From: Acidisarcina polymorpha
Lineage (GTDB): Bacteria; Acidobacteriota; Terriglobia; Terriglobales; Acidobacteriaceae
NCBI RefSeq assembly: GCF_003330725.1
Contig: NZ_CP030840.1
Location: 6,318,116-6,382,115, forward strand
Direction of reading: 5' to 3'
DNA: 64,000 nucleotides
In this document: piece after piece, positions 1-64,000 of the stretch
Layout of the letters: each line of letters begins with the position of its first letter
Numbering within the stretch: the first letter of the stretch is position 1
Program-made: the position numbers and the translations under genes
Notes under the pieces: model-generated
The model's input: the letters and a program-made list of their open reading frames with translations, nothing else
Told to the model about the DNA's origin: nothing
Database searches by the model: none

Positions 1-2707
1 CATCTTCGGCCGCGAAAATGTTTATGTCGAGATACAGCGCCATCAGGAACGCGAAGAAGAATGGCGGAATCAGGCGGCGATTCGCATCGCCCGATCGCTT
101 AAGCTGCCGATTTTAGCGACCAATGGCGTCCGCTATGCGACCGCCTACGATCGCGAAGTTTTGGATATCTTTACCGCTATCCGCCACCATACCGATCTCG
201 ATCACGCCGGAAGGCTGCTAGCCATCAATGCGGAGCGCCACCTGCGTTCCGCCAAGGAAATGCAGGCGATCTTCAACGATGTTCCGCAAGCCATAAACAA
301 TACCTTGGAGCTCTCGCAGCGGCTGCTCTTTCAATTAAATGACCTTGGCTACGAATTCCCCCGATATCCCGTTCCCGATGGAGAGTCGATGGATAGCTTC
401 CTCCGCAAGCGCGTCGCCGAAGGAGTTATCAACCGCTATGGAATCAAGGCCAATCCCGAACTCCTCGCCAAAGTCAAAAAGCAGGTCGAACGAGAGCTTG
501 CGCTGATTGCACAACTCGGCTTCGCGGGATATTTCCTGATCGTGTGGGACATCGTCCAATATTGCAAAAGCAATGGAATTCTGATTCAAGGTCGTGGGAG
601 CGCGGCCAACTCGGTCGTCTGCTATGCGCTTGAAATTACCGCAATCGATCCGGTTGGCATGGAGTTACTCTTCGAACGCTTCTTGAGTGAGAGCCGCGGC
701 GAATGGCCCGATGTCGATCTCGATCTTCCCTCCGGCGAGAAGCGCGAGCAGGCCATTCAATATGTCTATCAGCGTTACGGCGAACTGGGCGCCGCCATGA
801 CCGCGAATGTGATCACTTATCGTGGCAAGTCCGCGGCGCGCGAAGTAGGCAAGGCGCTTGGCTTCGATGAAGAAGCGCTCGGCCGGCTATCCAGCCTGGT
901 CGGGCATTGGGAGTGGCGCGGTCCGAACGACACCATGGCCCACAGCTTTCATCATGCCGGTTTCGACCTCCAGCATCCTCGCATCGCAAAATATTTGGAG
1001 CTGTCTCTGCGCTTGCAAGACCTTCCTCGACACTTAGGCCAGCACTCGGGCGGCATGGTCATCTGTCAAGGTCAATTAAACCGTGTTGTTCCTATCGAAC
1101 GTGCCTCAATGCCAGGCCGGACCGTTGTGCAATGGGACAAAGAAGACTGCTCCGACATGGGGTTGATCAAGGTCGACCTGCTGGGGCTGGGCATGATGGC
1201 GGTGATGAATGATTGCCTCGATCTGATCCCTCGTCACTACGGAAAGACTGAAGATCTGGCGCAGTTGCCCGAGAACGATCCGAAGGTGTACGAGACCCTT
1301 CAACGCGCAGATACCGTGGGCATGTTTCAGGTAGAGAGCCGCGCACAGATGGCCTCCCTGCCCCGCAATCGGCCGACCAAATTTTATGACATCGTCGTTC
1401 AGGTGGCGATCATTCGCCCCGGCCCTATTGTGGGCGGCAATATGAATCCCTACATGCGCCGCCGGCAAGGCAAGGAGGAAGTCACCTACCTTCATGATTC
1501 CTTGAAACCGGTATTGGAGCGCACCCTCGGAGTACCGCTCTTCCAGGAGCAACTGTTACGAATTGCGATGACCGTGGCCGGCTTTACCGGAGCAGAGGCA
1601 GAGGAGCTGCGCCGCGCCGTCGGCATGAAACGCTCCATGGCCCGCATGAAAGAGCTGGAAGTGAAACTCCGCAAAGGCATGACCGAGCGAAATCTTGACG
1701 CCGCAACTCAAGACCGTATCGTCCAGGGAATATCCTCTTTCGCGCTCTATGGATTTCCCGAATCGCACGCCGCCAGCTTCGCGCTCATCGCCTATGCTTC
1801 GGCTTATTTCAAGGTGCATTACCTGGCGGCATTTACCTGCGCCATGCTCAACAATCAGCCTATGGGTTTTTACATGCCCGCGGTTTTGGTGAAAGACGCG
1901 CAGCGGCATGGATTGCGGGTCCGCGTAATTGACATCCTGCATTCCGACTGGCAGTGCACTATCGAGCGGGGGCTGGACGATAGCCTCTCTCTGCGCATGG
2001 GCCTGCTGTATGTCAAGGGATTGAGGCAGCAAGCCGCAATGGCAATTGTCGAGGCGCGTGAGCGGGATGGTCCGTTCCACTCCGCTGACGATCTGGCCTT
2101 GCGGGTGCCTCTTCTCAATCCGCGCGAGCTGAAACAACTGGCGCGCGTCGGCGCACTGAACAGCCTTGGCGGAGTCGAACATCGCCGTGATGCGCTCTGG
2201 CAGGTAGAGCAAGCGGGACGACCCGTCGGCCCTTTATTGCGGCGGCAAGATGTAGCTCCCGTTAGTGAAGATGAATCGCCGCTGCGCCAGATGACAACCG
2301 AGGAACGGTTAGTCGCTGACTACTCCGGCACCGGCGTGACCGTCGGCCGCCATCCGATGGCTTACCGCCGCGACGAACTACGGCACCGCCGAATTCTTTC
2401 CGCCCAGGAGTTACAGGTTCATCGTGACGGCACGTATGTGCGCGCAGCAGGCTGCGTAATCGCAAGACAACGCCCAGGAACGGCGAAAGGATTCATCTTC
2501 TTATCGATGGAAGACGAAACTGGAATTATGAACGTCATTATCGGCCCAGAGCTTTATGAGAAAGAGCGTGTGCTAATCACGCGGGGAAAGTTCCTGTTAG
2601 TGGAGGGTAAGTTACAAAATCAAGATACGGTCGTGCATGTGCGCGCGGACCGGGTGTTGCAGTTAGAGGCGGTAAATATGGAAGTTCAGTCCCACGACTT
2701 TCATTGA
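1..2707 (+). CDS. dnaE2: Error-prone DNA polymerase III alpha subunit, DnaE2/ImuC type (5' end outside window)
   Basis: The reading frame is open from base 2, so the gene begins before the window; about 900 of an expected ~1050-1080 residues are visible. The first ~55 visible residues match the PHP region (ILATNGVRYA). They are followed by the C-family polymerase core with GRGSAANS and the acidic DVDLDLPSG catalytic signature, the helix-hairpin-helix region and an OB-fold. The C-terminus ends in SHDFH, a hallmark of DnaE2 as opposed to replicative DnaE1. In this family the enzyme performs mutagenic translesion synthesis after DNA damage, usually with ImuA/ImuB, whose genes would be expected just upstream of the window. 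A TTG at 161 is only an internal codon, not the start. The gene converges on the next minus-strand gene with 23 bases between the stops. Confidence 0.95.
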   Translation, partial: IFGRENVYVEIQRHQEREEEWRNQAAIRIARSLKLPILATNGVRYATAYDREVLDIFTAIRHHTDLDHAGRLLAINAERHLRSAKEMQAIFNDVPQAINNTLELSQRLLFQLNDLGYEFPRYPVPDGESMDSFLRKRVAEGVINRYGIKANPELLAKVKKQVERELALIAQLGFAGYFLIVWDIVQYCKSNGILIQGRGSAANSVVCYALEITAIDPVGMELLFERFLSESRGEWPDVDLDLPSGEKREQAIQYVYQRYGELGAAMTANVITYRGKSAAREVGKALGFDEEALGRLSSLVGHWEWRGPNDTMAHSFHHAGFDLQHPRIAKYLELSLRLQDLPRHLGQHSGGMVICQGQLNRVVPIERASMPGRTVVQWDKEDCSDMGLIKVDLLGLGMMAVMNDCLDLIPRHYGKTEDLAQLPENDPKVYETLQRADTVGMFQVESRAQMASLPRNRPTKFYDIVVQVAIIRPGPIVGGNMNPYMRRRQGKEEVTYLHDSLKPVLERTLGVPLFQEQLLRIAMTVAGFTGAEAEELRRAVGMKRSMARMKELEVKLRKGMTERNLDAATQDRIVQGISSFALYGFPESHAASFALIAYASAYFKVHYLAAFTCAMLNNQPMGFYMPAVLVKDAQRHGLRVRVIDILHSDWQCTIERGLDDSLSLRMGLLYVKGLRQQAAMAIVEARERDGPFHSADDLALRVPLLNPRELKQLARVGALNSLGGVEHRRDALWQVEQAGRPVGPLLRRQDVAPVSEDESPLRQMTTEERLVADYSGTGVTVGRHPMAYRRDELRHRRILSAQELQVHRDGTYVRAAGCVIARQRPGTAKGFIFLSMEDETGIMNVIIGPELYEKERVLITRGKFLLVEGKLQNQDTVVHVRADRVLQLEAVNMEVQSHDFH

Positions 2708-2730
2708 GAAGGTGCCACTAGCGTTCTCGT

Positions 2731-3642
2731 TCAGAGAAGCAATAATCCACTAGAGTAGGGAAGGCCTTTCGCGATGCATTCCCAGCCACGCGATCCTGAC
2801 TGCGAGAGCCACAGATTGCCCCCTCCATCGAGGATTGCAGCTTGGTCTTTGCCGGTGGTAATCCAATTTGAATCGACTTTGCCATCCAGCCATTCCGGCA
2901 GTCCGTCACGAACTTGCTCCAGATGATCGCTTCCCAACTTCCAGCGCCATATCTGCGAGCGTTTCGCAAAAGGACCATCCTGGATGCTGAACAATACCTC
3001 GTCTTCGAGCACACCCACGGCAAGGGAGTTCGTGATTTCTAAACCATCAGAGAAGGTCCGCCAGGTTTGCCCATGATCCTGGCTGACGCACAATCCAACC
3101 GCGCAGGCGGCGGCCACCAGGTGTGGTCTCGATGGGTGTGCACGCACCTCGTGCACATCGAACATTACAGGAATTGTGGGCAACCAGCTATCGCCTCGGT
3201 CGATAGAGAACGGAATGCCACCGACGTGCACCGCTGCGAAGATGACTCTGCCATCGGCAGTCACCGTCAAGCCACGAACACCCAACGGCAGACCTATTGC
3301 AAGCCATTGCTCGCGTCCGGGGACATGATCAAAGCTTGCTAGTCGCTCCACTTCACCGGATGGAGAGACCCGAAGGACGGCCGCTTCGTTCATGGCGCCC
3401 GCGAATATGGTGGCCCCTGCACCCACGATCGACTGCAATGGAATACCGGCGTCAGCTACAATCGACCATTCTCCGGCATAGTTCCTCTGCCAAATGTGCT
3501 GATGATCGACGACCGCGAGACCTAGACTCCCGAACTCCTGAGAAATAGCCGAGATGGGATGCCCGACGAGCTCGGCATCGGCCTCGCCATCGCGGGCGAA
3601 ACTTCGGATTCCTGAGCCGGTTGCTACCAATACTTTTGCCAT
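2731..3642 (-). CDS. BNR/sialidase-type beta-propeller protein of unknown function
   Basis: This 303-residue protein contains repeated blade-like segments with Asp-box flavour (SIDRGDSWLP, SQDHGQTWRT, SQSGSRGWECI), typical of BNR/Ycf48-like beta-propellers. I see no signal peptide, no membrane segment and no catalytic residues that would make it a true sialidase. It starts at an ATG at 3642 (MAKVLVATGSGIRSF), which fits a first propeller strand, and it ends convergently against dnaE2. Similar proteins in acidobacterial genomes are annotated as exo-alpha-sialidase-like or WD40/YVTN repeat proteins. The fold assignment is reasonable; the function is unknown. Confidence 0.75.
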   Translation of the reverse strand: MAKVLVATGSGIRSFARDGEADAELVGHPISAISQEFGSLGLAVVDHQHIWQRNYAGEWSIVADAGIPLQSIVGAGATIFAGAMNEAAVLRVSPSGEVERLASFDHVPGREQWLAIGLPLGVRGLTVTADGRVIFAAVHVGGIPFSIDRGDSWLPTIPVMFDVHEVRAHPSRPHLVAAACAVGLCVSQDHGQTWRTFSDGLEITNSLAVGVLEDEVLFSIQDGPFAKRSQIWRWKLGSDHLEQVRDGLPEWLDGKVDSNWITTGKDQAAILDGGGNLWLSQSGSRGWECIAKGLPYSSGLLLL

Positions 3643-3661
3643 AGTTTCTCGTATGAAGACC

Positions 3662-3707
3662 GAGGTCCCTCCACTTCGCTGCGCTCCCGCCGGCCTGACA
3701 AAGCTTA
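3662..3707. repeat. Candidate dispersed intergenic repeat, copy 1
   Basis: The only sequence between the propeller gene and uvrB carries GAGGTCCCTCC, then CGCTGCGCTC, then CCTGACAAAGCTTA. A related arrangement (GAGTCCCTC, CGCTGCGC, CCTGACAGCTTA) lies at 21268-21306. Both sit just 3' of the stop codon of a minus-strand gene, in the same orientation. Read on the minus strand it resembles the TGTCA...GAGCGCAGCGA...GGA-type intergenic elements common in acidobacterial genomes, though that link is from memory. Confidence 0.4.
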
Positions 3708-3713
3708 AGTAGC

Positions 3714-5702
3714 TTAGCCGAACAAGAACTCCTTCGTCCGCAAATCCTTCACCAGATCGCGCAGCTTCGCGGCCTTCTCAAACTCGAACTTCTTCGCCGC
3801 CTCGCGCATATCCGATTCGAGATTGGCAATATAGGCGTCGAGCTCAAGCTGGTTCTTGAACTCAGGCATCGTCGCTTCCTGGTCGGTCAAATCGGCGTAT
3901 TCGGCTTTGAGGATCTGGGCGAGCGACATATCCACGGCGCGAATGATCGAGGTTGGCGTGATCCCGTGCTCTTCGTTATATTCCACCTGTACTTCGCGGC
4001 GACGGTTGGTTTCATCGATCGCTTGCTTCATCGAATCGGTCATCTTGTCCGCATAGAGAATTGCCCGGCCATGCACATTGCGGGCCGCGCGGCCGATGGT
4101 CTGGATCAGCGAACCTGAACTGCGCAGAAAGCCCTCTTTATCCGCATCGAGAATCGCGACCAGCGAGACCTCCGGCAAGTCAAGCCCTTCGCGTAACAGA
4201 TTGATGCCGATGAGCACGTCGTACTCACCCTTCCGCAGGTCGCGCAGAATGCGAATGCGCTCGAGCGTCTCAATCTCCGAGTGCATGTAGCGGCAGCGGA
4301 CCCCGACCTCGGTATAGTAGCCAGCCAGGTCTTCCGCCATCCGCTTGGTGAGCGTCGTCACCAGCACGCGCTCATTTTTCTTCGCACGAATGCGGATCTC
4401 GGCCAGCAAATCGTCAATCTGGCCGCGGATCGGGCGAATCTCGATCTCCGGATCGACCAGCCCCGTCGGCCGAATGATCTGCTCGACGACCACCCCTGAA
4501 GACTTCGTCAGCTCATAAGCGCTCGGCGTCGCCGAGACATAAATAATCTGACCGGTGCGGCTTTCAAACTCCTCAAATTTCAACGGACGGTTGTCCATCG
4601 CCGAGGGCAGGCGGAAGCCGTAATCGACCAGGTTCTGTTTGCGCGAGCGGTCCCCATGCCACATTCCATGCAGCTGCGGAACCGTCACATGCGACTCATC
4701 GATGAAGAGTAGAAAGTCACGAGGAAAATAATCGAGCAGCGTCGGGGGAGGCTCGCCCGGCAGCCGTCCCGAGAAGTGGCGGGAGTAATTCTCAATGCCG
4801 TGGCAGTAGCCCATCGACTTGATCATTTCGAGGTCGAACCGCGTCCGCTGATGAATCCGCTGCGACTCCACCAGACGACCCTGGTTCTCGAGGTCCTTCT
4901 CCCACCATTCCAGCTCTTCGAGAATGGTGCCGATCGCGGTCGACTTGCGCTCTGGCTGAACGACATAGTGGGACTTGGGATAAATCGGCAGCCGTGCATA
5001 CTTCTGCCGGACGGTGCCAAAGAGCGGATCGATCTGCGCGAGCGAATCGATTTCGTCGCCAAAAAGCTCGATGCGAAAGGCATTTTCGTCGTAAGTCGGA
5101 AAGACCTCGATGACATCGCCGCGTACCCGAAAAGTGCCACGGCGAAAATCGGAGTCATTGCGTTCGTAAAGGATCTCGACCAGCCGCCGGGTAATGTCTT
5201 CGCGGCGGATCTTCTGGCCTTTTTCAAGCAACATCAACATGCCGTAGTAGGCTTCCGGCGAACCGAGGCCGTAGATGCACGAAACCGACGAAACAATGAT
5301 GGCGTCGCGTCGTTCGAAGAGCGAGCGCGTCGCTGAGAGCCGCAGCTTGTCGAGCTCTTCATTGATGGTCGCTTCCTTCTCGATATACAGGTCGCCAGCC
5401 GGAATGTAGGCCTCCGGCTGGTAATAATCGTAGTAGGAGACAAAGTACTCGACCGCATTGGAGGGGAAAAACTGCTTGAACTCGTGAAAGAGCTGGGCGG
5501 CGAGCGTCTTGTTGTGAGCAAGGATCAGCGCTGGCCGGTTCAGCGCCTCAATGATCTTGGCCATGGTGAAAGTCTTGCCCGAACCGGTCACGCCAAGCAG
5601 CGTCTGATGCTGCTCGCCCGCCGCAATGCCGGAGATAAGTTCGTCGATGGCGCGGGGTTGGTCGCCTCTAGGTTTGTAGTCGCTGACTAGCTGAAAATCC
5701 AT
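3714..5702 (-). CDS. uvrB: UvrABC excision repair helicase subunit B
   Basis: UvrB receives damaged DNA from UvrA and, with UvrC, drives nucleotide excision repair. The 662-residue product begins [16 protein letters not shown], the canonical UvrB N-terminus. It has Walker A GVTGSGKT at residues 37-44, the beta-hairpin tyrosines in [13 protein letters not shown], the DEXX-box helicase motif FIDESHV, motif [11 protein letters not shown], and a C-terminal UVR domain ([16 protein letters not shown]) that contacts UvrC. The frame stays open upstream to 5831, adding 43 Pro/Gln-rich residues. I reject that start because the family begins at MDFQL, because AGCAGG stands 6 nt before the ATG at 5702, and because 5831 would overlap the divergent kinase start. 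I found no recognisable SOS box in the 120-bp divergent region. Confidence 0.97.
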
Positions 5703-5824
5703 GTTTGCCTGCTTTGATGGTAAATGCAGCGGTGGCGGCGCGGTCTGCCTTCTGCCGGCCGAAACTCCTGGAGCCTGTATCATCGGCCTGTTGCGCTGAT
5801 TTCCTGTTGCGGTGACTTCTTTCG

Positions 5825-7294
5825 ATGACATCTGAATCGCCCTCCTGGCGGCTGACGGCGGCCCGTTATACCCTGATCACCTTGGTCGCCCTGCTGCTGG
5901 TGGCCGTGTATCGCCGCGTTCTCCACGTGAACCAGACAACTGTCGCCCTCACCTTCTTGGTCTTGATTATGTTGGTGGCGACACGCTGGCGTCTCGCTTA
6001 CTCGGTCTACCTCTCGGCGCTCTGCACGGTGCTCTACAACTTTTTCTTCCTGCCGCCTATCGGTACTCTGACCATTGCCGACCCGCAAAACTGGGTGACC
6101 CTCGTTGCCTTTCTCATGGCTAGCGTGCTCGTCAGTCACTTGGCCGACGGTGAGCGCAAAGCAGCGGCGCAATCGGAGCGGCGCCGCGGCGAGGTCGAAC
6201 GGCTCTTCGAGTTCAGCGAGCAGTTGCTGCTTTATGACGACCTGCGCGCGCTCGCTCGCACCGCCCCCTCGCTCATCGCCACCATCTTCAAGCTGCGCGC
6301 CGTCGCGCTCTACATCCGGGAACAAGATCGGGCCTACTATTCCGACCCCGAGAACGAACTGCTTCCCGCCGAGCGGCTCCGGGCTGTCGCCGAAGAGACC
6401 GATGCGGCCGCCCTCTCTTCGAATCATGTGCGCCTCCTGCCCCTGGCGCTCGGGATGCAATCGAGCGGAGCGCTCGCGATGACGGAAAGCAGCTACCCCG
6501 AAGGCATGTACGCAGCCATCGCCGGGCTGATGGCCATCGCCCTCGAACGCGCCTCTGCCCTCGAGCGTTTCAGCCACATCGAGGCTTCCCGCGAAGGAGA
6601 GCGGCTCCGGGGCGCGTTGTTGGATTCGGTGACCCACGAACTGCGCACTCCGTTGACCGCCATCCGCGCCGCCGCCACCATGCTCCTCAGCCAGCCCTCG
6701 CTCGCCGACGCCGACCGCCAAGAGATGTACGCGATCGTCGATGAAGAGAGCTCAAGGCTCGACCGGCTCATCGGCCAGGCCGTTGAGATGGCGCAGCTCG
6801 ATTCGGAAAGCCTTCAAGTCAGGCCGCAGCCGCAGCAGTTGCGCGAGGTCATCGACCTGGCGCTCGAAGACATTCGCCAACTCCTCAAAAATCGTTCCGT
6901 CGAGGTCCTGGTGCCCGACGATCAGCCAGCAGTCTCGATGGACCGTGAGCTGGTTCGACGGGTCTTGCGCCAGCTGATCGAAAACGCGGCCAAATATTCG
7001 CCCCGCGATCTCCCCATCACCCTGTCCAGCAAACTCACCGAAGACCGGCTGCTGGTCACGGTCAGCGACCGCGGCCCCGGCATCGACGAGTCCGATCAGC
7101 CGTTTGTCTTCGACAAGTTTTTTAGGGGAAAGCAGCGCGAAAGGGTCCAGGGTTCCGGGATGGGCCTGGCAATAGCCCGGGCCATCTTGCGCGCCCACGG
7201 CGGCGGCATCGACGTCAAAAGCAGCCCTCAGTCCGGAACTTCCTTCACCTTCTGGCTGCCGCTCACAATCCAGCCCGCTTCCATGGAAACATAG
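5825..7294 (+). CDS. DUF4118 sensor histidine kinase resembling the C-terminal half of KdpD
   Basis: The 489-residue protein starts with four hydrophobic segments (about residues 14-30, 38-53, 58-76 and 90-106) matching the DUF4118 membrane domain of KdpD. A GAF-like region (~130-245), HisKA with H-box SVTHELRTP (His271), and a HATPase_c domain with N-box Asn387, DRGPG at 415-419 and GSGMG at 443-447 follow. It lacks the N-terminal KdpD K+-sensing and USP-like domains, so it is a short KdpD relative. No response regulator gene adjoins it; the next genes, a P-loop kinase and an NTF2-like protein, follow at 39 and 7 bases and may be co-transcribed. The only OmpR-type regulator in the window is the KdpE-like protein at 14790, an obvious candidate partner, but this pairing is inference. 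No clear Shine-Dalgarno sequence precedes the start. Confidence 0.88.
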
Positions 7295-7333
7295 CTTTCT
7301 GGATCCGTATCACGACCAAGGGAACAACTATCG

Positions 7334-7882
7334 ATGAAGACGACCTACATCCTCATGGCCGGCCTGCCCGGAACCGGCAAAACCACTTTAGCCGAGGCTC
7401 TTGCCGCTGAGCTGGACGCAGCAGTCCTGAACAAAGACGTGGTGCGCGCCGCGCTGTTTCCGGGCCGTTTCACCGACTACACCCGGGAACAGGACGACCT
7501 CTGCTTCGACGCCCTCCTTGAAGCAGCCAATTACCTTGCGCGCCAGGGACGCACCCGGTTTATCTTCCTCGACGGACGGACCTTCTCCCGCCGATTTCAG
7601 ATCGAACAGGCAGTGCGAGCAGCCGAGGCGGCCGGCTGTTCTTGGAAAATCCTCCATACCGTCTGTCCCGTGCCGATCGCCGAAGCCAGGCTGCTCAAGG
7701 ACCGCGGCAGCCACGTCGCCCTCAACCGTACCGTCGAGATGTACCGTGAAGTGAAGGCGCGATTCGAACCGATCCTCTACCCGCACTGCGAAATCGATAC
7801 CTCGCAGCCCCTTGCCTCGTCTTTGCGCCAGGCCACCCAATACCTTGCCGCTGCCACCATGGAACAACCGCCAATGTCATAA
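7334..7882 (+). CDS. AAA_33-type P-loop small-molecule or polynucleotide kinase
   Basis: This 182-residue soluble protein opens with a Walker A motif GLPGTGKTT (residues 10-18) near the N-terminus. A kinase-like acidic strand FIFLDGRTFSRR and a lid-like Arg-rich segment (EARLLKDRGS) follow. The arrangement is that of AAA_33/zeta-toxin/PNKP-type kinases that phosphorylate sugars, nucleotides or polynucleotide ends; the substrate cannot be read from sequence. It lies 39 bases after the histidine kinase and 7 bases before a secreted NTF2-like protein, so an operon is likely. No antitoxin-like gene is adjacent, which argues against a zeta-toxin role. Confidence 0.8.
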   Translation: MKTTYILMAGLPGTGKTTLAEALAAELDAAVLNKDVVRAALFPGRFTDYTREQDDLCFDALLEAANYLARQGRTRFIFLDGRTFSRRFQIEQAVRAAEAAGCSWKILHTVCPVPIAEARLLKDRGSHVALNRTVEMYREVKARFEPILYPHCEIDTSQPLASSLRQATQYLAAATMEQPPMS

Positions 7883-7889
7883 TGGCGGC

Positions 7890-8366
7890 ATGAACCTGCT
7901 CCCGCATCGGGCCGTCCTCTCCATCTCTACCGCACTGCTCTGCGGCGCTTTCACCTTCGGGCAGGCGAACCAGCTACCACAGCGGGTCAAGCGCGCCACG
8001 CCCGAGGCCGTCGTCGCCGAACACCTGGCCGCCTTCAACGCCTGCGACTGGAAGCGGCTGATGGCCCAATTCCCCGATAACGTGGAATTTTTCTCCCCCA
8101 ACGGCGAAGTCGTGCGAGGCCGCCAGGCGCTTGGAGAGATGTTCGCCAAAGTCGTCAAGCCCCCGGCCGAGGGCGGAACCTGCGGTCTCCACGTGGTCGC
8201 CGAACACACCTTCGTAGTCGGCGACGTCGTCAACGTCCAATGGCGCGCCGACGCGCCCTTCCTCGCCGAGCCCTACCGGGGAGCAGATGCCTACGAGACC
8301 AAAGACGGTCTGATGGCTGCTCAGGTGACCACCTTCGATGCCGCCGCGTTGAAGATGAAACGCTAA
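7890..8366 (+). CDS. Secreted NTF2/SnoaL-like protein
   Basis: The 158-residue product carries a signal peptide (MNLLPHRAVLSISTALLCGA, cleavage near FGQA) and then a single cone-shaped SnoaL/DUF4440-like domain: an N-terminal helix with HLAAFNACDWKRLMAQFPDNVEFFSPNG and a nearby RGRQALGEMFAKV helix. Proteins of this fold bind or turn over small hydrophobic molecules, but no catalytic dyad can be assigned. The ATG at 7890 was chosen because it starts the signal peptide and follows the previous stop by 7 bases; the frame is open further upstream but overlaps the kinase gene. Confidence 0.75.
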   Translation: MNLLPHRAVLSISTALLCGAFTFGQANQLPQRVKRATPEAVVAEHLAAFNACDWKRLMAQFPDNVEFFSPNGEVVRGRQALGEMFAKVVKPPAEGGTCGLHVVAEHTFVVGDVVNVQWRADAPFLAEPYRGADAYETKDGLMAAQVTTFDAAALKMKR

Positions 8367-8382
8367 GAAAGCCCTATAACGG

Positions 8383-8778
8383 TCAAGGATGAACCACTTG
8401 CAAACCGAAGTGTTTTTCATACGGATCGAAGTCCCGATCGCGATGCAGGAGAGCGTGCCCGTTCCATAGGCAGAAGGTGGCGATGAGGCAATCGACCGAC
8501 TTACGCACTGTCACCCCTTGAGCCCGAAGGTTCCGGTAGTTTTGCGCCGCAGCTATGGCTATTTCTTCGCCGCCGCCGTTAAATAATTGGAACTTCGACA
8601 ACTCACGATGCACACGCCTAAAGGTAGCGTCGCCGCGCACTCCCTGCAAGACTTCATACAGGATCAGGTCGGTGAGTCCTAGCCGCCGAACGGCGAGTTC
8701 TCGATCGAGCCAGTCGGTGTGAGGATTAATGGTTCCTCCGAGATAATCGATCCAGACGGTGCTATCGACGAGGATCAA
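8383..8778 (-). CDS. vapC: VapC-type PIN-domain ribonuclease toxin
   Basis: The 131-residue protein starts MILVDSTVWIDYLGG, the classic VapC N-terminus with its first catalytic Asp (residue 5). The later PIN acidic residues appear in LILYEVLQG (Glu), KSVDCLIA (Asp) and HRDRDFD (Asp). VapC toxins are Mg2+-dependent RNases that cleave tRNA or rRNA when freed from VapB. The start codon is TTG, overlapping the antitoxin stop in a TTGA junction, so translation is coupled to vapB. All four PIN acidic positions appear intact, so the toxin looks functional. Confidence 0.9.
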   Translation of the reverse strand: MILVDSTVWIDYLGGTINPHTDWLDRELAVRRLGLTDLILYEVLQGVRGDATFRRVHRELSKFQLFNGGGEEIAIAAAQNYRNLRAQGVTVRKSVDCLIATFCLWNGHALLHRDRDFDPYEKHFGLQVVHP

Positions 8779-8993
8779 GGCCGGTCATCGCCGCGCAAAC
8801 CATCCAGCGGCTTCGACTCCTCAAGGTTCGCGTCCCACTGCACCTTGCCGCGAAGTTTGCGGATCGAAGTCTGCGCGTGGGTCTCGACCAGCAATCGGAG
8901 AGCGGCATCGACGACCGCGCGCTTCGTCGGGGCGCCGGTGCTGCGCATCGCCTTCTCCACCAGTTCGTCGTCTAGCTCGATATTCGTGCGCAT
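8775..8993 (-). CDS. vapB: VapB-type antitoxin
   Basis: This 72-residue protein begins MRTNIELDDELVEKAMRSTG, the ribbon-helix-helix pattern of VapB antitoxins that bind their own operator. Its C-terminal tail (KLRGKVQWDANLEESKPLDG) is the flexible toxin-neutralising part. The ATG at 8993 is preceded by GAGG at 8 nt. A longer in-frame start at 9074 would add residues unlike the family and run into the alaC start region. It overlaps vapC by 4 nt. Confidence 0.88.
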   Translation of the reverse strand: MRTNIELDDELVEKAMRSTGAPTKRAVVDAALRLLVETHAQTSIRKLRGKVQWDANLEESKPLDGLRGDDRP

Positions 8994-9006
8994 GGCATCG
9001 ACCTCG

Positions 9007-9025
9007 ATGTGTAAGAATCTCACAT
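9007..9025. promoter_or_regulatory. Candidate VapB operator
   Basis: Thirteen bases upstream of the vapB start lies an inverted repeat, ATGTG - 9 nt - CACAT. Ribbon-helix-helix antitoxins usually autoregulate at short inverted repeats in this position. The arms are only 5 bp, so chance is possible. It also lies 64 bp before the divergent alaC start. Confidence 0.35.
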
Positions 9026-9088
9026 TTGCGTGTATTGGAACAGCTGTATGCTGTGCCAGCGTGCCACTTCCCATAGAATGAAAGAGCT

Positions 9089-10285
9089 ATGGAAGAATTC
9101 CCCCGGCTCACCCGGCTGCCTGCCTATGTCTTCAACATCACCAGCGAACTGAAAGCCACTGCCCGCCGCCGTGGCGAGGACATCATCGATTTCGGCATGG
9201 GCAATCCCGACGGGGCCACGCCGAAACACATCGTCGACAAGATGTGCGAGGCCGCCCAGAAGCCCGTCACCCATCGCTATTCCGTCTCCAAGGGCCTGCC
9301 CCGCTTGCGCAAGGCGATCTGCGGCTGGTATGACCGCCGCTACGGAGTCTCGCTCGATCCCGAGACGGAGGCCATCGTCACCATCGGCTCGAAAGAGGGC
9401 ATCGCCCATCTCTGCCTCGCGACCCTCGACCGCGGCGATGTCGTTGTCGTGCCCAATCCGAGTTATCCGATCCACATCTACGGACCGATCATCGCCGGCG
9501 CGAACGTGCGCAGCGTTGCCGTGCACAACACTGACGAATTTCTTGCGGAGCTCGAGCACTCCATTCCGCTCATGTACCCGCGGCCCAAGATGCTGATCCT
9601 GAACTTCCCCGCCAACCCGACCACCCAATGCGTCGATCTGGCCTTCTTCGAGCGGGTGGTCGCTTTATGCCGGGAGCACGGCATCTATCTGGTCCACGAT
9701 CTCGCGTATGCTGACATCGTCTTTGACGGCTACCGCGCCCCGTCGATCCTCGAAGTACCCGGAGCAAAAGACATAGCGGTCGAGTTCTTTACTCTTTCGA
9801 AAAGCTACAACATGCCCGGATGGCGGGTCGGCTTTATGGTCGGCAACCGCAAGTTGGTGTCGGCCCTCGGGCGGTTGAAGAGCTACTTTGACTACGGCAC
9901 CTTTACGCCGATCCAGGTCGCCTCCATTCTTGCGCTCGAGGGGCCGCAGGAATGCGTTGCCGAAATCACCGAGAACTACCGCTGCCGTCGCGACGTACTG
10001 GTCCAGGGCTTGAATAAAGCCGGTTGGGAGGTACAAAACCCGAAAGCGACCATGTTTGTTTGGGCCAGTATTCCCGAGCCGTACCGGCATCTCGGTTCGC
10101 TTGAGTTCTCCCGCAAGCTCCTGCTTGACGCGAAAACGGCGGTCAGCCCCGGCATTGGCTTTGGAGAGTTCGGCGATCAACACGTTCGTTTTTCTCTCAT
10201 CGAGAATGAGGAACGCACGCGCCAGGCGCTCCGCTCCATCCGTCAGATGTTCACCCGCGACGGAGTCATGGCAACCGCGCTTTGA
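9089..10285 (+). CDS. alaC: Alanine transaminase, AlaC (YfdZ) family
   Basis: The 398-residue enzyme matches the AlaC subgroup of fold-type I aminotransferases along its whole length: [20 protein letters not shown] at the N-terminus, [29 protein letters not shown], and the PLP-lysine motif [17 protein letters not shown] with Lys238. The substrate-binding Arg lies in HVRFSLIEN. It is expected to interconvert glutamate/pyruvate and 2-oxoglutarate/alanine in the cytoplasm. It is transcribed away from vapBC and is followed after 145 bases by an FAD oxidoreductase; no operon is needed to explain its role. Confidence 0.93.
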
Positions 10286-10430
10286 CCGCCAGGCACCGGA
10301 ATACTAAACAACTGGTGCACTGGATCCGTCCAATTCTTCAGTAGCCTATGCAATTGCAAGTGGGGCCGGTAAGCTTAGTTCTGATTTTCAATCCATGCCG
10401 CGTGGCGGGGTTGACGATCTGCAGGATGGA

Positions 10431-12056
10431 ATGAAGAAAACCGCTATTATCATCGGAGCAGGTCCGGCCGGCCTCACCGCCGCCTATGAGCTGCTCACCC
10501 GCAGCGATATCCATCCGATCGTCCTTGAGAAAAGCGCCGCCATGGGCGGCATCTCCCGCACCATCAACTACAAGGGCAACCGCATCGACATTGGCGGTCA
10601 CCGCTTCTTTTCGAAGAGCGACCGGGTCATGGACTGGTGGCTCAGCCACATGCCGATCGAGGCGCCGGCCGCCGGTAGTCAGCAGATCTCCTACCATGGC
10701 CAGAGCCGCGAAGTGGACGGTCCCGCCGCCAGCAGTGACGATGCGGTCATGCTGATCCGCCAGCGGAAGTCGCGAATTTATTTTCTGCGCCGCTTCTTCG
10801 ACTATCCGATCCGTCTCAGCGCCCAGACCTTGTGGAAGCTGGGCCTGTTCAGGACCGTCAAAATCGCCTTCAGCTATCTGCGAACGGTGGTCTTCCCTCC
10901 GAAAAAAGTCGAGAATCTCGAAGACTTCTTCATCAGCCGCTTTGGCCGCGAGCTCTACTTGACGTTTTTCAAGTCCTATACCGAAAAAGTGTGGGGAATG
11001 CCGTGCGATAAAATCAGCGCGGAATGGGGGGCACAGCGGATCAAAGGCCTCTCCATCACCAAAAGCCTGCTTCATTTCCTGAAAACCGTCACTACCAGGA
11101 AGGCAGCCGATGTTGGCCAGAAAAACACTGAGACCAGCCTCATCGAGAACTTCATGTATCCCCGGCTCGGCCCCGGTCAATTGTGGGAACTGGTGGCCGA
11201 TAAGATCCTGGCCATGGGCGGCGAGATCGTCACCGGTGTCGACGTGGATCGAATCCATTGCGTCGGCAACGATGTCGTCAGCATCTCTGGTGTCGATGCG
11301 GCCGGCGCTGCACGCGAGTTCCGTGGCGACTACTTCTTTTCGACCATGCCCATCCAGGAGCTTGTTCGCGCCATTGATGTGTCCGTGCCGCCAAGGATCA
11401 AGGAGATCAGTGAAGGCCTCCAGTATCGCGACTTCATCACCGTCGGACTTCTGGCGAGCAAGTTGAGCGTTCAGGACAAAGCCGCTAAGTCCTCAGCTAA
11501 CTCGACGGATGGCAACTTACATATCAAAGATAACTGGATCTACATTCAAGAGCCGGATGTTACTGCCGGCAGATTGCAAATCTTCAACAACTGGAGCCCA
11601 TTTTTAGTTCGTGACCAGAATACAGTCTGGATTGGCGTCGAGTACTTTTGTTACGACACCGATCCCATCTGGAGCCAGCCGGACGAGCAGATCGCCGCCC
11701 TCGCCAAACGCGAGCTCGAGCAGATCGGCATCTTGAAACAAGCGGATGTGCTCGATGCCACAGTCATTCGCGTTCCCAAGACTTACCCTGCCTACTTCGG
11801 CGCATACGAACATTTCGACGAACTCCGCCGGTACCTGGACGAGTTCCCCAATCTCTTCCTTGTCGGCCGCAATGGAATGCACAAATACAACAACCAGGAC
11901 CATTCCATGCTCACCGCGATGACCGCCGTGGATAACATCCTGCTAGGGCGAGAAGATAAGGAAAATATCTGGGCTGTCAATACAGAAATGGAATACCACG
12001 AAAAACGCTCTGAGAGTAAAAGCGAGGCCGAGGTTCCCGTAGCCGTCCGCGCCTAG
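10431..12056 (+). CDS. FAD-dependent oxidoreductase/protoporphyrinogen-oxidase-like flavoprotein
   Basis: The 541-residue protein starts with the dinucleotide-binding motif [16 protein letters not shown] followed by MGGISRT and [13 protein letters not shown], the pattern of the NAD(P)-binding_8/amine-oxidase superfamily that includes UDP-galactopyranose mutase-like enzymes. A C-terminal FAD contact, [21 protein letters not shown], is also present. No signal peptide or membrane segment is visible. The ATG at 10431 has AGGA 5 nt upstream and begins exactly at the Rossmann strand, so I prefer it to an upstream ATG. It precedes an FkbM methyltransferase, a pairing that suggests glycan or glycolipid work, but the substrate is unknown. 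Confidence 0.8.
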
Positions 12057-12132
12057 CCTGTTCGACCGCGGCCGCCCTCATTGTGGAGACGTTGCCCTTA
12101 GCTGTAAAAGATATTGACGAGCAAGGAGACCC

Positions 12133-12972
12133 ATGCCCGGTTTGCTTCGTTCTATCGTTCGGAGCTACGTTCGGCACTCGCCCATCGAAAAAGGCAAGTA
12201 CCATGTCGTTCAGGCTATGCGAAGGATCGACCCGCCGAAGAAAGTGGTTTCCCTAGTCGCCGGCCGCTATCTCATGGAACTCGACCTCTCCGAATATCTT
12301 CAAGGACAGCTTTACTACTTCGGCTATTTTGAGAAGGAGCTCACCCGGCTCATCGAAGCAAGCCTTCAACCAGGATCGGTAATGGTCGATGCCGGCGCCA
12401 ACATCGGAACGTTTTCGCTGCTGGCGGCGAGTCTTGGAGCAACCTGTCACGCCTTCGAAGCCGCTCCGGACAACTGTGCTGCGCTGCGTCGCAACATGGC
12501 GCTCAACCAGTTCACCAGCATAGAGGTCCACGAGTGCGCGCTCTCGGACCACTCTGGAGAAGCGACTTTCTATTTGTATGAAGAGACCGGCGAGCGAAAC
12601 ATGTGCGGTCAGAATGCACTCTTTAAGCGGGGACACGGCCGCGAAATTCGAGAGCCGACGGCGACCCTAGATTCAGCCCTCAGCGATCTTCCCCGGATTG
12701 ATTTCATCAAGAGCGATGTTGAGGGCGCGGACTTCCTGGTGTTGCGAGGCGCGCGCGGCATCCTGGATAAATTCCACCCGTTGGTTGTCGTTGAAGCGGC
12801 AGAGGAACTTGCCTCAAAGCTCGGCGGCAGTGTCCAAGACATCCTCAAGATCCTGGGGGAGCACGGCTATCGGGTGAGCGAACTCACCCGGTCGGGATTG
12901 GTGCCGATCGATCCCTCCACTCGGCCGATCGAGTTCGCGACCCTCGTCGCCCGTTTTCCTCGTCCCTCTTAG
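12133..12972 (+). CDS. FkbM family S-adenosylmethionine methyltransferase
   Basis: The 279-residue protein has the SAM-binding motif I VDAGANIGTFSLLAASLGA at about residues 82-100, the acidic motif II AFEAAPDN, and the FkbM-typical IDFIKSDVEGADFLVLRGA, with C-terminal HPLVVVEAAEE. FkbM enzymes O-methylate sugars or other hydroxyl groups. The ATG at 12133 has AAGGAG a few bases upstream. The upstream flavoprotein gene ends 76 bases earlier, so the two could be co-transcribed; the substrate cannot be inferred. Confidence 0.88.
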   Translation: MPGLLRSIVRSYVRHSPIEKGKYHVVQAMRRIDPPKKVVSLVAGRYLMELDLSEYLQGQLYYFGYFEKELTRLIEASLQPGSVMVDAGANIGTFSLLAASLGATCHAFEAAPDNCAALRRNMALNQFTSIEVHECALSDHSGEATFYLYEETGERNMCGQNALFKRGHGREIREPTATLDSALSDLPRIDFIKSDVEGADFLVLRGARGILDKFHPLVVVEAAEELASKLGGSVQDILKILGEHGYRVSELTRSGLVPIDPSTRPIEFATLVARFPRPS

Positions 12973-13000
12973 CGGCGATGTTATCGTTCCCGCTTTTGGT

Positions 13001-13038
13001 CGCTGGCTTTAGTTTTGCTCGCTGGCTTTAGTTTTGCT
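13001..13038 (+). repeat. Perfect 19-bp tandem duplication upstream of the Tat oxidoreductase gene
   Basis: The unit CGCTGGCTTTAGTTTTGCT occurs twice in direct contact (13001-13019 and 13020-13038), ending 5 bases before the first possible start codon of the next gene. The duplication therefore occupies the ribosome-binding and probable promoter region and would move any upstream promoter element by 19 bp, close to two helical turns. Confidence 0.85.
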
Positions 13039-13043
13039 CTAAG

Positions 13044-14225
13044 ATGGTCGGCATGTCTTTCGCACCCAATCGTCGCAGCTTTCTGATCGCGGGCGGTTTG
13101 ACCGCTCTAGCCTCCACCCGGGTTCTCGGCGCCAACGACACGCTGCGCATAGGAGTCATTGGCGCTGGCGGGCGGATGCGCAACCTTCTCGACGCCGCCG
13201 ACAAAGTCGGTCCCTATCAAATTGTCGCCGTCAGCGATGTTTATGGCCCGCATCGCGACGCCGTCAAAGAGCGCTCGAACGGCCTGGCCACCACTCATCT
13301 CGATTATCACGAAGTGCTCGCAAAGGATGTCGATGCGGTGCTCATTGCGGCGCCTGATCATTGGCACGTGCGCATGGCGGTTGACGCGCTCGGCGCCGGC
13401 AAAGACGTCTACCTGGAGAAACCGGTCACTCACACTATCGAAGAGGGTGCGACGCTCGCGCACGCGGTCCACGCCAGCAAACAAGTCCTGCAATGCGGCA
13501 TGCAGCAGCGCAGTTGGACCCACTTCCGCAATGCCGTCGATCTGATCCAGGCCGGAAGCCTCGGGCGAGTGCTTCAGGTGAGGACCTACTGGTGGCAGAA
13601 CTACAACGTTAGCTGGGTCCCCAAGCCGATGGAGGTCGAGGCACTCGATTGGAAGCAGTGGCTCGGGGGCGCACCCGACCAGCCTTTCAGCCTGGAAAAA
13701 TACTACCGCTGGCGCTGGTTCTGGAACTTCGGCGGAGGCGCCATGACCGATCTCTTCAGTCATTGGATCGATGTTGTGCATTGGGCCATGAAGGCAGATC
13801 AGCCGCGGGAGGCGCAGATGCTGGCCGACAAATACGTCTTCGACCAATGGGACTGTCCCGACACCATCCAGGCCGCGCTCCGTTATCCAGGATTCGATGT
13901 CGTCTACGAAGGCATGATGGCGTCCTCGATCGACGACGGAGGCCTGGAGTTTCGCGGCACCGACGCGACCCTCAAACTCGACCGCAGCGGCATGAGCGTC
14001 TACCGCGAAGGCGTACCCAGCAAAGAAAATCCGGTGCTCACCGAACGCAGCTTTCGAGATGGCACAATCACGCACATGCAGAATTTCTTCGACTGCATCA
14101 AGTCGCGAAAGGAACCCAATGCCCCGGTCGAAGCAGGCATCGCCGCCGCTCGAGCCGGACATATCGCGAACCTTGCATACAAACACGGCGGCCAGATCTC
14201 CTGGCCTCCGAAAGGTACTGCCTAA
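13044..14225 (+). CDS. Tat-exported Gfo/Idh/MocA family oxidoreductase
   Basis: This 393-residue protein begins with a twin-arginine signal, NRRSFLIAGGLTALASTRVLG, so it should be exported folded with its nucleotide cofactor. The mature part has the Rossmann motif IGVIGAGGRM, the Gfo/Idh/MocA active-site signature YLEKPVTH, and the C-terminal alpha/beta domain with MTDLFSHWIDVVHWAM. Family members oxidise or hydrolyse sugars and inositols through a bound NAD(P); many Tat-exported ones occur in Acidobacteriota and Planctomycetes. The ATG at 13053 is an equally possible start. Neither has a good Shine-Dalgarno sequence because a tandem duplication occupies that region. Confidence 0.88.
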   Translation: MVGMSFAPNRRSFLIAGGLTALASTRVLGANDTLRIGVIGAGGRMRNLLDAADKVGPYQIVAVSDVYGPHRDAVKERSNGLATTHLDYHEVLAKDVDAVLIAAPDHWHVRMAVDALGAGKDVYLEKPVTHTIEEGATLAHAVHASKQVLQCGMQQRSWTHFRNAVDLIQAGSLGRVLQVRTYWWQNYNVSWVPKPMEVEALDWKQWLGGAPDQPFSLEKYYRWRWFWNFGGGAMTDLFSHWIDVVHWAMKADQPREAQMLADKYVFDQWDCPDTIQAALRYPGFDVVYEGMMASSIDDGGLEFRGTDATLKLDRSGMSVYREGVPSKENPVLTERSFRDGTITHMQNFFDCIKSRKEPNAPVEAGIAAARAGHIANLAYKHGGQISWPPKGTA

Positions 14226-14329
14226 GGCCAAAAACGCAGTTCCGGAGCTATCACGATTTTGTTTAGAACCGATTCCGTAGCCTGACTAAATTTTGCTATG
14301 CTGCCGAATACAAAGGAGATCGACCGGAA

Positions 14330-14662
14330 ATGACGACGGATCCTGGATTCCATTATGAGATTGAGAAGACGCAAGACGACATTAAGGGCAGGATCACCAC
14401 GGTCACCTGTCACGGCAGACTAACCAGTGAGAAAGCCTCGAAGTTCAAGGAAGCGATCAAGCCGATCATCGCCGACGGCGGCAAGATCATCGTCGATTTC
14501 GCGGACGTCAGCTACCTCGATAGCTCTGGCCTAGGCGCCTTAGTCGGCGTGAAGGTCTCGGCTCTCCACAAAGGACTTTGTACCCTTGATTTAATCAACA
14601 TCTCTGATCGAATCAAGGATTTGCTGCGCCTCGCCAATCTCACCAAGTTATTCTCCTCTTGA
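14330..14662 (+). CDS. STAS-domain anti-sigma factor antagonist-like protein
   Basis: The 110-residue protein is a single STAS domain. It contains DVSYLDSSGLGALVGV, the SpoIIAA/RsbV phosphorylation loop with the conserved D-S-S-G in which the second Ser is normally the phosphoacceptor. Such proteins relieve sigma factors from a kinase/anti-sigma partner, or act in signalling scaffolds. No serine-kinase (RsbW-like) gene lies nearby, so the partner is elsewhere. The start ATG follows AAGGAGATCGACCGGAA, an SD-like AAGGAG at 11 nt. It precedes kdpE by 127 bases, which may be coincidence. Confidence 0.87.
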   Translation: MTTDPGFHYEIEKTQDDIKGRITTVTCHGRLTSEKASKFKEAIKPIIADGGKIIVDFADVSYLDSSGLGALVGVKVSALHKGLCTLDLINISDRIKDLLRLANLTKLFSS

Positions 14663-14789
14663 GTCACCTCCGGCCATAAGCCCTTGGCCGGTTTCAAGCG
14701 CTGAATCGAAGAAAGCGAGAGCGTTGTAGGGGCTTGTTGCCTTGCTTTGATCCCACCTGTTGCTTCGGTGTTATGTTGGAACAGGCAAC

Positions 14790-15479
14790 ATGGCGGAACG
14801 AATCCTGATTCTTGACGATGAAGCGCAGATAACCCGGGTTTTGCGGGCCGCGCTCTCGGCGCAGGCATACGATGTGAGGATTGCGAACGATCCCGAAGAG
14901 GCCTTGCGGCTCTTCGAAGATTGGGCACCGGACTTGATCATCACGGACTTGATGATGCCAGGAATCAGTGGCATAGAGGTCTGCAGGAGCATCCGAAAGA
15001 AAGCATCGACGCCCATCATCGTTCTTTCTGTTCGCGACCAGGAGCGGTCCAAAGTGGAGGCGCTCGATGCCGGCGCCGACGATTATGTGACCAAGCCATT
15101 TAGCATTCAAGAGCTTCTGGCGCGGGTTCGGGCCCACTTGCGCCGGGCTCCGGAACGCAACTCCGATCAGGCAGTAGAGATTGGAGACTTCAGTGTCAAC
15201 CCTGAAGCGCATACCGTTACGGTTAGCGGGCGGGGCGTTCATCTGACCCCAAAAGAGTTTGATTTGCTGCTGCATTTCGCCCGCAACTCCGGCAAGGTCC
15301 TCACCCATCGGGCTTTGCTGACCGCGGTATGGGGAGCCCAGTCTGCCCATCAGCCCGAATATTTACGGGTCTTCATCGGGCAACTTCGGCGAAAGCTCGA
15401 GAATGGGAGCGGAAAGCAGTATTTCCAAACCGAGCCCTGGGTAGGCTATCGCTTCCTGCCAGATGGTCTTCCCGAGTAG
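14790..15479 (+). CDS. kdpE: OmpR-family response regulator, KdpE-like
   Basis: The 229-residue protein has a receiver domain with acidic pair Asp9/Asp10, phosphoacceptor Asp53 in LIITDLMMPG, Thr/Ser switch position Ser80 and Lys102. A winged-helix DNA-binding domain (LTPKEFDLLLHFARN, HRALLTAVWG, GYRFLP) follows. It lies directly upstream of, and on the same strand as, the kdp uptake genes, so it most likely activates them under K+ limitation. No kdpD gene is adjacent. I chose ATG 14790 (MAERILILDD), where the receiver domain begins; the frame is open 30 bases further upstream. Confidence 0.88.
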   Translation: MAERILILDDEAQITRVLRAALSAQAYDVRIANDPEEALRLFEDWAPDLIITDLMMPGISGIEVCRSIRKKASTPIIVLSVRDQERSKVEALDAGADDYVTKPFSIQELLARVRAHLRRAPERNSDQAVEIGDFSVNPEAHTVTVSGRGVHLTPKEFDLLLHFARNSGKVLTHRALLTAVWGAQSAHQPEYLRVFIGQLRRKLENGSGKQYFQTEPWVGYRFLPDGLPE

Positions 15480-15573
15480 CTTCTGCATCACTTCGTCCCC
15501 AGACTACTTCATCCCTCCAGCACAGCGTGAAGACAGTTCAAGGCCCTCTTCGTTGTCTATCTCAGACGTGTCC

Positions 15574-15590
15574 TTATGACTTCTTTATGA
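15574..15590 (+). promoter_or_regulatory. Candidate KdpE-type direct-repeat site upstream of the kdp genes
   Basis: Two copies of TTATGA begin at 15574 and 15585, exactly 11 bp or about one helical turn apart, in the 207-bp gap between kdpE and the first kdp micro-gene. OmpR-family regulators bind tandem half-sites of this spacing. No defined -10/-35 pair could be assigned, so this is a positional suggestion only. Confidence 0.35.
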
Positions 15591-15686
15591 AGCGCTTACG
15601 GGGAGCTTAGTGCTGCGCCTGTCTACTTGGATAGATGGGCGCTACTCCGGGTAGATAACGGGGATAGCCTTCTGGAGAGAAAAACC

Positions 15687-15773
15687 ATGTGGGACATGCT
15701 TGCTCTCATTTTGACAATCGCTTTTTTTGCGATCGCACTCTGGTACGTGCAGGGTTGCGAGAAGCTGAGGTAA
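15687..15773 (+). CDS. 28-residue single-span membrane microprotein at the head of the kdp operon
   Basis: An open frame starts at ATG 15687 with GGAGAG about 7 nt upstream and encodes 28 residues: a short N-terminus (MWDMLALIL), one hydrophobic span running to about residue 19, and a charged tail GCEKLR. It ends 6 bases before the kdpF ATG. Its size, good ribosome-binding site and tight spacing support translation. It is not KdpF itself, which follows; its function is unknown. The size and position suggest an accessory subunit or stabiliser of the KdpFABC complex. That is inference. Confidence 0.7.
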   Translation: MWDMLALILTIAFFAIALWYVQGCEKLR

Positions 15774-15779
15774 CCGGCC

Positions 15780-15869
15780 ATGGATATCACGACCGCCGTC
15801 GTCGTTGTGCTTACGGTTCTATTACTTGCCTACTTGTTTGCGACCCTTTTGCGGCCGGAGAAATTTTAA
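15780..15869 (+). CDS. kdpF: K+-transporting ATPase KdpF subunit
   Basis: The 29-residue protein has one transmembrane helix (TTAVVVVLTVLLLAYLFATL) followed by LRPEKF, the typical KdpF C-terminus seen in many species. KdpF is a small lipid-like stabiliser of the KdpABC complex. GAGG lies about 9 nt before the ATG, and the TAA stop is separated from the kdpA ATG by a single base, so translation is almost certainly coupled. Confidence 0.88.
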   Translation: MDITTAVVVVLTVLLLAYLFATLLRPEKF

Positions 15870-15870
15870 A

Positions 15871-17601
15871 ATGACTTGGAACGGATGGCTGCAGTTTGCC
15901 GTGTTTTTCGGAGTGGTCCTTGCACTCATGCGTCCGCTTGGTATTTATATCGCCAAGGTGCTTGAAGGGCAGAAGACTTTTCTTGACCCGGTTCTTAGGC
16001 CAATTGAAAAGCTCGTCTACCGCGTCAGCGGGGTGGATGCGAAGGAGGAGATGAACTGGCGGCAGTACTCCGTCGCCATGCTGCTCTTCAGCTTCGTCTC
16101 TTTGTTCCTGACCTACCTCATTGAGCGAGCTCAACACTTTCTACCTTGGAATCCACAAGGATTGCCGGGCGTCACACCAGATCTGGCGTGGAACACTGCC
16201 GCGTCTTTCACGACCAATACAAATTGGCAGTCGTATGTGCCTGAAGCAGTGATGAGCTACTTCACCGAGATGGTCGGGCTTGCCTACCACAACTTCCTCA
16301 GCGCGGCGGTCGGCATCGCGGTTGCCATTGCCCTGGTCAGGGGCATTGCTCGTAAACAGTCCGGGACCATCGGGAACTTCTGGGTCGACTCGACCAGGAC
16401 AATCCTTTGGATCCTGCTGCCGATTTGCCTGGTCGTCTCGCCAATCTTGATCCAACAGGGCGTTCCTCAGAACCTGAAGGCGTATACGGTCGCCACGACG
16501 CTGGAGAAGTCTCCGGCGCCGCAGACCATCGGCCAGGGGCCAGTCGCTTCGCAGGAAGCCATCAAGATGCTGGGCACCAATGGCGGCGGCTTCTTCAACA
16601 CCAACAGCGCGCATCCCTACGAAAATCCAACGCCATTAACCAACTTTATCGAGATGCTGCTGATGTTCCTGATTCCCGCGGCGCTCACGGTGACGCTGGG
16701 CAGACTGACCGGCTCTCCAGGCCATGGATGGGCGGTCTTCGGCACCATGGCTGCACTCTTCGTCATCGGATTTGTCGGAATTTATGCGGCAGAGTCGCAG
16801 GCCCACCCGCTCTTGCACAATGTCTCGCAGCATGCCACGGCGCTGCAATCGGGCGGCAATATGGAGGGCAAGGAGGTGCGCTTCGGCGTCTCTCAGTCGG
16901 CGCTCTTCTCCGCCATCACTACGGATGAAAGCTGCGGCGCGGTCAATGCAATGCACGACTCTTACATGCCACTCGGCGGAATGATCCCGCTGATTAATAT
17001 CATGCTTGGCGAGATCGTCTTCGGCGGGGTCGGCTCCGGGCTCTATGGAGTTCTGATCTATGTGGTGCTCGCGGTCTTTATCGCCGGGCTGATGGTCGGG
17101 CGCACGCCGGAGTATCTCGGCAAGAAGATCGAAGCCTTCGATGTGAAGATGGCGATGCTCTACATCCTCATCTTTCCTCTGCTGATCCTTGTGTTCACAG
17201 CCATTTCCGTCCTGTCCCCCAACATGGGTCTGAGCGCGCTCGCGAACAACGGTCCGCATGGACTCACCGAAATTCTCTATGCGTTTACCTCATCGGCGGG
17301 CAACAATGGATCCGCCTTCGCAGGCGTCAGCGTCAATACTCATTGGTATAACGTCACCCTCGGCATCACCATGCTGGCTGGCCGTTTCCTGATGATGATC
17401 CCGATGCTGGCGATCGCCGGGAATCTGGCCACGAAGAAAAGCGTGCCGCCTTCACCCGGAACATTCCCTGTGAATACGACCCTGTTCTCGGTGCTGCTCG
17501 GCGGCGTAATCGTCATCGTGGGCGCCTTGACTTTCTTTCCGGCGTTGAGCCTTGGCCCAATCCTCGAACACTTGCTGCTCCGGTCCGGGCAGCTGTTCTA
17601 A
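15871..17601 (+). CDS. kdpA: K+-transporting ATPase potassium-binding subunit KdpA
   Basis: The 576-residue polytopic membrane protein is the K+ channel-like subunit of the KdpFABC P-type ATPase. Selectivity-loop regions are visible, including GTNGGGFFNTNSAHPYENPT and CGAVNAMHDSYMPLGG, followed by MIPLINIMLGEIVFGGVGSG. Length agrees with the family (~560-600). The ATG at 15871 (MTWNGWLQFAVFF) is the right start, one base after kdpF; an upstream in-frame start at 15805 would overlap kdpF and is rejected. It is followed by kdpB after 22 bases. Confidence 0.97.
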   Translation: MTWNGWLQFAVFFGVVLALMRPLGIYIAKVLEGQKTFLDPVLRPIEKLVYRVSGVDAKEEMNWRQYSVAMLLFSFVSLFLTYLIERAQHFLPWNPQGLPGVTPDLAWNTAASFTTNTNWQSYVPEAVMSYFTEMVGLAYHNFLSAAVGIAVAIALVRGIARKQSGTIGNFWVDSTRTILWILLPICLVVSPILIQQGVPQNLKAYTVATTLEKSPAPQTIGQGPVASQEAIKMLGTNGGGFFNTNSAHPYENPTPLTNFIEMLLMFLIPAALTVTLGRLTGSPGHGWAVFGTMAALFVIGFVGIYAAESQAHPLLHNVSQHATALQSGGNMEGKEVRFGVSQSALFSAITTDESCGAVNAMHDSYMPLGGMIPLINIMLGEIVFGGVGSGLYGVLIYVVLAVFIAGLMVGRTPEYLGKKIEAFDVKMAMLYILIFPLLILVFTAISVLSPNMGLSALANNGPHGLTEILYAFTSSAGNNGSAFAGVSVNTHWYNVTLGITMLAGRFLMMIPMLAIAGNLATKKSVPPSPGTFPVNTTLFSVLLGGVIVIVGALTFFPALSLGPILEHLLLRSGQLF

Positions 17602-17623
17602 CTAACGAGAGCAGAGAAGGAAT

Positions 17624-19660
17624 ATGGCTACCGAAAAATTAAGCCTTTGGAATCCGGGCATTCTGCGACAGGCGTTCGTGGGCGCGTTCACGAAACTCAA
17701 CCCCCGCCTGATGGTCAAGAATCCCGTCATGTTCGTCGTCGAAGTGGGCAGTGTGCTGACCACCGCGCTCTTCATCCAGGATCTGATACAGCATAAGCCA
17801 GGGATCAGCTTCAATTTGCAGATCACGCTCTGGCTGTGGTTCACAGTATTATTCGCGAACTTCGCCGAGGCTATGGCCGAGGGGCGCGGCAAGGCGCAAG
17901 CCGACACGCTCCGCAAGGCCAAAGGGGAAACAATGGCCTATCGTTTCCGCGCCGACGGCACGATCGAGGCAGTATCGAGTTCCCAGCTCCGCACCGGTGA
18001 CGTGATTGAAGTCAAAGCCGGTCAGTCCATCGCAGGCGATGGCGAAGTGATCGAGGGAGTCGCCTCGGTCGATGAATCAGCGATCACCGGCGAATCGGCT
18101 CCCGTGATTCGCGAGGCTGGCGGTGATCGGTCGGCGGTGACCGGCGGCACGAGAGTGCTCTCCGATTGGGTCAAGATCAAGATCACCTCCAATCCGGGAG
18201 AGACCTTTCTGGACCGCATGATTGCGCTCGTCGAGGGCGCGGAGCGGCAGAAGACGCCGAATGAAATTGCCTTAAGCATTCTGCTTTCCGGACTTACGAT
18301 CGTCTTCCTGCTCGCGGTCGCGACACTGCAGCCCTTCGCGATTTACTCGCATGCGCCGCAGACAGTCTTCGTGCTGGTCTCGCTGCTGGTCTGCCTCATT
18401 CCGACCACAATTGGAGGACTGCTGTCGGCAATCGGGATCGCGGGCATGGACCGGCTGGTGCAATATAACGTCCTGGCGATGTCCGGCCGCGCGGTAGAGG
18501 CAGCTGGGGACGTGAACACGCTGCTGCTCGACAAGACCGGCACCATCACCCTCGGCAATCGCCAAGCGACTGAATTCTTCCCCGCTCCGGAGATCAGTAC
18601 CGAGCGACTCGCGGACGCAGCGCAACTCGCTTCGTTCTCCGATGAAACCCCCGAAGGTCGATCGATCGTCGTGCTCGCGAAAGAGAAGTACAACTTGCGC
18701 GGACGCGACCTGACTGGGATGCACGCCGAGTTCGTGCCTTTTACCGCACAGACCCGCATGTCCGGCATCGATCTGCCCGGAACGAAGATCCGCAAAGGCT
18801 CCGCCGACGCGATTGCAAAGTATCTCGAGTCGCTCGGCTCCTCGATGCCCCGTAAGGTGACCGACAAGGTGGAGGAGATTGCCCGTCTCGGTGGCACTCC
18901 GCTCGTCGTGGTCGAGAACAACACCGCGCTTGGCGTCGTCTACTTGAAAGACATTGTGAAGGGCGGCTTAAAAGACCGGCTGGCGCGGCTGCGCGCGATG
19001 GGCATTCGCACCATCATGATTACCGGCGACAATCCATTGACCGCGGCGGTGATCGCGCGCGAAGCCGGCGTCGACGACTTCCTCGCGGAAGCGAAGCCGA
19101 AAGACAAGATGGATCTGATTAAGCGCGAGCAGGCCAAGGGCAAGCTGGTGGCGATGACCGGCGACGGCACCAACGATGCTCCCGCCCTAGCCCAGGCCGA
19201 CGTCGGAGTCGCGATGAACTCAGGGACTCAAGCCGCGAAAGAAGCGGGCAATATGGTCGACCTCGACTCCAATCCCACCAAGCTGATCGAGATCGTCGAG
19301 ATCGGCAAGCAATTATTGATGACGCGAGGGGCGCTCACAACCTTCTCCATCGCCAACGACGTCGCCAAATATTTCGCCATCATTCCAGCCATGTTCGCCG
19401 GCGTGTTTCCCGTTCTCAATGCACTGAACATCATGCACTTGAAGACGCCGCACTCGGCGATTCTGTCGGCGGTCATCTTCAACGCGTTGATCATCATCGC
19501 GCTGGTGCCGCTCGCGCTCAAAGGTGTTAAGTATGAACCGAAGTCGGCGCAGGCGCTGTTGCAGCGCAATCTCCTGATCTATGGAGTTGGCGGCATCATC
19601 GTGCCGTTTCTCGGGATCAAAGTCATCGACGTCCTTCTGACCACCTTACATCTGGCTTAA
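17624..19660 (+). CDS. kdpB: K+-transporting P-type ATPase catalytic subunit KdpB
   Basis: This 678-residue P-type ATPase hydrolyses ATP to drive K+ uptake with KdpA. It shows the A-domain TGES motif ([10 protein letters not shown]), phosphorylated Asp303 in [11 protein letters not shown], nucleotide-binding KGSADAI, and the hinge motif [18 protein letters not shown]. Membrane helices lie at about 35-70, 215-270 and in three or four helices at the C-terminus. All catalytic motifs are intact and the length is normal. It lies 22 bases after kdpA and 29 before kdpC. Confidence 0.98.
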
Positions 19661-19689
19661 GAGGAACACTGGGCCGCAAAGGAATTCAC

Positions 19690-20271
19690 ATGTTCGGATC
19701 GTCCTTAAAGATCGCCATTCGCTTTACGCTCTGCACCACACTGTTGCTTGGTCTCGCCTATCCGCTCCTGGTAACCGGCTTCGCTCAACTCGTCTTGAGA
19801 CATCAAGCAAACGGCGGCCTGGTCTCTCGCGACGGTACAGTCATCGGATCGCAGCTGATTGGGCAGAATTTTTCCTCGGAAAAGTACTTCCACAGCCGTC
19901 CCTCCGCTGCCGGGAACGGCTATGACGCCAGCAACTCGAGCGGGTCGAACCTGGCTGCCTCGAGCCAGAAGCTGGTGACGCGGATCCAAGGAGATGTCGC
20001 CAAGGCCAGCACCGACAATCCGTCGCAACCGGTTCCTATCGATCTGGTGACAGCCTCTGCTTCCGGGCTCGATCCGGACATTACACCCGCGGCAGCGAAT
20101 TATCAGATCCACCGTATAGCCCAGGCGAGGAAACTCAGCGACGACGCAGTCGCCAAGCTTGTCAGCACCCATATCACTCCCCGTCAATTCGGATTTCTGG
20201 GAGAGCCCCGCGTCAATGTACTTGAATTGAACCTCGCCTTGGATGAGATGTCCAAGACAACTCAGGAATAG
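19690..20271 (+). CDS. kdpC: K+-transporting ATPase accessory subunit KdpC
   Basis: The 193-residue protein has one N-terminal transmembrane helix (about residues 9-32) and a periplasmic domain with the KdpC signatures GSQLIGQNFSSEKYFHSRPS and SASGLDPDITPAAANYQ. KdpC increases ATP affinity of KdpB and completes the complex. It is the last gene of the run; no kdpD follows, and the next gene is convergent after 16 bases. Confidence 0.96.
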   Translation: MFGSSLKIAIRFTLCTTLLLGLAYPLLVTGFAQLVLRHQANGGLVSRDGTVIGSQLIGQNFSSEKYFHSRPSAAGNGYDASNSSGSNLAASSQKLVTRIQGDVAKASTDNPSQPVPIDLVTASASGLDPDITPAAANYQIHRIAQARKLSDDAVAKLVSTHITPRQFGFLGEPRVNVLELNLALDEMSKTTQE

Positions 20272-20287
20272 ACCTAGGCGATCACGA

Positions 20288-21196
20288 TCAAGGGGTCAGA
20301 ACTATTTTGCCACGAACGCCGCCGGCCTCTGCCAGATGGTGCGCCTCGCGAATCTCTGAAAGTTTCATGACTTTGGCAACGGGTATTTTGAGGCGGTTCG
20401 CCGCCACCTCTGCAGCTAGCTGAGAAAGCCGGGCAGCATCTGGCTGCGAGTAGACTGCTTCGGCATGGATGTCGTAATTCTTGGCCTCCTCCGGGACGCC
20501 AACAACCGACGCATAAACGGCCCCCGAGCGAAGATACTTGAAGAGCTTGGCGGCGACGGCCCCGCCGATCGTATCGGCGAAAGCATCAATCTGCTGGAAC
20601 GCTGACAGGCCTTCCTCATCTTCCAGCGCGACTAGAGCCAGAGTGCCAAGTGCTTCCGCTTCGGCCATCTGGCTGGAACGAACTGCCGCAATCACCTGGC
20701 CGTGGTGCTGCATGGCCACAAAGATGGCAGTACGCCCTACACCGCCCAGGCCGCCAGTGATGATGACCGATTGACCTTGCTTGATCTTTACACCGCGCTC
20801 GATCAACTGCGCTCCTGTCAGGGTAACAAGCGGCAACGCGGCCGCCTGTTCGAAGCTTAAGCCATCAGGAATCGCCGCCACTAACTCACCCTTGACGGTC
20901 GCATATTCGGCGTAGGTGTTGTTTGCGAGCGCCAAAACCCGTTGGCCGATGTGCAATCCAGCGACACCCTCCCCCAGCTCGGCTACTTCCCCGGCAAGGT
21001 CGCGGCCAAGAATCGTTGGCAACTGCAGCGGCATTTGCGCCTTCATCGCGCCGCTTCTCAACTTAAAGTCGATTGGGTTGATGCTGGTTGCGGCGATTCG
21101 AACTAGTACCTCCCCGGCGCCAGGCTTCGGTTTTTCTACCTCTTCATAGATCAGCTGATCAACATCGCCATACGCCTTCAAAACGACTGCCTTCAT
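20288..21196 (-). CDS. NADP-dependent quinone oxidoreductase-like MDR protein
   Basis: The 302-residue protein starts MKAVVLKAYGDVDQLIYEEV, has the GroES-like domain (GEVLVRIAATSINPIDFKLR, GRDLAGEVAELGEGV), and a Rossmann domain with IITGGLGGVGRTAIFVA. It lacks the zinc-binding cysteines of alcohol dehydrogenases, so it belongs with zinc-independent quinone/enone reductases. The ATG at 21196 has GGGAG at 7 nt; the frame extends 102 codons further but the extra part has no family similarity. Probable cytoplasmic reductase of quinones or reactive enones; substrate unknown. Confidence 0.87.
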   Translation of the reverse strand: MKAVVLKAYGDVDQLIYEEVEKPKPGAGEVLVRIAATSINPIDFKLRSGAMKAQMPLQLPTILGRDLAGEVAELGEGVAGLHIGQRVLALANNTYAEYATVKGELVAAIPDGLSFEQAAALPLVTLTGAQLIERGVKIKQGQSVIITGGLGGVGRTAIFVAMQHHGQVIAAVRSSQMAEAEALGTLALVALEDEEGLSAFQQIDAFADTIGGAVAAKLFKYLRSGAVYASVVGVPEEAKNYDIHAEAVYSQPDAARLSQLAAEVAANRLKIPVAKVMKLSEIREAHHLAEAGGVRGKIVLTP

Positions 21197-21267
21197 AGAT
21201 TGCTCCCAACTGAATTGCTTTGCGAAGAATGATGCGGTCACCAGTATTCGATGCCCGCCGGAGCCGA

Positions 21268-21306
21268 GGAGTCCCTCGCGCTGCGCGGCCGCCACCTGAC
21301 AGCTTA
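21268..21306. repeat. Candidate dispersed intergenic repeat, copy 2
   Basis: This segment carries GAGTCCCTC, CGCTGCGC and CCTGACAGCTTA, in the same order and orientation as the element at 3662-3707, and again directly abuts the stop of a minus-strand gene (here the fucosidase). Similarity is partial, with central differences, so it could be a decayed copy. Confidence 0.38.
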
Positions 21307-22938
21307 CTATTTCGCAAAGGTGATCTGGTAAGCATAGGCGAATTTGCCTGGCGCTTGCGCTGGAACTTTGATGTGCAGGCCGTCGGCTTTCTGCTGAAAG
21401 CTCACGGGGTCGGTTGATCCCAAGAGTGACACTGCCTCGATTGGCTTCCTTCCGGTGACTGGGTGGAGCGTATGAATCACTGCATCGCCATCGGAGGGCC
21501 AACCCAGTTCAATCGCGTACAGGGTATCCCCCTTGGTGGTGAAACGAAAATCCTCTGCGGTGAAGTTCCCTGCCGCGGTGTCGTTGAACGAACCTTCAAC
21601 GACTTTGGTTGGACCCTCCCCATAAGTCGTCCACGCGCGGGTGCCGTAGATGGCATCGCCATTGACCTTGAGCCATGACCCTACCGAGAGCAAGACCTGC
21701 TGCACTTCTTCAGGGATGGTCCCGTCGGAGCGTGGTCCAATGTTCATCAGCAAGTTGCCATTCTTGCTGACGATATCAACTAACTGGTGGACGATGAACT
21801 CGGGCGACTTGAATGTATCGTGCTCGATGTAACCCCAGGACTTATTGCTCACCGAAGTATCTGTCTGCCAGTAGAGCGGGCGTATGTCGCCTAGCTGACC
21901 GCGTTCGATATCTAAGACTGCCGCATGGGAATCCATCGCATAATCTTTGTAGTTGATGACGCCGACATGGTCGCCGTACTTCAGTGAAGCATTGTAGTAG
22001 TAAGCGGCAAAGGTTGTAAGTTGATGGCGCAACCCAGGCTGACCAATCCACCAGTCGAAGTACATGATATCGGGATGATACTTCTGGACAATCTCCGCCG
22101 AGCGCGCGAGCCAGTCGTTTCCATATGCGTCCGAGAGATAAGTGAAGTCGTTCATCAGCGGAGTGTGGTCCATGTTCTCGATCCACGCGTGGGCGGGCCC
22201 ATAGAAGCCGGCGTATTTCGGATCGTTGACGTCGGAGGGAAAGGTCCGGCCCATACCCAGAAAGAAGTTGTGCTCGACCCGGTGCGATGAAGCTCCCAAG
22301 TGCAGACCTTCGGCACGGACTGCCTTGGCGAGCTCGCCGCCAGTGTCGCGGTGCGGCCCCATCTTGGCAGCCGTCCAGTCGGAGAGGCCGCTGTCGTACA
22401 TGGCGAAGCCGTCGTGATGCTCAAAGACGGGGACGACATACTTCGCGCCGGACTCTTTGAACAGATGGGCCCACGCGGCTGGATCGAACTTCTCCGCCTT
22501 GAACATAGGGATGAAGTCTTTGTAACCGAACTGGGTCTGCGGCCCGTAGGTCGCAACCTGATGCTTGAAGATGTCGCTTCCGGGAATATACATTTCACGC
22601 GGGTACCATTCGCTGCCATAGGCCGGCACCGAGTAGACGCCCCAATGGATGAAGATGCCAAACTTCGCGTCCTTGTACCATTCGGGAGCAGCGTACTTGT
22701 CTAGCGATTCATAGTCGGGCCGATAGGGACCATCGTGGCTGACCCGGTCGACTTCCTCCAGAACCTTCTTACGCTGTCCGTCATATTTGCTGTTTCCCGC
22801 CATCCACTGCTGGTCGAGCACCACAGGATCGGTGCCAGCGGTGGGGGCGGTCTGGGCGCTGGTGGAAGTTAAGGCGATCATCGCGAACGCGAGGGCGATG
22901 GTGGCTGCGCGGAAATGAGCTAGGAGTTTGCGTGTCAT
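21307..22938 (-). CDS. Secreted GH29 alpha-L-fucosidase
   Basis: The 543-residue protein has a signal peptide (hydrophobic stretch ATIALAFAMIAL, cleavage after TSAQ). A GH29 catalytic barrel with KFGIFIHWGVYSVPAYGSEW follows, with GAKYVVPVFEHHDGFAMYDS and the nucleophile region PDIMYFDWWIGQPG, whose Asp is the expected catalytic nucleophile. GH29 enzymes release terminal L-fucose from glycans with retention. A C-terminal beta-sandwich (about 430-543) is consistent with the family. The short inverted repeat GCGTG-6-CACGC at 22930-22945 spans its start codon. It probably serves breakdown of plant, fungal or microbial polysaccharides in the periplasm or outside. Confidence 0.93.
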   Translation of the reverse strand: MTRKLLAHFRAATIALAFAMIALTSTSAQTAPTAGTDPVVLDQQWMAGNSKYDGQRKKVLEEVDRVSHDGPYRPDYESLDKYAAPEWYKDAKFGIFIHWGVYSVPAYGSEWYPREMYIPGSDIFKHQVATYGPQTQFGYKDFIPMFKAEKFDPAAWAHLFKESGAKYVVPVFEHHDGFAMYDSGLSDWTAAKMGPHRDTGGELAKAVRAEGLHLGASSHRVEHNFFLGMGRTFPSDVNDPKYAGFYGPAHAWIENMDHTPLMNDFTYLSDAYGNDWLARSAEIVQKYHPDIMYFDWWIGQPGLRHQLTTFAAYYYNASLKYGDHVGVINYKDYAMDSHAAVLDIERGQLGDIRPLYWQTDTSVSNKSWGYIEHDTFKSPEFIVHQLVDIVSKNGNLLMNIGPRSDGTIPEEVQQVLLSVGSWLKVNGDAIYGTRAWTTYGEGPTKVVEGSFNDTAAGNFTAEDFRFTTKGDTLYAIELGWPSDGDAVIHTLHPVTGRKPIEAVSLLGSTDPVSFQQKADGLHIKVPAQAPGKFAYAYQITFAK

Positions 22939-22993
22939 GTCACGCGCAATAGTAAACGGTTAAGTAAGCCCTGTCGAGATCACTCAGGCTCGG

Positions 22994-25900
22994 CTAGTCG
23001 CGGCGCACGCTTTCTGGAGGAAGCATGGTGAATTGGCAGGCCTTCGAGACATCCGAACAAGAAAGAATGCCGCGCCGGACGATCCTCGCTCCGGAGCCGG
23101 GAGGGAATGGGACATCAAAGGCTCCCTTTTTCAAGAGCGCTGTCGAGGGTCGTAGCGCTTCTTCTCCATGCAGGAATTGCACCTCCTCGACATGGCCTGG
23201 GGAGAACAAGACGAAGAGGTCCGCGGAACCCGCCTTCTTCGTTGGCAGCGAAATTTGAATCGACTGGAGGTGGCCCAGTTCTCCACTCAGCTTACTCTTC
23301 TCCACAGGAGAAAGATCGGAGAGCGCCAGCGACTTGAGACGGGTACGCGCGTCGTCAACACCATTGCTATCGGGCACGGTAGCGGATGCAATCGCGAATT
23401 GGTACGACTTGATCGCCTCTGCTTTCTTGCCTAACTTCTCGTATATCTGGCCGAGGTGGGTAGCAATGGCCGGACGTTGATCAAGCATCCATGCTGCCTG
23501 CCCGTACTTGAGGGCGTTGTTGAATTCACCCTGGCGGTAAAGGATCCAGGCCATTGTGTCCCAAGTGGCAGCAAGTCCCGCCATGTGGCGTAGATTGTCG
23601 TCGGTGATCGCGGTCAGAGTGAGCTTCGAGGTCTCTTCGTCGAGCAACCGTAAAGCTTTTTCGCAGGACGCTCTTGCCAGCGGCAACTCGACTCCGGCAT
23701 TTGCTAACAAGTAAGATGCGTCGTTCAGGGTGCCTTGATCGCTCGCCGATGACAAGAGTTGGCGGAGTGTCGCTGTGCCCTTCTCTTTTTCGCCAGCCAG
23801 AAGCTCGGTGCTGCCGAGCATCACCTGTAGATTCTGTTTGCCGGGCGCCAATGCCACTGCTTCCTGGAGAATTGGCGTCGCCTCTGCAAACCGCTTCTGG
23901 CGCACCAGCAACCCAGCTAGTTGCTGGTGACCTTCTACGTCTGTGGGAGCCGCTTGCAGCAGTGCGCGGTCGGTCGCCACCGCCTCGTCTTCATGTTTTG
24001 CTCGGAATTGAATCCAGGCGAGTCCACGGTAGGCACCCAGGTTTTCCGGGTGATTCTTCAGCTCGTTCTTGTACGCCTCGATTCCCTCTTCATCGCGGTG
24101 TTGCATCAAGTCGATGTAGCCATACTCCGCCCAAACACCGGCCTCTGTAGGGTTAAGACTCTTGGCTCGGTCAAGCTTTTCTCGAGCGGCGTCATAATTA
24201 TGGAGACGAATTTCAGCGGAAGCTTGCTGCACTAAGTCGGCAGCCTCAGGATTACTCGCCGCCAGGTTATCGGGCGTCTTCGCGCCTGCGCCGATCAGCT
24301 GGATGTAGGTCCCTTCATCGGCGACAACCGCTTTCTCAAATTTGATGTACTCGTCCCATTGCGCGGCGGGCAGCTCTCGGGGAATGATATGGATCACTCG
24401 ATCGACGACCAGCTTGCCGTCATTTTGCGAATAGGCTGTGGAATAGCTGCCGAAGCTGGTTTGCAGTTTCACCGCCGGCGGAAGCTCCGCACGGTATTCG
24501 TGGGGAAGGACGATGGCGGTACGCAGATCGAAGTTCGCCGGGCCGCCTAGAAGGATCGTCTCCGCGGGCTTGGGATCGTCTTCGCTGTAGGCAAAGGTAT
24601 AAGGCGGCATCAACGGCAGAATGCGCCGATTTGACCAATCGGCAAACTCCTTCCGCGTGTAGTCGTATGAGACTTCAAAGGGCTGCGCGAGCTTCTCGGG
24701 ACTGCTGGCGTCGACGTTGCTGGTGGTTCCGGAGAATCCCGACGCGTAGGAGACATTCTGAATAAGGGTGTTCCACTGCACCCGCGGAACCTGGTGAAAG
24801 CCGATCCGGTAGAGAAGTTCGTCGTCGCCTCGGAGCGACACCTTGAAGTGTGCGTTGAGGGTGCCATCACTCGCGAGTGTTCCTTCAGCGTCAAATTTGT
24901 CGAAGGGCTCGAAGGGCGGGTTCGCCGGTGTCTTCATCAACACGGGCGTAGAGTTGTTGGGGATGCCGAGGACCTGTTTATCGCGCAGTCCGGAAAACAG
25001 CATGCGAAAAGGCGCGACTTCGGAGGTTGAGTCCATCCAGAGAACGGATTTGTTGAGGGTGACGGCGGTGATCACGTGATCGAATTGTCCGGGCGACGGA
25101 ACGTTCGACTGTAGGACATGTTGCGAGCCGACCAACACCGGCCAGGCATCATACCCTGCCGCTTTCAGCAAGGACGCGAGCAGGGTGTGCTTGTCTTTGC
25201 AGTCGCCATATTGGTTCTGCATCACGTCATCGGCGGAATGCGGCTGATAGCGTCCAATGCCAAAGGCCACTCCGATGTAGCGGTACTGGGTGGAGACGTA
25301 GGTGTAGATCGCGGCTATCTTGTCTTCCTCGGTCGTTACTCCCTTCACAAGCTCATTGGCTTTGGCTTGGATGGACGGAGTTACGGCGACCCTGTCCTTC
25401 TGCAGATCGCCGTACCACCGGCCTACCTCTTCCCAGCTCTTGAAGGTCGTGACAGCGATCGATGGGGGCGGTTCAACGATGACCGGCTTCTTGGCCTTGT
25501 CGTCCGGAGCCTTGGTTTTCTCGAGCTGGGTGCTCTTCCAGCGATAGATCTTTTGGTCCCCGGTTTCGCTGATTGCCGGCTTGTTGTCGGGAGATTCCAC
25601 CTGAACATACTTCTGCTTGGGAACGGTCAGCGAAACCGTCTCCTCGAGCACCACAGCATCTTTGAGAAAATTCTGCGTAAACCAGAAGTGTCCGGGAGCA
25701 GCGGGTACGGTCCTCACCTGGCGCACTTGGTATTCGAGCCGGTCGCCGACGGAGAGCGATTTGACCGGAAGCTGCTTGTTGCGAATATCACTGTAAAAGG
25801 GAGCCTGGCGAGTGACCTCGGCGGGTTGGTCCTGGGCGTCGGCGTCGGAGGTGGCGATGAGAGTTCCATCGGCTTTGCGGACGCGTACGTAAACAAAATC

Positions 25901-26197
25901 AAGGTGCTCGTTGCGCGATTCGTAAGGGAATTCCAGTACGCCGAATTGACGAACGGCGGCTTCGGATTGCACCTTGACCTGCACGGTGATGATGCGCTCA
26001 CCGGTGCCATCGGCGGCGTAGGTAATGTCGGTCGCATACCTCTGTATGACGTAGCTTTCAGGGGAGTAGTCGAGGACGCTGCTACTTCCCGAAGCAGGCG
26101 TGGAAGCCGTCACAATTGGTGACGCTTTTTGCGGCAGTGCTGAAGGCAGAGGCAAAAAGAGGAGCAGGCAGAACGAAAGGGTCGCTCTCAGAGGCAT
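22994..26197 (-). CDS. Secreted DUF3857 - transglutaminase-like - TPR protein
   Basis: The 1067-residue protein has a signal peptide (MPLRATLSFCLLLFLPLPSA). A DUF3857 beta-domain lies at roughly residues 50-210, then a transglutaminase-like core at ~255-395 with an intact Cys-His-Asp triad: Cys333 in YGDCKDKHTL, His374 in FDHVI and Asp389 in WMDST. A further beta-domain and about eight TPR-like helical repeats from ~680 to 960 follow. The last 100 residues form a small domain with FVLFSPGHVEEVQF. The order DUF3857/TGase/TPR is recurrent in Acidobacteriota and Bacteroidetes; the substrate is unknown, with peptide-bond hydrolysis or cross-linking in the cell envelope possible. The start at 26197 was chosen for the signal peptide; 43 further upstream codons are open. 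Confidence 0.85.
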   Translation of the reverse strand: MPLRATLSFCLLLFLPLPSALPQKASPIVTASTPASGSSSVLDYSPESYVIQRYATDITYAADGTGERIITVQVKVQSEAAVRQFGVLEFPYESRNEHLDFVYVRVRKADGTLIATSDADAQDQPAEVTRQAPFYSDIRNKQLPVKSLSVGDRLEYQVRQVRTVPAAPGHFWFTQNFLKDAVVLEETVSLTVPKQKYVQVESPDNKPAISETGDQKIYRWKSTQLEKTKAPDDKAKKPVIVEPPPSIAVTTFKSWEEVGRWYGDLQKDRVAVTPSIQAKANELVKGVTTEEDKIAAIYTYVSTQYRYIGVAFGIGRYQPHSADDVMQNQYGDCKDKHTLLASLLKAAGYDAWPVLVGSQHVLQSNVPSPGQFDHVITAVTLNKSVLWMDSTSEVAPFRMLFSGLRDKQVLGIPNNSTPVLMKTPANPPFEPFDKFDAEGTLASDGTLNAHFKVSLRGDDELLYRIGFHQVPRVQWNTLIQNVSYASGFSGTTSNVDASSPEKLAQPFEVSYDYTRKEFADWSNRRILPLMPPYTFAYSEDDPKPAETILLGGPANFDLRTAIVLPHEYRAELPPAVKLQTSFGSYSTAYSQNDGKLVVDRVIHIIPRELPAAQWDEYIKFEKAVVADEGTYIQLIGAGAKTPDNLAASNPEAADLVQQASAEIRLHNYDAAREKLDRAKSLNPTEAGVWAEYGYIDLMQHRDEEGIEAYKNELKNHPENLGAYRGLAWIQFRAKHEDEAVATDRALLQAAPTDVEGHQQLAGLLVRQKRFAEATPILQEAVALAPGKQNLQVMLGSTELLAGEKEKGTATLRQLLSSASDQGTLNDASYLLANAGVELPLARASCEKALRLLDEETSKLTLTAITDDNLRHMAGLAATWDTMAWILYRQGEFNNALKYGQAAWMLDQRPAIATHLGQIYEKLGKKAEAIKSYQFAIASATVPDSNGVDDARTRLKSLALSDLSPVEKSKLSGELGHLQSIQISLPTKKAGSADLFVLFSPGHVEEVQFLHGEEALRPSTALLKKGAFDVPFPPGSGARIVRRGILSCSDVSKACQFTMLPPESVRRD

Positions 26198-26337
26198 GAG
26201 GTAAGTATGAAGGGAGTCATTAGGATATTGCAGCAGATTTCTTGAGACACAATGTTCGTGAGAAGGGCTGTCAAGTATCCTTCTCCAGTCTATTTCTCTG
26301 GCAAATATAAATCTGGACCGGCCCAATTAAGATAATC

Positions 26338-26374
26338 GATGTGTGCCGGATCATGAAACGATCCGGCACACATC
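26338..26374 (-). terminator. Large perfect hairpin downstream of the S53 peptidase gene
   Basis: GATGTGTGCCGGATC (26338-26352), a 7-nt loop and its exact complement (26360-26374) form a 15-bp perfect stem 20 bases beyond the peptidase stop. The minus-strand tail is GATTATCTTAATT, only moderately U-rich, so it is a likely terminator or 3'-end stabiliser rather than a textbook intrinsic terminator. Confidence 0.7.
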
Positions 26375-26394
26375 AGGTGCAGGTTAAGGAGCTT

Positions 26395-28569
26395 CTACTT
26401 CGCTCCCGGCGCGAGGTCTGCGACGAGCCCGGGAAGCCATGGCACGCCCAGGCCGGTGACATTGTCGAAGCCCGCTTTGGTCAGGAGGCTCGAGTCGCCG
26501 CCCACGATCCAGCCGGTATCCTGACTATTTGGATCGGTCGGAACCATGTTGATGCCCACCCCGCCAAAGCCTATGCCATTGCCGGCATACACTTCCTCAT
26601 CGATCAGGGCAAAAGGATGTTTCAGCGGGATTACATCCTGGATCGGCGCGGCTGTTCCAAGCCCTCCTACCTTCAGCTTGTAGATCGCGGGGTTCGCGAA
26701 CCCGAGCAACGATTTTCCGGCCGAGAGGCGAGCGGAGTTAATCACCGCCACCACACCTGCGAAAAGCGGCGACGCAACGCTCGTTCCACCCTGGGGAAAC
26801 GTGCAGTACTCAGCATTCGCGGGCTTGCTGATCGCACTGCAGCCGGGGTCCAATACTCCCGCTGTGCCCTCATACATCGTTTCTCCCTGTAAAAATCCAG
26901 TGTAAGGATCGGCAAGCATGCTGACGTCGGGCACTACCCGATTCGGCGCGCCCAGGTTGATCGATGCCGCTTCCATGGTGTTGATATGCTCCGACAGCGA
27001 TGCCGGAACGATCCCCTTTTGATACGACGGCTGCGGCCAGAACAGGCTCGTGCCTCCGCCGCCGCCGCCATCAAAGAACCAGCCCTCCCAGCCCAATGCC
27101 TCAAGCTGGAACGGACCTGTCCAAAGAACGCCGTCGTAAGTGGAATCAAAATAAGTTCCCCATCCGGTTTCGATCTTGCTGCCGGCGCCATTCCTGTTGA
27201 GCAGCAGCGAGGTGCCGCCGACCGCGGTCGCCCATGGGCTGGATGCCGGCCAAGAGGTCTGTGCAATGTCGGCGCCGGGGCCGAATGCATTCCCTTGAAG
27301 GCCGTCGGCGTTGTCGCCGCTGGAGAACATGACGGTGATCCCCAGGCTGGCGGCCTCTTTCAGTTCCTGATTATCGGCATCTTCCTGCGCGGTCTCGACA
27401 TCAATCTCCGGTATTCCGAAGCTACCGCTGATAACGTCCACGAGTCCGTTATCGATGGCTTGATACAAGACCTGCATCGGGATCGCGTAGTTTACGTTGC
27501 AGGCATCGCCGAGGAAAACGATGTCGGCCTGGGGCGCGATTGCGTGTGCCGCCTCGACGTCAAGCGTCGATTCAACGGCCCAGTCAGCCGTCCCACAAGA
27601 ATCGTCATCGGAGGTGTTCAGTCCGGGAGGATAGATCTCCTGGAAGTTCGCATAGGTGATCTTGGGCAGGTTGAACATCGCGGAGTACTGGTTGAGGTCC
27701 TGCTTCAGTGTACTGGGCAGATATAGATCAGCCAGCCCGATGCGAATTCCCTTCCCTTCCCACTTGACCTGATCGACCCCGTAAGCCTGCCGCAGCTGGG
27801 CTGGCACATAACCGCAGTTGGTGAAGTCCACCTTTGGCGAGGTCGTGTAGACAGCGGGAGAGACCGTGCCTGCAACTGGGTTTAGGTAGTCTACGTTGCA
27901 CGGGCTTCGCTGCGAGCTTCCTCCATTCACCGGAGGATCGGAATCAGGTCCGGCGTGAGCCGAGACTGCCTTGCCGGGACGATTCGTCACAAAGGCGGTG
28001 ACGAACTGCTTGGTGTCTTCCAATCCGGCAATATGCAAGACCAGCGGAGCAATGCTCTTCGGAAGAGAGGGAACTTCGGCATGAGAGCGTACCGTCTTGC
28101 CATTAACGCGGTAAAGATCCTGGGTGACATGAAAGGCGCTCTTGACCTGAGCGACTGTGCCGGTGACGGTGATATAGAGACCGCCAGCGGGGGCATCCAC
28201 AATCCTGAAGCCCATCTGCACCAGCTCGGTCTTCACCTTAGCCGAGTCCTCGGGAAGGGGTGAATATCTCTCGTGGAACTCTTCCGGGGTGAGGAACTTC
28301 TGATAACGGGGACTGTTTGGATTCTGTTGATCCTCGATTAACTTATCGAGATCTGCGGTGTTGCGGAACTTCAAATAAACGGCGAGCGTGACCATTTGCG
28401 AGTCAGGCGCGGAGCCAGTGCGAACAGCGTTGGTAAGCAGACGCGGTTTGCTGCCTTCAAGGTTGGTCTGAGCGAGCGCAGTAACGGCCGTAGCCGCCAA
28501 AGTGCAAACGCCGGTAAGAGCGGCTGCATGTAAAAGTGCGGTAGCTTTGCGACGAAAGCTCCTAGGCAT
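26395..28569 (-). CDS. S53 family serine peptidase (sedolisin/kumamolisin) with pro-domain
   Basis: This 724-residue protein has a signal peptide (to about residue 33), a pro-kumamolisin activation domain (~45-195, with YQKFLTPEEFHERYSP), and an S53 catalytic domain. Of the Ser-Glu-Asp triad, Glu333 and Asp337 lie in WAVESTLDVEAAHA and the nucleophilic Ser in FPQGGTSVASPLFAGVVAV. Sedolisins are secreted, acid-active endopeptidases activated by removal of the pro-domain, which suits an acidophilic soil bacterium. AAAGGA stands 9 nt before the ATG. It is flanked downstream by a strong hairpin and upstream by a ~430-bp gene-free region. Confidence 0.94.
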   Translation of the reverse strand: MPRSFRRKATALLHAAALTGVCTLAATAVTALAQTNLEGSKPRLLTNAVRTGSAPDSQMVTLAVYLKFRNTADLDKLIEDQQNPNSPRYQKFLTPEEFHERYSPLPEDSAKVKTELVQMGFRIVDAPAGGLYITVTGTVAQVKSAFHVTQDLYRVNGKTVRSHAEVPSLPKSIAPLVLHIAGLEDTKQFVTAFVTNRPGKAVSAHAGPDSDPPVNGGSSQRSPCNVDYLNPVAGTVSPAVYTTSPKVDFTNCGYVPAQLRQAYGVDQVKWEGKGIRIGLADLYLPSTLKQDLNQYSAMFNLPKITYANFQEIYPPGLNTSDDDSCGTADWAVESTLDVEAAHAIAPQADIVFLGDACNVNYAIPMQVLYQAIDNGLVDVISGSFGIPEIDVETAQEDADNQELKEAASLGITVMFSSGDNADGLQGNAFGPGADIAQTSWPASSPWATAVGGTSLLLNRNGAGSKIETGWGTYFDSTYDGVLWTGPFQLEALGWEGWFFDGGGGGGTSLFWPQPSYQKGIVPASLSEHINTMEAASINLGAPNRVVPDVSMLADPYTGFLQGETMYEGTAGVLDPGCSAISKPANAEYCTFPQGGTSVASPLFAGVVAVINSARLSAGKSLLGFANPAIYKLKVGGLGTAAPIQDVIPLKHPFALIDEEVYAGNGIGFGGVGINMVPTDPNSQDTGWIVGGDSSLLTKAGFDNVTGLGVPWLPGLVADLAPGAK

Positions 28570-29003
28570 GGATGGGAATCCTTTCGAGAAGTTGGTAGGT
28601 ACAGCTTCAGACAGGGGAGGATCTCACGCGACGGCGCTGTACGGATGGAGCAAGATCGCAGATGCGGCTCTGCTGCGCACGGACGTAAGTGCCCGAAGCA
28701 ATACCGTCTCCTTGATAGGCCGGCAAAGGAAATGCTGACTTGGTGATCTGCGTGTTTCCTGATTATGGAGGCGACCGATGATTCGTGCAACAACTAAATC
28801 GAGTTAGACGGGGTCAAGACACGCTACAGGTTAGGCTTTATCGGTTGAATTCGGAGGCGGCTCGTTGCCAGACAAAGTCTGAAAGGATTAACTGAATGGC
28901 TGTTTGGAGTGCAAAGGAACGAAGGCTTCCGCCGGAGAGTTCGCGGCGATCAGAGAATTTCTTGACCGCGGAAGGCAGAAGGACCGCGCGGTCTTATGGA
29001 CAT
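28570..29003. other. Gene-free stretch upstream of the S53 peptidase
   Basis: About 430 bases between the peptidase start and the lon terminator hold no coding frame I can support. The frames present have no ribosome-binding site or recognisable product. It should contain the peptidase promoter on the minus strand, but I could not single out -10/-35 elements. Confidence 0.5.
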
Positions 29004-29037
29004 AAAGAAAGGCCCGCTGGTTGGCGGGCCTTTCTTT
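29004..29037 (-). terminator. Intrinsic terminator of lon
   Basis: AAAGAAAGGCCCGC (29004-29017), a 6-nt loop and the perfect complement GCGGGCCTTTCTTT (29024-29037) form a 14-bp stem 22 bases after the lon stop. The A/T-flanked stem is symmetrical and ends in TTTCTTT on both strands, so it can act in both directions. Confidence 0.9.
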
Positions 29038-29058
29038 GACTTCAGCGAAGCTCAGAGC

Positions 29059-31503
29059 TTAAGCGTCGGCGTGAGCCAGCACTTCTTCGCGGATCTCCTC
29101 ATCGTGATGCTTCTCGCCTTCGTCCTTGGGAAGCGCCACAGCAAGCACATCTTCGATACGGCTGGCGTAGTGGATGGTCACGCCGTCGATCTGGTCCGGA
29201 GTGAGGTCTTCTTCGACGTTTTGCCGGTTTTCGGCCGGCAGGATCACGTCCTTGACTCCCGCACGTTTAGCCGCGAGGAACTTCTCCTTGATACCGCCGA
29301 CCGGAAGCACGTTGCCGCTGAGAGTGATCTCGCCAGTCATCGCGGTTAGCGGATGGACTGGTTTATCAGTCAACAACGAGACCAGCGTGGTGGCCATGGT
29401 GACACCGGCGGAGGGACCATCCTTGGGGATCGCGCCTGCAGGCACATGGATGTGCAGGTCAATCTCCTTGGTAAAGTCTTCATCCAGGCCGAGCATCTTT
29501 GAGTTGGAGCGGACCCAGGTCAACGCAGCCTGCATGGATTCCTGCATGACCTCGCCGATCTGACCGGTCATCGTAAAGCCACCCTTGCCCTTCATCCGGT
29601 TGGCCTCGATGAAGAGGATGTCGCCACCGGCCGGGGTCCAGGCGAGGCCGACGGCGACACCGGCACGTTGCGTGCGCTCGGCGATCTCGGTATCGACCCG
29701 AACCTTGATGCCGCCGAGGAACTCCTGAATGATCTCCTTGGTGACCACCAGCTTCTCGGGATTGCCCTCGGCGATCCGTCTGGCTTGTTTGCGGCAGACG
29801 GTGCCGATGAGCTGCTCGAGCTTGCGGACACCGGCTTCCCGGGTGTAGTGGCGCACGATGTAACCGATGCTCTCCTCGGGAAAGTCGATGTTGTCCGGCT
29901 GGATGCCGTTCTCCTTGATCTGCCGGGGTATCAGGTAGCGGAAGGCAATGTGCCGCTTCTCTTCCTCGGTGTAGCCGGAGAGGTCGATGATCTCCATACG
30001 ATCGCGCAGCGGCTCGGGGATTGGATCGAGCATGTTCGCGGTGCAGATGAAGAGCACCTTCGAGAGATCAAATTGCACATCGAGATAGTTGTCCCGGAAG
30101 GTGTTGTTCTGTTCCGGATCGAGAATCTCGAGCAACGCCGAGGAGGGATCGCCGCGGAAGTCCCGGCCGAGCTTGTCGATCTCGTCGAGCATAAAGACGG
30201 GATCGTTGGTCTCGGCGCGGCGCAGGTTCTGGATGATCTGCCCCGGCAAGGCGCCAATGTAGGTACGGCGATGGCCGCGGAGTTCGGCCTCATCGTGCAT
30301 GCCGCCGAGTGAAATGCGCTGGAACTTGCGTCCGAGCGAACGGGCGATCGAGCGGCCGAGCGAGGTTTTCCCGACGCCTGGAGGTCCGACAAAGCAGAGG
30401 ATCGGGCCTTTCATGTCCGGCTTGAGGCGGCGGACACTCAGGTAGTCAAGGATGCGGTCCTTCACCTTCTTCAGGTCGTAGTGATCTTCGTCGAGGATCT
30501 CCTTGGCCTTGACGATGTCCACTTCCTGGCCGGAGGATTTCGCCCACGGCAGGACGGCGAGCCACTCGATGTAGTTGCGCGTGAGCGAATAGTCGGCGGC
30601 CATCGGGGACATTCTTGAAAGCCGGTTGAGTTCCTTGACGGCTTCTTTCTTGGTGTCCTCCGGCATACCCGCGTTCTCGATCTTCTGACGCAGCTCTTCG
30701 ATGTCCTTCTGGCCCTCGTCCATCTCACCGAGTTCCTTTTGGATGGCCTTCAGCTGCTCGCGAAGATAATAGTCACGCTGCGACTGCTGCACCTGGTCCT
30801 GGACTTCGGACTGGATCTTGTTACGCAGTTGCTGGACTTCAAGCTCCTTGGCAAGGTGCTTGTTGATGCGCTCGAGGCGTGCGCCGACGTCCGGGGTCTC
30901 GAGCAGCTCCTGCTTATCGGTGGTTGCGAGGAACGGCAGCGACGAGGCGATGAAGTCGACCAGCCGGCCAGGCTCTTCAATATTAAGGGCGATGGTCTGG
31001 AGCTCGTCGGAGAGCGTCGGCGAGGCGGTGACGATCGCTTGGAATTCGGAGTGGACGTTGCGCAGCAGCGCTTCGAGCTCGCTCCCCTTTGCGGGCTGCA
31101 CGTCGGCCACAGGCTCAATGCTGGCCGTCATGAAGGGTTCTATTTGAGAGAATTCGCCCAATTTCACACGCTCAGTGCCTTCAGTGAAGACAAAGAGGCT
31201 TTGATTGGGCATCTTCACCACTTTGTGGACGGTTGCGAGCGTACCGATGGTATGCAGATCGCTCGGCTGTGGGGAATCCATGCGGGCGTCGCGCTGGGCT
31301 ACGACGACGATGGTCTTCTCTTCCCCAAGTGATTGAATTAATTGAATCGAGCTCTCGCGACCTACGGTCAGCGGCAGCACAGCATGGGGAAATAAGACGG
31401 TGTCGCGGACCGGCAAAACAGGAAGAACGCGCTGCGTCGCGCCTTCGCCACGCTTGGTGGCGGGATCGCTGGGATGTATAACACTTAGAAAATCGCTAGC
31501 CAT
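29059..31503 (-). CDS. lon: ATP-dependent protease Lon
   Basis: The 814-residue protein has an N-terminal substrate-binding LON domain (LPVLPVRDTVLFPHAVLPL), a coiled-coil linker (~195-270), and an AAA+ module with Walker A GPPGVGKT and Walker B VFMLDEIDKLG. The serine protease domain has the catalytic Ser in PKDGPSAGVTMATTL and its Lys partner in KEKFLAAKRAGVK. Lon degrades misfolded and regulatory proteins in the cytoplasm. Length is normal. GAAGGA lies 6 nt before the ATG. I saw no CIRCE element upstream; heat regulation cannot be judged. Confidence 0.97.
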   Translation of the reverse strand: MASDFLSVIHPSDPATKRGEGATQRVLPVLPVRDTVLFPHAVLPLTVGRESSIQLIQSLGEEKTIVVVAQRDARMDSPQPSDLHTIGTLATVHKVVKMPNQSLFVFTEGTERVKLGEFSQIEPFMTASIEPVADVQPAKGSELEALLRNVHSEFQAIVTASPTLSDELQTIALNIEEPGRLVDFIASSLPFLATTDKQELLETPDVGARLERINKHLAKELEVQQLRNKIQSEVQDQVQQSQRDYYLREQLKAIQKELGEMDEGQKDIEELRQKIENAGMPEDTKKEAVKELNRLSRMSPMAADYSLTRNYIEWLAVLPWAKSSGQEVDIVKAKEILDEDHYDLKKVKDRILDYLSVRRLKPDMKGPILCFVGPPGVGKTSLGRSIARSLGRKFQRISLGGMHDEAELRGHRRTYIGALPGQIIQNLRRAETNDPVFMLDEIDKLGRDFRGDPSSALLEILDPEQNNTFRDNYLDVQFDLSKVLFICTANMLDPIPEPLRDRMEIIDLSGYTEEEKRHIAFRYLIPRQIKENGIQPDNIDFPEESIGYIVRHYTREAGVRKLEQLIGTVCRKQARRIAEGNPEKLVVTKEIIQEFLGGIKVRVDTEIAERTQRAGVAVGLAWTPAGGDILFIEANRMKGKGGFTMTGQIGEVMQESMQAALTWVRSNSKMLGLDEDFTKEIDLHIHVPAGAIPKDGPSAGVTMATTLVSLLTDKPVHPLTAMTGEITLSGNVLPVGGIKEKFLAAKRAGVKDVILPAENRQNVEEDLTPDQIDGVTIHYASRIEDVLAVALPKDEGEKHHDEEIREEVLAHADA

Positions 31504-31817
31504 GAGTATCCTTCTATCAAGTTATCAGATATTAGACGCAGCACATGTTCGAAAGTCGCAGCAGTTTTTGGCGCCGCTGCGCAGATGACTCCTCGCAATT
31601 TTGCCCCCAGCCCAGGTGCGTCCCTTGACTTTCATTCTTTTTGATGATACTCCCTGCCTTTTCAACCCTACAGGATGCACGACGAAACCAGGATCCTGCG
31701 GAAGGGTTATCGGCCCATGCCGCTCCGAAGTTCATCCCAAATGGACGTGACTTTTGCCCGCTAGCTCGGGAGAGCTCAAGGCGGAAAATCAATGAAGAAA
31801 CATTAAGATGAGGGACG
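31504..31817. other. Gene-free stretch upstream of lon
   Basis: These 314 bases separate the pheA stop from the lon start on the minus strand. Apart from the lon ribosome-binding site (GAAGGATACTC before the ATG) I see no coding frame, hairpin or recognised heat-shock operator. The lon promoter must lie here. Confidence 0.5.
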
Positions 31818-32687
31818 TTAATTAGTCTGATTGTCGAAATTCATGGGCGCCGAGCGATACCGTCCAAGCTCTTTTACCATCGAACAGGAACGGCGAAGCG
31901 CAGCCAGAATCGTATCGGCGCTAGCGGCTGTCGCCATCTGATAATCCACATAAAACACATATTGCCAAGGCCTACCCTGAACCGGGCGGGACTCTATCTT
32001 GGTCAGGTTGGTGCCTTCGACAGCAAAGATCCGAAGCGCTTCTACCAGGGTGCCGGGACGATTTTCCACGGTGAAGGCAAGCGAGACTTTGTCGGCCTCT
32101 CGATCGGGTCGAACCAAATCGGCGCGGCGAACCAGAAAAAACCGGGTGAAGTTGGCCGCATTGTCTTCGATATCAGCCGCAAGGATGTGCGCGCCGTAAT
32201 GATCGGCCGCCTGGCGGCTGGCAATCGCTGCGGCGCTCAGCTCCCCTTTTTCGATCACCGTCTTGACGCTTCCTGCAGTATCGTAAAACGGCACCGCCAG
32301 GATCTCCGGGTGGGATTCGAGGAAGCGGCGGCACTGGGCAAGGGCGACGGGATGCGACGAGACGCGTTTGATCCTAGCGAGGGTTGCCGAGGGTAGACCG
32401 ATCAGATTATGACGAATCCTTAGCTGGGACTCACTTTCAATAGCAACCTCCTCCTTGAGAAGTAGGTCGAAATGCTCGGCGACGGGACCAGCTAAAGAAT
32501 TCTCTATCGGGATGACGGCGGCATCAACTGTTCCCTCCACGACCAACCGGAAGACATCGGGAGAGTGGAAGCAGGGCACGATCTGAATATCCTCGCTACC
32601 GGAATTGCCGGGTTCGAGCCCGTTCGCCATGCGGAGTGCAGCCTCATGGCTGAAGGAACCCAATTCCCCTTGAATTGCTATCTGCAT
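31818..32687 (-). CDS. pheA: Monofunctional prephenate dehydratase
   Basis: The 289-residue enzyme converts prephenate to phenylpyruvate in phenylalanine synthesis. The prephenate dehydratase domain begins MQIAIQGELGSFSHEAAL and carries the TRF signature in NFTRFFLV. The C-terminal ACT domain includes ENRPGTLVEAL and the ESRP motif in TKIESRPVQG, which binds phenylalanine for feedback control. There is no chorismate mutase domain. It is transcribed divergently from a small membrane protein gene. Confidence 0.95.
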   Translation of the reverse strand: MQIAIQGELGSFSHEAALRMANGLEPGNSGSEDIQIVPCFHSPDVFRLVVEGTVDAAVIPIENSLAGPVAEHFDLLLKEEVAIESESQLRIRHNLIGLPSATLARIKRVSSHPVALAQCRRFLESHPEILAVPFYDTAGSVKTVIEKGELSAAAIASRQAADHYGAHILAADIEDNAANFTRFFLVRRADLVRPDREADKVSLAFTVENRPGTLVEALRIFAVEGTNLTKIESRPVQGRPWQYVFYVDYQMATAASADTILAALRRSCSMVKELGRYRSAPMNFDNQTN

Positions 32688-32793
32688 TTATCAGGGTCGT
32701 CCTAATTTTCGTATCGTTGAACGGCAACCTTCGCCGTCCAGTGCGCAACATAACACAGTGTAGAGACGGAAGGAATTTCGGGGGATAGCAAAG

Positions 32794-32946
32794 ATGCTTT
32801 GGACGATTTTTGTGGTGCTGTTGGTTCTTTGGCTGGTTGGGTTTATCGGCTTCCATGTGGTTGCCTGGTACATCCATGTTCTGCTCGTCATCGCCCTTGT
32901 GGTACTGCTGATCCAGTTGATCGGCGGTCGTCGATCGGTAGTTTGA
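32794..32946 (+). CDS. Small lmo0937-family membrane protein
   Basis: A 50-residue frame starts at ATG 32794 with GGGGA about 9 nt upstream. The product (MLWTIFVVLLVLWLVGFIGF, a second hydrophobic segment around residues 26-43, then GGRRSVV) consists of two membrane-spanning segments separated by HVVAWYIH. This is the pattern of the lmo0937 family found widely in soil bacteria. The function is unknown. It is followed after 70 bases by a CsbD-family stress protein gene, and such small membrane proteins are often part of general stress regulons. Confidence 0.8.
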   Translation: MLWTIFVVLLVLWLVGFIGFHVVAWYIHVLLVIALVVLLIQLIGGRRSVV

Positions 32947-33016
32947 TCCGATTGGGTTGCATCCATCCAAGGCTGTACTGAACGTATCAAGAACTGCAAT
33001 ACGGAAAGGAGTTTTT

Positions 33017-33307
33017 ATGAACTCAGATCAGGTTAGCGGTAAGTTCGATCAGGTAGCGGGAAAAGTAAAGCAAGGCATTGGCGAAGCGGTTGGAAATGAT
33101 CGCCTTGCGAACGAGGGCGTGGCCGATCAGGTGAAGGGCTCCGCTAAGGAAGTTTGGGGCAATGCGAAAGATGCCGTCCATCAGAGTGCGGAGAATGAAC
33201 GTCTTGCAGCTGAAGAGCACGCCAACAGCGCCCGCGCTGGCGTGGTCGACAAGGTGGACGCTTCGCGGGATTATGCTAACGATGTCATCTCCAGCCGGAA
33301 GCCGTAG
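33017..33307 (+). CDS. CsbD family stress-response protein
   Basis: The 96-residue hydrophilic protein starts MNSDQVSGKFDQVAGKVKQG and repeats the CsbD pattern (ADQVKGSAKEVWGNAKDAV). It is rich in Lys, Glu and Gln and should be largely helical. CsbD proteins belong to general-stress regulons; the molecular role is not known. AAGGAG sits 5-6 nt before ATG 33017. A longer frame from 32957 overlaps the ribosome-binding site and is rejected. A strong hairpin follows. Confidence 0.92.
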   Translation: MNSDQVSGKFDQVAGKVKQGIGEAVGNDRLANEGVADQVKGSAKEVWGNAKDAVHQSAENERLAAEEHANSARAGVVDKVDASRDYANDVISSRKP

Positions 33308-33340
33308 TTTTCCGCCACATCTTCTCTAGCTATCTGCTCC

Positions 33341-33369
33341 GAAAGCCCTGCGCTGTGCGCGGGGCTTTC
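33341..33369 (+). terminator. Intrinsic terminator after the CsbD gene
   Basis: GAAAGCCCTGCGC (33341-33353) pairs with GCGCGGGGCTTTC (33357-33369) through 12 Watson-Crick pairs and one G-T pair, with a 3-nt loop and a TGTTTCT tail, 34 bases after the csbD stop. Confidence 0.88.
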
Positions 33370-33451
33370 TGTTTCTCCACATCATTAGAAAAGGGATTTG
33401 GCTTAAGCCGGGGTCTGAAGTCTTTCGCGTCAGTCTTCCGCGTCGAGCGAG

Positions 33452-34327
33452 CTATCTTCTCAACAGCAAGTCTGCCGCCACGAAAATAAAGAAGAGAATG
33501 GAGATCACTCCATTCATGGTGAAAAACGCGGCGTTCAACCGGCGCAGGTCCTGCGGTGACACGATCAGGTGTTCGTAGAGGAGCAGGCCTCCCACGACAG
33601 CAATCCCAAACCAAGCGGCGGGTCCGAGTGAGAAGGCCCTCGCCAGGGCAATCAGTAGTCCAATCATGAGGGCATGCATGGCATGCGATACCAGGAAAGC
33701 TGCCGGTATTCCGATGGCGGCGGGAATACTGTTCAGACCGACGGTACGATCGTGCTGAAAATCCTGGCATGCATACAGTACGTCGAATCCGGCACCCCAG
33801 AAGAGTACCGCGGCGGTCAGGATGAGGATCCTGGGATCGAGGTTCCCGCGTACCGCAACCCAGGCTGCCGAAGGCGCTATGCCCATCGCCAGGCCCAGAA
33901 ACACGTGGGACCAGCGGGTAAACCGCTTGGTGTAGGAGTAGCTGAGAACAATAGCCAGCGCGATTGGCGACAGGAGTAAGCTGGCTCGATTGAGCTGGGC
34001 CGCGCCGAGGATGAAAACCGCGGCACTCACCAGCGTAAACCCACCGACGAAACCGCGACTCAGCAGACCGGCGGGAATCGCGCGACCAGCGGTGCGCGGA
34101 TTGGCCGCGTCGATAGCGGCATCCGCCCAACGATTAAAAGCCATCGCCGCGGAGCGCGCCGACACCATGCAGACAATGATCCACAGCAGCTTGACGAGCG
34201 GCGGCCAACCACCCGCAGCGAGCATCGCCCCCACCATGGCAAAAGGCAGCACAAAGATAGAGTGCTCCCACTTGATCATTTCGAGTGTGGTCCCAATTTT
34301 TCTGAAGAAACCCAATTCAACCCACAT
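33452..34327 (-). CDS. ubiA: UbiA-family prenyltransferase (4-hydroxybenzoate or MqnP-type)
   Basis: The 291-residue protein has seven to nine hydrophobic segments and the UbiA first aspartate motif NRWADAAIDAANPRTAGR (Asn65-Asp73). The second motif is the YACQDFQHDRTVGLNSIP region (DxxxD). It transfers a polyprenyl chain to an aromatic acid. In bacteria using the futalosine route this subgroup (MqnP) prenylates 1,4-dihydroxy-6-naphthoate for menaquinone. Acidobacteria use menaquinone, so the MqnP role is more likely than ubiquinone synthesis, but no other mqn gene is in the window. The start is uncertain among 34408, 34327 and 34282; none has a strong Shine-Dalgarno sequence. Confidence 0.88.
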   Translation of the reverse strand: MWVELGFFRKIGTTLEMIKWEHSIFVLPFAMVGAMLAAGGWPPLVKLLWIIVCMVSARSAAMAFNRWADAAIDAANPRTAGRAIPAGLLSRGFVGGFTLVSAAVFILGAAQLNRASLLLSPIALAIVLSYSYTKRFTRWSHVFLGLAMGIAPSAAWVAVRGNLDPRILILTAAVLFWGAGFDVLYACQDFQHDRTVGLNSIPAAIGIPAAFLVSHAMHALMIGLLIALARAFSLGPAAWFGIAVVGGLLLYEHLIVSPQDLRRLNAAFFTMNGVISILFFIFVAADLLLRR

Positions 34328-34446
34328 TTCTAGGCAAAATGACGGCGGAGCGCCGGCGGTTGCTGCACATAGGCAAGAGGAATGTCCTCTCGTCCTCTCG
34401 GCACTCACCTAGTATCTAGTCTATCGGGAGACACCAGAGGCAAAAA

Positions 34447-34476
34447 GCCCCCGCTTCAATCGCATGAAGCGGGGGC
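34447..34476 (-). terminator. Intrinsic terminator of the BON-domain gene
   Basis: GCCCCCGCTTCA (34447-34458), a 6-nt loop, and TGAAGCGGGGGC (34465-34476) form a perfect 12-bp GC-rich stem. Read on the minus strand it is followed by TTTTTG, so it terminates the BON-domain gene whose stop lies 20 bases upstream. Confidence 0.92.
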
Positions 34477-34495
34477 CCTTAAAGCGTCTTTCAGA

Positions 34496-35302
34496 TTACT
34501 TGTTTTCAGCAGGCTGGCCGGCTACCTGGAGTTCGTTTTTTACACTGAATACTCCGGGAACTCCATTGGCGCGAATGCCTGCGGCATCCTTGTCGGCCTT
34601 ACTATCGACTACGCCGAACAAGGTTACGTTCCCATTCTGCACGGAAATGCGGATTGGCTTCGCCGGGTCGATGGCGTACTTGTTCAGCGAGGGGAATCCA
34701 TAAACAGCGCGGAACACCGCGAGCCGAATACGATCGTCCATCGGCGAAACCGGATCTACCTGAATCTCATCAACCACGTCCTTGACGCCAGGTGTGTAAG
34801 AAGCGTCGGCGACTGCTGAGGACTTGTCGACCGGCCCATACGCCGTTCCCGATAGCGTGACCACACCATTTTGAACATTGACCCCGATCGCATTGAAGGC
34901 GGTTGTGCCGTAGCCGACCCGGTCATAAGAGATCTTCTTGATGATTGTCTGCTGAAGCTCTTGATCGGAAACCTGGGTTTCCCCGGAGCCCACCTCGATG
35001 TCATTCCGGACTGCCGCAACATCCTTAATGCGGCGCACTCGCTTGTCGGCCTCCTCCTTATCGGCGAAGACCTTTACGCTTCCCGTCAGATCGACTACGC
35101 CATTGCTCACCGTCGACTGAACACCCGAAAACTGTTTCTTGTTTAAGGCTTTCGTTACTTCGGCTTGAATTTTCGCGTCGTTCGCATTCGACGTTTGTGC
35201 AATAACCGAGATAGCGGATCCCATGGATAGTAGAGACGCCACGATCATCAACGCACTTAGCTTCGAAGATTCAGCAAACTTCCCTTTCGACAGCTTATTC
35301 AT
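34496..35302 (-). CDS. Secreted protein with three BON domains
   Basis: The 268-residue protein has a signal peptide (hydrophobic LSALMIVASLLSMGSAISVI, cleavage near IAQT). Three consecutive BON domains follow, at about 44-108, 115-188 and 190-262, each with the NGVVDLTGSV-like strand-turn (NGVVDLTGSV, NGVVTLSGTA, NGNVTLFGVV). BON domains bind phospholipid or other hydrophobic surfaces and occur in OsmY-type periplasmic stress proteins. AAGGAG stands before the ATG and a strong terminator follows, so the gene is monocistronic. Expected site: periplasm. Confidence 0.9.
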   Translation of the reverse strand: MNKLSKGKFAESSKLSALMIVASLLSMGSAISVIAQTSNANDAKIQAEVTKALNKKQFSGVQSTVSNGVVDLTGSVKVFADKEEADKRVRRIKDVAAVRNDIEVGSGETQVSDQELQQTIIKKISYDRVGYGTTAFNAIGVNVQNGVVTLSGTAYGPVDKSSAVADASYTPGVKDVVDEIQVDPVSPMDDRIRLAVFRAVYGFPSLNKYAIDPAKPIRISVQNGNVTLFGVVDSKADKDAAGIRANGVPGVFSVKNELQVAGQPAENK

Positions 35303-35523
35303 TGAAATTCTCCTTGATCTTTCATCGGTGAATCAATTTCAGGGCCGCCTGAATAACAAGTCCGTGCCACCTGCATTCCCTATGACTCTTGGCAGCGCAG
35401 ACATTTGCCGCATATATAGACACCAAATCGTTAGATTGGATGCCCGTCCCCGCACAGCCACATGAAATTTTGCAGCATGGATGGCGGGAAAACAAGCGGC
35501 AACTGCAAGAGAAGGCTTTTTCT

Positions 35524-38500
35524 CTATCGGCGACGCTGGTGGATCTTGAGAACCAAGCTGAAGACCCCGGACTCGTCCCTCTGAGCAACGACAGAGACGT
35601 TCTGAGTCAGATAGAGCTGACCCGCAATTAACTGTTGTGCGGTCGAGTTTACATTGGTGGCATACGTGACAGTGACGTTCTTCCCAATCTTCTCCTGGAC
35701 CGTGATGCGCGCGGTCGAGTTGCCTAGATTGCCGACAAAGGTGGGGTCAATCTTCACGCTGCCGGCGCCGAAGAGCTTTGAGACGCGATTGCTCACGGTG
35801 GCATTCAAGGCGCCACCCAGCAACGCGTCGGCCGTCGAGTTGACCCCCGCGGCCTGCTGTTCCTGAGAATATATCTGCTGCTCCTCCTGGGTGCGGCCGA
35901 GGGCGAGGAGCGCAAAAACGTCAGCTTCGGGGAGCGGCGGCTCCGAGCGATATGTCAGGCCGAGCTTGCTGAGCGTGCCATGCACGCCGATCTCGATGTC
36001 GTAATCTTCCACCCTCGCGGTGGCATCGAGATCGATGACCGGGTCGATGTGGATGGGATTGCTGAAGTAGATCTCTCCCCGCTGCAGTTGATAGGTAGTG
36101 CCTGCAAAGGTGGCGCTTCCATCGGTGATACTGATGTGACCGAGCAGGGACGGGTCAGCCACGGTGCCCCGGATCCGCAGATCGACATCGCCGGCCAGCT
36201 TGGCGAAAGAGTTCTGAAAGTTCAGCTCCGGTGCTGAGGTAATATGCACATCCAGCCGAACATGATTGGAAGGCGAATTGGGATCGGGCAGCGGTCCGGC
36301 GGCGGTGGCGGATTTGAGCGACGCCAGATCGAGGTTAGGACTAATCGAGAAACGGGTGACCAGCACATTACCACTTAGCAGCAGGTTCGTCTCTGTGCCT
36401 TGGAGGCGAAGGCTTGCGTTGGCCATCGAGCTGACACCTTGGGGATAGCGGATGCGAATATCTTTGCCGGTTGCAGTCAGATCTCCGTAAATGCCCTGCT
36501 GGTAGGTGATCGAACCGCCGATCTGCAATCGTCCACCTCCTGTCACGGCTGAAAGCTGCTGCACGGTGAGCCGGTCTTGATCGAAAACGAGTGTGCCGTT
36601 CATCTGGCTCAACCCATTCGGCAGATCGCCGAGCGACATGGCGACATTCGTGAATTTGACCTGTCCACCAAGATTGGGGCGCTGCAGGGTGCCGGTGGCA
36701 TCAACAAAGAAGTCGACGTGGCCTGACGACGTAATATTCGGATCGAAGCTTTGCGCCAACCTCAGGTTGACGGAACCGCTGGCATGAAGATCAAGCGACC
36801 GTGACTCTTCAAAGATCGCGACCGACCCAAGTGCCTTCATGTTGGTGTCGTCGCCTAGAATTTGCAGAGGGTCGAGATGAAGCACGCCGTTGTGCAGCTG
36901 CGCGCTGACGTTCGAAGCGCTGCGCAGTGCGACTCCCCCGACGGAAACCTCGAAGGGGTCCAGATTGAAACTTCCCTCCATCAGCTTTGGCTGCTTTGCC
37001 GGTCCGCTGATCGTGGCCTGGAGCGACATCACCGAACGGCTCGAGACATCGGTCACATTGAAAAGGCGGAACAAGCGGTCCAGGTGCAGCTGATTCGCCC
37101 TCAGATAGGCCTGGGTTGGGTAATTGCCGATCAGCTCAGTTTTGCCGGTAAGCTGAAAGGCCGCCAGATCAATCCCGGAATTCGCCCGGTAATTGAGAGT
37201 CTTGCGATCCAGATTTGCATGAGCATCGAGGGACCCTCGAAATTCGTGGTCGATGAGCAGCTGCACAACGTGCAGATCGGCCTCGCCTACGAGATTCTGC
37301 ACCGGCCCTGAGCCGCTGGCCTCGAAGTCGAGCATACCGCCGATCGAAAGTTTCGCCGACTGCAGCTGCGGGAGGTGAGCGAGATCAAAACCGCTGCCAG
37401 CAGCTTTGAAATGCACGGTTTTATGGCGAAGATCGTAGCCTCCATCCCCGGAGATTCGACCTCCATCCTGCAGAAATATGAGATTCGTGGCATCGAGCTC
37501 CTGACCGTTGAAACGGAGGTCGGTGTTCAGACTGCGATAGTCTTCCCCATAAATCTGGCCGCCCAGGATAGCGACATGGCCGCCGCCGTTGAAGTTGTTC
37601 AGCGATCCCCCGATCCTGGCCTGGAGCGTCAATGTCCCCGAGACCGGCGTCGTCACGCCCGCAATCTTGAGCAAGTCGGTGATGGCGGCATTCTGCATGG
37701 AGACGTTAGCGTCGATCGACGAGTCATCGTCGTAGCTGCTGTGGCGAGCGACCTGGTGGGCATGCAGCTGCCCGCTGACGTGGATTGTGGTCTGGCCGCG
37801 GAGCAGCGTGGCTTCCTGCACGGAGATGACTTCGGGAGTGTATTCAGCTTGCGTGTCGAGATGGTCCCAGTGGATGTCGGTTGTCTTGATTGGAGTTGTT
37901 TCAGAAGCTGGGGACGCCGGTAGAGGGCTCGTCCCACTGGAAACCTGTGTTGAGGCCGCCACCGCTGCTGGAGGAGCAGCTGGGCCGACATAGTCAAAGA
38001 CGGTGTCGAAATTGTTTGCGGTCAGATGACCTTTCACATCGGGCTTCATGAGACTCCCGGTGACCGTCCCATGGAATTCTGCTTCCCCATGCAACTGGAC
38101 TGGAATCGCCTGCACGCCAGTCTGCTTACCGTGCATTCCTGTAGTCGAGACTCCAAGATCGGCGAGAGTCTTATCGAACTCTCCCAGGTTCGTCGTGACC
38201 AGGTCCGCCTGAATGGCGGAATCGCGATTGAGAGGATAAACACCCAGCGAACCCTGCACCTGGATGTGACTGCCAGGTGTCTGCGCGAGCAGGTGGCGGA
38301 TGTCGACCGCCCCACGCCGGTTATAGTAGGTCGCGTCGAGCGAACCACCGAGCGGTGCGCCATAACGGCCATCTCCTGCGGCCATGGTCACGTTGGCGGA
38401 GACCTTCAAATCGGCTGCCGTGCCGGCCCAGTCCACCGCAACCAATCCGCTGGCGGCGGTGTCGAAACCAAGATCGTGATAGCCCGGCGGGGCCGTCATC

Positions 38501-39756
38501 TCCATGACGCTGCGCAAACTGACTCGGTCGATCTTGGCGCGAATGATGCCGGTCATTGTGGCCGGCGGCGCGGGTAAATTCTGGACCTTCTTTGCTGCGG
38601 TAGAAACCGCCGCTTTCATCGCCGGAGCAGCCGGAGCTGGCGCCAGCCAGTTGAGCAGATGGAGCTCTCCATCCACGCTGCCGCCATCAGGCAAACGTGC
38701 CTTGAGCGAAGTCAGAGCAATCTCATCCTGGGTAAGATGGATGTTGGTTGAGCCGTTGACGCCGCTGACTCGAACCTCGGGAATACGATATTCAGCGCCG
38801 GTGATTTTAGCCTGTCCGTCGACGACGAAGGCGCTCAGGTTGCCCTTGCCCTGAATTTGCAGCCCGGCGACACCACTCAGGCCGGGCACAGCCGTCAGCG
38901 CCTCTACTTCGCGGACGTCAATGTTGCCCTTTAGCTTTAATTCGAATTGAGGATTCGCGTAGTCGTTCAGCGAACCAGATGCTTCTAGAACAGAAGCTTG
39001 CCTGGGGTTATCCCCGGTTTGTAACTTCAGCTGCGACATGACGGCATTGGTCCGGGAAAGGTCCGCGGTCAGCTCCAGTTGCGAGTGGACTGGGGGCAGC
39101 TTTGCGCGTTCCGCGCTGATGTCCGCCGCTCGCACCTTTGCCAGGTAGTGGTCAAGAGTTGGGTCGTAAGTAATGAGGACGCCAAGGTCGTTTGCTGATA
39201 ATTCGAACGGAATCGCCTGCTGATTTATTCGCACAAGCCCATGAGTGACCTGCGTGTGGTCGACCGCGAGGTCGAAGAGGGTGTCGGTCACCGAACCGTG
39301 ATGGCTGACGGTCTTCGGCTTCGGCTGATTGGTCGCGCCGTCTGGATAGACAATCAGGTGAAAGACCGGGGAATCCCCTTCCAGGGAATTGAGCCCGATC
39401 TTTGCCTCCCACAGGTTCCTGATCTTAGCCCGTAAAAAGAGTCGGTCAATATGCGCGTAGGGGACCTCGCCTGGAGCTTCAAGGCCATGGATCGTGAGGT
39501 TGTCGGCCTCGAATTCCAGGTGAAGAAGACGCCAGTGAAAGGCGCCAAGTTCGACTCGTCCGCCCGTCGCCTTTTCCAGCGTCGTAACGAGCCGGTTCCT
39601 CACGATGGCTTCAAAGGAGGGGGTGGTGGCATACCAGCTTGCCGCACCGACGGCCAGCGCGATCAAGGCCAAACACACGAGCATCGTCCAAAAAAGCGGC
39701 CGAGGATTTCGCGGAGAGGTCGAGGACGCCGACTGAAGATCTTGATCCGCGGACAT
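35524..39756 (-). CDS. tamB: Translocation and assembly module protein TamB/AsmA-like
   Basis: This 1410-residue protein has a single N-terminal signal anchor (about residues 22-45: MLVCLALIALAVGAASWYA). It continues as a very long run of short amphipathic beta-strands and ends in the conserved DUF490/TamB_C domain (DITDGSATFAGTTYQLQRGE and RTEEP-type DVFALLALGRTQEE). TamB forms a hydrophobic groove across the periplasm that supports outer-membrane protein insertion and phospholipid transport. Its ATG overlaps the stop of the SurA-like gene (TGATG), so the two are translationally coupled. It is the last gene of a bamA-like/surA-like/tamB operon. Confidence 0.92.
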   Translation of the reverse strand: MSADQDLQSASSTSPRNPRPLFWTMLVCLALIALAVGAASWYATTPSFEAIVRNRLVTTLEKATGGRVELGAFHWRLLHLEFEADNLTIHGLEAPGEVPYAHIDRLFLRAKIRNLWEAKIGLNSLEGDSPVFHLIVYPDGATNQPKPKTVSHHGSVTDTLFDLAVDHTQVTHGLVRINQQAIPFELSANDLGVLITYDPTLDHYLAKVRAADISAERAKLPPVHSQLELTADLSRTNAVMSQLKLQTGDNPRQASVLEASGSLNDYANPQFELKLKGNIDVREVEALTAVPGLSGVAGLQIQGKGNLSAFVVDGQAKITGAEYRIPEVRVSGVNGSTNIHLTQDEIALTSLKARLPDGGSVDGELHLLNWLAPAPAAPAMKAAVSTAAKKVQNLPAPPATMTGIIRAKIDRVSLRSVMEMTAPPGYHDLGFDTAASGLVAVDWAGTAADLKVSANVTMAAGDGRYGAPLGGSLDATYYNRRGAVDIRHLLAQTPGSHIQVQGSLGVYPLNRDSAIQADLVTTNLGEFDKTLADLGVSTTGMHGKQTGVQAIPVQLHGEAEFHGTVTGSLMKPDVKGHLTANNFDTVFDYVGPAAPPAAVAASTQVSSGTSPLPASPASETTPIKTTDIHWDHLDTQAEYTPEVISVQEATLLRGQTTIHVSGQLHAHQVARHSSYDDDSSIDANVSMQNAAITDLLKIAGVTTPVSGTLTLQARIGGSLNNFNGGGHVAILGGQIYGEDYRSLNTDLRFNGQELDATNLIFLQDGGRISGDGGYDLRHKTVHFKAAGSGFDLAHLPQLQSAKLSIGGMLDFEASGSGPVQNLVGEADLHVVQLLIDHEFRGSLDAHANLDRKTLNYRANSGIDLAAFQLTGKTELIGNYPTQAYLRANQLHLDRLFRLFNVTDVSSRSVMSLQATISGPAKQPKLMEGSFNLDPFEVSVGGVALRSASNVSAQLHNGVLHLDPLQILGDDTNMKALGSVAIFEESRSLDLHASGSVNLRLAQSFDPNITSSGHVDFFVDATGTLQRPNLGGQVKFTNVAMSLGDLPNGLSQMNGTLVFDQDRLTVQQLSAVTGGGRLQIGGSITYQQGIYGDLTATGKDIRIRYPQGVSSMANASLRLQGTETNLLLSGNVLVTRFSISPNLDLASLKSATAAGPLPDPNSPSNHVRLDVHITSAPELNFQNSFAKLAGDVDLRIRGTVADPSLLGHISITDGSATFAGTTYQLQRGEIYFSNPIHIDPVIDLDATARVEDYDIEIGVHGTLSKLGLTYRSEPPLPEADVFALLALGRTQEEQQIYSQEQQAAGVNSTADALLGGALNATVSNRVSKLFGAGSVKIDPTFVGNLGNSTARITVQEKIGKNVTVTYATNVNSTAQQLIAGQLYLTQNVSVVAQRDESGVFSLVLKIHQRRR

Positions 39757-40544
39757 CAGGCGCCTCCATCGTCGTCGTTGTCCGGGCTAGGATTGCTTTG
39801 GCCAAGACTCGGGTCAAGGATGATGAGGCTTCCCTGGTCGCGCAGACTCTTGAGCCAATCCTGCAGTAACAGGGTGACATGCTGCTGTAACAAGACCTCG
39901 GCGATGCGATCGGATACCGCATCGAGGGGCGGCGGTTTGTCCATTTGGGACTTGAACTGCGGCACAAAGGTCTTGTTGTAGTACTCGGCTATCTCCTGTT
40001 TCGAAATGCGAACACCGGTGCGAAAGCGGGTATCGATGAAGCTCAGGATCTGCATCCGTTGCCGCCAGCGTTCGTTCACTTCTTCCGAGGTGAGGTTATG
40101 CGCGTTCAAAAACTTTGCCCATCCTGCATCTGTCTGGCATTGATACTGGATACAGACCGGGATCTGCTTCTTGAGCGCATCGAGGTCTTTCTCGACTTCC
40201 TCGTTGCTGACCTCCTTCACCATTCCCTGACTCTGCATCTGCTGCAGAATCAGGACGCGGTTGATAAGCCGCTCTGCGACTCGCCGCTCGAAGCCCTTGC
40301 CGGCGGGGACGCTTAACGGCTGCAGCGCAGCCATGTCTTCTTCACTTTGCAGATCGCTCTGGAGCAGCACATCGCCGTTGACCACGGCGATGACGCGATC
40401 GAGCACAACCGGCGTGGAATTCAGTCCCTGTTGTGGAGGAGAGGGATTGGCAACGGACTGGGCCTCCACGCACAACAAGGCGCTGGTTATTGTGAACCAG
40501 ACCGAGACGGCGGCGGCACGCAGATAACGTTGGCGAAGTACCAT
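39756..40544 (-). CDS. Periplasmic SurA-N chaperone without a visible parvulin domain
   Basis: The 262-residue protein has a signal peptide (to about residue 29). A SurA_N/SurA_N_3 chaperone region (~45-185, VLDRVIAVVNGDVLLQSDLQ, RLINRVLILQQM) and a C-terminal helical segment with EIAEYYNKTFVPQF and IAEVLLQQHVTLLLQDWL follow, with an acidic tail. The parvulin PPIase domains of SurA (~100 residues each) are absent, and 262 residues is too short to hold them. It probably escorts unfolded outer-membrane proteins to the barrel assembly factor encoded just before it. Start and stop overlap both neighbours by one base (TGATG). Confidence 0.88.
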   Translation of the reverse strand: MVLRQRYLRAAAVSVWFTITSALLCVEAQSVANPSPPQQGLNSTPVVLDRVIAVVNGDVLLQSDLQSEEDMAALQPLSVPAGKGFERRVAERLINRVLILQQMQSQGMVKEVSNEEVEKDLDALKKQIPVCIQYQCQTDAGWAKFLNAHNLTSEEVNERWRQRMQILSFIDTRFRTGVRISKQEIAEYYNKTFVPQFKSQMDKPPPLDAVSDRIAEVLLQQHVTLLLQDWLKSLRDQGSLIILDPSLGQSNPSPDNDDDGGA

Positions 40545-43500
40545 CAGAAGCTCTGCCCAATGCTGAAAAAGAAGTTGAAATAGCCCGAATTGCTATGGTA
40601 AGGCGGCGTGGAAACCGCTGTCGACGAGGACGCCGCATAGGTGATGAACACCGGATAATACGATGGATCCAGATTCACAGCGAGATCGAAACGGATTGGC
40701 CCGATCGGCGTACGGTAGCGAAGACCTAGGCCTACCGCATGAGAGAAATAGTTGAAGCTGCACTTACCGCTGGTCAGCGTACCGCTCTCAACCGGGGGCG
40801 TGGAGGTGTCCTTGCACGTCGCCACATCGGGTTGATGAAACCGGAGGAAGCTGGGGCCGATATCGGAGGTTTGGTTGAAGACATTTCCCATATCGTGGAA
40901 TAGAACAAAGCCGAGATTGTTGCCGACAAACGGCAAAGTTGGATTTGGAAGCCGCAGCTCGAGACTGTTGACAAAGACTCCATAGCCGCCGATGGGGAAA
41001 CCGGTCTCCTCGTCGCGCGGGCCAGCCTGATTGATGCCAAAGCCGCGTTGGGACTGAGCACCGCCGGCATAGAGCCTCTCGGGAAGCGGGATAGTCAGAA
41101 ACGATGGAGATCCGAAGCTCTCCTCCGTACCAAAACGAGTGCTCCGGGCGATCACCCATTTGCGCTTCCCGACCGTGTAGTAAGTGGAATTGGTCATGTC
41201 AAGGCGGTTGAAGTTGGCTTGCGACCCAAAGCTGGAGTCGGCAAGAAAATCCTGGATCGTGGTGTAGGTGCCGCGATGAGCGTCGAGGGTATTGTCGCGA
41301 GTATCTCGGATCCAGGTGATGCCCGGTCCCCCGACACGCACCGGCTGCGAGTAGAGCGGCACCAGGTTCGGGGCCACTTGTACGCTCGCGACCTTCACCC
41401 GCCGGTAACTGAATTCGTAGATGAGGGTGTTGCGGCGGTCGGGTCGTTCCGTAACCCGGACGGAGCCTTCCAGCCGAGAAGAGGAATAGGTGGTCACATC
41501 CTGGGAGTTGATGTATCCGCCGGAGAGGGATCCGTCAAACTTCTGCAATCCGAACAGATGAGGAAACTGGTAGATCAGCGTGGCGCGCTGTTCAAGCGTA
41601 CCGTATGCGGTGCGGAGGGTGGCCGATTGGTTCGTGCCGCGGACATTGGTTCGAGTCACTTCAAAAAGCACCGCGGGGCTGACTCCGGTGTTGCCGTTGG
41701 TGCCGCAGTGATAAGTGGCCGGATTGATTCCCAATATGATCAACGTCTGATAACTAAGGCATGTATTGGTCGGATTACCGGTCTGCACTTCGAAGCCAAA
41801 GCCGTAATTGAAGTCCCACCGTTTCGCCTCGGTAAGCTGCAGTAGGACATTCTTGCGCAATTCGTCGCCGTTCGGATTCTGGACCGCGGTATTTACTTCG
41901 TTGAACAAGGCGAGGTCGTAGAGTCGACGCTGAGTGTTCAGCAGCGCGGTTTGGTTCAACGGGTCGCCCGGATGGACGCTTACCAACTGATCGACGGTCT
42001 TTGGACGAGTGTGTTCAAGTCCCGAAACCAGGACCTGTCTTACAAAGATCTCGTCGCCTTCGGTGATGTTGAAAGTCACATTAACCAGCTGCTTGTCCGC
42101 AGGGTCGTCCTGTTGAACCACGCTGACCTGTGCCTGTCCGAAGCCGTGATCGAGGTAGTAGCCAAGAACTGCGTCCCGATCTCCGGCGACGTTTTCTGCT
42201 GAATACGGCTGCCCTCCCTGAGTATTGAGCAGCGGGGTGAGTGTTGAAAGCGGCACCTTACTCGCGCCGGTGATTTCGAATCTTCCGATCTTTTGCTGAA
42301 CGCCTTCATCAATCAGGTACTTAACGGCGATAGACCCGACCTTTGCGCTTTTTCCCGGGGCCTCTTCGTCGCTCGAGGTGATTTCCGGCGATACCGTGAT
42401 GTTGCTGAAGCCATTGCTTTGATAGAGAGCTTTGATGGCTCCCACATCGGTATTGACCAGGGCTTGGCTGTAAAGGCCCGTGTGCTGGAAGATGTCTGCC
42501 TTCTGGACGCTCAGTCGCTCCAAGATGGTTTCGGAGCTGAAGTACTTATTGCCCACGATCGAGACATTCACCACGCGATGCCTTAATCCGCGATCCACGG
42601 TATACACAATGTCAGCCCGGTCGGCAGTGTGGACCTGGTTCTGATGGTTGATCTTCACGTCAAAATATCCAGCACGCTGGTAGTAGTCGCGGAGGTTACG
42701 GTCGCCTTCGTTCAATAGATCTTCGTCGACTGCACCCTCCTCATACACGGGAATCAGCCGCTTGATGATGGTCTTGCTGAGCTTCGCGCCGTCGACTACG
42801 ACGCTGACGATTGGCCCTCGGTCCACGCCGAAGGAATAATTGACGTGGTTTGATGGCGGCTGGTATGCCTTCGACTGGAGGTCGACATTGGACGCCAGGC
42901 GCTGCTGCTTCTGGTAAACCTTCCTGAGGCCGCTCAATGCGCGGTCGCTGGTATCCCGAGTCACTTTGCTGTTGAGCTTGAGTTTGGCTTTCTTGCGAAA
43001 CTCTTCGATTGACATGCCGCTGTTGCCGTCGACATGAACATCCCCGACACGGGCGCTCTTGCCCAGCCCTACGATGTAAGTGATGTTCATCTGCGAGTTG
43101 GGCTGATCGGCCTGGGTCTGTACCGTGACGGTGGGTTGGAAGTACCCATTCTGCTCGAGGAACTGCTTGATGAGTTCCTCGCCGCGGTCCAGTTTGGTCT
43201 GGGAATAAGTGGTGCCCGGATCCAGTTTTGTCGCCCTCTGGAGCTGCGAGGTAAGCCGGTCATCCTTGACACCGCGAACACTGACCGTGCCGATGAAAAC
43301 TCGCGGCTCGCCGGTAAAAATAATCGTCACCTCATTACCGGAGCGTGTGCCTTCGACGACGATCGTATCGTAGAGGCCGGTGGCATACAGGCGGCGGAGA
43401 CTGTCGCGCAGTTTGTCGCTGACCAGCGCCATGCCGGGCTGCAGCGCCAAGCCCGCTGGCAATGGGTCGAGCGTGGTCGTCCCCACTCCGCGGAATTGAA

Positions 43501-43804
43501 TGGCTGCGATTTTCAAGCCTTCCCAGGCCCGCAAGCCCGGAACCTGAGCCTTCGGCGCCAGCGTCGCGGAACTCGCAGTAAGAGGAGTCGAGGCCTGCCC
43601 GGCAGCGGGGCTTTGGCTCGAGGTCGTCGATGGCCGGTTCGCCGAACCTGTACTGGATCCCGTACCCATGGGCGTCGTCTGGGCTGACGCCGAAAGGATA
43701 AGGAATTGGCTAAGGAAGAGGACTACCGCCCATCGAGCGCTCTCTTTCCGCGCATTTCGCAAGCATCGCCAACTCTTTTGTCCCGATTTCCTTGAGAAAG
43801 ACAA
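40544..43804 (-). CDS. bamA: BamA/TamA-like outer membrane assembly factor with seven POTRA domains
   Basis: The 1086-residue protein has a signal peptide (cleavage near ILSASAQ), a Ser/Thr/Pro-rich linker to residue ~92, and seven repeated POTRA-like units at about 94-166, 168-247, 250-330, 332-407, 410-503, 505-583 and 585-660. A 16-strand-type barrel (665-1086) has the L6 motif SQRGFG and a C-terminal Phe insertion signal. Proteins of the Omp85 family insert beta-barrels into the outer membrane. E. coli BamA has five POTRA units and TamA three, so this one is long. The start is TTG at 43804 with GAGGG 5 nt upstream; TTG 43762 would also leave a signal peptide. Adjacency to tamB leaves open a TamA role. 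Confidence 0.88.
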   Translation of the reverse strand: MSFSRKSGQKSWRCLRNARKESARWAVVLFLSQFLILSASAQTTPMGTGSSTGSANRPSTTSSQSPAAGQASTPLTASSATLAPKAQVPGLRAWEGLKIAAIQFRGVGTTTLDPLPAGLALQPGMALVSDKLRDSLRRLYATGLYDTIVVEGTRSGNEVTIIFTGEPRVFIGTVSVRGVKDDRLTSQLQRATKLDPGTTYSQTKLDRGEELIKQFLEQNGYFQPTVTVQTQADQPNSQMNITYIVGLGKSARVGDVHVDGNSGMSIEEFRKKAKLKLNSKVTRDTSDRALSGLRKVYQKQQRLASNVDLQSKAYQPPSNHVNYSFGVDRGPIVSVVVDGAKLSKTIIKRLIPVYEEGAVDEDLLNEGDRNLRDYYQRAGYFDVKINHQNQVHTADRADIVYTVDRGLRHRVVNVSIVGNKYFSSETILERLSVQKADIFQHTGLYSQALVNTDVGAIKALYQSNGFSNITVSPEITSSDEEAPGKSAKVGSIAVKYLIDEGVQQKIGRFEITGASKVPLSTLTPLLNTQGGQPYSAENVAGDRDAVLGYYLDHGFGQAQVSVVQQDDPADKQLVNVTFNITEGDEIFVRQVLVSGLEHTRPKTVDQLVSVHPGDPLNQTALLNTQRRLYDLALFNEVNTAVQNPNGDELRKNVLLQLTEAKRWDFNYGFGFEVQTGNPTNTCLSYQTLIILGINPATYHCGTNGNTGVSPAVLFEVTRTNVRGTNQSATLRTAYGTLEQRATLIYQFPHLFGLQKFDGSLSGGYINSQDVTTYSSSRLEGSVRVTERPDRRNTLIYEFSYRRVKVASVQVAPNLVPLYSQPVRVGGPGITWIRDTRDNTLDAHRGTYTTIQDFLADSSFGSQANFNRLDMTNSTYYTVGKRKWVIARSTRFGTEESFGSPSFLTIPLPERLYAGGAQSQRGFGINQAGPRDEETGFPIGGYGVFVNSLELRLPNPTLPFVGNNLGFVLFHDMGNVFNQTSDIGPSFLRFHQPDVATCKDTSTPPVESGTLTSGKCSFNYFSHAVGLGLRYRTPIGPIRFDLAVNLDPSYYPVFITYAASSSTAVSTPPYHSNSGYFNFFFSIGQSF

Positions 43805-43994
43805 TCAATCCCTCGTGCTCATTCTGAATGCTGTGTTCGAAGGAACCCAGGGCAAATCTTCAGACTGCTCAGATACGACACTGCGCCCACCCGGCAGACC
43901 CCCGAGGGCGCGCTTGTCACGCACGAAAGACGATCGACTGCGCTTCAATTTGGACAATTCCTCGTGAAGACCTCAGGCACTCTTATACTAACTA

Positions 43995-45068
43995 GTGGAC
44001 ACCATGCCGTCATTGAATAGCTGCGGGGTCAGTCAGCCGGACCACGCTGGTAATCCGTTGGACGAGCGCTACTCGCGCCAGGTCCTGTTTTCCGGGATTG
44101 GACCGGCAGGGCAGCACAAGCTCGCCGCGTCACACGTCGCAATCGCCGGCTGCGGGGCGACCGGCGCCGCAGCCGCAAGCCTGCTTGCCCGCGCCGGAGT
44201 CGGCACTTTAACTCTCATCGACCGCGACTATGTCGAGGAGAGCAATCTGCAACGCCAGGTGCTCTTCGACGAGGATGACGCACAGTCGGCCCTGCCTAAA
44301 GCCGAGGCAGCACGGCGCAAGATTGCTTTATTTAATCGTGCAGTAAGGGTGAAGGCGGAGGTCGCCGATCTCGTTCCCCGCAATATTCACCAGCTTCTCA
44401 GCGGCGCTGACGTCATTCTCGATGGAACCGATAATTTCGAGACCCGCTACCTGATCAACGATTATTCGATCGAAATGCAGCGGCCATGGATCTACGCTGC
44501 TGCCGTCGGCGCCTATGGGGCGACGATGAACATTTTGCCCGGCGAGACTGCCTGTCTCGCCTGCATCTTCCCTCATCCGCCCTCAGGGCCGGTCGATACC
44601 TGCGATACCGCGGGTATTCTCAACACAGCGGTCAATCTTACCGCGTCGATCCAGGTGACCGAAGCGCTGAAGTTGCTGGCTGGCGCACGCGACGCCATGC
44701 GACGATCGTTCCTGGCGGTCGATCTATGGACGAACGATCGCTCCGAGATATCGACAGCCGCACCCCGGACAGGTTGCGAGGTCTGCGGCAAACGGGACTT
44801 CACCTATCTCCGCGGCGACGGCCGCCCTCATATCACCCTCTGCGGACGAAACTCCGTGCAAATTCATGAGCACAACCGGCCCGTGGATCTTGCTGCCATG
44901 CAGCTCCGTCTGGAGCCGCATGGGACTGTTCGACGAAATGAGATGTTGCTCCGCTTTCAGCGTGGAGAACACACGATCACGCTTTTCACCGACGGCCGGG
45001 CGCTGATTCAGGGCACGACGGATACGGCCGTGGCCAGATCCCTGTATGCTCGGTTCATCGGCTCCTAG
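43995..45068 (+). CDS. ThiF/MoeB/HesA family E1-like adenylyltransferase
   Basis: This 357-residue protein has the ATP-binding motif IAGCGATGAAAASLLARAGVG. The conserved catalytic region DRDYVEESNLQRQVLFDEDD with the adenylation Arg, DGTDNFETRYLINDY, and a zinc site formed by CLAC and CEVCGKRD follow. Such enzymes adenylate the C-terminus of a ubiquitin-like sulfur carrier (ThiS, MoaD). The last ~85 residues form a small alpha/beta domain rather than a rhodanese. No thi or moa gene lies in the window, so the partner is unknown. Start GTG 43995; ATG 44004 is equally possible. Confidence 0.88.
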   Translation: MDTMPSLNSCGVSQPDHAGNPLDERYSRQVLFSGIGPAGQHKLAASHVAIAGCGATGAAAASLLARAGVGTLTLIDRDYVEESNLQRQVLFDEDDAQSALPKAEAARRKIALFNRAVRVKAEVADLVPRNIHQLLSGADVILDGTDNFETRYLINDYSIEMQRPWIYAAAVGAYGATMNILPGETACLACIFPHPPSGPVDTCDTAGILNTAVNLTASIQVTEALKLLAGARDAMRRSFLAVDLWTNDRSEISTAAPRTGCEVCGKRDFTYLRGDGRPHITLCGRNSVQIHEHNRPVDLAAMQLRLEPHGTVRRNEMLLRFQRGEHTITLFTDGRALIQGTTDTAVARSLYARFIGS

Positions 45069-45265
45069 GGGTGGACTGCGGGGTGGAATGCCGCTAACTC
45101 ATTTCTGGAAGCAACTTTTCCCGGCATTGTAGCTTCATACGTGGGAATACAGACGCAACAGGTACAAAGAAGGTCTCTCCCGATATGGCTAAGATCCTCT
45201 GCCTCAATCCCACACCCGTTGGAGTACGAGAAAATGGCGTTTTTGATAAAGCGGAGGAAGCACGG

Positions 45266-45895
45266 ATGAGCGCCTCTCAGACGGAACCAAAGCCGGCCAA
45301 CCAGCACATGCGTCGCAATCCTCCGATTGCAGGCGAAGCAGAAGCCATTCAGGCCGCCCAGTCCGGCGACGCAAAATCCTTTGAATTTCTGTATGCCCTT
45401 CACAAGCGGCGCGTCTATTCGCTGTGTCTCCGCATGTTGAGCAATGTGGCAGAGGCGGAAGACCTAACCCAGGAAGCATTTCTGCAGCTGTATCGGAAGA
45501 TTGGCACATTCCGGGGTGATTCAGCCTTTTCAACCTGGCTTCATCGTCTGGCGGTCAACGTCGTGCTGATGCACCTTAGGAAGAAGGGCCTTCCACAAGT
45601 CTCCCTCGAGGAGACGCTGGAACCCTCCCAGGAAGATGGACCACGGCGCGATATTGGCGCGCGCGACCTGACGCTGTCGGGGTCGATCGATCGCGTCACC
45701 CTGGAGCGGGCGGTGGAAAACCTGCCTCCGGGATACCGTTTGGTCTTTGTGCTTCACGATGTCGAAGGCTATGAGCATAATGAGATCGCGGGGATGCTGG
45801 ATTGCTCCATCGGCAACAGCAAATCCCAACTGCATAAGGCAAGAATGAAGCTGCGCGACCTCCTGCACTCCGGACAACGCAAGGAAGTAGCATGA
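45266..45895 (+). CDS. ECF-type RNA polymerase sigma factor
   Basis: The 209-residue protein contains sigma region 2 ([57 protein letters not shown]) and region 4 ([42 protein letters not shown]). These recognise -10 and -35 elements of a dedicated regulon. GGAGG lies 8 nt before ATG 45266, so I prefer it to ATG 45185, which would add 27 residues outside the sigma domains. The downstream anti-sigma gene overlaps the stop (ATGA), so the pair is translationally coupled. Confidence 0.92.
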
Positions 45896-46206
45896 TGATC
45901 CAGATGCGGGAGCGCGAAGAAGGGTCGGCACTTGCCGCCCGGAATGGCCGAGGCATGACCTGCGAAGAGTTTCAGGACCAGATGAAGGATTTAATCGGCG
46001 ATGATATCCGCGATCACGAGCACTTGAAGACTTGTGACCGCTGCACCGCCCTTCTAGAAGAGCTGGAATACATCGTCGACATCGCCAAGGGTCTGCTGCC
46101 TTCCTATGAACCCAGCGACAAGGTATGGCAGAAGATCACAGGCTCTCTGCATCAAGAAGAGGAATCCGGTGCGGGTGATTTCAAGCCGCAACCTCCAAAG
46201 AATTAG
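45892..46206 (+). CDS. Soluble zinc-finger anti-sigma factor
   Basis: The 104-residue protein has the ZAS-type motif [15 protein letters not shown] (His-x3-Cys-x2-Cys) at about residues 43-51, and no transmembrane segment. ZAS anti-sigma factors hold ECF sigma factors inactive; most are membrane-anchored, so this one should be a cytoplasmic, possibly redox-responsive version. The start overlaps the sigma stop by four bases (ATGA) with AAGGA about 6 nt upstream. The charged C-terminal ~40 residues ([20 protein letters not shown]) have no recognisable sensor domain. Confidence 0.85.
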
Positions 46207-46288
46207 CGCTCCTTGCTAAGAAGCAGGCGATATCTGTCCCGCGTACGCGTCCGGTTGAGTTCGCTGTCGTTATAATGCAACCCAGCGA

Positions 46289-46876
46289 ATGGAGCCGGAA
46301 CGCCTTATGCCGAGAGAGATCTTTCGTATTGTCCTCGTAGGGTTTATGGGCGCGGGGAAATCGACGGCGGGCCCTCTTCTGGCTGAGCGGCTGGGGTGGG
46401 AGTTCATGGACGCTGACCAATGTCTCGCCCGCAGAACCGGACAGACGATCGCAGAACTCTTTGAAGGTCAGGGCGAGGCCGGCTTCAGGGAGATGGAAGC
46501 GACGATCATTGCCGAGCTTCACGAACGACAGGAAGTCGTACTTGCACTCGGAGGAGGCGCCATCGAAACCGACTCGACGCGTCGCTTGTTATCGGAGTCG
46601 ACTGGCACTTGCGTAGTTTTCCTGAACGCGCCACTCGCTGTCTTGATCGAGCGGTGCGAAAGCCAGCCGGGTGCCGCAGTTCGGCCCATCTTACAACAGC
46701 GTGAAACGTTGAGCGAGCGATTCCATTCCCGTCTTCAACACTATGAACGCGCCCACGTGACAATCGACACCCACGGACTCTCTCCTGAAACGGTAGCTGA
46801 TCGGATCATGGACCGGCTACGTGACGGTCCGTTTCATTTGTCCTCCCTTGCTGGTCACTCCTCCGGAAAGCGATAG
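46289..46876 (+). CDS. aroK: Shikimate kinase
   Basis: The 195-residue enzyme phosphorylates shikimate at the 3-hydroxyl in the chorismate pathway. The P-loop VLVGFMGAGKSTAG lies near the N-terminus, the shikimate-binding Asp in EFMDADQCLARRTGQTIAE, GQGEAGFREMEA, and ALGGGAIET (GGG motif). The lid Arg falls in VRPILQQRE. ATG 46307 (MPREIFRIVLVG) is a possible shorter start. It is followed after 3 bases by an unrelated AI-2E transporter gene. Confidence 0.95.
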   Translation: MEPERLMPREIFRIVLVGFMGAGKSTAGPLLAERLGWEFMDADQCLARRTGQTIAELFEGQGEAGFREMEATIIAELHERQEVVLALGGGAIETDSTRRLLSESTGTCVVFLNAPLAVLIERCESQPGAAVRPILQQRETLSERFHSRLQHYERAHVTIDTHGLSPETVADRIMDRLRDGPFHLSSLAGHSSGKR

Positions 46877-46879
46877 CCT

Positions 46880-47965
46880 TTGACCTCGACCGCTCCTGAC
46901 AAAGCACCCGCCGTCCGCCACTCTGCGCGTGCCGACATCACGTTTACATTCGCCCTCGCAATCGGCCTCTACCTGGCATGGTTGGTGCGCAATGTACTCC
47001 TGATTGTCTATGTGAGCGCCCTTTTTGCTGTGGTGTTGCTGCCGGTGGTTAACGGCATTCGCCGGGTTCGTCTCGGGCAGTGGCATCCCAACCGGGTGAT
47101 CGCCATCCTGGTGCTTTTTCTAATTGTGGGCGGGGCTGCTGCTCTCTTCTTCACATTTGCCGTTCCTCCGGTGGTAAGCGATTTGCGGCAGTTCGCCGGA
47201 GAATTACCCACCCGCGGACCGCAACTTCTACTTCGCGCTCAACAACTTCCTTTCATCAGGCACGTGGATTTGAGCGCCCTGAACGCCAAGATTCAAGACG
47301 TCGCCTCGAACTCCGCGAGTTATCTGCTGGTATCGCTCACCAACTGGGCTAGCAAAATATTCGACCTGTTGACCGGAGTCATCCTCACCGTCTACTTCAT
47401 GCTCGAGGGCGAACATGCTTACGAATGGTTTCTTTCGTTCGTTCCCCTCGATCAGCGCGATCGGCTGAACCGTACCCTGCAGCGGGCTGAGGTCAGAATG
47501 GGAAAATGGCTGCTCGGCCAGGGGCTGCTCATGCTGATCCTGGGCGTAACCAGCACCGTGGTCTTCGTCCTGCTGAAGATTCGCTACGCCTATGCGTTAG
47601 GCGTGCTCATGGGGATTTTCAACATCATTCCCATCGTGGGAGCTCTGATTACCGTATCGCTGGCTCTGGTTGTCGCAGCGATCGACTCCTGGGGGCGGGT
47701 GCTTGGCGTGTTGATCTTCTACATGATCTATGCCCAACTGGAGAATTCATTGTTGACGCCGCGTATCATGAAATCGAGTGTTGATTTGGCCGGACTGGCG
47801 GTCTTGATCGCATTACTGCTGGGCGCCGCCTTAGCTGGCGTCACGGGAGCCTTGGTCTCTGTGCCGACCGCTGTTTTGGTTGCCGTACTTCTCGAGGAGT
47901 ACTTCGTCAAGACCAAGGATCCCGTCCCTGAAACCGCCCCACAGAGCCCGTTTCCAAAGGCTTAG
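46880..47965 (+). CDS. AI-2E family transporter
   Basis: This 361-residue membrane protein has about eight hydrophobic segments and the AI-2E family C-terminal repeat region (GVLMGIFNIIPIVGALIT, YMIYAQLENSLLTPRIMKS), typical of PF01594. Members export autoinducer-2, or exchange Na+/H+ or other solutes; the substrate cannot be told. The start is TTG 46880, three bases after aroK, with GGAAAG about 9 nt upstream. Confidence 0.9.
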   Translation: MTSTAPDKAPAVRHSARADITFTFALAIGLYLAWLVRNVLLIVYVSALFAVVLLPVVNGIRRVRLGQWHPNRVIAILVLFLIVGGAAALFFTFAVPPVVSDLRQFAGELPTRGPQLLLRAQQLPFIRHVDLSALNAKIQDVASNSASYLLVSLTNWASKIFDLLTGVILTVYFMLEGEHAYEWFLSFVPLDQRDRLNRTLQRAEVRMGKWLLGQGLLMLILGVTSTVVFVLLKIRYAYALGVLMGIFNIIPIVGALITVSLALVVAAIDSWGRVLGVLIFYMIYAQLENSLLTPRIMKSSVDLAGLAVLIALLLGAALAGVTGALVSVPTAVLVAVLLEEYFVKTKDPVPETAPQSPFPKA

Positions 47966-48016
47966 CCGCCCGAGAGTCGGTTCGCGCGCTGTCAACAGCA
48001 CGGCCGCAGAAGCTGG

Positions 48017-49105
48017 ATGAAGTTGTTATCATCGAGAGGTGAGATCCCACCCCCACCTAAAAAAGTCGACCGCTTGCACGACTTTGCGCCCGAGGATGAT
48101 CGCCCAGTGACGCCCGTGGCCTCATCAAGCCCGGCTCCAGCCTTTGCGGATGAGACGACCCCTTCGACTCTTCCGATGGCCCAGGCGACGACTGCCGACC
48201 ATAGCGACGTAGCCTCCAGGCTTGCGGATTATCGAGAATTGTTCAAGGTGCGGGTGACTACGATGGTCGTCATCACGGCGTGGGCAGGGTTCTACCTTGG
48301 ATCGATGCGGTCGGGGATCAGTAGTGTTCAACCAGGCCTGATCGAGACCCTGGTGGGCATTGGACTAGTATCAGCCGGATCGAGCGCGTTGAACCAAGCC
48401 CTGGAGCGGAAGTCGGATGCAAAGATGATTCGCACCTCCGACCGCCCCCTGCCTTCAGGAAGGATCAATCTGGCTCACGGCATCCTGCTGGGGCTCTTAG
48501 CCATTGCCATCGGCGCGGTGTGGCTTACCTTGCGAGCGAACCTGCTCACCGGCACGTTGACGCTGCTCACCGCCTTCAGCTACGTCGCGATCTATACGCC
48601 GTTGAAGCGCTACACCCCTTTGGCAACATTCATCGGCGCATTCCCCGGCGCGATGCCTCCGCTGATTGGCTGGGTCGCCGCGCGTGGGATGATCGAGTGG
48701 CCGGCGGTGGCTCTGTTTGCAATTCTTTTTGTTTGGCAGTTCCCGCATTTCATGGCGATCGCCTGGCTCTACCGAGAGGATTATGGAAGAGCGGGCATCA
48801 AAATGCTTCCAGTCGTTCAACCCGACGGCTGGTCGACCGTGCTCGAAGCATTGGTCTACGCGGTGCTTTTGATTCCGGTCAGCTTGCTTCCGGTGTATCT
48901 GCATATTGCCGGGCACCTTTACGGCGCGGCCGCATTGTTGCTGGGTATTTTTTATCTGATCTACACTATCCGTTTCGCTCGCATCACCAAGGCGCAAACT
49001 GTGCTCGAATCAAGAAGGTACGCGCGCGACTTGCTCAAGGTCAGCGTGATTTATCTTCCGCTTCTGCTCACCGCGATGATGCTCAACGCTATAGGAAAAT
49101 TTTGA
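48017..49105 (+). CDS. ctaB: Heme o synthase (protoheme IX farnesyltransferase)
   Basis: The 362-residue protein is a UbiA-superfamily enzyme with the heme-o-synthase signature LNQALERKSDAKMIRTSDRP and YTPLKRYTPLATFIGAFPGA, and eight or nine hydrophobic spans. It transfers farnesyl to heme b to make heme o for terminal oxidases. The first ~65 residues are Pro/Ala/Thr-rich and not part of the membrane core; ATG 48176 is an alternative start. It heads a tight run with an ABC exporter and a DUF420 protein, consistent with oxidase maturation. Confidence 0.94.
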   Translation: MKLLSSRGEIPPPPKKVDRLHDFAPEDDRPVTPVASSSPAPAFADETTPSTLPMAQATTADHSDVASRLADYRELFKVRVTTMVVITAWAGFYLGSMRSGISSVQPGLIETLVGIGLVSAGSSALNQALERKSDAKMIRTSDRPLPSGRINLAHGILLGLLAIAIGAVWLTLRANLLTGTLTLLTAFSYVAIYTPLKRYTPLATFIGAFPGAMPPLIGWVAARGMIEWPAVALFAILFVWQFPHFMAIAWLYREDYGRAGIKMLPVVQPDGWSTVLEALVYAVLLIPVSLLPVYLHIAGHLYGAAALLLGIFYLIYTIRFARITKAQTVLESRRYARDLLKVSVIYLPLLLTAMMLNAIGKF

Positions 49106-49115
49106 CAGGACAGCA

Positions 49116-50162
49116 ATGATGGCAACCGTCAGTGAGTCTCCGGCAAGTCCACCTTCCACCCGCTTCCAACGCGGCGCCTTTGCACCGATTGTGCTCGATA
49201 GATTGACTCACAGTTACGGCGACCGCCGGGCGCTGGATGATCTCAGCTTCGAGGTGAAGGCCGGAGAGATTTTCGGGCTCCTCGGTCCGAACGGCAGCGG
49301 CAAGACGACCTTGTTTCGCATCCTGTCGACGCTGATGACGCCGACCGGCGGCCGTGCCAGCATCCAGGGCTTTGATGTGGCGCGGGAGCCGAACAAAGTC
49401 CGGCAGCAGATCGGCATTGTCTTCCAGGCCCGCAGCCTCGACATGAAGCTGACAGTGGCCGAGAACCTGAAACACCAGGGCAATCTCTATGGCTTGCAAG
49501 GCGCTCTTTTGAGAACACGCATCCACGATGTGCTCGGCAGGGTCGGACTGCTCGACCGCGCGCATGATTTCGCCGAAACGCTATCCGGAGGGATGCAGCG
49601 TCGAGTCGAACTGGCGAAGGGGTTGATTCATTCCCCATCCATTCTGCTACTGGACGAGCCCTCGACTGGGCTCGATCCGGGCGCGCGACGCGACCTCTGG
49701 CAGTACCTTGAGACGCTGCGCGATGAGGAAGAAGTAGCCATTCTGGTGACCACTCATCTCATGGAAGAGGCAGAGCATTGCGACCGTCTGGCAATTCTGA
49801 ACGACGGCCATCTGGTGGCTCTGGGATCGCCATTTGAGTTGAAATCGCAGATTGGCGGCGATGTGGTCCTCTTCGAGACCAGATCTCCGGAGGCAGCGGA
49901 GACGTTGTCCTTGCGATTAGCGCAACGCTTCACCGCAGAAGCAGCCGTTCTTGGCAGTTCGGTCCGTCTGGAACATAACCAGGGTCACCGGTTCGTGACC
50001 TCCGTCGTCGAGGCATTCCCGGGGATGGTTGAAGCAGTCACTGTCTCCAAACCAAGCCTCGAAGATGTATTCATTCGACGAACCGGCCACCGCTTCTGGA
50101 CTGATGTCGCCGCTGGAGATCTCGCGCCGGTGCAGAGTTCCCGCGCCGGAAAGGGGCATTAA
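49116..50162 (+). CDS. ABC-2 type transporter ATP-binding protein
   Basis: The 348-residue protein has Walker A LGPNGSGKTTL, Q-loop VFQARSLD, signature LSGGMQRRVELAKG, Walker B ILLLDEPSTGLDPGA and the H-loop TTHLMEEAEHCDRL. It has a C-terminal accessory domain (~230-348), as in DrrA/NodI-type exporters. It powers the permease encoded 3 bases downstream. Its position between ctaB and DUF420 suggests a role in heme/oxidase biogenesis or copper/lipid export, but the substrate is not defined. Confidence 0.93.
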   Translation: MMATVSESPASPPSTRFQRGAFAPIVLDRLTHSYGDRRALDDLSFEVKAGEIFGLLGPNGSGKTTLFRILSTLMTPTGGRASIQGFDVAREPNKVRQQIGIVFQARSLDMKLTVAENLKHQGNLYGLQGALLRTRIHDVLGRVGLLDRAHDFAETLSGGMQRRVELAKGLIHSPSILLLDEPSTGLDPGARRDLWQYLETLRDEEEVAILVTTHLMEEAEHCDRLAILNDGHLVALGSPFELKSQIGGDVVLFETRSPEAAETLSLRLAQRFTAEAAVLGSSVRLEHNQGHRFVTSVVEAFPGMVEAVTVSKPSLEDVFIRRTGHRFWTDVAAGDLAPVQSSRAGKGH

Positions 50163-50165
50163 GTT

Positions 50166-50987
50166 ATGGCGACCATGACCGCGACCGCACCTCGACTTGC
50201 GAACACCGCGAAGCCCGGCGTTTGGCTACCCGCCTATTCGCTCTGGCAGCGCGAGATTGTTCGTTTTTATCGGCAAAAAGCCCGCGTTGTGGGCGTGATC
50301 GCCTCCCCATTGATCTTCTGGCTGGTGCTTGGCTCAGGCTTTGCCCATAGCTTCCAATCGGGAAGCAGCTCCGGGCACTACCTCGGCTACTTCTTTCCTG
50401 GTTCGGTCGCGATGATCGTGCTTTTTACGGCGATCTTCAGCATGATGTCTCTGATCCAGGACCGCAATGAGGGATTTCTGCTATCCGTGCTGGCCGCACC
50501 GGTCAGGCGTTCGGCGATCGTTCTAGGCAAGGTCCTCGGCGGCGCAAGCCTGGCAGCGATTCAGGGAATTGTCTTTCTGGTCTTCGCTCCCTTTGTCGGC
50601 GTTCATCCCACCTTTGCCTCGGTTGGCGTGGCTATTCTGGTCATCGTGATGATCAGCTTTGAGCTGACCGCCCTGGGCTTTGCGGTCGCGTGGCCGATGG
50701 ATTCAACTCAGGCTTTCCATGCGATCGTGAACATCATCCTGCTGCCGCTGTGGATGCTCTCTGGCGCGCTCTTCCCCGCCAGTGGAGCCTCGGGATGGCT
50801 GCGCCTCTGTATGCGCCTCAATCCCCTCAGCTATGGCGTGGACGCATTGCGGAATGCGCTTTTCCCGACCGCCGCCACCGATTTTTCTTTGACCACCAAC
50901 CTTGCCGTCACGCTTGGCTTCTGCCTGTTGACGTTCGCCGCTTCCTGGGCGATCGTGAACCGGCGGACCCACCAACCGGCAGCCTGA
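50166..50987 (+). CDS. ABC-2 type transporter permease
   Basis: The 273-residue protein has six hydrophobic segments and the ABC-2 signature region SVLAAPVRRSAIVLGKVLGGA and PLWMLSGALFPASGASGWL. It follows its ATPase by 3 bases and precedes DUF420 by 12. It resembles DrrB/NodJ-type permeases. Expected in the inner membrane as a homodimer. Confidence 0.9.
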   Translation: MATMTATAPRLANTAKPGVWLPAYSLWQREIVRFYRQKARVVGVIASPLIFWLVLGSGFAHSFQSGSSSGHYLGYFFPGSVAMIVLFTAIFSMMSLIQDRNEGFLLSVLAAPVRRSAIVLGKVLGGASLAAIQGIVFLVFAPFVGVHPTFASVGVAILVIVMISFELTALGFAVAWPMDSTQAFHAIVNIILLPLWMLSGALFPASGASGWLRLCMRLNPLSYGVDALRNALFPTAATDFSLTTNLAVTLGFCLLTFAASWAIVNRRTHQPAA

Positions 50988-50999
50988 GGAAGCACCACC

Positions 51000-51554
51000 A
51001 TGCAAGCCGCTCGAGCAAACACTCCTACGACGAACACCACGACGGCGCCCGTAGCCGTAATCCTTGCCGTCAGCGCCGTTGCCACGCTCTTTCTGTTCTG
51101 GCTGATCTACGTGCATCCGGCAGCCGACGCCAACGGAACTCAATTCACTTTTCTACCGAACCTGAATGCCCTGCTGAACGGTCTCAGCGCGGTCGCCCTG
51201 CTGGTTGGCTTCTATTTCATTAAGCATCGCCGGATTGCCGCCCACCGCGCCAGCATGATGACTGCATTTGTCTTTTCATCGCTGTTCCTCGTCTCTTACA
51301 TCGTGAACCACGCGCTGCATGGCGACCAGAGATACCCGGTTCATGACACCGTCTACCACATCTACATACCGCTGCTGATCAGCCATATCGTGCTTGCCGT
51401 CGTCGCCCTTCCCGTCGTGTTGATTACGTTCTACCTTTCGCTGAGCGGTAGAATTCCCGCGCACCGCCGTGTAGCAAGGTATACCTTTCCGCTGTGGCTC
51501 TACGTCTCGGTGACTGGAGTGATCGTGCGGCTGATGCTGGTTGCGGCAAGGTAA
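51000..51554 (+). CDS. DUF420 membrane protein
   Basis: The 184-residue protein has five hydrophobic segments and DUF420/CtaM features: FLPNLNALLNGLSAVALL, KHRRIAAHRASMMTAF, YPVHDTVYHIYIPLLISHIVLAV and RIPAHRRVARYTFPLWLYVSVTGV. The conserved His residues resemble those of heme- or copper-binding oxidase assembly factors. It ends a group beginning with ctaB, supporting a cytochrome-oxidase maturation role. Confidence 0.9.
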   Translation: MQAARANTPTTNTTTAPVAVILAVSAVATLFLFWLIYVHPAADANGTQFTFLPNLNALLNGLSAVALLVGFYFIKHRRIAAHRASMMTAFVFSSLFLVSYIVNHALHGDQRYPVHDTVYHIYIPLLISHIVLAVVALPVVLITFYLSLSGRIPAHRRVARYTFPLWLYVSVTGVIVRLMLVAAR

Positions 51555-51587
51555 GCGAAATTAGAAAGAGAAGGTCAGCGAAAAACC

Positions 51588-51914
51588 TTGGCTCCTGCAA
51601 CCCAACCCGTGCCGATCAAACCGCCAGTGAACGCCCGGAGAGAGGCTGACGCGCTGGCGCAGAAGCCGGCGAGGCTCACGCCAACTTCTGCGGACGACGG
51701 CACCCACCAGCTGCTGAAGTGGGGCGGATCAACGTTGGCCGTCGGCATACTATGTGCCTTGCTGACGAGGACGGTTTTCGGGGGCATTGGTCCCCAGGGG
51801 CCGCACACCAACAGCGGCTGGATGGCTCTCATCGTGACCATGATGTGCCTGCCGTTCGGCTTCCTGCTGTTTCTGCTGGGAGCGTTGAAGTGGCTGCGCA
51901 ACCGACGACGCTAA
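51588..51914 (+). CDS. Small membrane protein of unknown function
   Basis: The 108-residue product has a hydrophilic N-terminus and two hydrophobic segments (about 45-62, LAVGILCALLTRTVFGG, and 75-100, GWMALIVTMMCLPFGFLLFL) with a basic end KWLRNRRR. The start is TTG 51588 or GTG 51609; the site is not well defined. It follows DUF420 by 33 bases and is the last plus-strand gene before a convergent oxidoreductase. Confidence 0.65.
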   Translation: MAPATQPVPIKPPVNARREADALAQKPARLTPTSADDGTHQLLKWGGSTLAVGILCALLTRTVFGGIGPQGPHTNSGWMALIVTMMCLPFGFLLFLLGALKWLRNRRR

Positions 51915-51941
51915 ACCACGTACATTCGAAAAGGATCTCGA

Positions 51942-53006
51942 TCACGGCTTGACGACCGTCATGTTCAATCCTTTCCCGGCACTTGCGTCATCGATAGCTT
52001 CTTCAATCTGATCGAGCCTGAAGGATTTGATCTTGATCTTCGAGAGGTCCAGCGTTCCGGCCAGGACCATCTGCAGCAGATCCCCCGGAGCTTCGCGGGG
52101 ATACATGAAGTTGCCCCGCAGCGTTAGTTCGTTGAACATGATCTGCGAGTAAGGAATCGGCAGGGTCGCCTGCACCCCGCCCATAAAGACAGCCGTTCCG
52201 CCACGCCGCAGAGCTCCGATCGCCGCCATGATCGGAGTGGGATCCGGCGCCGCTCCCGTCATGTCGAAGTAGGTGTCGATCGGTCCCCCCGCCGCCTTAA
52301 TCCGCGCCGTCAGGGCCTCTACATCGCCGCCCTCCAGCGCAACTGCGACCACACGTCTGGAGTCAAGCGCCTCCAGCTCGGCCAAGCCTTTGCTGTCGCG
52401 GCCCAGAGCAATGACCCTGCTCGCGCCCATGGCCAGCGCTACCATCACTGCGCCAGCACCAATGTTTCCGGTCGCCCCTCCGATCATGATCGTCTTTCCA
52501 GCTCGCAAACCGGTTTTTAAAAGGCCTCCGTATGGAATCGCAAGCCGGGTCAGCGCGGCCAGCCGCTCCGCACCAAGGCTCTTGGCTTCATCGAAAACCG
52601 TGAGTGTCTCTGCCGGGACGAGCGCTCGTTCCGCGAAGGTGCCGTCATGCCACAGATCGAACATTCTGCCTGAGACGGCGGAGAGACCCGTGAGACCGAT
52701 CAGAATGTCGTCATATTCGCCCCCATTCGTCCGTGACCCTACATATGGATCCATGAACACCAGCTGGCCCGGTTTGAAGTCGAAGACGTCGTCGGCAACT
52801 TCGACTACCTCACCAATACCGGCATTGCCGGGGATGAAGGGCAGAGGCATAGAGTATCCCAGCTTGCCAGTGACCACCTGACGCATATAGGAAAGCACGG
52901 GCGCGCTCTTCACCTGGACGATGGCGCCACCAGCGCGGAGTCGAGGTTCAGGAACATCTTTCACAAGCAAAGGCTTATTGGTCGCTTGGAGGTAGACTGC
53001 TTTCAT
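51942..53006 (-). CDS. MDR-family zinc-type alcohol dehydrogenase/quinone oxidoreductase-like protein
   Basis: The 354-residue protein starts MKAVYLQATNKPLLVKDVPE, has the GroES-like region with PGNAGIGEVVEVADDVFDFKPGQLV, and a Rossmann domain with MIGGATGNIGAGAVMVALA. The catalytic zinc ligands of ADH are not evident, so it may be a zinc-independent reductase. GGAGG lies 8 nt before ATG 53006. It is divergent from a TetR gene with a perfect 18-bp palindrome between them, so it is probably that regulator's target. Confidence 0.87.
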   Translation of the reverse strand: MKAVYLQATNKPLLVKDVPEPRLRAGGAIVQVKSAPVLSYMRQVVTGKLGYSMPLPFIPGNAGIGEVVEVADDVFDFKPGQLVFMDPYVGSRTNGGEYDDILIGLTGLSAVSGRMFDLWHDGTFAERALVPAETLTVFDEAKSLGAERLAALTRLAIPYGGLLKTGLRAGKTIMIGGATGNIGAGAVMVALAMGASRVIALGRDSKGLAELEALDSRRVVAVALEGGDVEALTARIKAAGGPIDTYFDMTGAAPDPTPIMAAIGALRRGGTAVFMGGVQATLPIPYSQIMFNELTLRGNFMYPREAPGDLLQMVLAGTLDLSKIKIKSFRLDQIEEAIDDASAGKGLNMTVVKP

Positions 53007-53039
53007 GATGGCGCCCTCCGGTGGCGCGCTGATTATTCG

Positions 53040-53057
53040 AGACGATACGTATCGTCT
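53040..53057. promoter_or_regulatory. Perfect 18-bp palindrome between the oxidoreductase and TetR genes
   Basis: AGACGATACGTATCGTCT is its own reverse complement across all 18 positions and lies 33 bases upstream of the oxidoreductase start and 24 before the TetR start. It ends just before the TetR Shine-Dalgarno sequence (GGAGG 53067-53071). TetR repressors bind such palindromes, so this is very likely its operator, controlling both genes. Confidence 0.85.
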
Positions 53058-53081
53058 AAGTTGCACGGAGGATTGTTAATT

Positions 53082-53723
53082 TTGATAACGCACGGCAGGC
53101 AGCGAAGTCAGCGCTCCGAAACCCTCATTCTCAGGGCGGTTGGCAGACTGCTCGCAAAAGATGGGTATGCAGCGCTCTCGATCGAAGGTGTCGCCAGGGA
53201 GGCAGGCGTCGGAAAAGCCACCATTTACCGCTGGTGGTCAGGAAAGGCCCACCTTGTGCTCGATTATTACTGCGCCGCTCCAAGTCCAGTACCGACTCCG
53301 GACAGCGGCGCGCTTGAGCCGGATTTAAATACCTTCCTCAACGACACCTTCAAAGCGCTGACTTCGACACATGCGGGAGCTACGATGGCTTCCTTAATGG
53401 CAGAGAGCCAGACCAATCCGGAGTTTGGGGCGGAGCTTCGGGAAAGATTCATCTCGACCAGGCGTGAGGCTCTGCGATCGATCCTTCAAGCTGGACAGAA
53501 GCGACGCGAGATCGCTGCCGACACTGACCTCGACGTCACGATCGACCTCCTCTACGGAGCCATGTGGTACCGGCTCCTCAATCGTCATGCTCCACTCGAT
53601 GCCAGATTTGCCACTCGCCTCATCCGGCAGATTCTTGGTGGCATTCGCGGCAGCGATGCCGCGCCGCTTTCTGCTATCCTCTCCTTTAACCGAAAAGAGA
53701 GTCAGCATGGCGAAGAGCGTTAA
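53082..53723 (+). CDS. TetR/AcrR family transcriptional regulator
   Basis: The 213-residue protein has the TetR HTH near the N-terminus (ETLILRAVGRLLAKDGYAAL, GVAREAGVGKATIYRWWSGK) and a helical C-terminal ligand domain. The start is TTG 53082, chosen because GGAGG lies 10 nt upstream; the frame is open further upstream but would overlap the operator and the divergent gene. It likely represses the divergent oxidoreductase and itself at the palindrome. Its stop lies 17 bases inside ssb. Confidence 0.88.
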   Translation: MITHGRQRSQRSETLILRAVGRLLAKDGYAALSIEGVAREAGVGKATIYRWWSGKAHLVLDYYCAAPSPVPTPDSGALEPDLNTFLNDTFKALTSTHAGATMASLMAESQTNPEFGAELRERFISTRREALRSILQAGQKRREIAADTDLDVTIDLLYGAMWYRLLNRHAPLDARFATRLIRQILGGIRGSDAAPLSAILSFNRKESQHGEER

Positions 53724-54189
53724 TAAAGTAATTCTGTTAGGCAACGTAGGCAAGGACCCGGAGTTCAAAATGCTGCCCAGCGGTCAGGGAGTAGCAAACT
53801 TCTCAATCGCTACAGCCGAGCGTTTCAAGGACAAGGGCGGCGAATGGCAGGAGCGTACCGAATGGCATAATCTGGTCGCCTATGCGCGATTGGCCGAGAT
53901 CATCCGCGACTATGTCAAAAAAGGCACAAAGCTTTACGTGGAGGGGCGGCTTACGACTCGCTCCTGGGACGACAAGGAAAGCGGCAAGAAAGTTTATCGT
54001 ACCGAAGTGGTGATGAGCGAACTCTCGCTTCTCTCCGGGCGCGGCGAGGGCGATGGGGGAAGCGGCGGCAACTACTCCCGCTCCAGCAGTTCAGCTGCAA
54101 GCAGCAGTTCGTTCGACCAGCGGCCGTCAGGCTCGCCCGACGATTACGCCCACTCAACCGAGATCACCGACGACGACATCCCGTTCTAG
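53707..54189 (+). CDS. ssb: Single-stranded DNA-binding protein
   Basis: The 160-residue protein starts MAKSVNKVILLGNVGKDPEF and carries a complete OB-fold (ATAERFKDKGGEWQERTEWHN, LYVEGRLTTRSW). A Ser/Gly-rich flexible linker and the acidic tail EITDDDIPF, which recruits repair and replication partners, follow. It coats single-stranded DNA in replication, recombination and repair. The ATG at 53707 lies within the 3' end of the TetR gene (17-bp overlap, different frame). Confidence 0.96.
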   Translation: MAKSVNKVILLGNVGKDPEFKMLPSGQGVANFSIATAERFKDKGGEWQERTEWHNLVAYARLAEIIRDYVKKGTKLYVEGRLTTRSWDDKESGKKVYRTEVVMSELSLLSGRGEGDGGSGGNYSRSSSSAASSSSFDQRPSGSPDDYAHSTEITDDDIPF

Positions 54190-54234
54190 CGCCGGAAAGC
54201 ACCGTTGAAGTCAGTTACCACAAAGACTTCCCTG

Positions 54235-55161
54235 CTACTTGAAAGCCAGACCGTCCGGAGAGTTTGAACGATCATCTCCCCCAAGGCTGGCTGCGGCGCC
54301 TGTTTGGATGACAGGGGGGCCGCCATGTATCTGGACCTGGTTGAGCATAACCTCTGCCCCCTGCAGGTCCAGGTTGGAAGGAACCTGACGGAAGTCCGAC
54401 CGCACTTCGTCCTGATCCTTGCCAATATTTTTAAGTAGGATGACATGCCCGCTGATATGTACGTTCAACACTCGCGTCTTCCAATTGCCAGTGGTCACTT
54501 CAAGGCGCTCCATATCGAAAGTGCCGCCTTTATCGAGACGGCCGAGGAGGCCATAGCCAAAGTCAACGTTCGCTATAAGCTGGCCCTGAAGGCGGCGTAG
54601 TCGCTTCTCGCGCAGATCGATCCACAGAGTGCCCGCCATTCCATGAAAGACCCGCGCTTCGTAGGTTGGAGGACGGAAACTAGGATTCGGCTGGTATTTG
54701 AGCCTGATCTCCCCACCCTCGATCCCATCGTATCGATATAGAAATCCATCCGGGAGCAGGCCGATGATTCGCGCTATCCGGTCTTCGTCGCCCTGGTAAT
54801 CACGCTGAAGCTTCTGTTGCTGGCCCGTATCATGAAGCAAATTCTGTAGCCGCCGCGATTCTTCCCGCTGCTCTTCATCGGTCAATGGATGTCCATCTTG
54901 CTCCAGCATCCGATTGACGCGCCCACCCCGGGTTTCCACCTCGGCTTTCACCAAGGTTTGCTGTCCGATTCGCTTGCAATCCAGGTATTCAAAGAAAGCA
55001 TGATGCTGGTGGTCGCTCAGCTCATTGAAGACGACATCCTTGATCAGCTGTTCTGGAGGCATCAGTTGCTCGGGACTTGGCGAGGGGTCAGCCGCGAGCG
55101 CAGCTGGGACTCCACAAGTCAAGGCGATCGCTGCGAGTGTCAGGATACCGCGCATTGGCAT
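54235..55161 (-). CDS. Secreted protein of unknown function, LolA-like fold possible
   Basis: This 308-residue protein has a signal peptide (MRGILTLAAIALTCGVPAAL, cleavage near LAA). The N-terminal ~130 mature residues are helical and charged. The C-terminal half is strand-rich (VFHGMAGTLWIDLREKRLRRLQGQL, ANVDFGYGLLGRLDKGG), a pattern reminiscent of outer-membrane lipoprotein-sorting (LolA/YdbL-like) folds. I do not recognise a family with confidence. GGAG stands 6 nt before ATG 55161. It is convergent with ssb. Confidence 0.8.
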   Translation of the reverse strand: MPMRGILTLAAIALTCGVPAALAADPSPSPEQLMPPEQLIKDVVFNELSDHQHHAFFEYLDCKRIGQQTLVKAEVETRGGRVNRMLEQDGHPLTDEEQREESRRLQNLLHDTGQQQKLQRDYQGDEDRIARIIGLLPDGFLYRYDGIEGGEIRLKYQPNPSFRPPTYEARVFHGMAGTLWIDLREKRLRRLQGQLIANVDFGYGLLGRLDKGGTFDMERLEVTTGNWKTRVLNVHISGHVILLKNIGKDQDEVRSDFRQVPSNLDLQGAEVMLNQVQIHGGPPVIQTGAAASLGGDDRSNSPDGLAFK

Positions 55162-55389
55162 CGTCTACTCCAACTCTCCAGAATTGAGACCACTGCAAGG
55201 AGAGTGCCACGAATGCGGGGCATGGAGAGCAAGCGCCGCGTGAATTTGCGTGAAAACCGGGATGTTCCCACACTGGCAAGTGGATCCAAAATCTCGATTG
55301 AATTTACGAGCTTTCGATCATCGCTTCCCGGATTTTGCCTCGGAATGTGCCCCAGCGTCAACCGCGATGCGCGTTGGTACACTGTCATT

Positions 55390-55725
55390 ATGCTTGATGA
55401 ACTGACTTTCCGCCGACATGCCGATGCTGCCCTTGAAGCTCTGAAGAAAAGCTTGATCTCCGCGGAAGAGGGGGGAGAGTTTGAGGTGGAAGAGAATAGC
55501 GGCGCCTTGAACGTGCTCTTCGAGGAACCCCCGGGGAAGTTTGTCATCACCCCGAATGCACCCGTACGCCAGATCTGGATCTCCGCCCTCTCCACCAGTT
55601 TCAAGCTTGAGTGGTCGGAGCAGGCGGGAGACTTCGTTCTGGTAAAAGACAATATTGGTTTTCGACCCTTGGTGGCGAGGCTGATTAATCAGCATCTGGG
55701 TTCAGATACGGTGGTGTTGACCTAG
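55390..55725 (+). CDS. cyaY: Frataxin-like iron donor protein CyaY
   Basis: The 111-residue protein starts MLDELTFRRHADAALEALKK, whose helix has the frataxin acidic pattern. It continues with the strand FVITPNAPVRQIWISALS, corresponding to the conserved I-N-x-Q-x-P-x-x-Q-x-W-(L/I) signature, and ends in a C-terminal helix. CyaY binds iron and modulates Fe-S cluster assembly on IscS/IscU. I chose ATG 55390; a much longer upstream frame overlaps the previous gene's start in antisense. A strong terminator follows. Confidence 0.88.
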   Translation: MLDELTFRRHADAALEALKKSLISAEEGGEFEVEENSGALNVLFEEPPGKFVITPNAPVRQIWISALSTSFKLEWSEQAGDFVLVKDNIGFRPLVARLINQHLGSDTVVLT

Positions 55726-55748
55726 CTATCTGCCGGCTTGCAAAAAAC

Positions 55749-55784
55749 AACGCGCAATTGCCAGAACTCTGGCAACTGCGCGTT
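55749..55784. terminator. Bidirectional intrinsic terminator between cyaY and the lipoprotein gene
   Basis: AACGCGCA-A-TTGCCAG, a 4-nt AACT loop and CTGGCAA-C-TGCGCGTT form a 15-bp stem with one internal A-C mismatch. The plus-strand tail is TTTCTT and the minus-strand tail GTTTTTTG, so it serves both convergent genes. Confidence 0.88.
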
Positions 55785-55829
55785 TCTTCTGCTCGCAAGC
55801 TATTGGATCTGATTCGATCCGGGGGGAAT

Positions 55830-56630
55830 CTAAAGACGAAGTGACGAGCTGAGCGTAAAGGTGAGCGGTGTCTCAGCCGGGATCTCGATCTGCTTGTTCC
55901 CGGTGAACGCTCCTCCAAGCACTCCGGCGCCTGCACCCGCGCCTGCGCCGATCAGTGCTCCCTTCCCACCACCCGCGATACCTCCGATGAGAGCGCCTAA
56001 ACCAGCGCCGCCGCCGGTAGTCACTGCGGTTCTTTTGCCCTTACCCTTCAGAGTCTGGTCGAGGGTGGCCGTCTCGATCGGGTAAGAACGCCCGCGAACG
56101 GTAATCGACGTAAGGCGGATCGACAGATCGCCTTCTCCCTTGAACTTGCCTCTTTCTCTAGCGTCAACCACCACGCCGTTCACGGTCGAACCAGCGGGGA
56201 TTAGGGTCTCCCCTCTCACCCGGATGGAGTGGGTGAGCGTTCCCTGGAAAGCATCTCCTGGATGGGAGATCTTCGAACCCAAGGTGGTGGAAACACGGAC
56301 GGTCAAGCTGGTTCCCGCTGGCACGACGGGCGGCGGAGGGGGTGGTGGCGGGGGGGTCGGAGCCACTGCAGGAGCAGCTGGCGCTGCAGCCGTCGCGGGT
56401 GCGGGCGTTGCCGCCGGCACAGGAGCCGTAGACGGTGCCGGTGTCGCGGATGGGGTCTGTGCAGGAGCTGCAGGGGTCGGCGCCGCGGTTGCACTTTGGT
56501 CAGGAGCGGGGGCTGGAGCCGCAGCCGATTGATCCGGAGCGGGAGCGGCGTTGTTTTCCGCAGACTTCGATTTGCAACCAACCAGAGTCAGGCTGAGGAG
56601 CACAAGACCTAGAGCGAACTTCGATTTCAT
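55830..56630 (-). CDS. Lipoprotein with Pro/Ala linker and glycine-zipper domain
   Basis: The 266-residue protein has a signal peptide with lipobox LVGC (Cys19), so it should be lipid-anchored. An ~85-residue Ala/Pro/Thr linker, including a run of nine prolines, follows. It continues with a beta-rich domain (PAGTSLTVRVSTTLGSKISH) and a glycine-zipper segment (GGGAGLGALIGGIAGGGKGA) that may insert into or cross a membrane. The C-terminal strand PLTFTLSSSLRL resembles the earlier beta-domain. Family known as glycine-zipper lipoproteins; no function assigned. Confidence 0.85.
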   Translation of the reverse strand: MKSKFALGLVLLSLTLVGCKSKSAENNAAPAPDQSAAAPAPAPDQSATAAPTPAAPAQTPSATPAPSTAPVPAATPAPATAAAPAAPAVAPTPPPPPPPPPVVPAGTSLTVRVSTTLGSKISHPGDAFQGTLTHSIRVRGETLIPAGSTVNGVVVDARERGKFKGEGDLSIRLTSITVRGRSYPIETATLDQTLKGKGKRTAVTTGGGAGLGALIGGIAGGGKGALIGAGAGAGAGVLGGAFTGNKQIEIPAETPLTFTLSSSLRL

Positions 56631-56779
56631 GACATTTCCTCGTAAGTACGACGTTCGACTTACCGCTGATCACTTTGTATGAAACTGTACATCGCTGATC
56701 TAAATTCTCCAAGCAATTCGCGTCGATCTATGACCATTCAGAGGGACACCAAGGCCTCAAGCAGAGGGACGCCAGAGCC

Positions 56780-57085
56780 TTAAGCGAGATGAGCTGGCCG
56801 TTTCGCATCTACCAGGTCGACGTACTCCGGATGCCGCTCTACGTAGGCTGCCACAAATGGACATTGCGGTACGATCTTGATGCCCTGACTCCGGGCATAT
56901 TCGACTGCTGCCTTGGCCAAGCTGGAAGCGATCCCTTGTCCCTGGAGCGGCGGCGGTACGCCAGTATGAACAAGGACTAGCTGGCCGCCGGTTTGCTCAT
57001 AATCGAGCACCGACGTGCCTTCGTCGTGAAGGACCTCAAAGCGGCTCTGCGGCTCATTATGTTTAACAGGAAAGTCGGCGCTCAT
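56780..57085 (-). CDS. GNAT-type N-acetyltransferase, YjdJ/Gtn family
   Basis: The 101-residue protein is a compact GNAT domain with the acetyl-CoA loop PPPLQGQGIASSLAKAAVEYA and KIVPQCPFVAAYVERHPEY, the hallmark of the small YjdJ-like N-acetyltransferase subgroup. The substrate is unknown. It is a monocistronic minus-strand gene. Confidence 0.9.
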   Translation of the reverse strand: MSADFPVKHNEPQSRFEVLHDEGTSVLDYEQTGGQLVLVHTGVPPPLQGQGIASSLAKAAVEYARSQGIKIVPQCPFVAAYVERHPEYVDLVDAKRPAHLA

Positions 57086-57197
57086 ACATTATGGGATGCA
57101 CCTGGAGCGGCCTTTGGATCGACTTTCTAGAGGGTAGGGCACGTCTCCGCCGATGACACCAGCCGGCGGAGCCGACCGAGCAGCTGCGAATTACCCT

Positions 57198-57437
57198 TTA
57201 CTCTCCAGATACAGGAGACTGACGGGACTTGTCATCGAACTGATCCATCGGGAACGAGACGAGGTTCGATGCAGCCGCGAATTTCGAAGATCTGCTGTTC
57301 CTATCCAGCAGCACGAAGGCCAGGAACCGAAGGCAGAAGACAGCCCCGCTGATGACCCAAAACCATAGGACAATCCCAACCGCAGCTCGCGCCCAGGCGT
57401 ATAGCGTTACAGACCAATTTGAGATGAATTCGTGCAT
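57198..57437 (-). CDS. Small putative membrane protein
   Basis: A 79-residue frame starts at ATG 57437, with GGAGG only 4 nt upstream, and encodes one or two hydrophobic segments (WARAAVGIVLWFWVISGAVF, CLRFLAFVLL) followed by a Ser-rich hydrophilic tail. I do not recognise the family. The strong ribosome-binding site and clear membrane segments support translation; longer upstream starts (57479) are less likely. The competing plus-strand frame has no membrane or domain features. Confidence 0.5.
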   Translation of the reverse strand: MHEFISNWSVTLYAWARAAVGIVLWFWVISGAVFCLRFLAFVLLDRNSRSSKFAAASNLVSFPMDQFDDKSRQSPVSGE

Positions 57438-57781
57438 TTCTCCTCCGCCAGCCGCCCCAGCGATTGGACGCATCCACAAGACTGGATGTCACCCAAACCC
57501 GCGACGTCTTCTAACTACTCGACCACTTGCAGAGGCTTTCCACATTGGAGCCGAATGGACCCTAGCGCGCCTTGACAACAGTAGGTCAACGAACGAGCAA
57601 GTATCGCATCCCGAAACAACGATTGGGAAGGCTTTGTGTCGGCTATTGATGCACTTTTTCGTAATGAGAAAAGGATTACCGCAGTAACTAATCAGATACC
57701 ACTCTGCCAAACGACAGAATTGGCTGCCGTACTGCAGGTACGTAGCATGCCCTGTGGACCGCTCAACCTGAGCGGATGAGC
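57438..57781. other. Gene-free stretch downstream of the glycosylphosphotransferase gene
   Basis: These 344 bases hold no coding frame I can support. A short hairpin, CCGCTCA-3 nt-TGAGCGG at 57759-57775, lies just after the upstream gene's stop on the minus strand, but it has no U-tract. Confidence 0.5.
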
Positions 57782-59299
57782 TTAGGCACCGGTTCCGCGC
57801 ATAACCGCCCCCGCGGTCTGGACAATGATTTTCAGGTCCAACCAGAAGCTCCAGTTTTCCACATAAGCGGTATCCAGAGCGATATACCGTTCAAACGATG
57901 GATCCTGACGCGCCCTTACCTGCCACAAGCCGGTAAGACCTGGTAACACCTCCAGACGCCGGAAATGATCGATCTCATATTTGGCTACTTCGCTGGCGAT
58001 CGGGGGACGCGGACCGACGATGCTCATATCCCCTTGAAGCACGTTGAAGAGCTGCGGGAGCTCATCGAGACTGTATTTCCGGAGGAACCTGCCGACCCTG
58101 GTGATTCGAGGATCATTCTTCATCTTGAAGAGAATTCCTGCTCGCTCGTTCTGCTCCGCCAGTTGAGCCTTGATCTTGTCGGCGTTGAGTACCATGGAGC
58201 GGAACTTGTAGCACGGGAATACGGTGGCTTTCTTTCCTACACGTTCAGAGACATAGAAAATCGGGCCGCCGTCTTGCATGCGGATTGCAATGGCCATGGC
58301 GATCATTATGGGCGCGGCGGCGATCAGCGCACTCAGAGAGAGAGCAATATCAAAGACCCGCTTCAGCGCCATCGCAAAGACGGGTACGTGGCCGCGATGG
58401 AGGGCCACTACCGGGAAATCTCCCAGATACTCAATCGGAGCGTCGGCGGTTACGGACTCGTAATAGCCAGGGAGCACGCGGACATCCATATCGATTTCAC
58501 GAGCTTCCTCAAGGATCGATATGACCTGTTCCACGGAGCACGGTTCCGCAATCACCAACTCATCGATGAAATATTGCTTGGCAATCTGGCGAATCTGGTC
58601 GACTCCACCAAGCACCTCGTCTTGAACGCTGGACGGATCGTGGCAACCGGGCAACTTCAAGAAACCGCGGAAGGTGTAGCCAAGATGAATGCGGCGGGAG
58701 ATGTGCTCTTTCAAGGCGACGCTGATGTGATTCGAGCCCAGGATCACAAGATTACGAGTATTCACGCCGCGCTCATATTCCCGATAGGTAATGACCCGGG
58801 CGACGAGACGACGGGCGCACAGGATAACCGCCGTAAAACACACAAGGAACAGAACTAAAGATCGCGAGACATGATATCCCTCAGTGAGATAGAGGCCGCC
58901 TGATAACAAAAGACCGGCGGTCAGGCAGGCCTGGGCAGTCATCCGTTGCTCGTGGAGGGCGGTGCGTAGCTGGATGGGACCGTACAAACCGTAATGCCAA
59001 CTCACTACCAGCAGGGTCACGACGAACCACACCAAGTAGCCAAGGCCGCCAGAGTTCGAGATACCGGCCACCGTCATGATGTGGCGCAAGCCAGAAGTCG
59101 CAGGCGCGGTATGCGAACCGACATACAGAGAGACGATCAACGCGAGCAACACGGCAAACACGTCGGAGGTCATCATCAATGCCGATGACACGATTGCCCG
59201 ACCCGCTCTGCGTGAACTGCCATCCCCTGCCGCCATTACCCCCACTCTCATCTTTCGGTCGGATCCGGTAAGATCGCGAATCAAGTCTGAACTAGCCAT
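57782..59299 (-). CDS. Exopolysaccharide polyprenyl glycosylphosphotransferase (WbaP/CpsE-like)
   Basis: The 505-residue protein has four to five N-terminal hydrophobic segments, a central CoA-binding-like region (~175-300), another membrane segment near 330, and the C-terminal bacterial sugar transferase domain. That domain shows KRVFDIALSLSALIAAAPIM, CYKFRSMVLNAD, RVGRFLRKYSLDELPQLFNV, MSIVGPRPP and LPGLTGLWQVRAR. It transfers the first sugar-1-phosphate to undecaprenyl phosphate, priming polysaccharide repeat-unit synthesis at the inner membrane. AAGGAG lies 8 nt before ATG 59299. It is the downstream-most gene of the polysaccharide block. Confidence 0.95.
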   Translation of the reverse strand: MASSDLIRDLTGSDRKMRVGVMAAGDGSSRRAGRAIVSSALMMTSDVFAVLLALIVSLYVGSHTAPATSGLRHIMTVAGISNSGGLGYLVWFVVTLLVVSWHYGLYGPIQLRTALHEQRMTAQACLTAGLLLSGGLYLTEGYHVSRSLVLFLVCFTAVILCARRLVARVITYREYERGVNTRNLVILGSNHISVALKEHISRRIHLGYTFRGFLKLPGCHDPSSVQDEVLGGVDQIRQIAKQYFIDELVIAEPCSVEQVISILEEAREIDMDVRVLPGYYESVTADAPIEYLGDFPVVALHRGHVPVFAMALKRVFDIALSLSALIAAAPIMIAMAIAIRMQDGGPIFYVSERVGKKATVFPCYKFRSMVLNADKIKAQLAEQNERAGILFKMKNDPRITRVGRFLRKYSLDELPQLFNVLQGDMSIVGPRPPIASEVAKYEIDHFRRLEVLPGLTGLWQVRARQDPSFERYIALDTAYVENWSFWLDLKIIVQTAGAVMRGTGA

Positions 59300-59811
59300 G
59301 ACTGCTTCTCCTTAGGTCAGCTTGCTGAGATTAGGATCGGGAGCGCTGAGCCGGGGAAGAGAACCGAAGTTCAGCGATTCTCAAACAGCTCTACGCTGAT
59401 CTTATACAGATTGGACACGCCTTTTAGGGCGCCTTGGCAAATCAATTCCGCAGCGGGGAGCAAGTTTTGTCAATCCTGGGCCATCTGGATAGTGGCTTTT
59501 CGGTCCATCAACAACCGAAGTGTACCATCCGCGGAGTCGAGAGGTGTGCATTTTCCGTAAATGTATTACTGCAACTGCCCCTGGGACTCTATCGCGCATT
59601 CCGCAGCCGGCTGAAACCCTCATATCGCACCACCTACCCATTCTACCGAGGACCACGTTCGACGCTCAAGAGCGGCCGTCACAACCGTCATCATTGGTGA
59701 GCCCCCGTCCGCCCGAACAATGACAACGCCACCTACCTTGCTTCCGCATGAACGAGGCTAAGGCCTTTGCCAGACACAGTGAACGAACCCGACCGACAGG
59801 GGAAAGTTTTG
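59300..59811. other. Gene-free 5' region of the glycosylphosphotransferase gene
   Basis: About 510 bases between the WecG-like gene stop and the glycosylphosphotransferase start hold only the ribosome-binding site TAAGGAGA near 59315 on the minus strand. Frames here lack starts with a good SD and have no recognisable product. A separate promoter or leader for the glycosylphosphotransferase gene would fit. Confidence 0.5.
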
Positions 59812-60651
59812 TCAGACGGGAAACGCCGGAGATTTTGTCGCCCGGGAGAGCAGATCCGCTTCTAAAGGCGGTAGCTCCCTCCGGTAACGAAGGAGCAGCC
59901 ATGCCAGCCTGCGGGCTGCCCAATAGCGGGGCACATAATCCTTGGGCCGCCAGAGGCACCGAAACAACCACCCCAATGCCAACCGATCGGCTACTTCCGG
60001 GATATACACCTGGTCGCCGCTCCGAAACGCGATCGCTGCCCCGATGCAATGAATTGACGGCATGTAGTCCAACGAACGCTTGATGTAAAGACCGAGTCTT
60101 TCCTGGACTCCGCCGCCAATCGTGATCACGACATGTTTTGGACGGAGCGCAGTGATCTGTTTAAGTAGAGTACGATCGGCGACGCCATTTTCGTATTGAG
60201 GAGCAACGTATACCAATTCCGGAGGAACTATGATGCCTCGGCGCTGCAGCCAGGCACGATTCCGGTGGGCGCTTTCAGCACTGGCCATCACGTAAAGGAC
60301 CGCTCCTGTTTGGCGGAATTCCTCGTCCCGGATCAGCTCGCAGAAATATTGCAGGCCCGAAAGCCGTCGAATCGGTTCACCCTCCAGCAGGTTCCACAGC
60401 AGAACCATAAACGAGCTGTCAGTAATTGCCATGTCGGCCTCCAGCAAGGCTTCTCGATATTCGGAGTCGAATGGCAGACTGGCGAGAGCGGGCGCCGCTG
60501 GGACGACCAGCAAGCCGCCCCTTCGCATCCGGACCACTGCATCGGCGGCCTTACCTGAAAAAAAATCGATACCAAGAATTCGGCTTGACCGGAGCGCCTT
60601 CAGTCGGGACGCTATGGTCGAACGGACGCCATCATTTGAGACTCGATCCAT
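59812..60651 (-). CDS. WecG/TagA/CpsF family glycosyltransferase
   Basis: The 279-residue protein belongs to the WecG/TagA/CpsF family: LVVPAAPALASL near the start, EADMAITDSSFMVLL (family Asp), a central Rossmann-like half with VYVAPQYENG, HVVITIGGGVQERLGLYIK, and IHCIGAAIAF. These enzymes transfer N-acetylmannosamine, or related sugars, onto a lipid-linked acceptor. The ATG at 60651 has AAGGA 7 nt upstream and overlaps the preceding epimerase gene by 40 bases, so it is likely co-transcribed. Confidence 0.9.
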   Translation of the reverse strand: MDRVSNDGVRSTIASRLKALRSSRILGIDFFSGKAADAVVRMRRGGLLVVPAAPALASLPFDSEYREALLEADMAITDSSFMVLLWNLLEGEPIRRLSGLQYFCELIRDEEFRQTGAVLYVMASAESAHRNRAWLQRRGIIVPPELVYVAPQYENGVADRTLLKQITALRPKHVVITIGGGVQERLGLYIKRSLDYMPSIHCIGAAIAFRSGDQVYIPEVADRLALGWLFRCLWRPKDYVPRYWAARRLAWLLLRYRRELPPLEADLLSRATKSPAFPV

Positions 60652-61601
60652 TCGTAGGTCCTTGTGAGGCCGGCATAAAGCGGGATCGAGGGTTCCCACT
60701 GGAGATAAGCCAAGATCTTGGTGTTGTCACTGTTGCGACCATTGACACCCCTCGGTGCGTCGAGTCTATAAGTTCTCTCCAAGGTCACGCCAGCAATATT
60801 TTGCACGATGTCAACCAGTTGATTAATGGTCACAAGCTCACTGCTTCCCAGATTGATCGGATCAGAACTCTCGCCCTCAAGGATGGCGAGAGTTCCCCAG
60901 AGGCAATCGTCGATGTAGGTGAAGCTGCGTGCCTGGCTGCCGTCGCCCCAGATCTCAATCTGATTGCTTCCCGAGGCTTTCGCTTCAATCACCTTGCGGC
61001 AGATGGCTGCGGGAGCTTTCTCGCGGCCTCCGTCGTACGTGCCGTATGGCCCATAGACATTGTGGAAACGCGCCACTCGGCATTCGAGGCCGAAGTCCTC
61101 CTGAAAATGCCGGCACATCCTCTCACTGAAAAGCTTCTCCCATCCATAGCCATCCTCGGGCATGGCGGGATAGGCGTCTTCTTCCTTGAGGGGGACTACA
61201 TCGGCATTCTTCTGTTTCTCCGCGTTATAGACACACGCCGATGAAGCGTAGAAGAAACGTTGAACCCCGCTGTCTCGGGAGGCCATCAGCATGTGGGTGT
61301 TAATGAGCACACTCAACATACAGAGCGCCTTGTTGTTCTGGATGAAGCCCATTCCACCCATGTCCGCAGCCAGTTGAAAAACGATGTCCACATGGCGGGT
61401 CGACCGGCGGCACGCATCCAGCTCACCCAGATCGGCGACGAGGTTCTCCACTTGAGGCGATGATTGGTGCCAGTCCGCGAGCGGCTTGATGTCAACTGCC
61501 CGGACCACATTGACGCCTTGATTTAGAAGATAGTTAACTAGGTGACCGCCGATGAAGCCTCCAGCGCCACAGACCAGAACTCGTTGGTCCTTCAGTTTCA
61601 T
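60612..61601 (-). CDS. NAD-dependent SDR related to GDP-mannose 3,5-epimerase
   Basis: The 329-residue protein has the extended-SDR motif VCGAGGFIGGHLVNYLL, AADMGGMGFIQNN and FFYASSACVYNAEKQ. The catalytic Tyr-x3-Lys is in DGYGWEKLFSERM, followed by FHNVYGPYGTYDGGREKAPA. The last segment closely resembles plant GDP-mannose 3,5-epimerase. A reaction on GDP-mannose, giving GDP-L-galactose or GDP-gulose, is therefore plausible but not proven. The start at 61601 has GGAGG at 8 nt. It overlaps the WecG-like gene by 40 bases. Confidence 0.88.
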   Translation of the reverse strand: MKLKDQRVLVCGAGGFIGGHLVNYLLNQGVNVVRAVDIKPLADWHQSSPQVENLVADLGELDACRRSTRHVDIVFQLAADMGGMGFIQNNKALCMLSVLINTHMLMASRDSGVQRFFYASSACVYNAEKQKNADVVPLKEEDAYPAMPEDGYGWEKLFSERMCRHFQEDFGLECRVARFHNVYGPYGTYDGGREKAPAAICRKVIEAKASGSNQIEIWGDGSQARSFTYIDDCLWGTLAILEGESSDPINLGSSELVTINQLVDIVQNIAGVTLERTYRLDAPRGVNGRNSDNTKILAYLQWEPSIPLYAGLTRTYEWIESQMMASVRP

Positions 61602-61976
61602 CCGCAATGCCTCCGGACCTTCTTCGGAATCGGACAACGAGCATTTGCATCTCTAACCAGGCTTTCTAAACAGATGCACCGCAACGCAACGACACACGCC
61701 GGTGCAAGCGGGCAAGGTGTAGAGAGACTGTGGCTTCTCTTGAGCTTGCGTCAAAACTATGAGCGTTCCGGGTGGACTCGGATGCGTATTGAGGTTTTGT
61801 TCGAACGAATAATATCCCTTGAAAGTATTAGCAGCCCGATGGGCCGTCAAGTCAGAATTTATGCGGCAGTATGCGGAAGCGCTGAAGAATTGCACATATC
61901 ATGGCGGCCGTTACCTCAACAAGTCGCAAAACCAATTAGACTCATGTGCTAAAACAGCAGGCACGGCCAGGAGGTC
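61602..61976. other. Gene-free stretch between the two epimerase-like genes
   Basis: These 375 bases lie between two minus-strand genes. A ribosome-binding site (GGAGG near 61612) belongs to the downstream gene; otherwise I see no coding frame or hairpin. A promoter for the GME-like gene is likely here. Confidence 0.45.
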
Positions 61977-62930
61977 CTAACCGGTCTTTGCCGCGGTCTC
62001 TTGCTCGATCAGATTCCGGAAATATTCAAGGGAAAGCTGGAGGCCCTGGCGAAGATCGATCGATGGATGCCAATCAAGCAGGGCGTTTGCCTTCGAAATG
62101 TCCGGGCGGCGGCGCGTAGGGTCATCCTGAGGCAATGCCTCGTGTCTGATCTTGCTGCGCGAGTTGGTGGCCGCGAGCACTTCCATCGCGCACTCGAGCA
62201 CTGTCATCTCGTGGGGATTGCCGATGTTGACCGGCAGATGTTCGGAAGACCGTGAAAGCCGCAGGATCCCGTCGATTAGGTCAGAGACGTAGCAGAAACT
62301 ACGCGTCTGTTGACCGTCGCCATAGACAGTCAAATCTTCGCCGCGCAGCGCCTGGGCGATAAAGTTGGACACGACGCGGCCGTCTCCGACGCTCAGCCGG
62401 GGGCCATAGGTGTTGAAGATACGAACCAAATGGGTGTTAACGCCGTGATAGCGGTAGTAGGCCATGGTCAACGCCTCGGCGTAACGCTTGGACTCGTCGT
62501 AAACAGAACGCGGCCCCACCGGGTTTACGTTCCCCCAGTAGTCTTCCCGTTGCGGATGGACCAATGGATCCCCGTAACACTCCGAGGTCGATGCCTGAAG
62601 GAAACCGGCATCGTATTTCCGGGCGAGTTCCAACACATTCAAAGTGCCGTGGGAGCCGACCATTAAGGTCTCAATGCCCAGCCGCATGTATTCCCCTGGG
62701 CTGGCTGGCGAGGCAAAGTTGAAGATGTAGTCGACCCGTCCGAGGTCAAACGGGTGAGTTATATCATGCTCAACAAATTTGAAATGGGGGTCGTCGATGA
62801 AGTCGGTCAGGTTCTCGCGTTTTCCCGTAGAGAAGTTGTCAATGCCCGTGACTATATGGTCATCGGCCAATAACGCTTGAGTTAAATGCGATCCCAAAAA
62901 GCCGGCCGCTCCCGTGACTAAGCAATGCAT
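61977..62930 (-). CDS. UDP-glucuronate decarboxylase (UDP-xylose synthase)-like SDR
   Basis: The 317-residue protein starts [20 protein letters not shown], has [37 protein letters not shown], and the catalytic Tyr-x3-Lys in [22 protein letters not shown] and [14 protein letters not shown] also match UXS-type enzymes. It should convert UDP-glucuronate to UDP-xylose in the cytoplasm, supplying a polysaccharide precursor. ATG 62930 was chosen at the Rossmann start; the upstream in-frame start lacks a good SD as well. Confidence 0.92.
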
Positions 62931-63001
62931 AATCTTTGAAGTAGTACCCCCATCGTGAATGAAACTGGTTCGACTCGTTGTTGCCCGCAAGCCGAAAAAA
63001 T

Positions 63002-63015
63002 CGCGCTAAAGCGCG
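63002..63015. promoter_or_regulatory. Candidate operator of the LacI regulator
   Basis: CGCGCT-AA-AGCGCG is an inverted repeat with 6-bp arms, 22 bases before the LacI-type start and between it and the divergent epimerase gene. LacI proteins often autoregulate at centrally symmetric sites, but the match is not the consensus and chance cannot be excluded. Confidence 0.4.
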
Positions 63016-63037
63016 GACAACGTGTTACAACTCGCTC

Positions 63038-64000
63038 ATGGGAAAACGAACGACAGAAAGCGAATCTGGTACGGAGCGCGTCAATCTAAAGACGCTGGCC
63101 GAACTACTGCAACTTTCCCAGACTACCATTTCTCTAGTCCTCAACGACTCGCCGGCTGCAAAGTCTATCCCGGCTCCGACCCGGGAACGGGTCTTTGAAG
63201 CCGCTCGCAAATTCAACTACCGTCCGAATTACTTCGCCCGCTCCCTGCGCCAGAGCCGCAGCATGTCGATCGCCGTGCTCGCCCCGGATCTTAGCGAAGG
63301 CTACTTTACCCTGGTCATGAATGGCGTGCAGGCTGCTCTGATCGAGGCCCATTATTTCTACTTCACGGCGAGCCACTACTGGCAGCCCGAGTTGATTAAG
63401 GAATATCCCCGCAGGATGATGGAGCGAGCGGTGGATGGTTTTCTACTGCTGAACACTCATCCGGATTTTCAGACCCCCCTGCCGGTCGTGGCGATCTCCG
63501 CCCACACCCCTTCCGCCGGAGTTACCAACCTGGTGCTGGATCATCGCCGCGGCGCCGAATTGGCCCTGGCCCATCTCCATGACCTTGGACACCGGCAAAT
63601 CGCGATGATGAAGGGTCCCGAGATCATTCCCGACTCGGAATACCGGTGGTCGGCGATGCTTGAGGTGGCGCAACGGTACGGAATAGAAACCGGTCCGGAG
63701 TTGCAGCTCCAGATTCCCGCTTACAATGGCTCGCCGGAGTCAGGATATCTGCCGGTAGCGCGGCTGCTGGAGAGGACAACGAACTTCACTGCCATCTTCT
63801 GCTTCAACGACATCGCGGCCATCGGCGCGATCCGCGCGCTCAAGGACGCCGGGTTGCGTGTCCCTGAAGACGTTTCGGTCATTGGCTTCGACGACATCTT
63901 GGGAGCCTCTTATCACACCCCCAGTCTCACGACGGTTCGTCAACCGCTCGAAGAAATGGGGCGGGAAGGAGCGCGGATGCTTCTCCAACGCATCGCGAAT
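63038..64000 (+). CDS. LacI family transcriptional regulator (3' end outside window)
   Basis: The gene is open to the last base of the window; 321 codons are visible. The N-terminal HTH (VNLKTLAELLQLSQTTISLVLND) with the hinge helix FNYRPNYFARSLRQ is a LacI-type DNA-binding domain. A periplasmic-binding-protein fold follows (SIAVLAPDLSEGYFTLVMNG, FTAIFCFNDIAAIGAIRALK, DVSVIGFDDILGASYHTPSL). It should repress or activate sugar-use or polysaccharide genes in response to a sugar; the effector is unknown. It is divergent from the UXS-like gene. Confidence 0.92.
   Translation, partial: MGKRTTESESGTERVNLKTLAELLQLSQTTISLVLNDSPAAKSIPAPTRERVFEAARKFNYRPNYFARSLRQSRSMSIAVLAPDLSEGYFTLVMNGVQAALIEAHYFYFTASHYWQPELIKEYPRRMMERAVDGFLLLNTHPDFQTPLPVVAISAHTPSAGVTNLVLDHRRGAELALAHLHDLGHRQIAMMKGPEIIPDSEYRWSAMLEVAQRYGIETGPELQLQIPAYNGSPESGYLPVARLLERTTNFTAIFCFNDIAAIGAIRALKDAGLRVPEDVSVIGFDDILGASYHTPSLTTVRQPLEEMGREGARMLLQRIAN

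Follow-up and report, generated by a model that had tools for sequence, protein, structure and literature searches.

The Kdp complex, a potassium pump familiar from textbooks, has been solved structurally many times, and every structure cited here comes from Escherichia coli; KdpF has been described as stabilising the E. coli complex, of which it is a subunit (Gassel 1999, cited in PMC6255902). In Clostridium acetobutylicum the operon has been given the name kdpZYABCXDE (Treuner-Lange et al. 1997, cited in PMC5401905). Following this precedent, we adopt the name KdpZ for the small protein described here. The 1997 paper on C. acetobutylicum reportedly treats Z and Y as hydrophobic peptides, the latter of which we take to be KdpF, and a paper of 2006 is said to report a kdpZFABCN operon in Alicyclobacillus. 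In the openly licensed literature we found no account of how widespread or conserved KdpZ is or of how it depends on KdpF, and neither a structure nor a biochemical study of a fifth Kdp subunit came to light.

Here, we describe a computational analysis of the kdp locus of the acidobacterium Acidisarcina polymorpha, contained in a stretch of 64,000 nucleotides that we refer to as the window, and of the micro-gene that lies in front of its kdpF.

Results

A micro-gene in front of kdpF

The kdp region of the window comprises, in order, the gene of a KdpE-like response regulator, 207 nt of intervening DNA, the micro-gene kdpZ, and kdpF, kdpA, kdpB and kdpC (Table 1). Just 5' of the regulator lies a STAS-domain gene of the anti-sigma factor antagonist type (14330-14662). 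The micro-gene encodes the peptide MWDMLALILTIAFFAIALWYVQGCEKLR and is separated by 6 nt from kdpF, whose product, MDITTAVVVVLTVLLLAYLFATLLRPEKF, matches Potass_KdpF over the cut-off (E 3.3e-8) as well as TIGR02115; a spacer of 1 nt follows before kdpA. A small gene thus precedes a kdpF-like gene and kdpA, as in kdpZYABCXDE. On re-reading, the frame, its GGAGAG site, kdpF and the two spacings given in a first-pass annotation of this DNA proved exact to the base.

Table 1. Features of the kdp region, in window coordinates.
Feature	Position	Strand	Remark
Response regulator, OmpR/PhoB type, KdpE-like	14790..15479	+	KdpE model NF007820, 194 bits, under its cut-off
KdpE-type direct repeat CTTATG-ACTTC-TTTATG, candidate operator	15573..15589	+	two 6-mers 11 bp apart
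GGAGAG, Shine-Dalgarno-like, of micro-gene	15674..15679	+	7 nt 5' of ATG
kdpZ-like micro-gene, 28 aa, single-helix protein	15687..15773	+	ATG frame, 28 codons + TAA
GAGG, candidate kdpF ribosome-binding site	15767..15770	+	within final codons of micro-gene
kdpF, 29 aa	15780..15869	+	Potass_KdpF and TIGR02115 matches
kdpA	15871..17601	+	
kdpB	17624..19660	+	
kdpC	19690..20271	+	

The KdpE-type direct repeat lies 114 nt 5' of the micro-gene. When kdp loci were scored with the KdpE half-site as described in PMC3264566, repeats with a score of at least 10 of 12 were present 5' of kdpZ in 18.8% of loci versus 0.5% in mononucleotide-shuffled sequence. The repeat upstream of the micro-gene, together with its enrichment before kdpZ elsewhere, suggests that the micro-gene is likely the first gene of the kdp operon. 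A consensus search at this locus revealed no sigma-70 promoter, and the region had no Rfam match to a riboswitch or other RNA element. In Caulobacter, a structured 5' UTR of 100 nt is reported upstream of kdpF (PMC8552747).

Conservation and selection

The first 30 kdp loci from Acidobacteriota have a frame of 27-32 amino acids at the same position; in an alignment of 26 of these products M1, D3 and C24 do not vary and F14 hardly does. A profile HMM constructed from the 26 aligned sequences yielded 71 matches at E<0.01 in 297 Acidobacteriota genomes, and 68 of these lie 5' of kdpA and share its strand, the distance being 116-270 nt in most cases. The search of acidobacterial genomes proposed in the first-pass annotation therefore finds the frame conserved in front of the kdp genes. 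The three matches found away from kdpA lie at a contig end (G283), adjoining an orphan kdpF (G318), and, weakly (E 0.006), inside a long frame (G171). In 147 kdp loci drawn from many phyla, the model of the first round matched 139 at E<0.01 and later rounds 142, while the reverse strands of the same upstream regions gave 0 matches at this threshold. Twenty-six of the 147 loci had built the first model, leaving about 113 matches independent of it; the E-values of this comparison are scaled to a limited set of upstream frames, and the search of 297 whole genomes is the more stringent of the two.

Comparisons within genera gave a pN/pS of 0.29-0.46 for the frame of the micro-gene. The two alternative frames reached about 1 to 2, and the 90 nt upstream about 0.8-1.1. 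Stop codons, whose frequent occurrence had been named at the outset, along with a lack of conservation, as speaking against the frame, are confined in this comparison to the control frames and regions. Because pN/pS is low in this frame only, the pattern of substitution identifies the 28-codon frame as a conserved protein-coding gene under purifying selection.

The consensus of the encoded protein is M-x-D-(hydrophobic helix with FF)-Y-V-x-A-C-E-R-L, and D3, F14 and C24 are nearly invariant across phyla. Part of the Pseudomonadota sample belongs to a subfamily that has lost the cysteine, so that the family is better described by the broader signature M-x(0-1)-D, FF, and a terminal acidic/basic-L. 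Of the W-Y-V-x-G-C pattern initially anticipated, the Y-V-x-x-C portion is widespread, but the W and the G are not. Conservation along the protein follows the helical period, marginally (p 0.04). Profile and structure searches found no Pfam, NCBIfam, PHROG or PDB family that covers the 28-aa protein.

Distribution of kdpZ

Among the kdpA loci sampled, kdpZ is present in 25/30 from Pseudomonadota, 26/30 from Chloroflexota, 22/30 from Myxococcota and 8/29 from Verrucomicrobiota, fractions that are estimates because the loci are the best-scoring kdpA copies of each search. Three more Chloroflexota loci carry visibly diverged copies. The gene also occurs in Actinomycetota and Deinococcota plasmids and, within Bacillota, in Bacillus badius and Subdoligranulum, with a weaker form in Niallia and on a Listeria innocua plasmid; Sinorhizobium meliloti has a diverged copy recognised by eye. 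In a L. monocytogenes record, Halobacterium, Lactiplantibacillus, E. coli K-12 and a Klebsiella plasmid, inspection of the region 5' of kdpF gave no convincing kdpZ. As judged by these matches, kdpZ is conserved from Acidobacteriota to Pseudomonadota, Chloroflexota, Myxococcota and Bacillota, and its presence in many phyla disposes of the idea that it is an acidobacterial peculiarity. Verrucomicrobiota and one acidobacterial family, f32, are mostly without kdpZ, which indicates that the gene is dispensable.

Several loci carry other small frames in this region. In the f32 family (L171-L173, L184) a hydrophobic ORF of 58-82 aa, for example MPWFLPLASFAAWLG..., precedes kdpF; it has no Pfam or NCBIfam match and is possibly a replacement for kdpZ. 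In a second acidobacterial family, f13 (L179, L180), kdpZ is diverged and a third small hydrophobic ORF separates it from kdpF; the Acidiphilium plasmid pACRY03 has an additional 46-aa hydrophobic ORF between kdpF and kdpA (L073:539-679). The kdpZ of one Myxococcota locus (L284) is apparently decayed, with motif remnants only.

A tblastn search of plasmids with the window peptide, which is too short and diverged for this purpose, gave no match; a Rhizobium copy, used as query instead, matched 166 plasmid records. Among the 30 Rhizobium-type plasmid records listed, one annotates the place of kdpZ, as a hypothetical protein, the PLSDB gene table being incomplete. The plasmid records for the most part leave the gene unannotated or call it 'potassium ABC transporter ATPase'. 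The first-pass description of the gene as unnamed is thus correct in that it is mostly unannotated and has no family model, but not in the strict sense, as kdpZ stands in an operon name and RefSeq has the ATPase designation.

Association of kdpZ with kdpF

The 285 distinct kdpA loci examined fall into those with both kdpZ and kdpF (225), those with kdpF only (39) and those with neither (21), and kdpZ alone was found in 0; kdpZ is thus genetically linked to, and co-occurs with, the pump genes. The association of kdpZ with kdpF has a Fisher p of 2e-16, a value uncorrected for ancestry, and 16 of the 21 loci with neither gene are from Verrucomicrobiota. Second copies of kdpA that are without kdpF have no kdpZ either. 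The distance from the kdpZ stop to the kdpF start is mostly -4 to +18 nt and extends up to about 300 nt. One acidobacterial genome, G318, has an orphan kdpZ-kdpF pair without kdpA (L165, G318:C2 about 658.3 kb), and the same genome has a kdpA copy without kdpZ and kdpF (L178, G318:C1:155648). Covariation between KdpZ and KdpF exceeds a within-group permutation null, which keeps relatedness, and has no helix register. Co-occurrence with kdpF, the short spacing and the orphan pair together suggest that KdpZ works with KdpF, and hence with the pump.

Discussion

The micro-gene tracks kdpF and kdpA, and a small protein associated with the pump is therefore the best reading of KdpZ. To this extent the original proposal of a second small subunit or regulator holds, although sequence cannot choose between the two. 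Since E. coli has no kdpZ and the gene was not once seen without kdpF, its product is probably a small pump part that has been overlooked. On balance we favour a role for KdpZ as a further accessory subunit with a single helix, which would act together with KdpF in a KdpZFABC complex. According to the positive-inside rule, KdpZ would span the membrane once, with its acidic N-terminus (D3) outside and its C-E-R-L-R end inside. A putative conserved face formed by D3, T10, F13/F14, Y20/V21 and C24 could then pack on KdpF, on the membrane part of KdpA/KdpB, or on both, and KdpZ would stabilise the complex or tune its activity, as KdpF reportedly does in E. coli. E. coli and its relatives are among the lineages that would manage without it; that the E. 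coli complex functions without KdpZ is also a counterpoint to the subunit reading.

More tentatively, and with doubt slightly outweighing our confidence, we propose that the widespread form of the pump could be a five-part KdpZFABC, with an ancient fifth subunit lost in the E. coli lineage, so that the model structures would represent a reduced pump. If this is true, purification, structural and regulatory studies outside E. coli have overlooked one part, and if most other bacteria with Kdp carry the extra subunit, a family model will have to be added to annotation pipelines. KdpZ also offers a small and clear experiment on a second single-helix peptide in a P-type ATPase complex.

The main rival, though an unlikely one, is that KdpZ is instead a regulator on the sensing side, binding KdpD or a short soluble KdpN-like form and linking it to the pump in the manner of MgrB and PhoQ. 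Such a short form bears a serine kinase domain that inhibits KdpB. In Acidobacteriota kdpZ is present in 56/59 cases with a short KdpD (open frame <600 aa) versus 9/36 with a long KdpD, but the difference runs along family lines, with ancestry as a confounder. The N-terminal domain of KdpD phosphorylates Ser162 of KdpB (PMC11018627), and KdpF and KdpD interact in a two-hybrid assay (PMC3618439). Overproduction of KdpF, however, does not importantly alter kdp regulation, and kdpZ goes with kdpF and kdpA. Furthermore, in Pseudomonadota and part of Chloroflexota kdpZ occurs alongside a full-length KdpD of about 900 aa; these loci argue that kdpZ does not depend on short KdpD, and those of Pseudomonadota rule out, as a general rule, a KdpZ that anchors a soluble short KdpD. 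In the genome of the window a distance of about 650 kb separates KdpD from the kdp operon. The only KdpD match of this genome (L164, G000:C1 about 5670 kb, outside the window) is a 388-aa protein with KdpD and Usp domains in which the kinase domain is absent; a separate 461-aa histidine kinase follows it, and the KdpE-like regulator instead adjoins the kdp operon.

We regard as rather improbable an assembly or insertion chaperone that would guide KdpF and KdpA into the membrane and would not be retained in the mature pump. The probable place of kdpZ at the head of the operon, where it would be made ahead of kdpF and kdpA, and its occurrence only with KdpF are consistent with such a role; nothing specific stands on the other side, and a chaperone and a stoichiometric subunit look alike at the level of sequence. 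There is very little likelihood that the frame is a leader peptide, the translation of which would control access to the kdpF start by coupling or attenuation while the product itself is unimportant: a candidate kdpF ribosome-binding site does lie inside the end of the frame, and 4-nt overlaps of kdpZ and kdpF occur in many loci, but the amino acids are kept across phyla with synonymous sites free to change, unlike those of a leader peptide, an Rfam element is absent, and the gap to kdpF can be wide. Finally, a diverged KdpF duplicate with the same job is scarcely credible, for although the two proteins are equal in size and place and both end in acidic-basic-L/F (CERL, PEKF), profile comparison with hhalign gave a probability of 0.1 to 2 percent and no meaningful alignment, which rejects identity as a KdpF paralogue, and the KdpF profiles (Potass_KdpF, TIGR02115) matched neither the 28-aa protein nor 25 relatives.

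KdpZ shares with KdpF (PF09604, TIGR02115; E. coli KdpFABC) a length of about 29 aa, one hydrophobic helix, and a place in the kdp operon in adjacent genes. In contrast, the conserved residues of the two proteins differ and profile similarity is absent, KdpZ ending in Y-V-x-A-C-E-R-L and not in the Y-L-x-Y-A-L-L-R-P-E-K/R-F of KdpF, and E. coli has KdpF only. The 'potassium ABC transporter ATPase' WP_212667346.1 of Mycetohabitans (Burkholderiaceae) occupies the same place before kdpF and matches the profile; its name is misleading, as the protein is no ATPase. Like the gene in the window, orfZ (kdpZ) of C. acetobutylicum is the first of two small genes 5' of kdpA, and by its position the micro-gene is likely orthologous to it, because other Bacillota have a profile-matching kdpZ at that place. 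By analogy, KdpZ may be set beside CydX, AcrZ, MgrB and proteins of the TorE/NapE type, which are likewise small single-helix modulators of larger membrane complexes.
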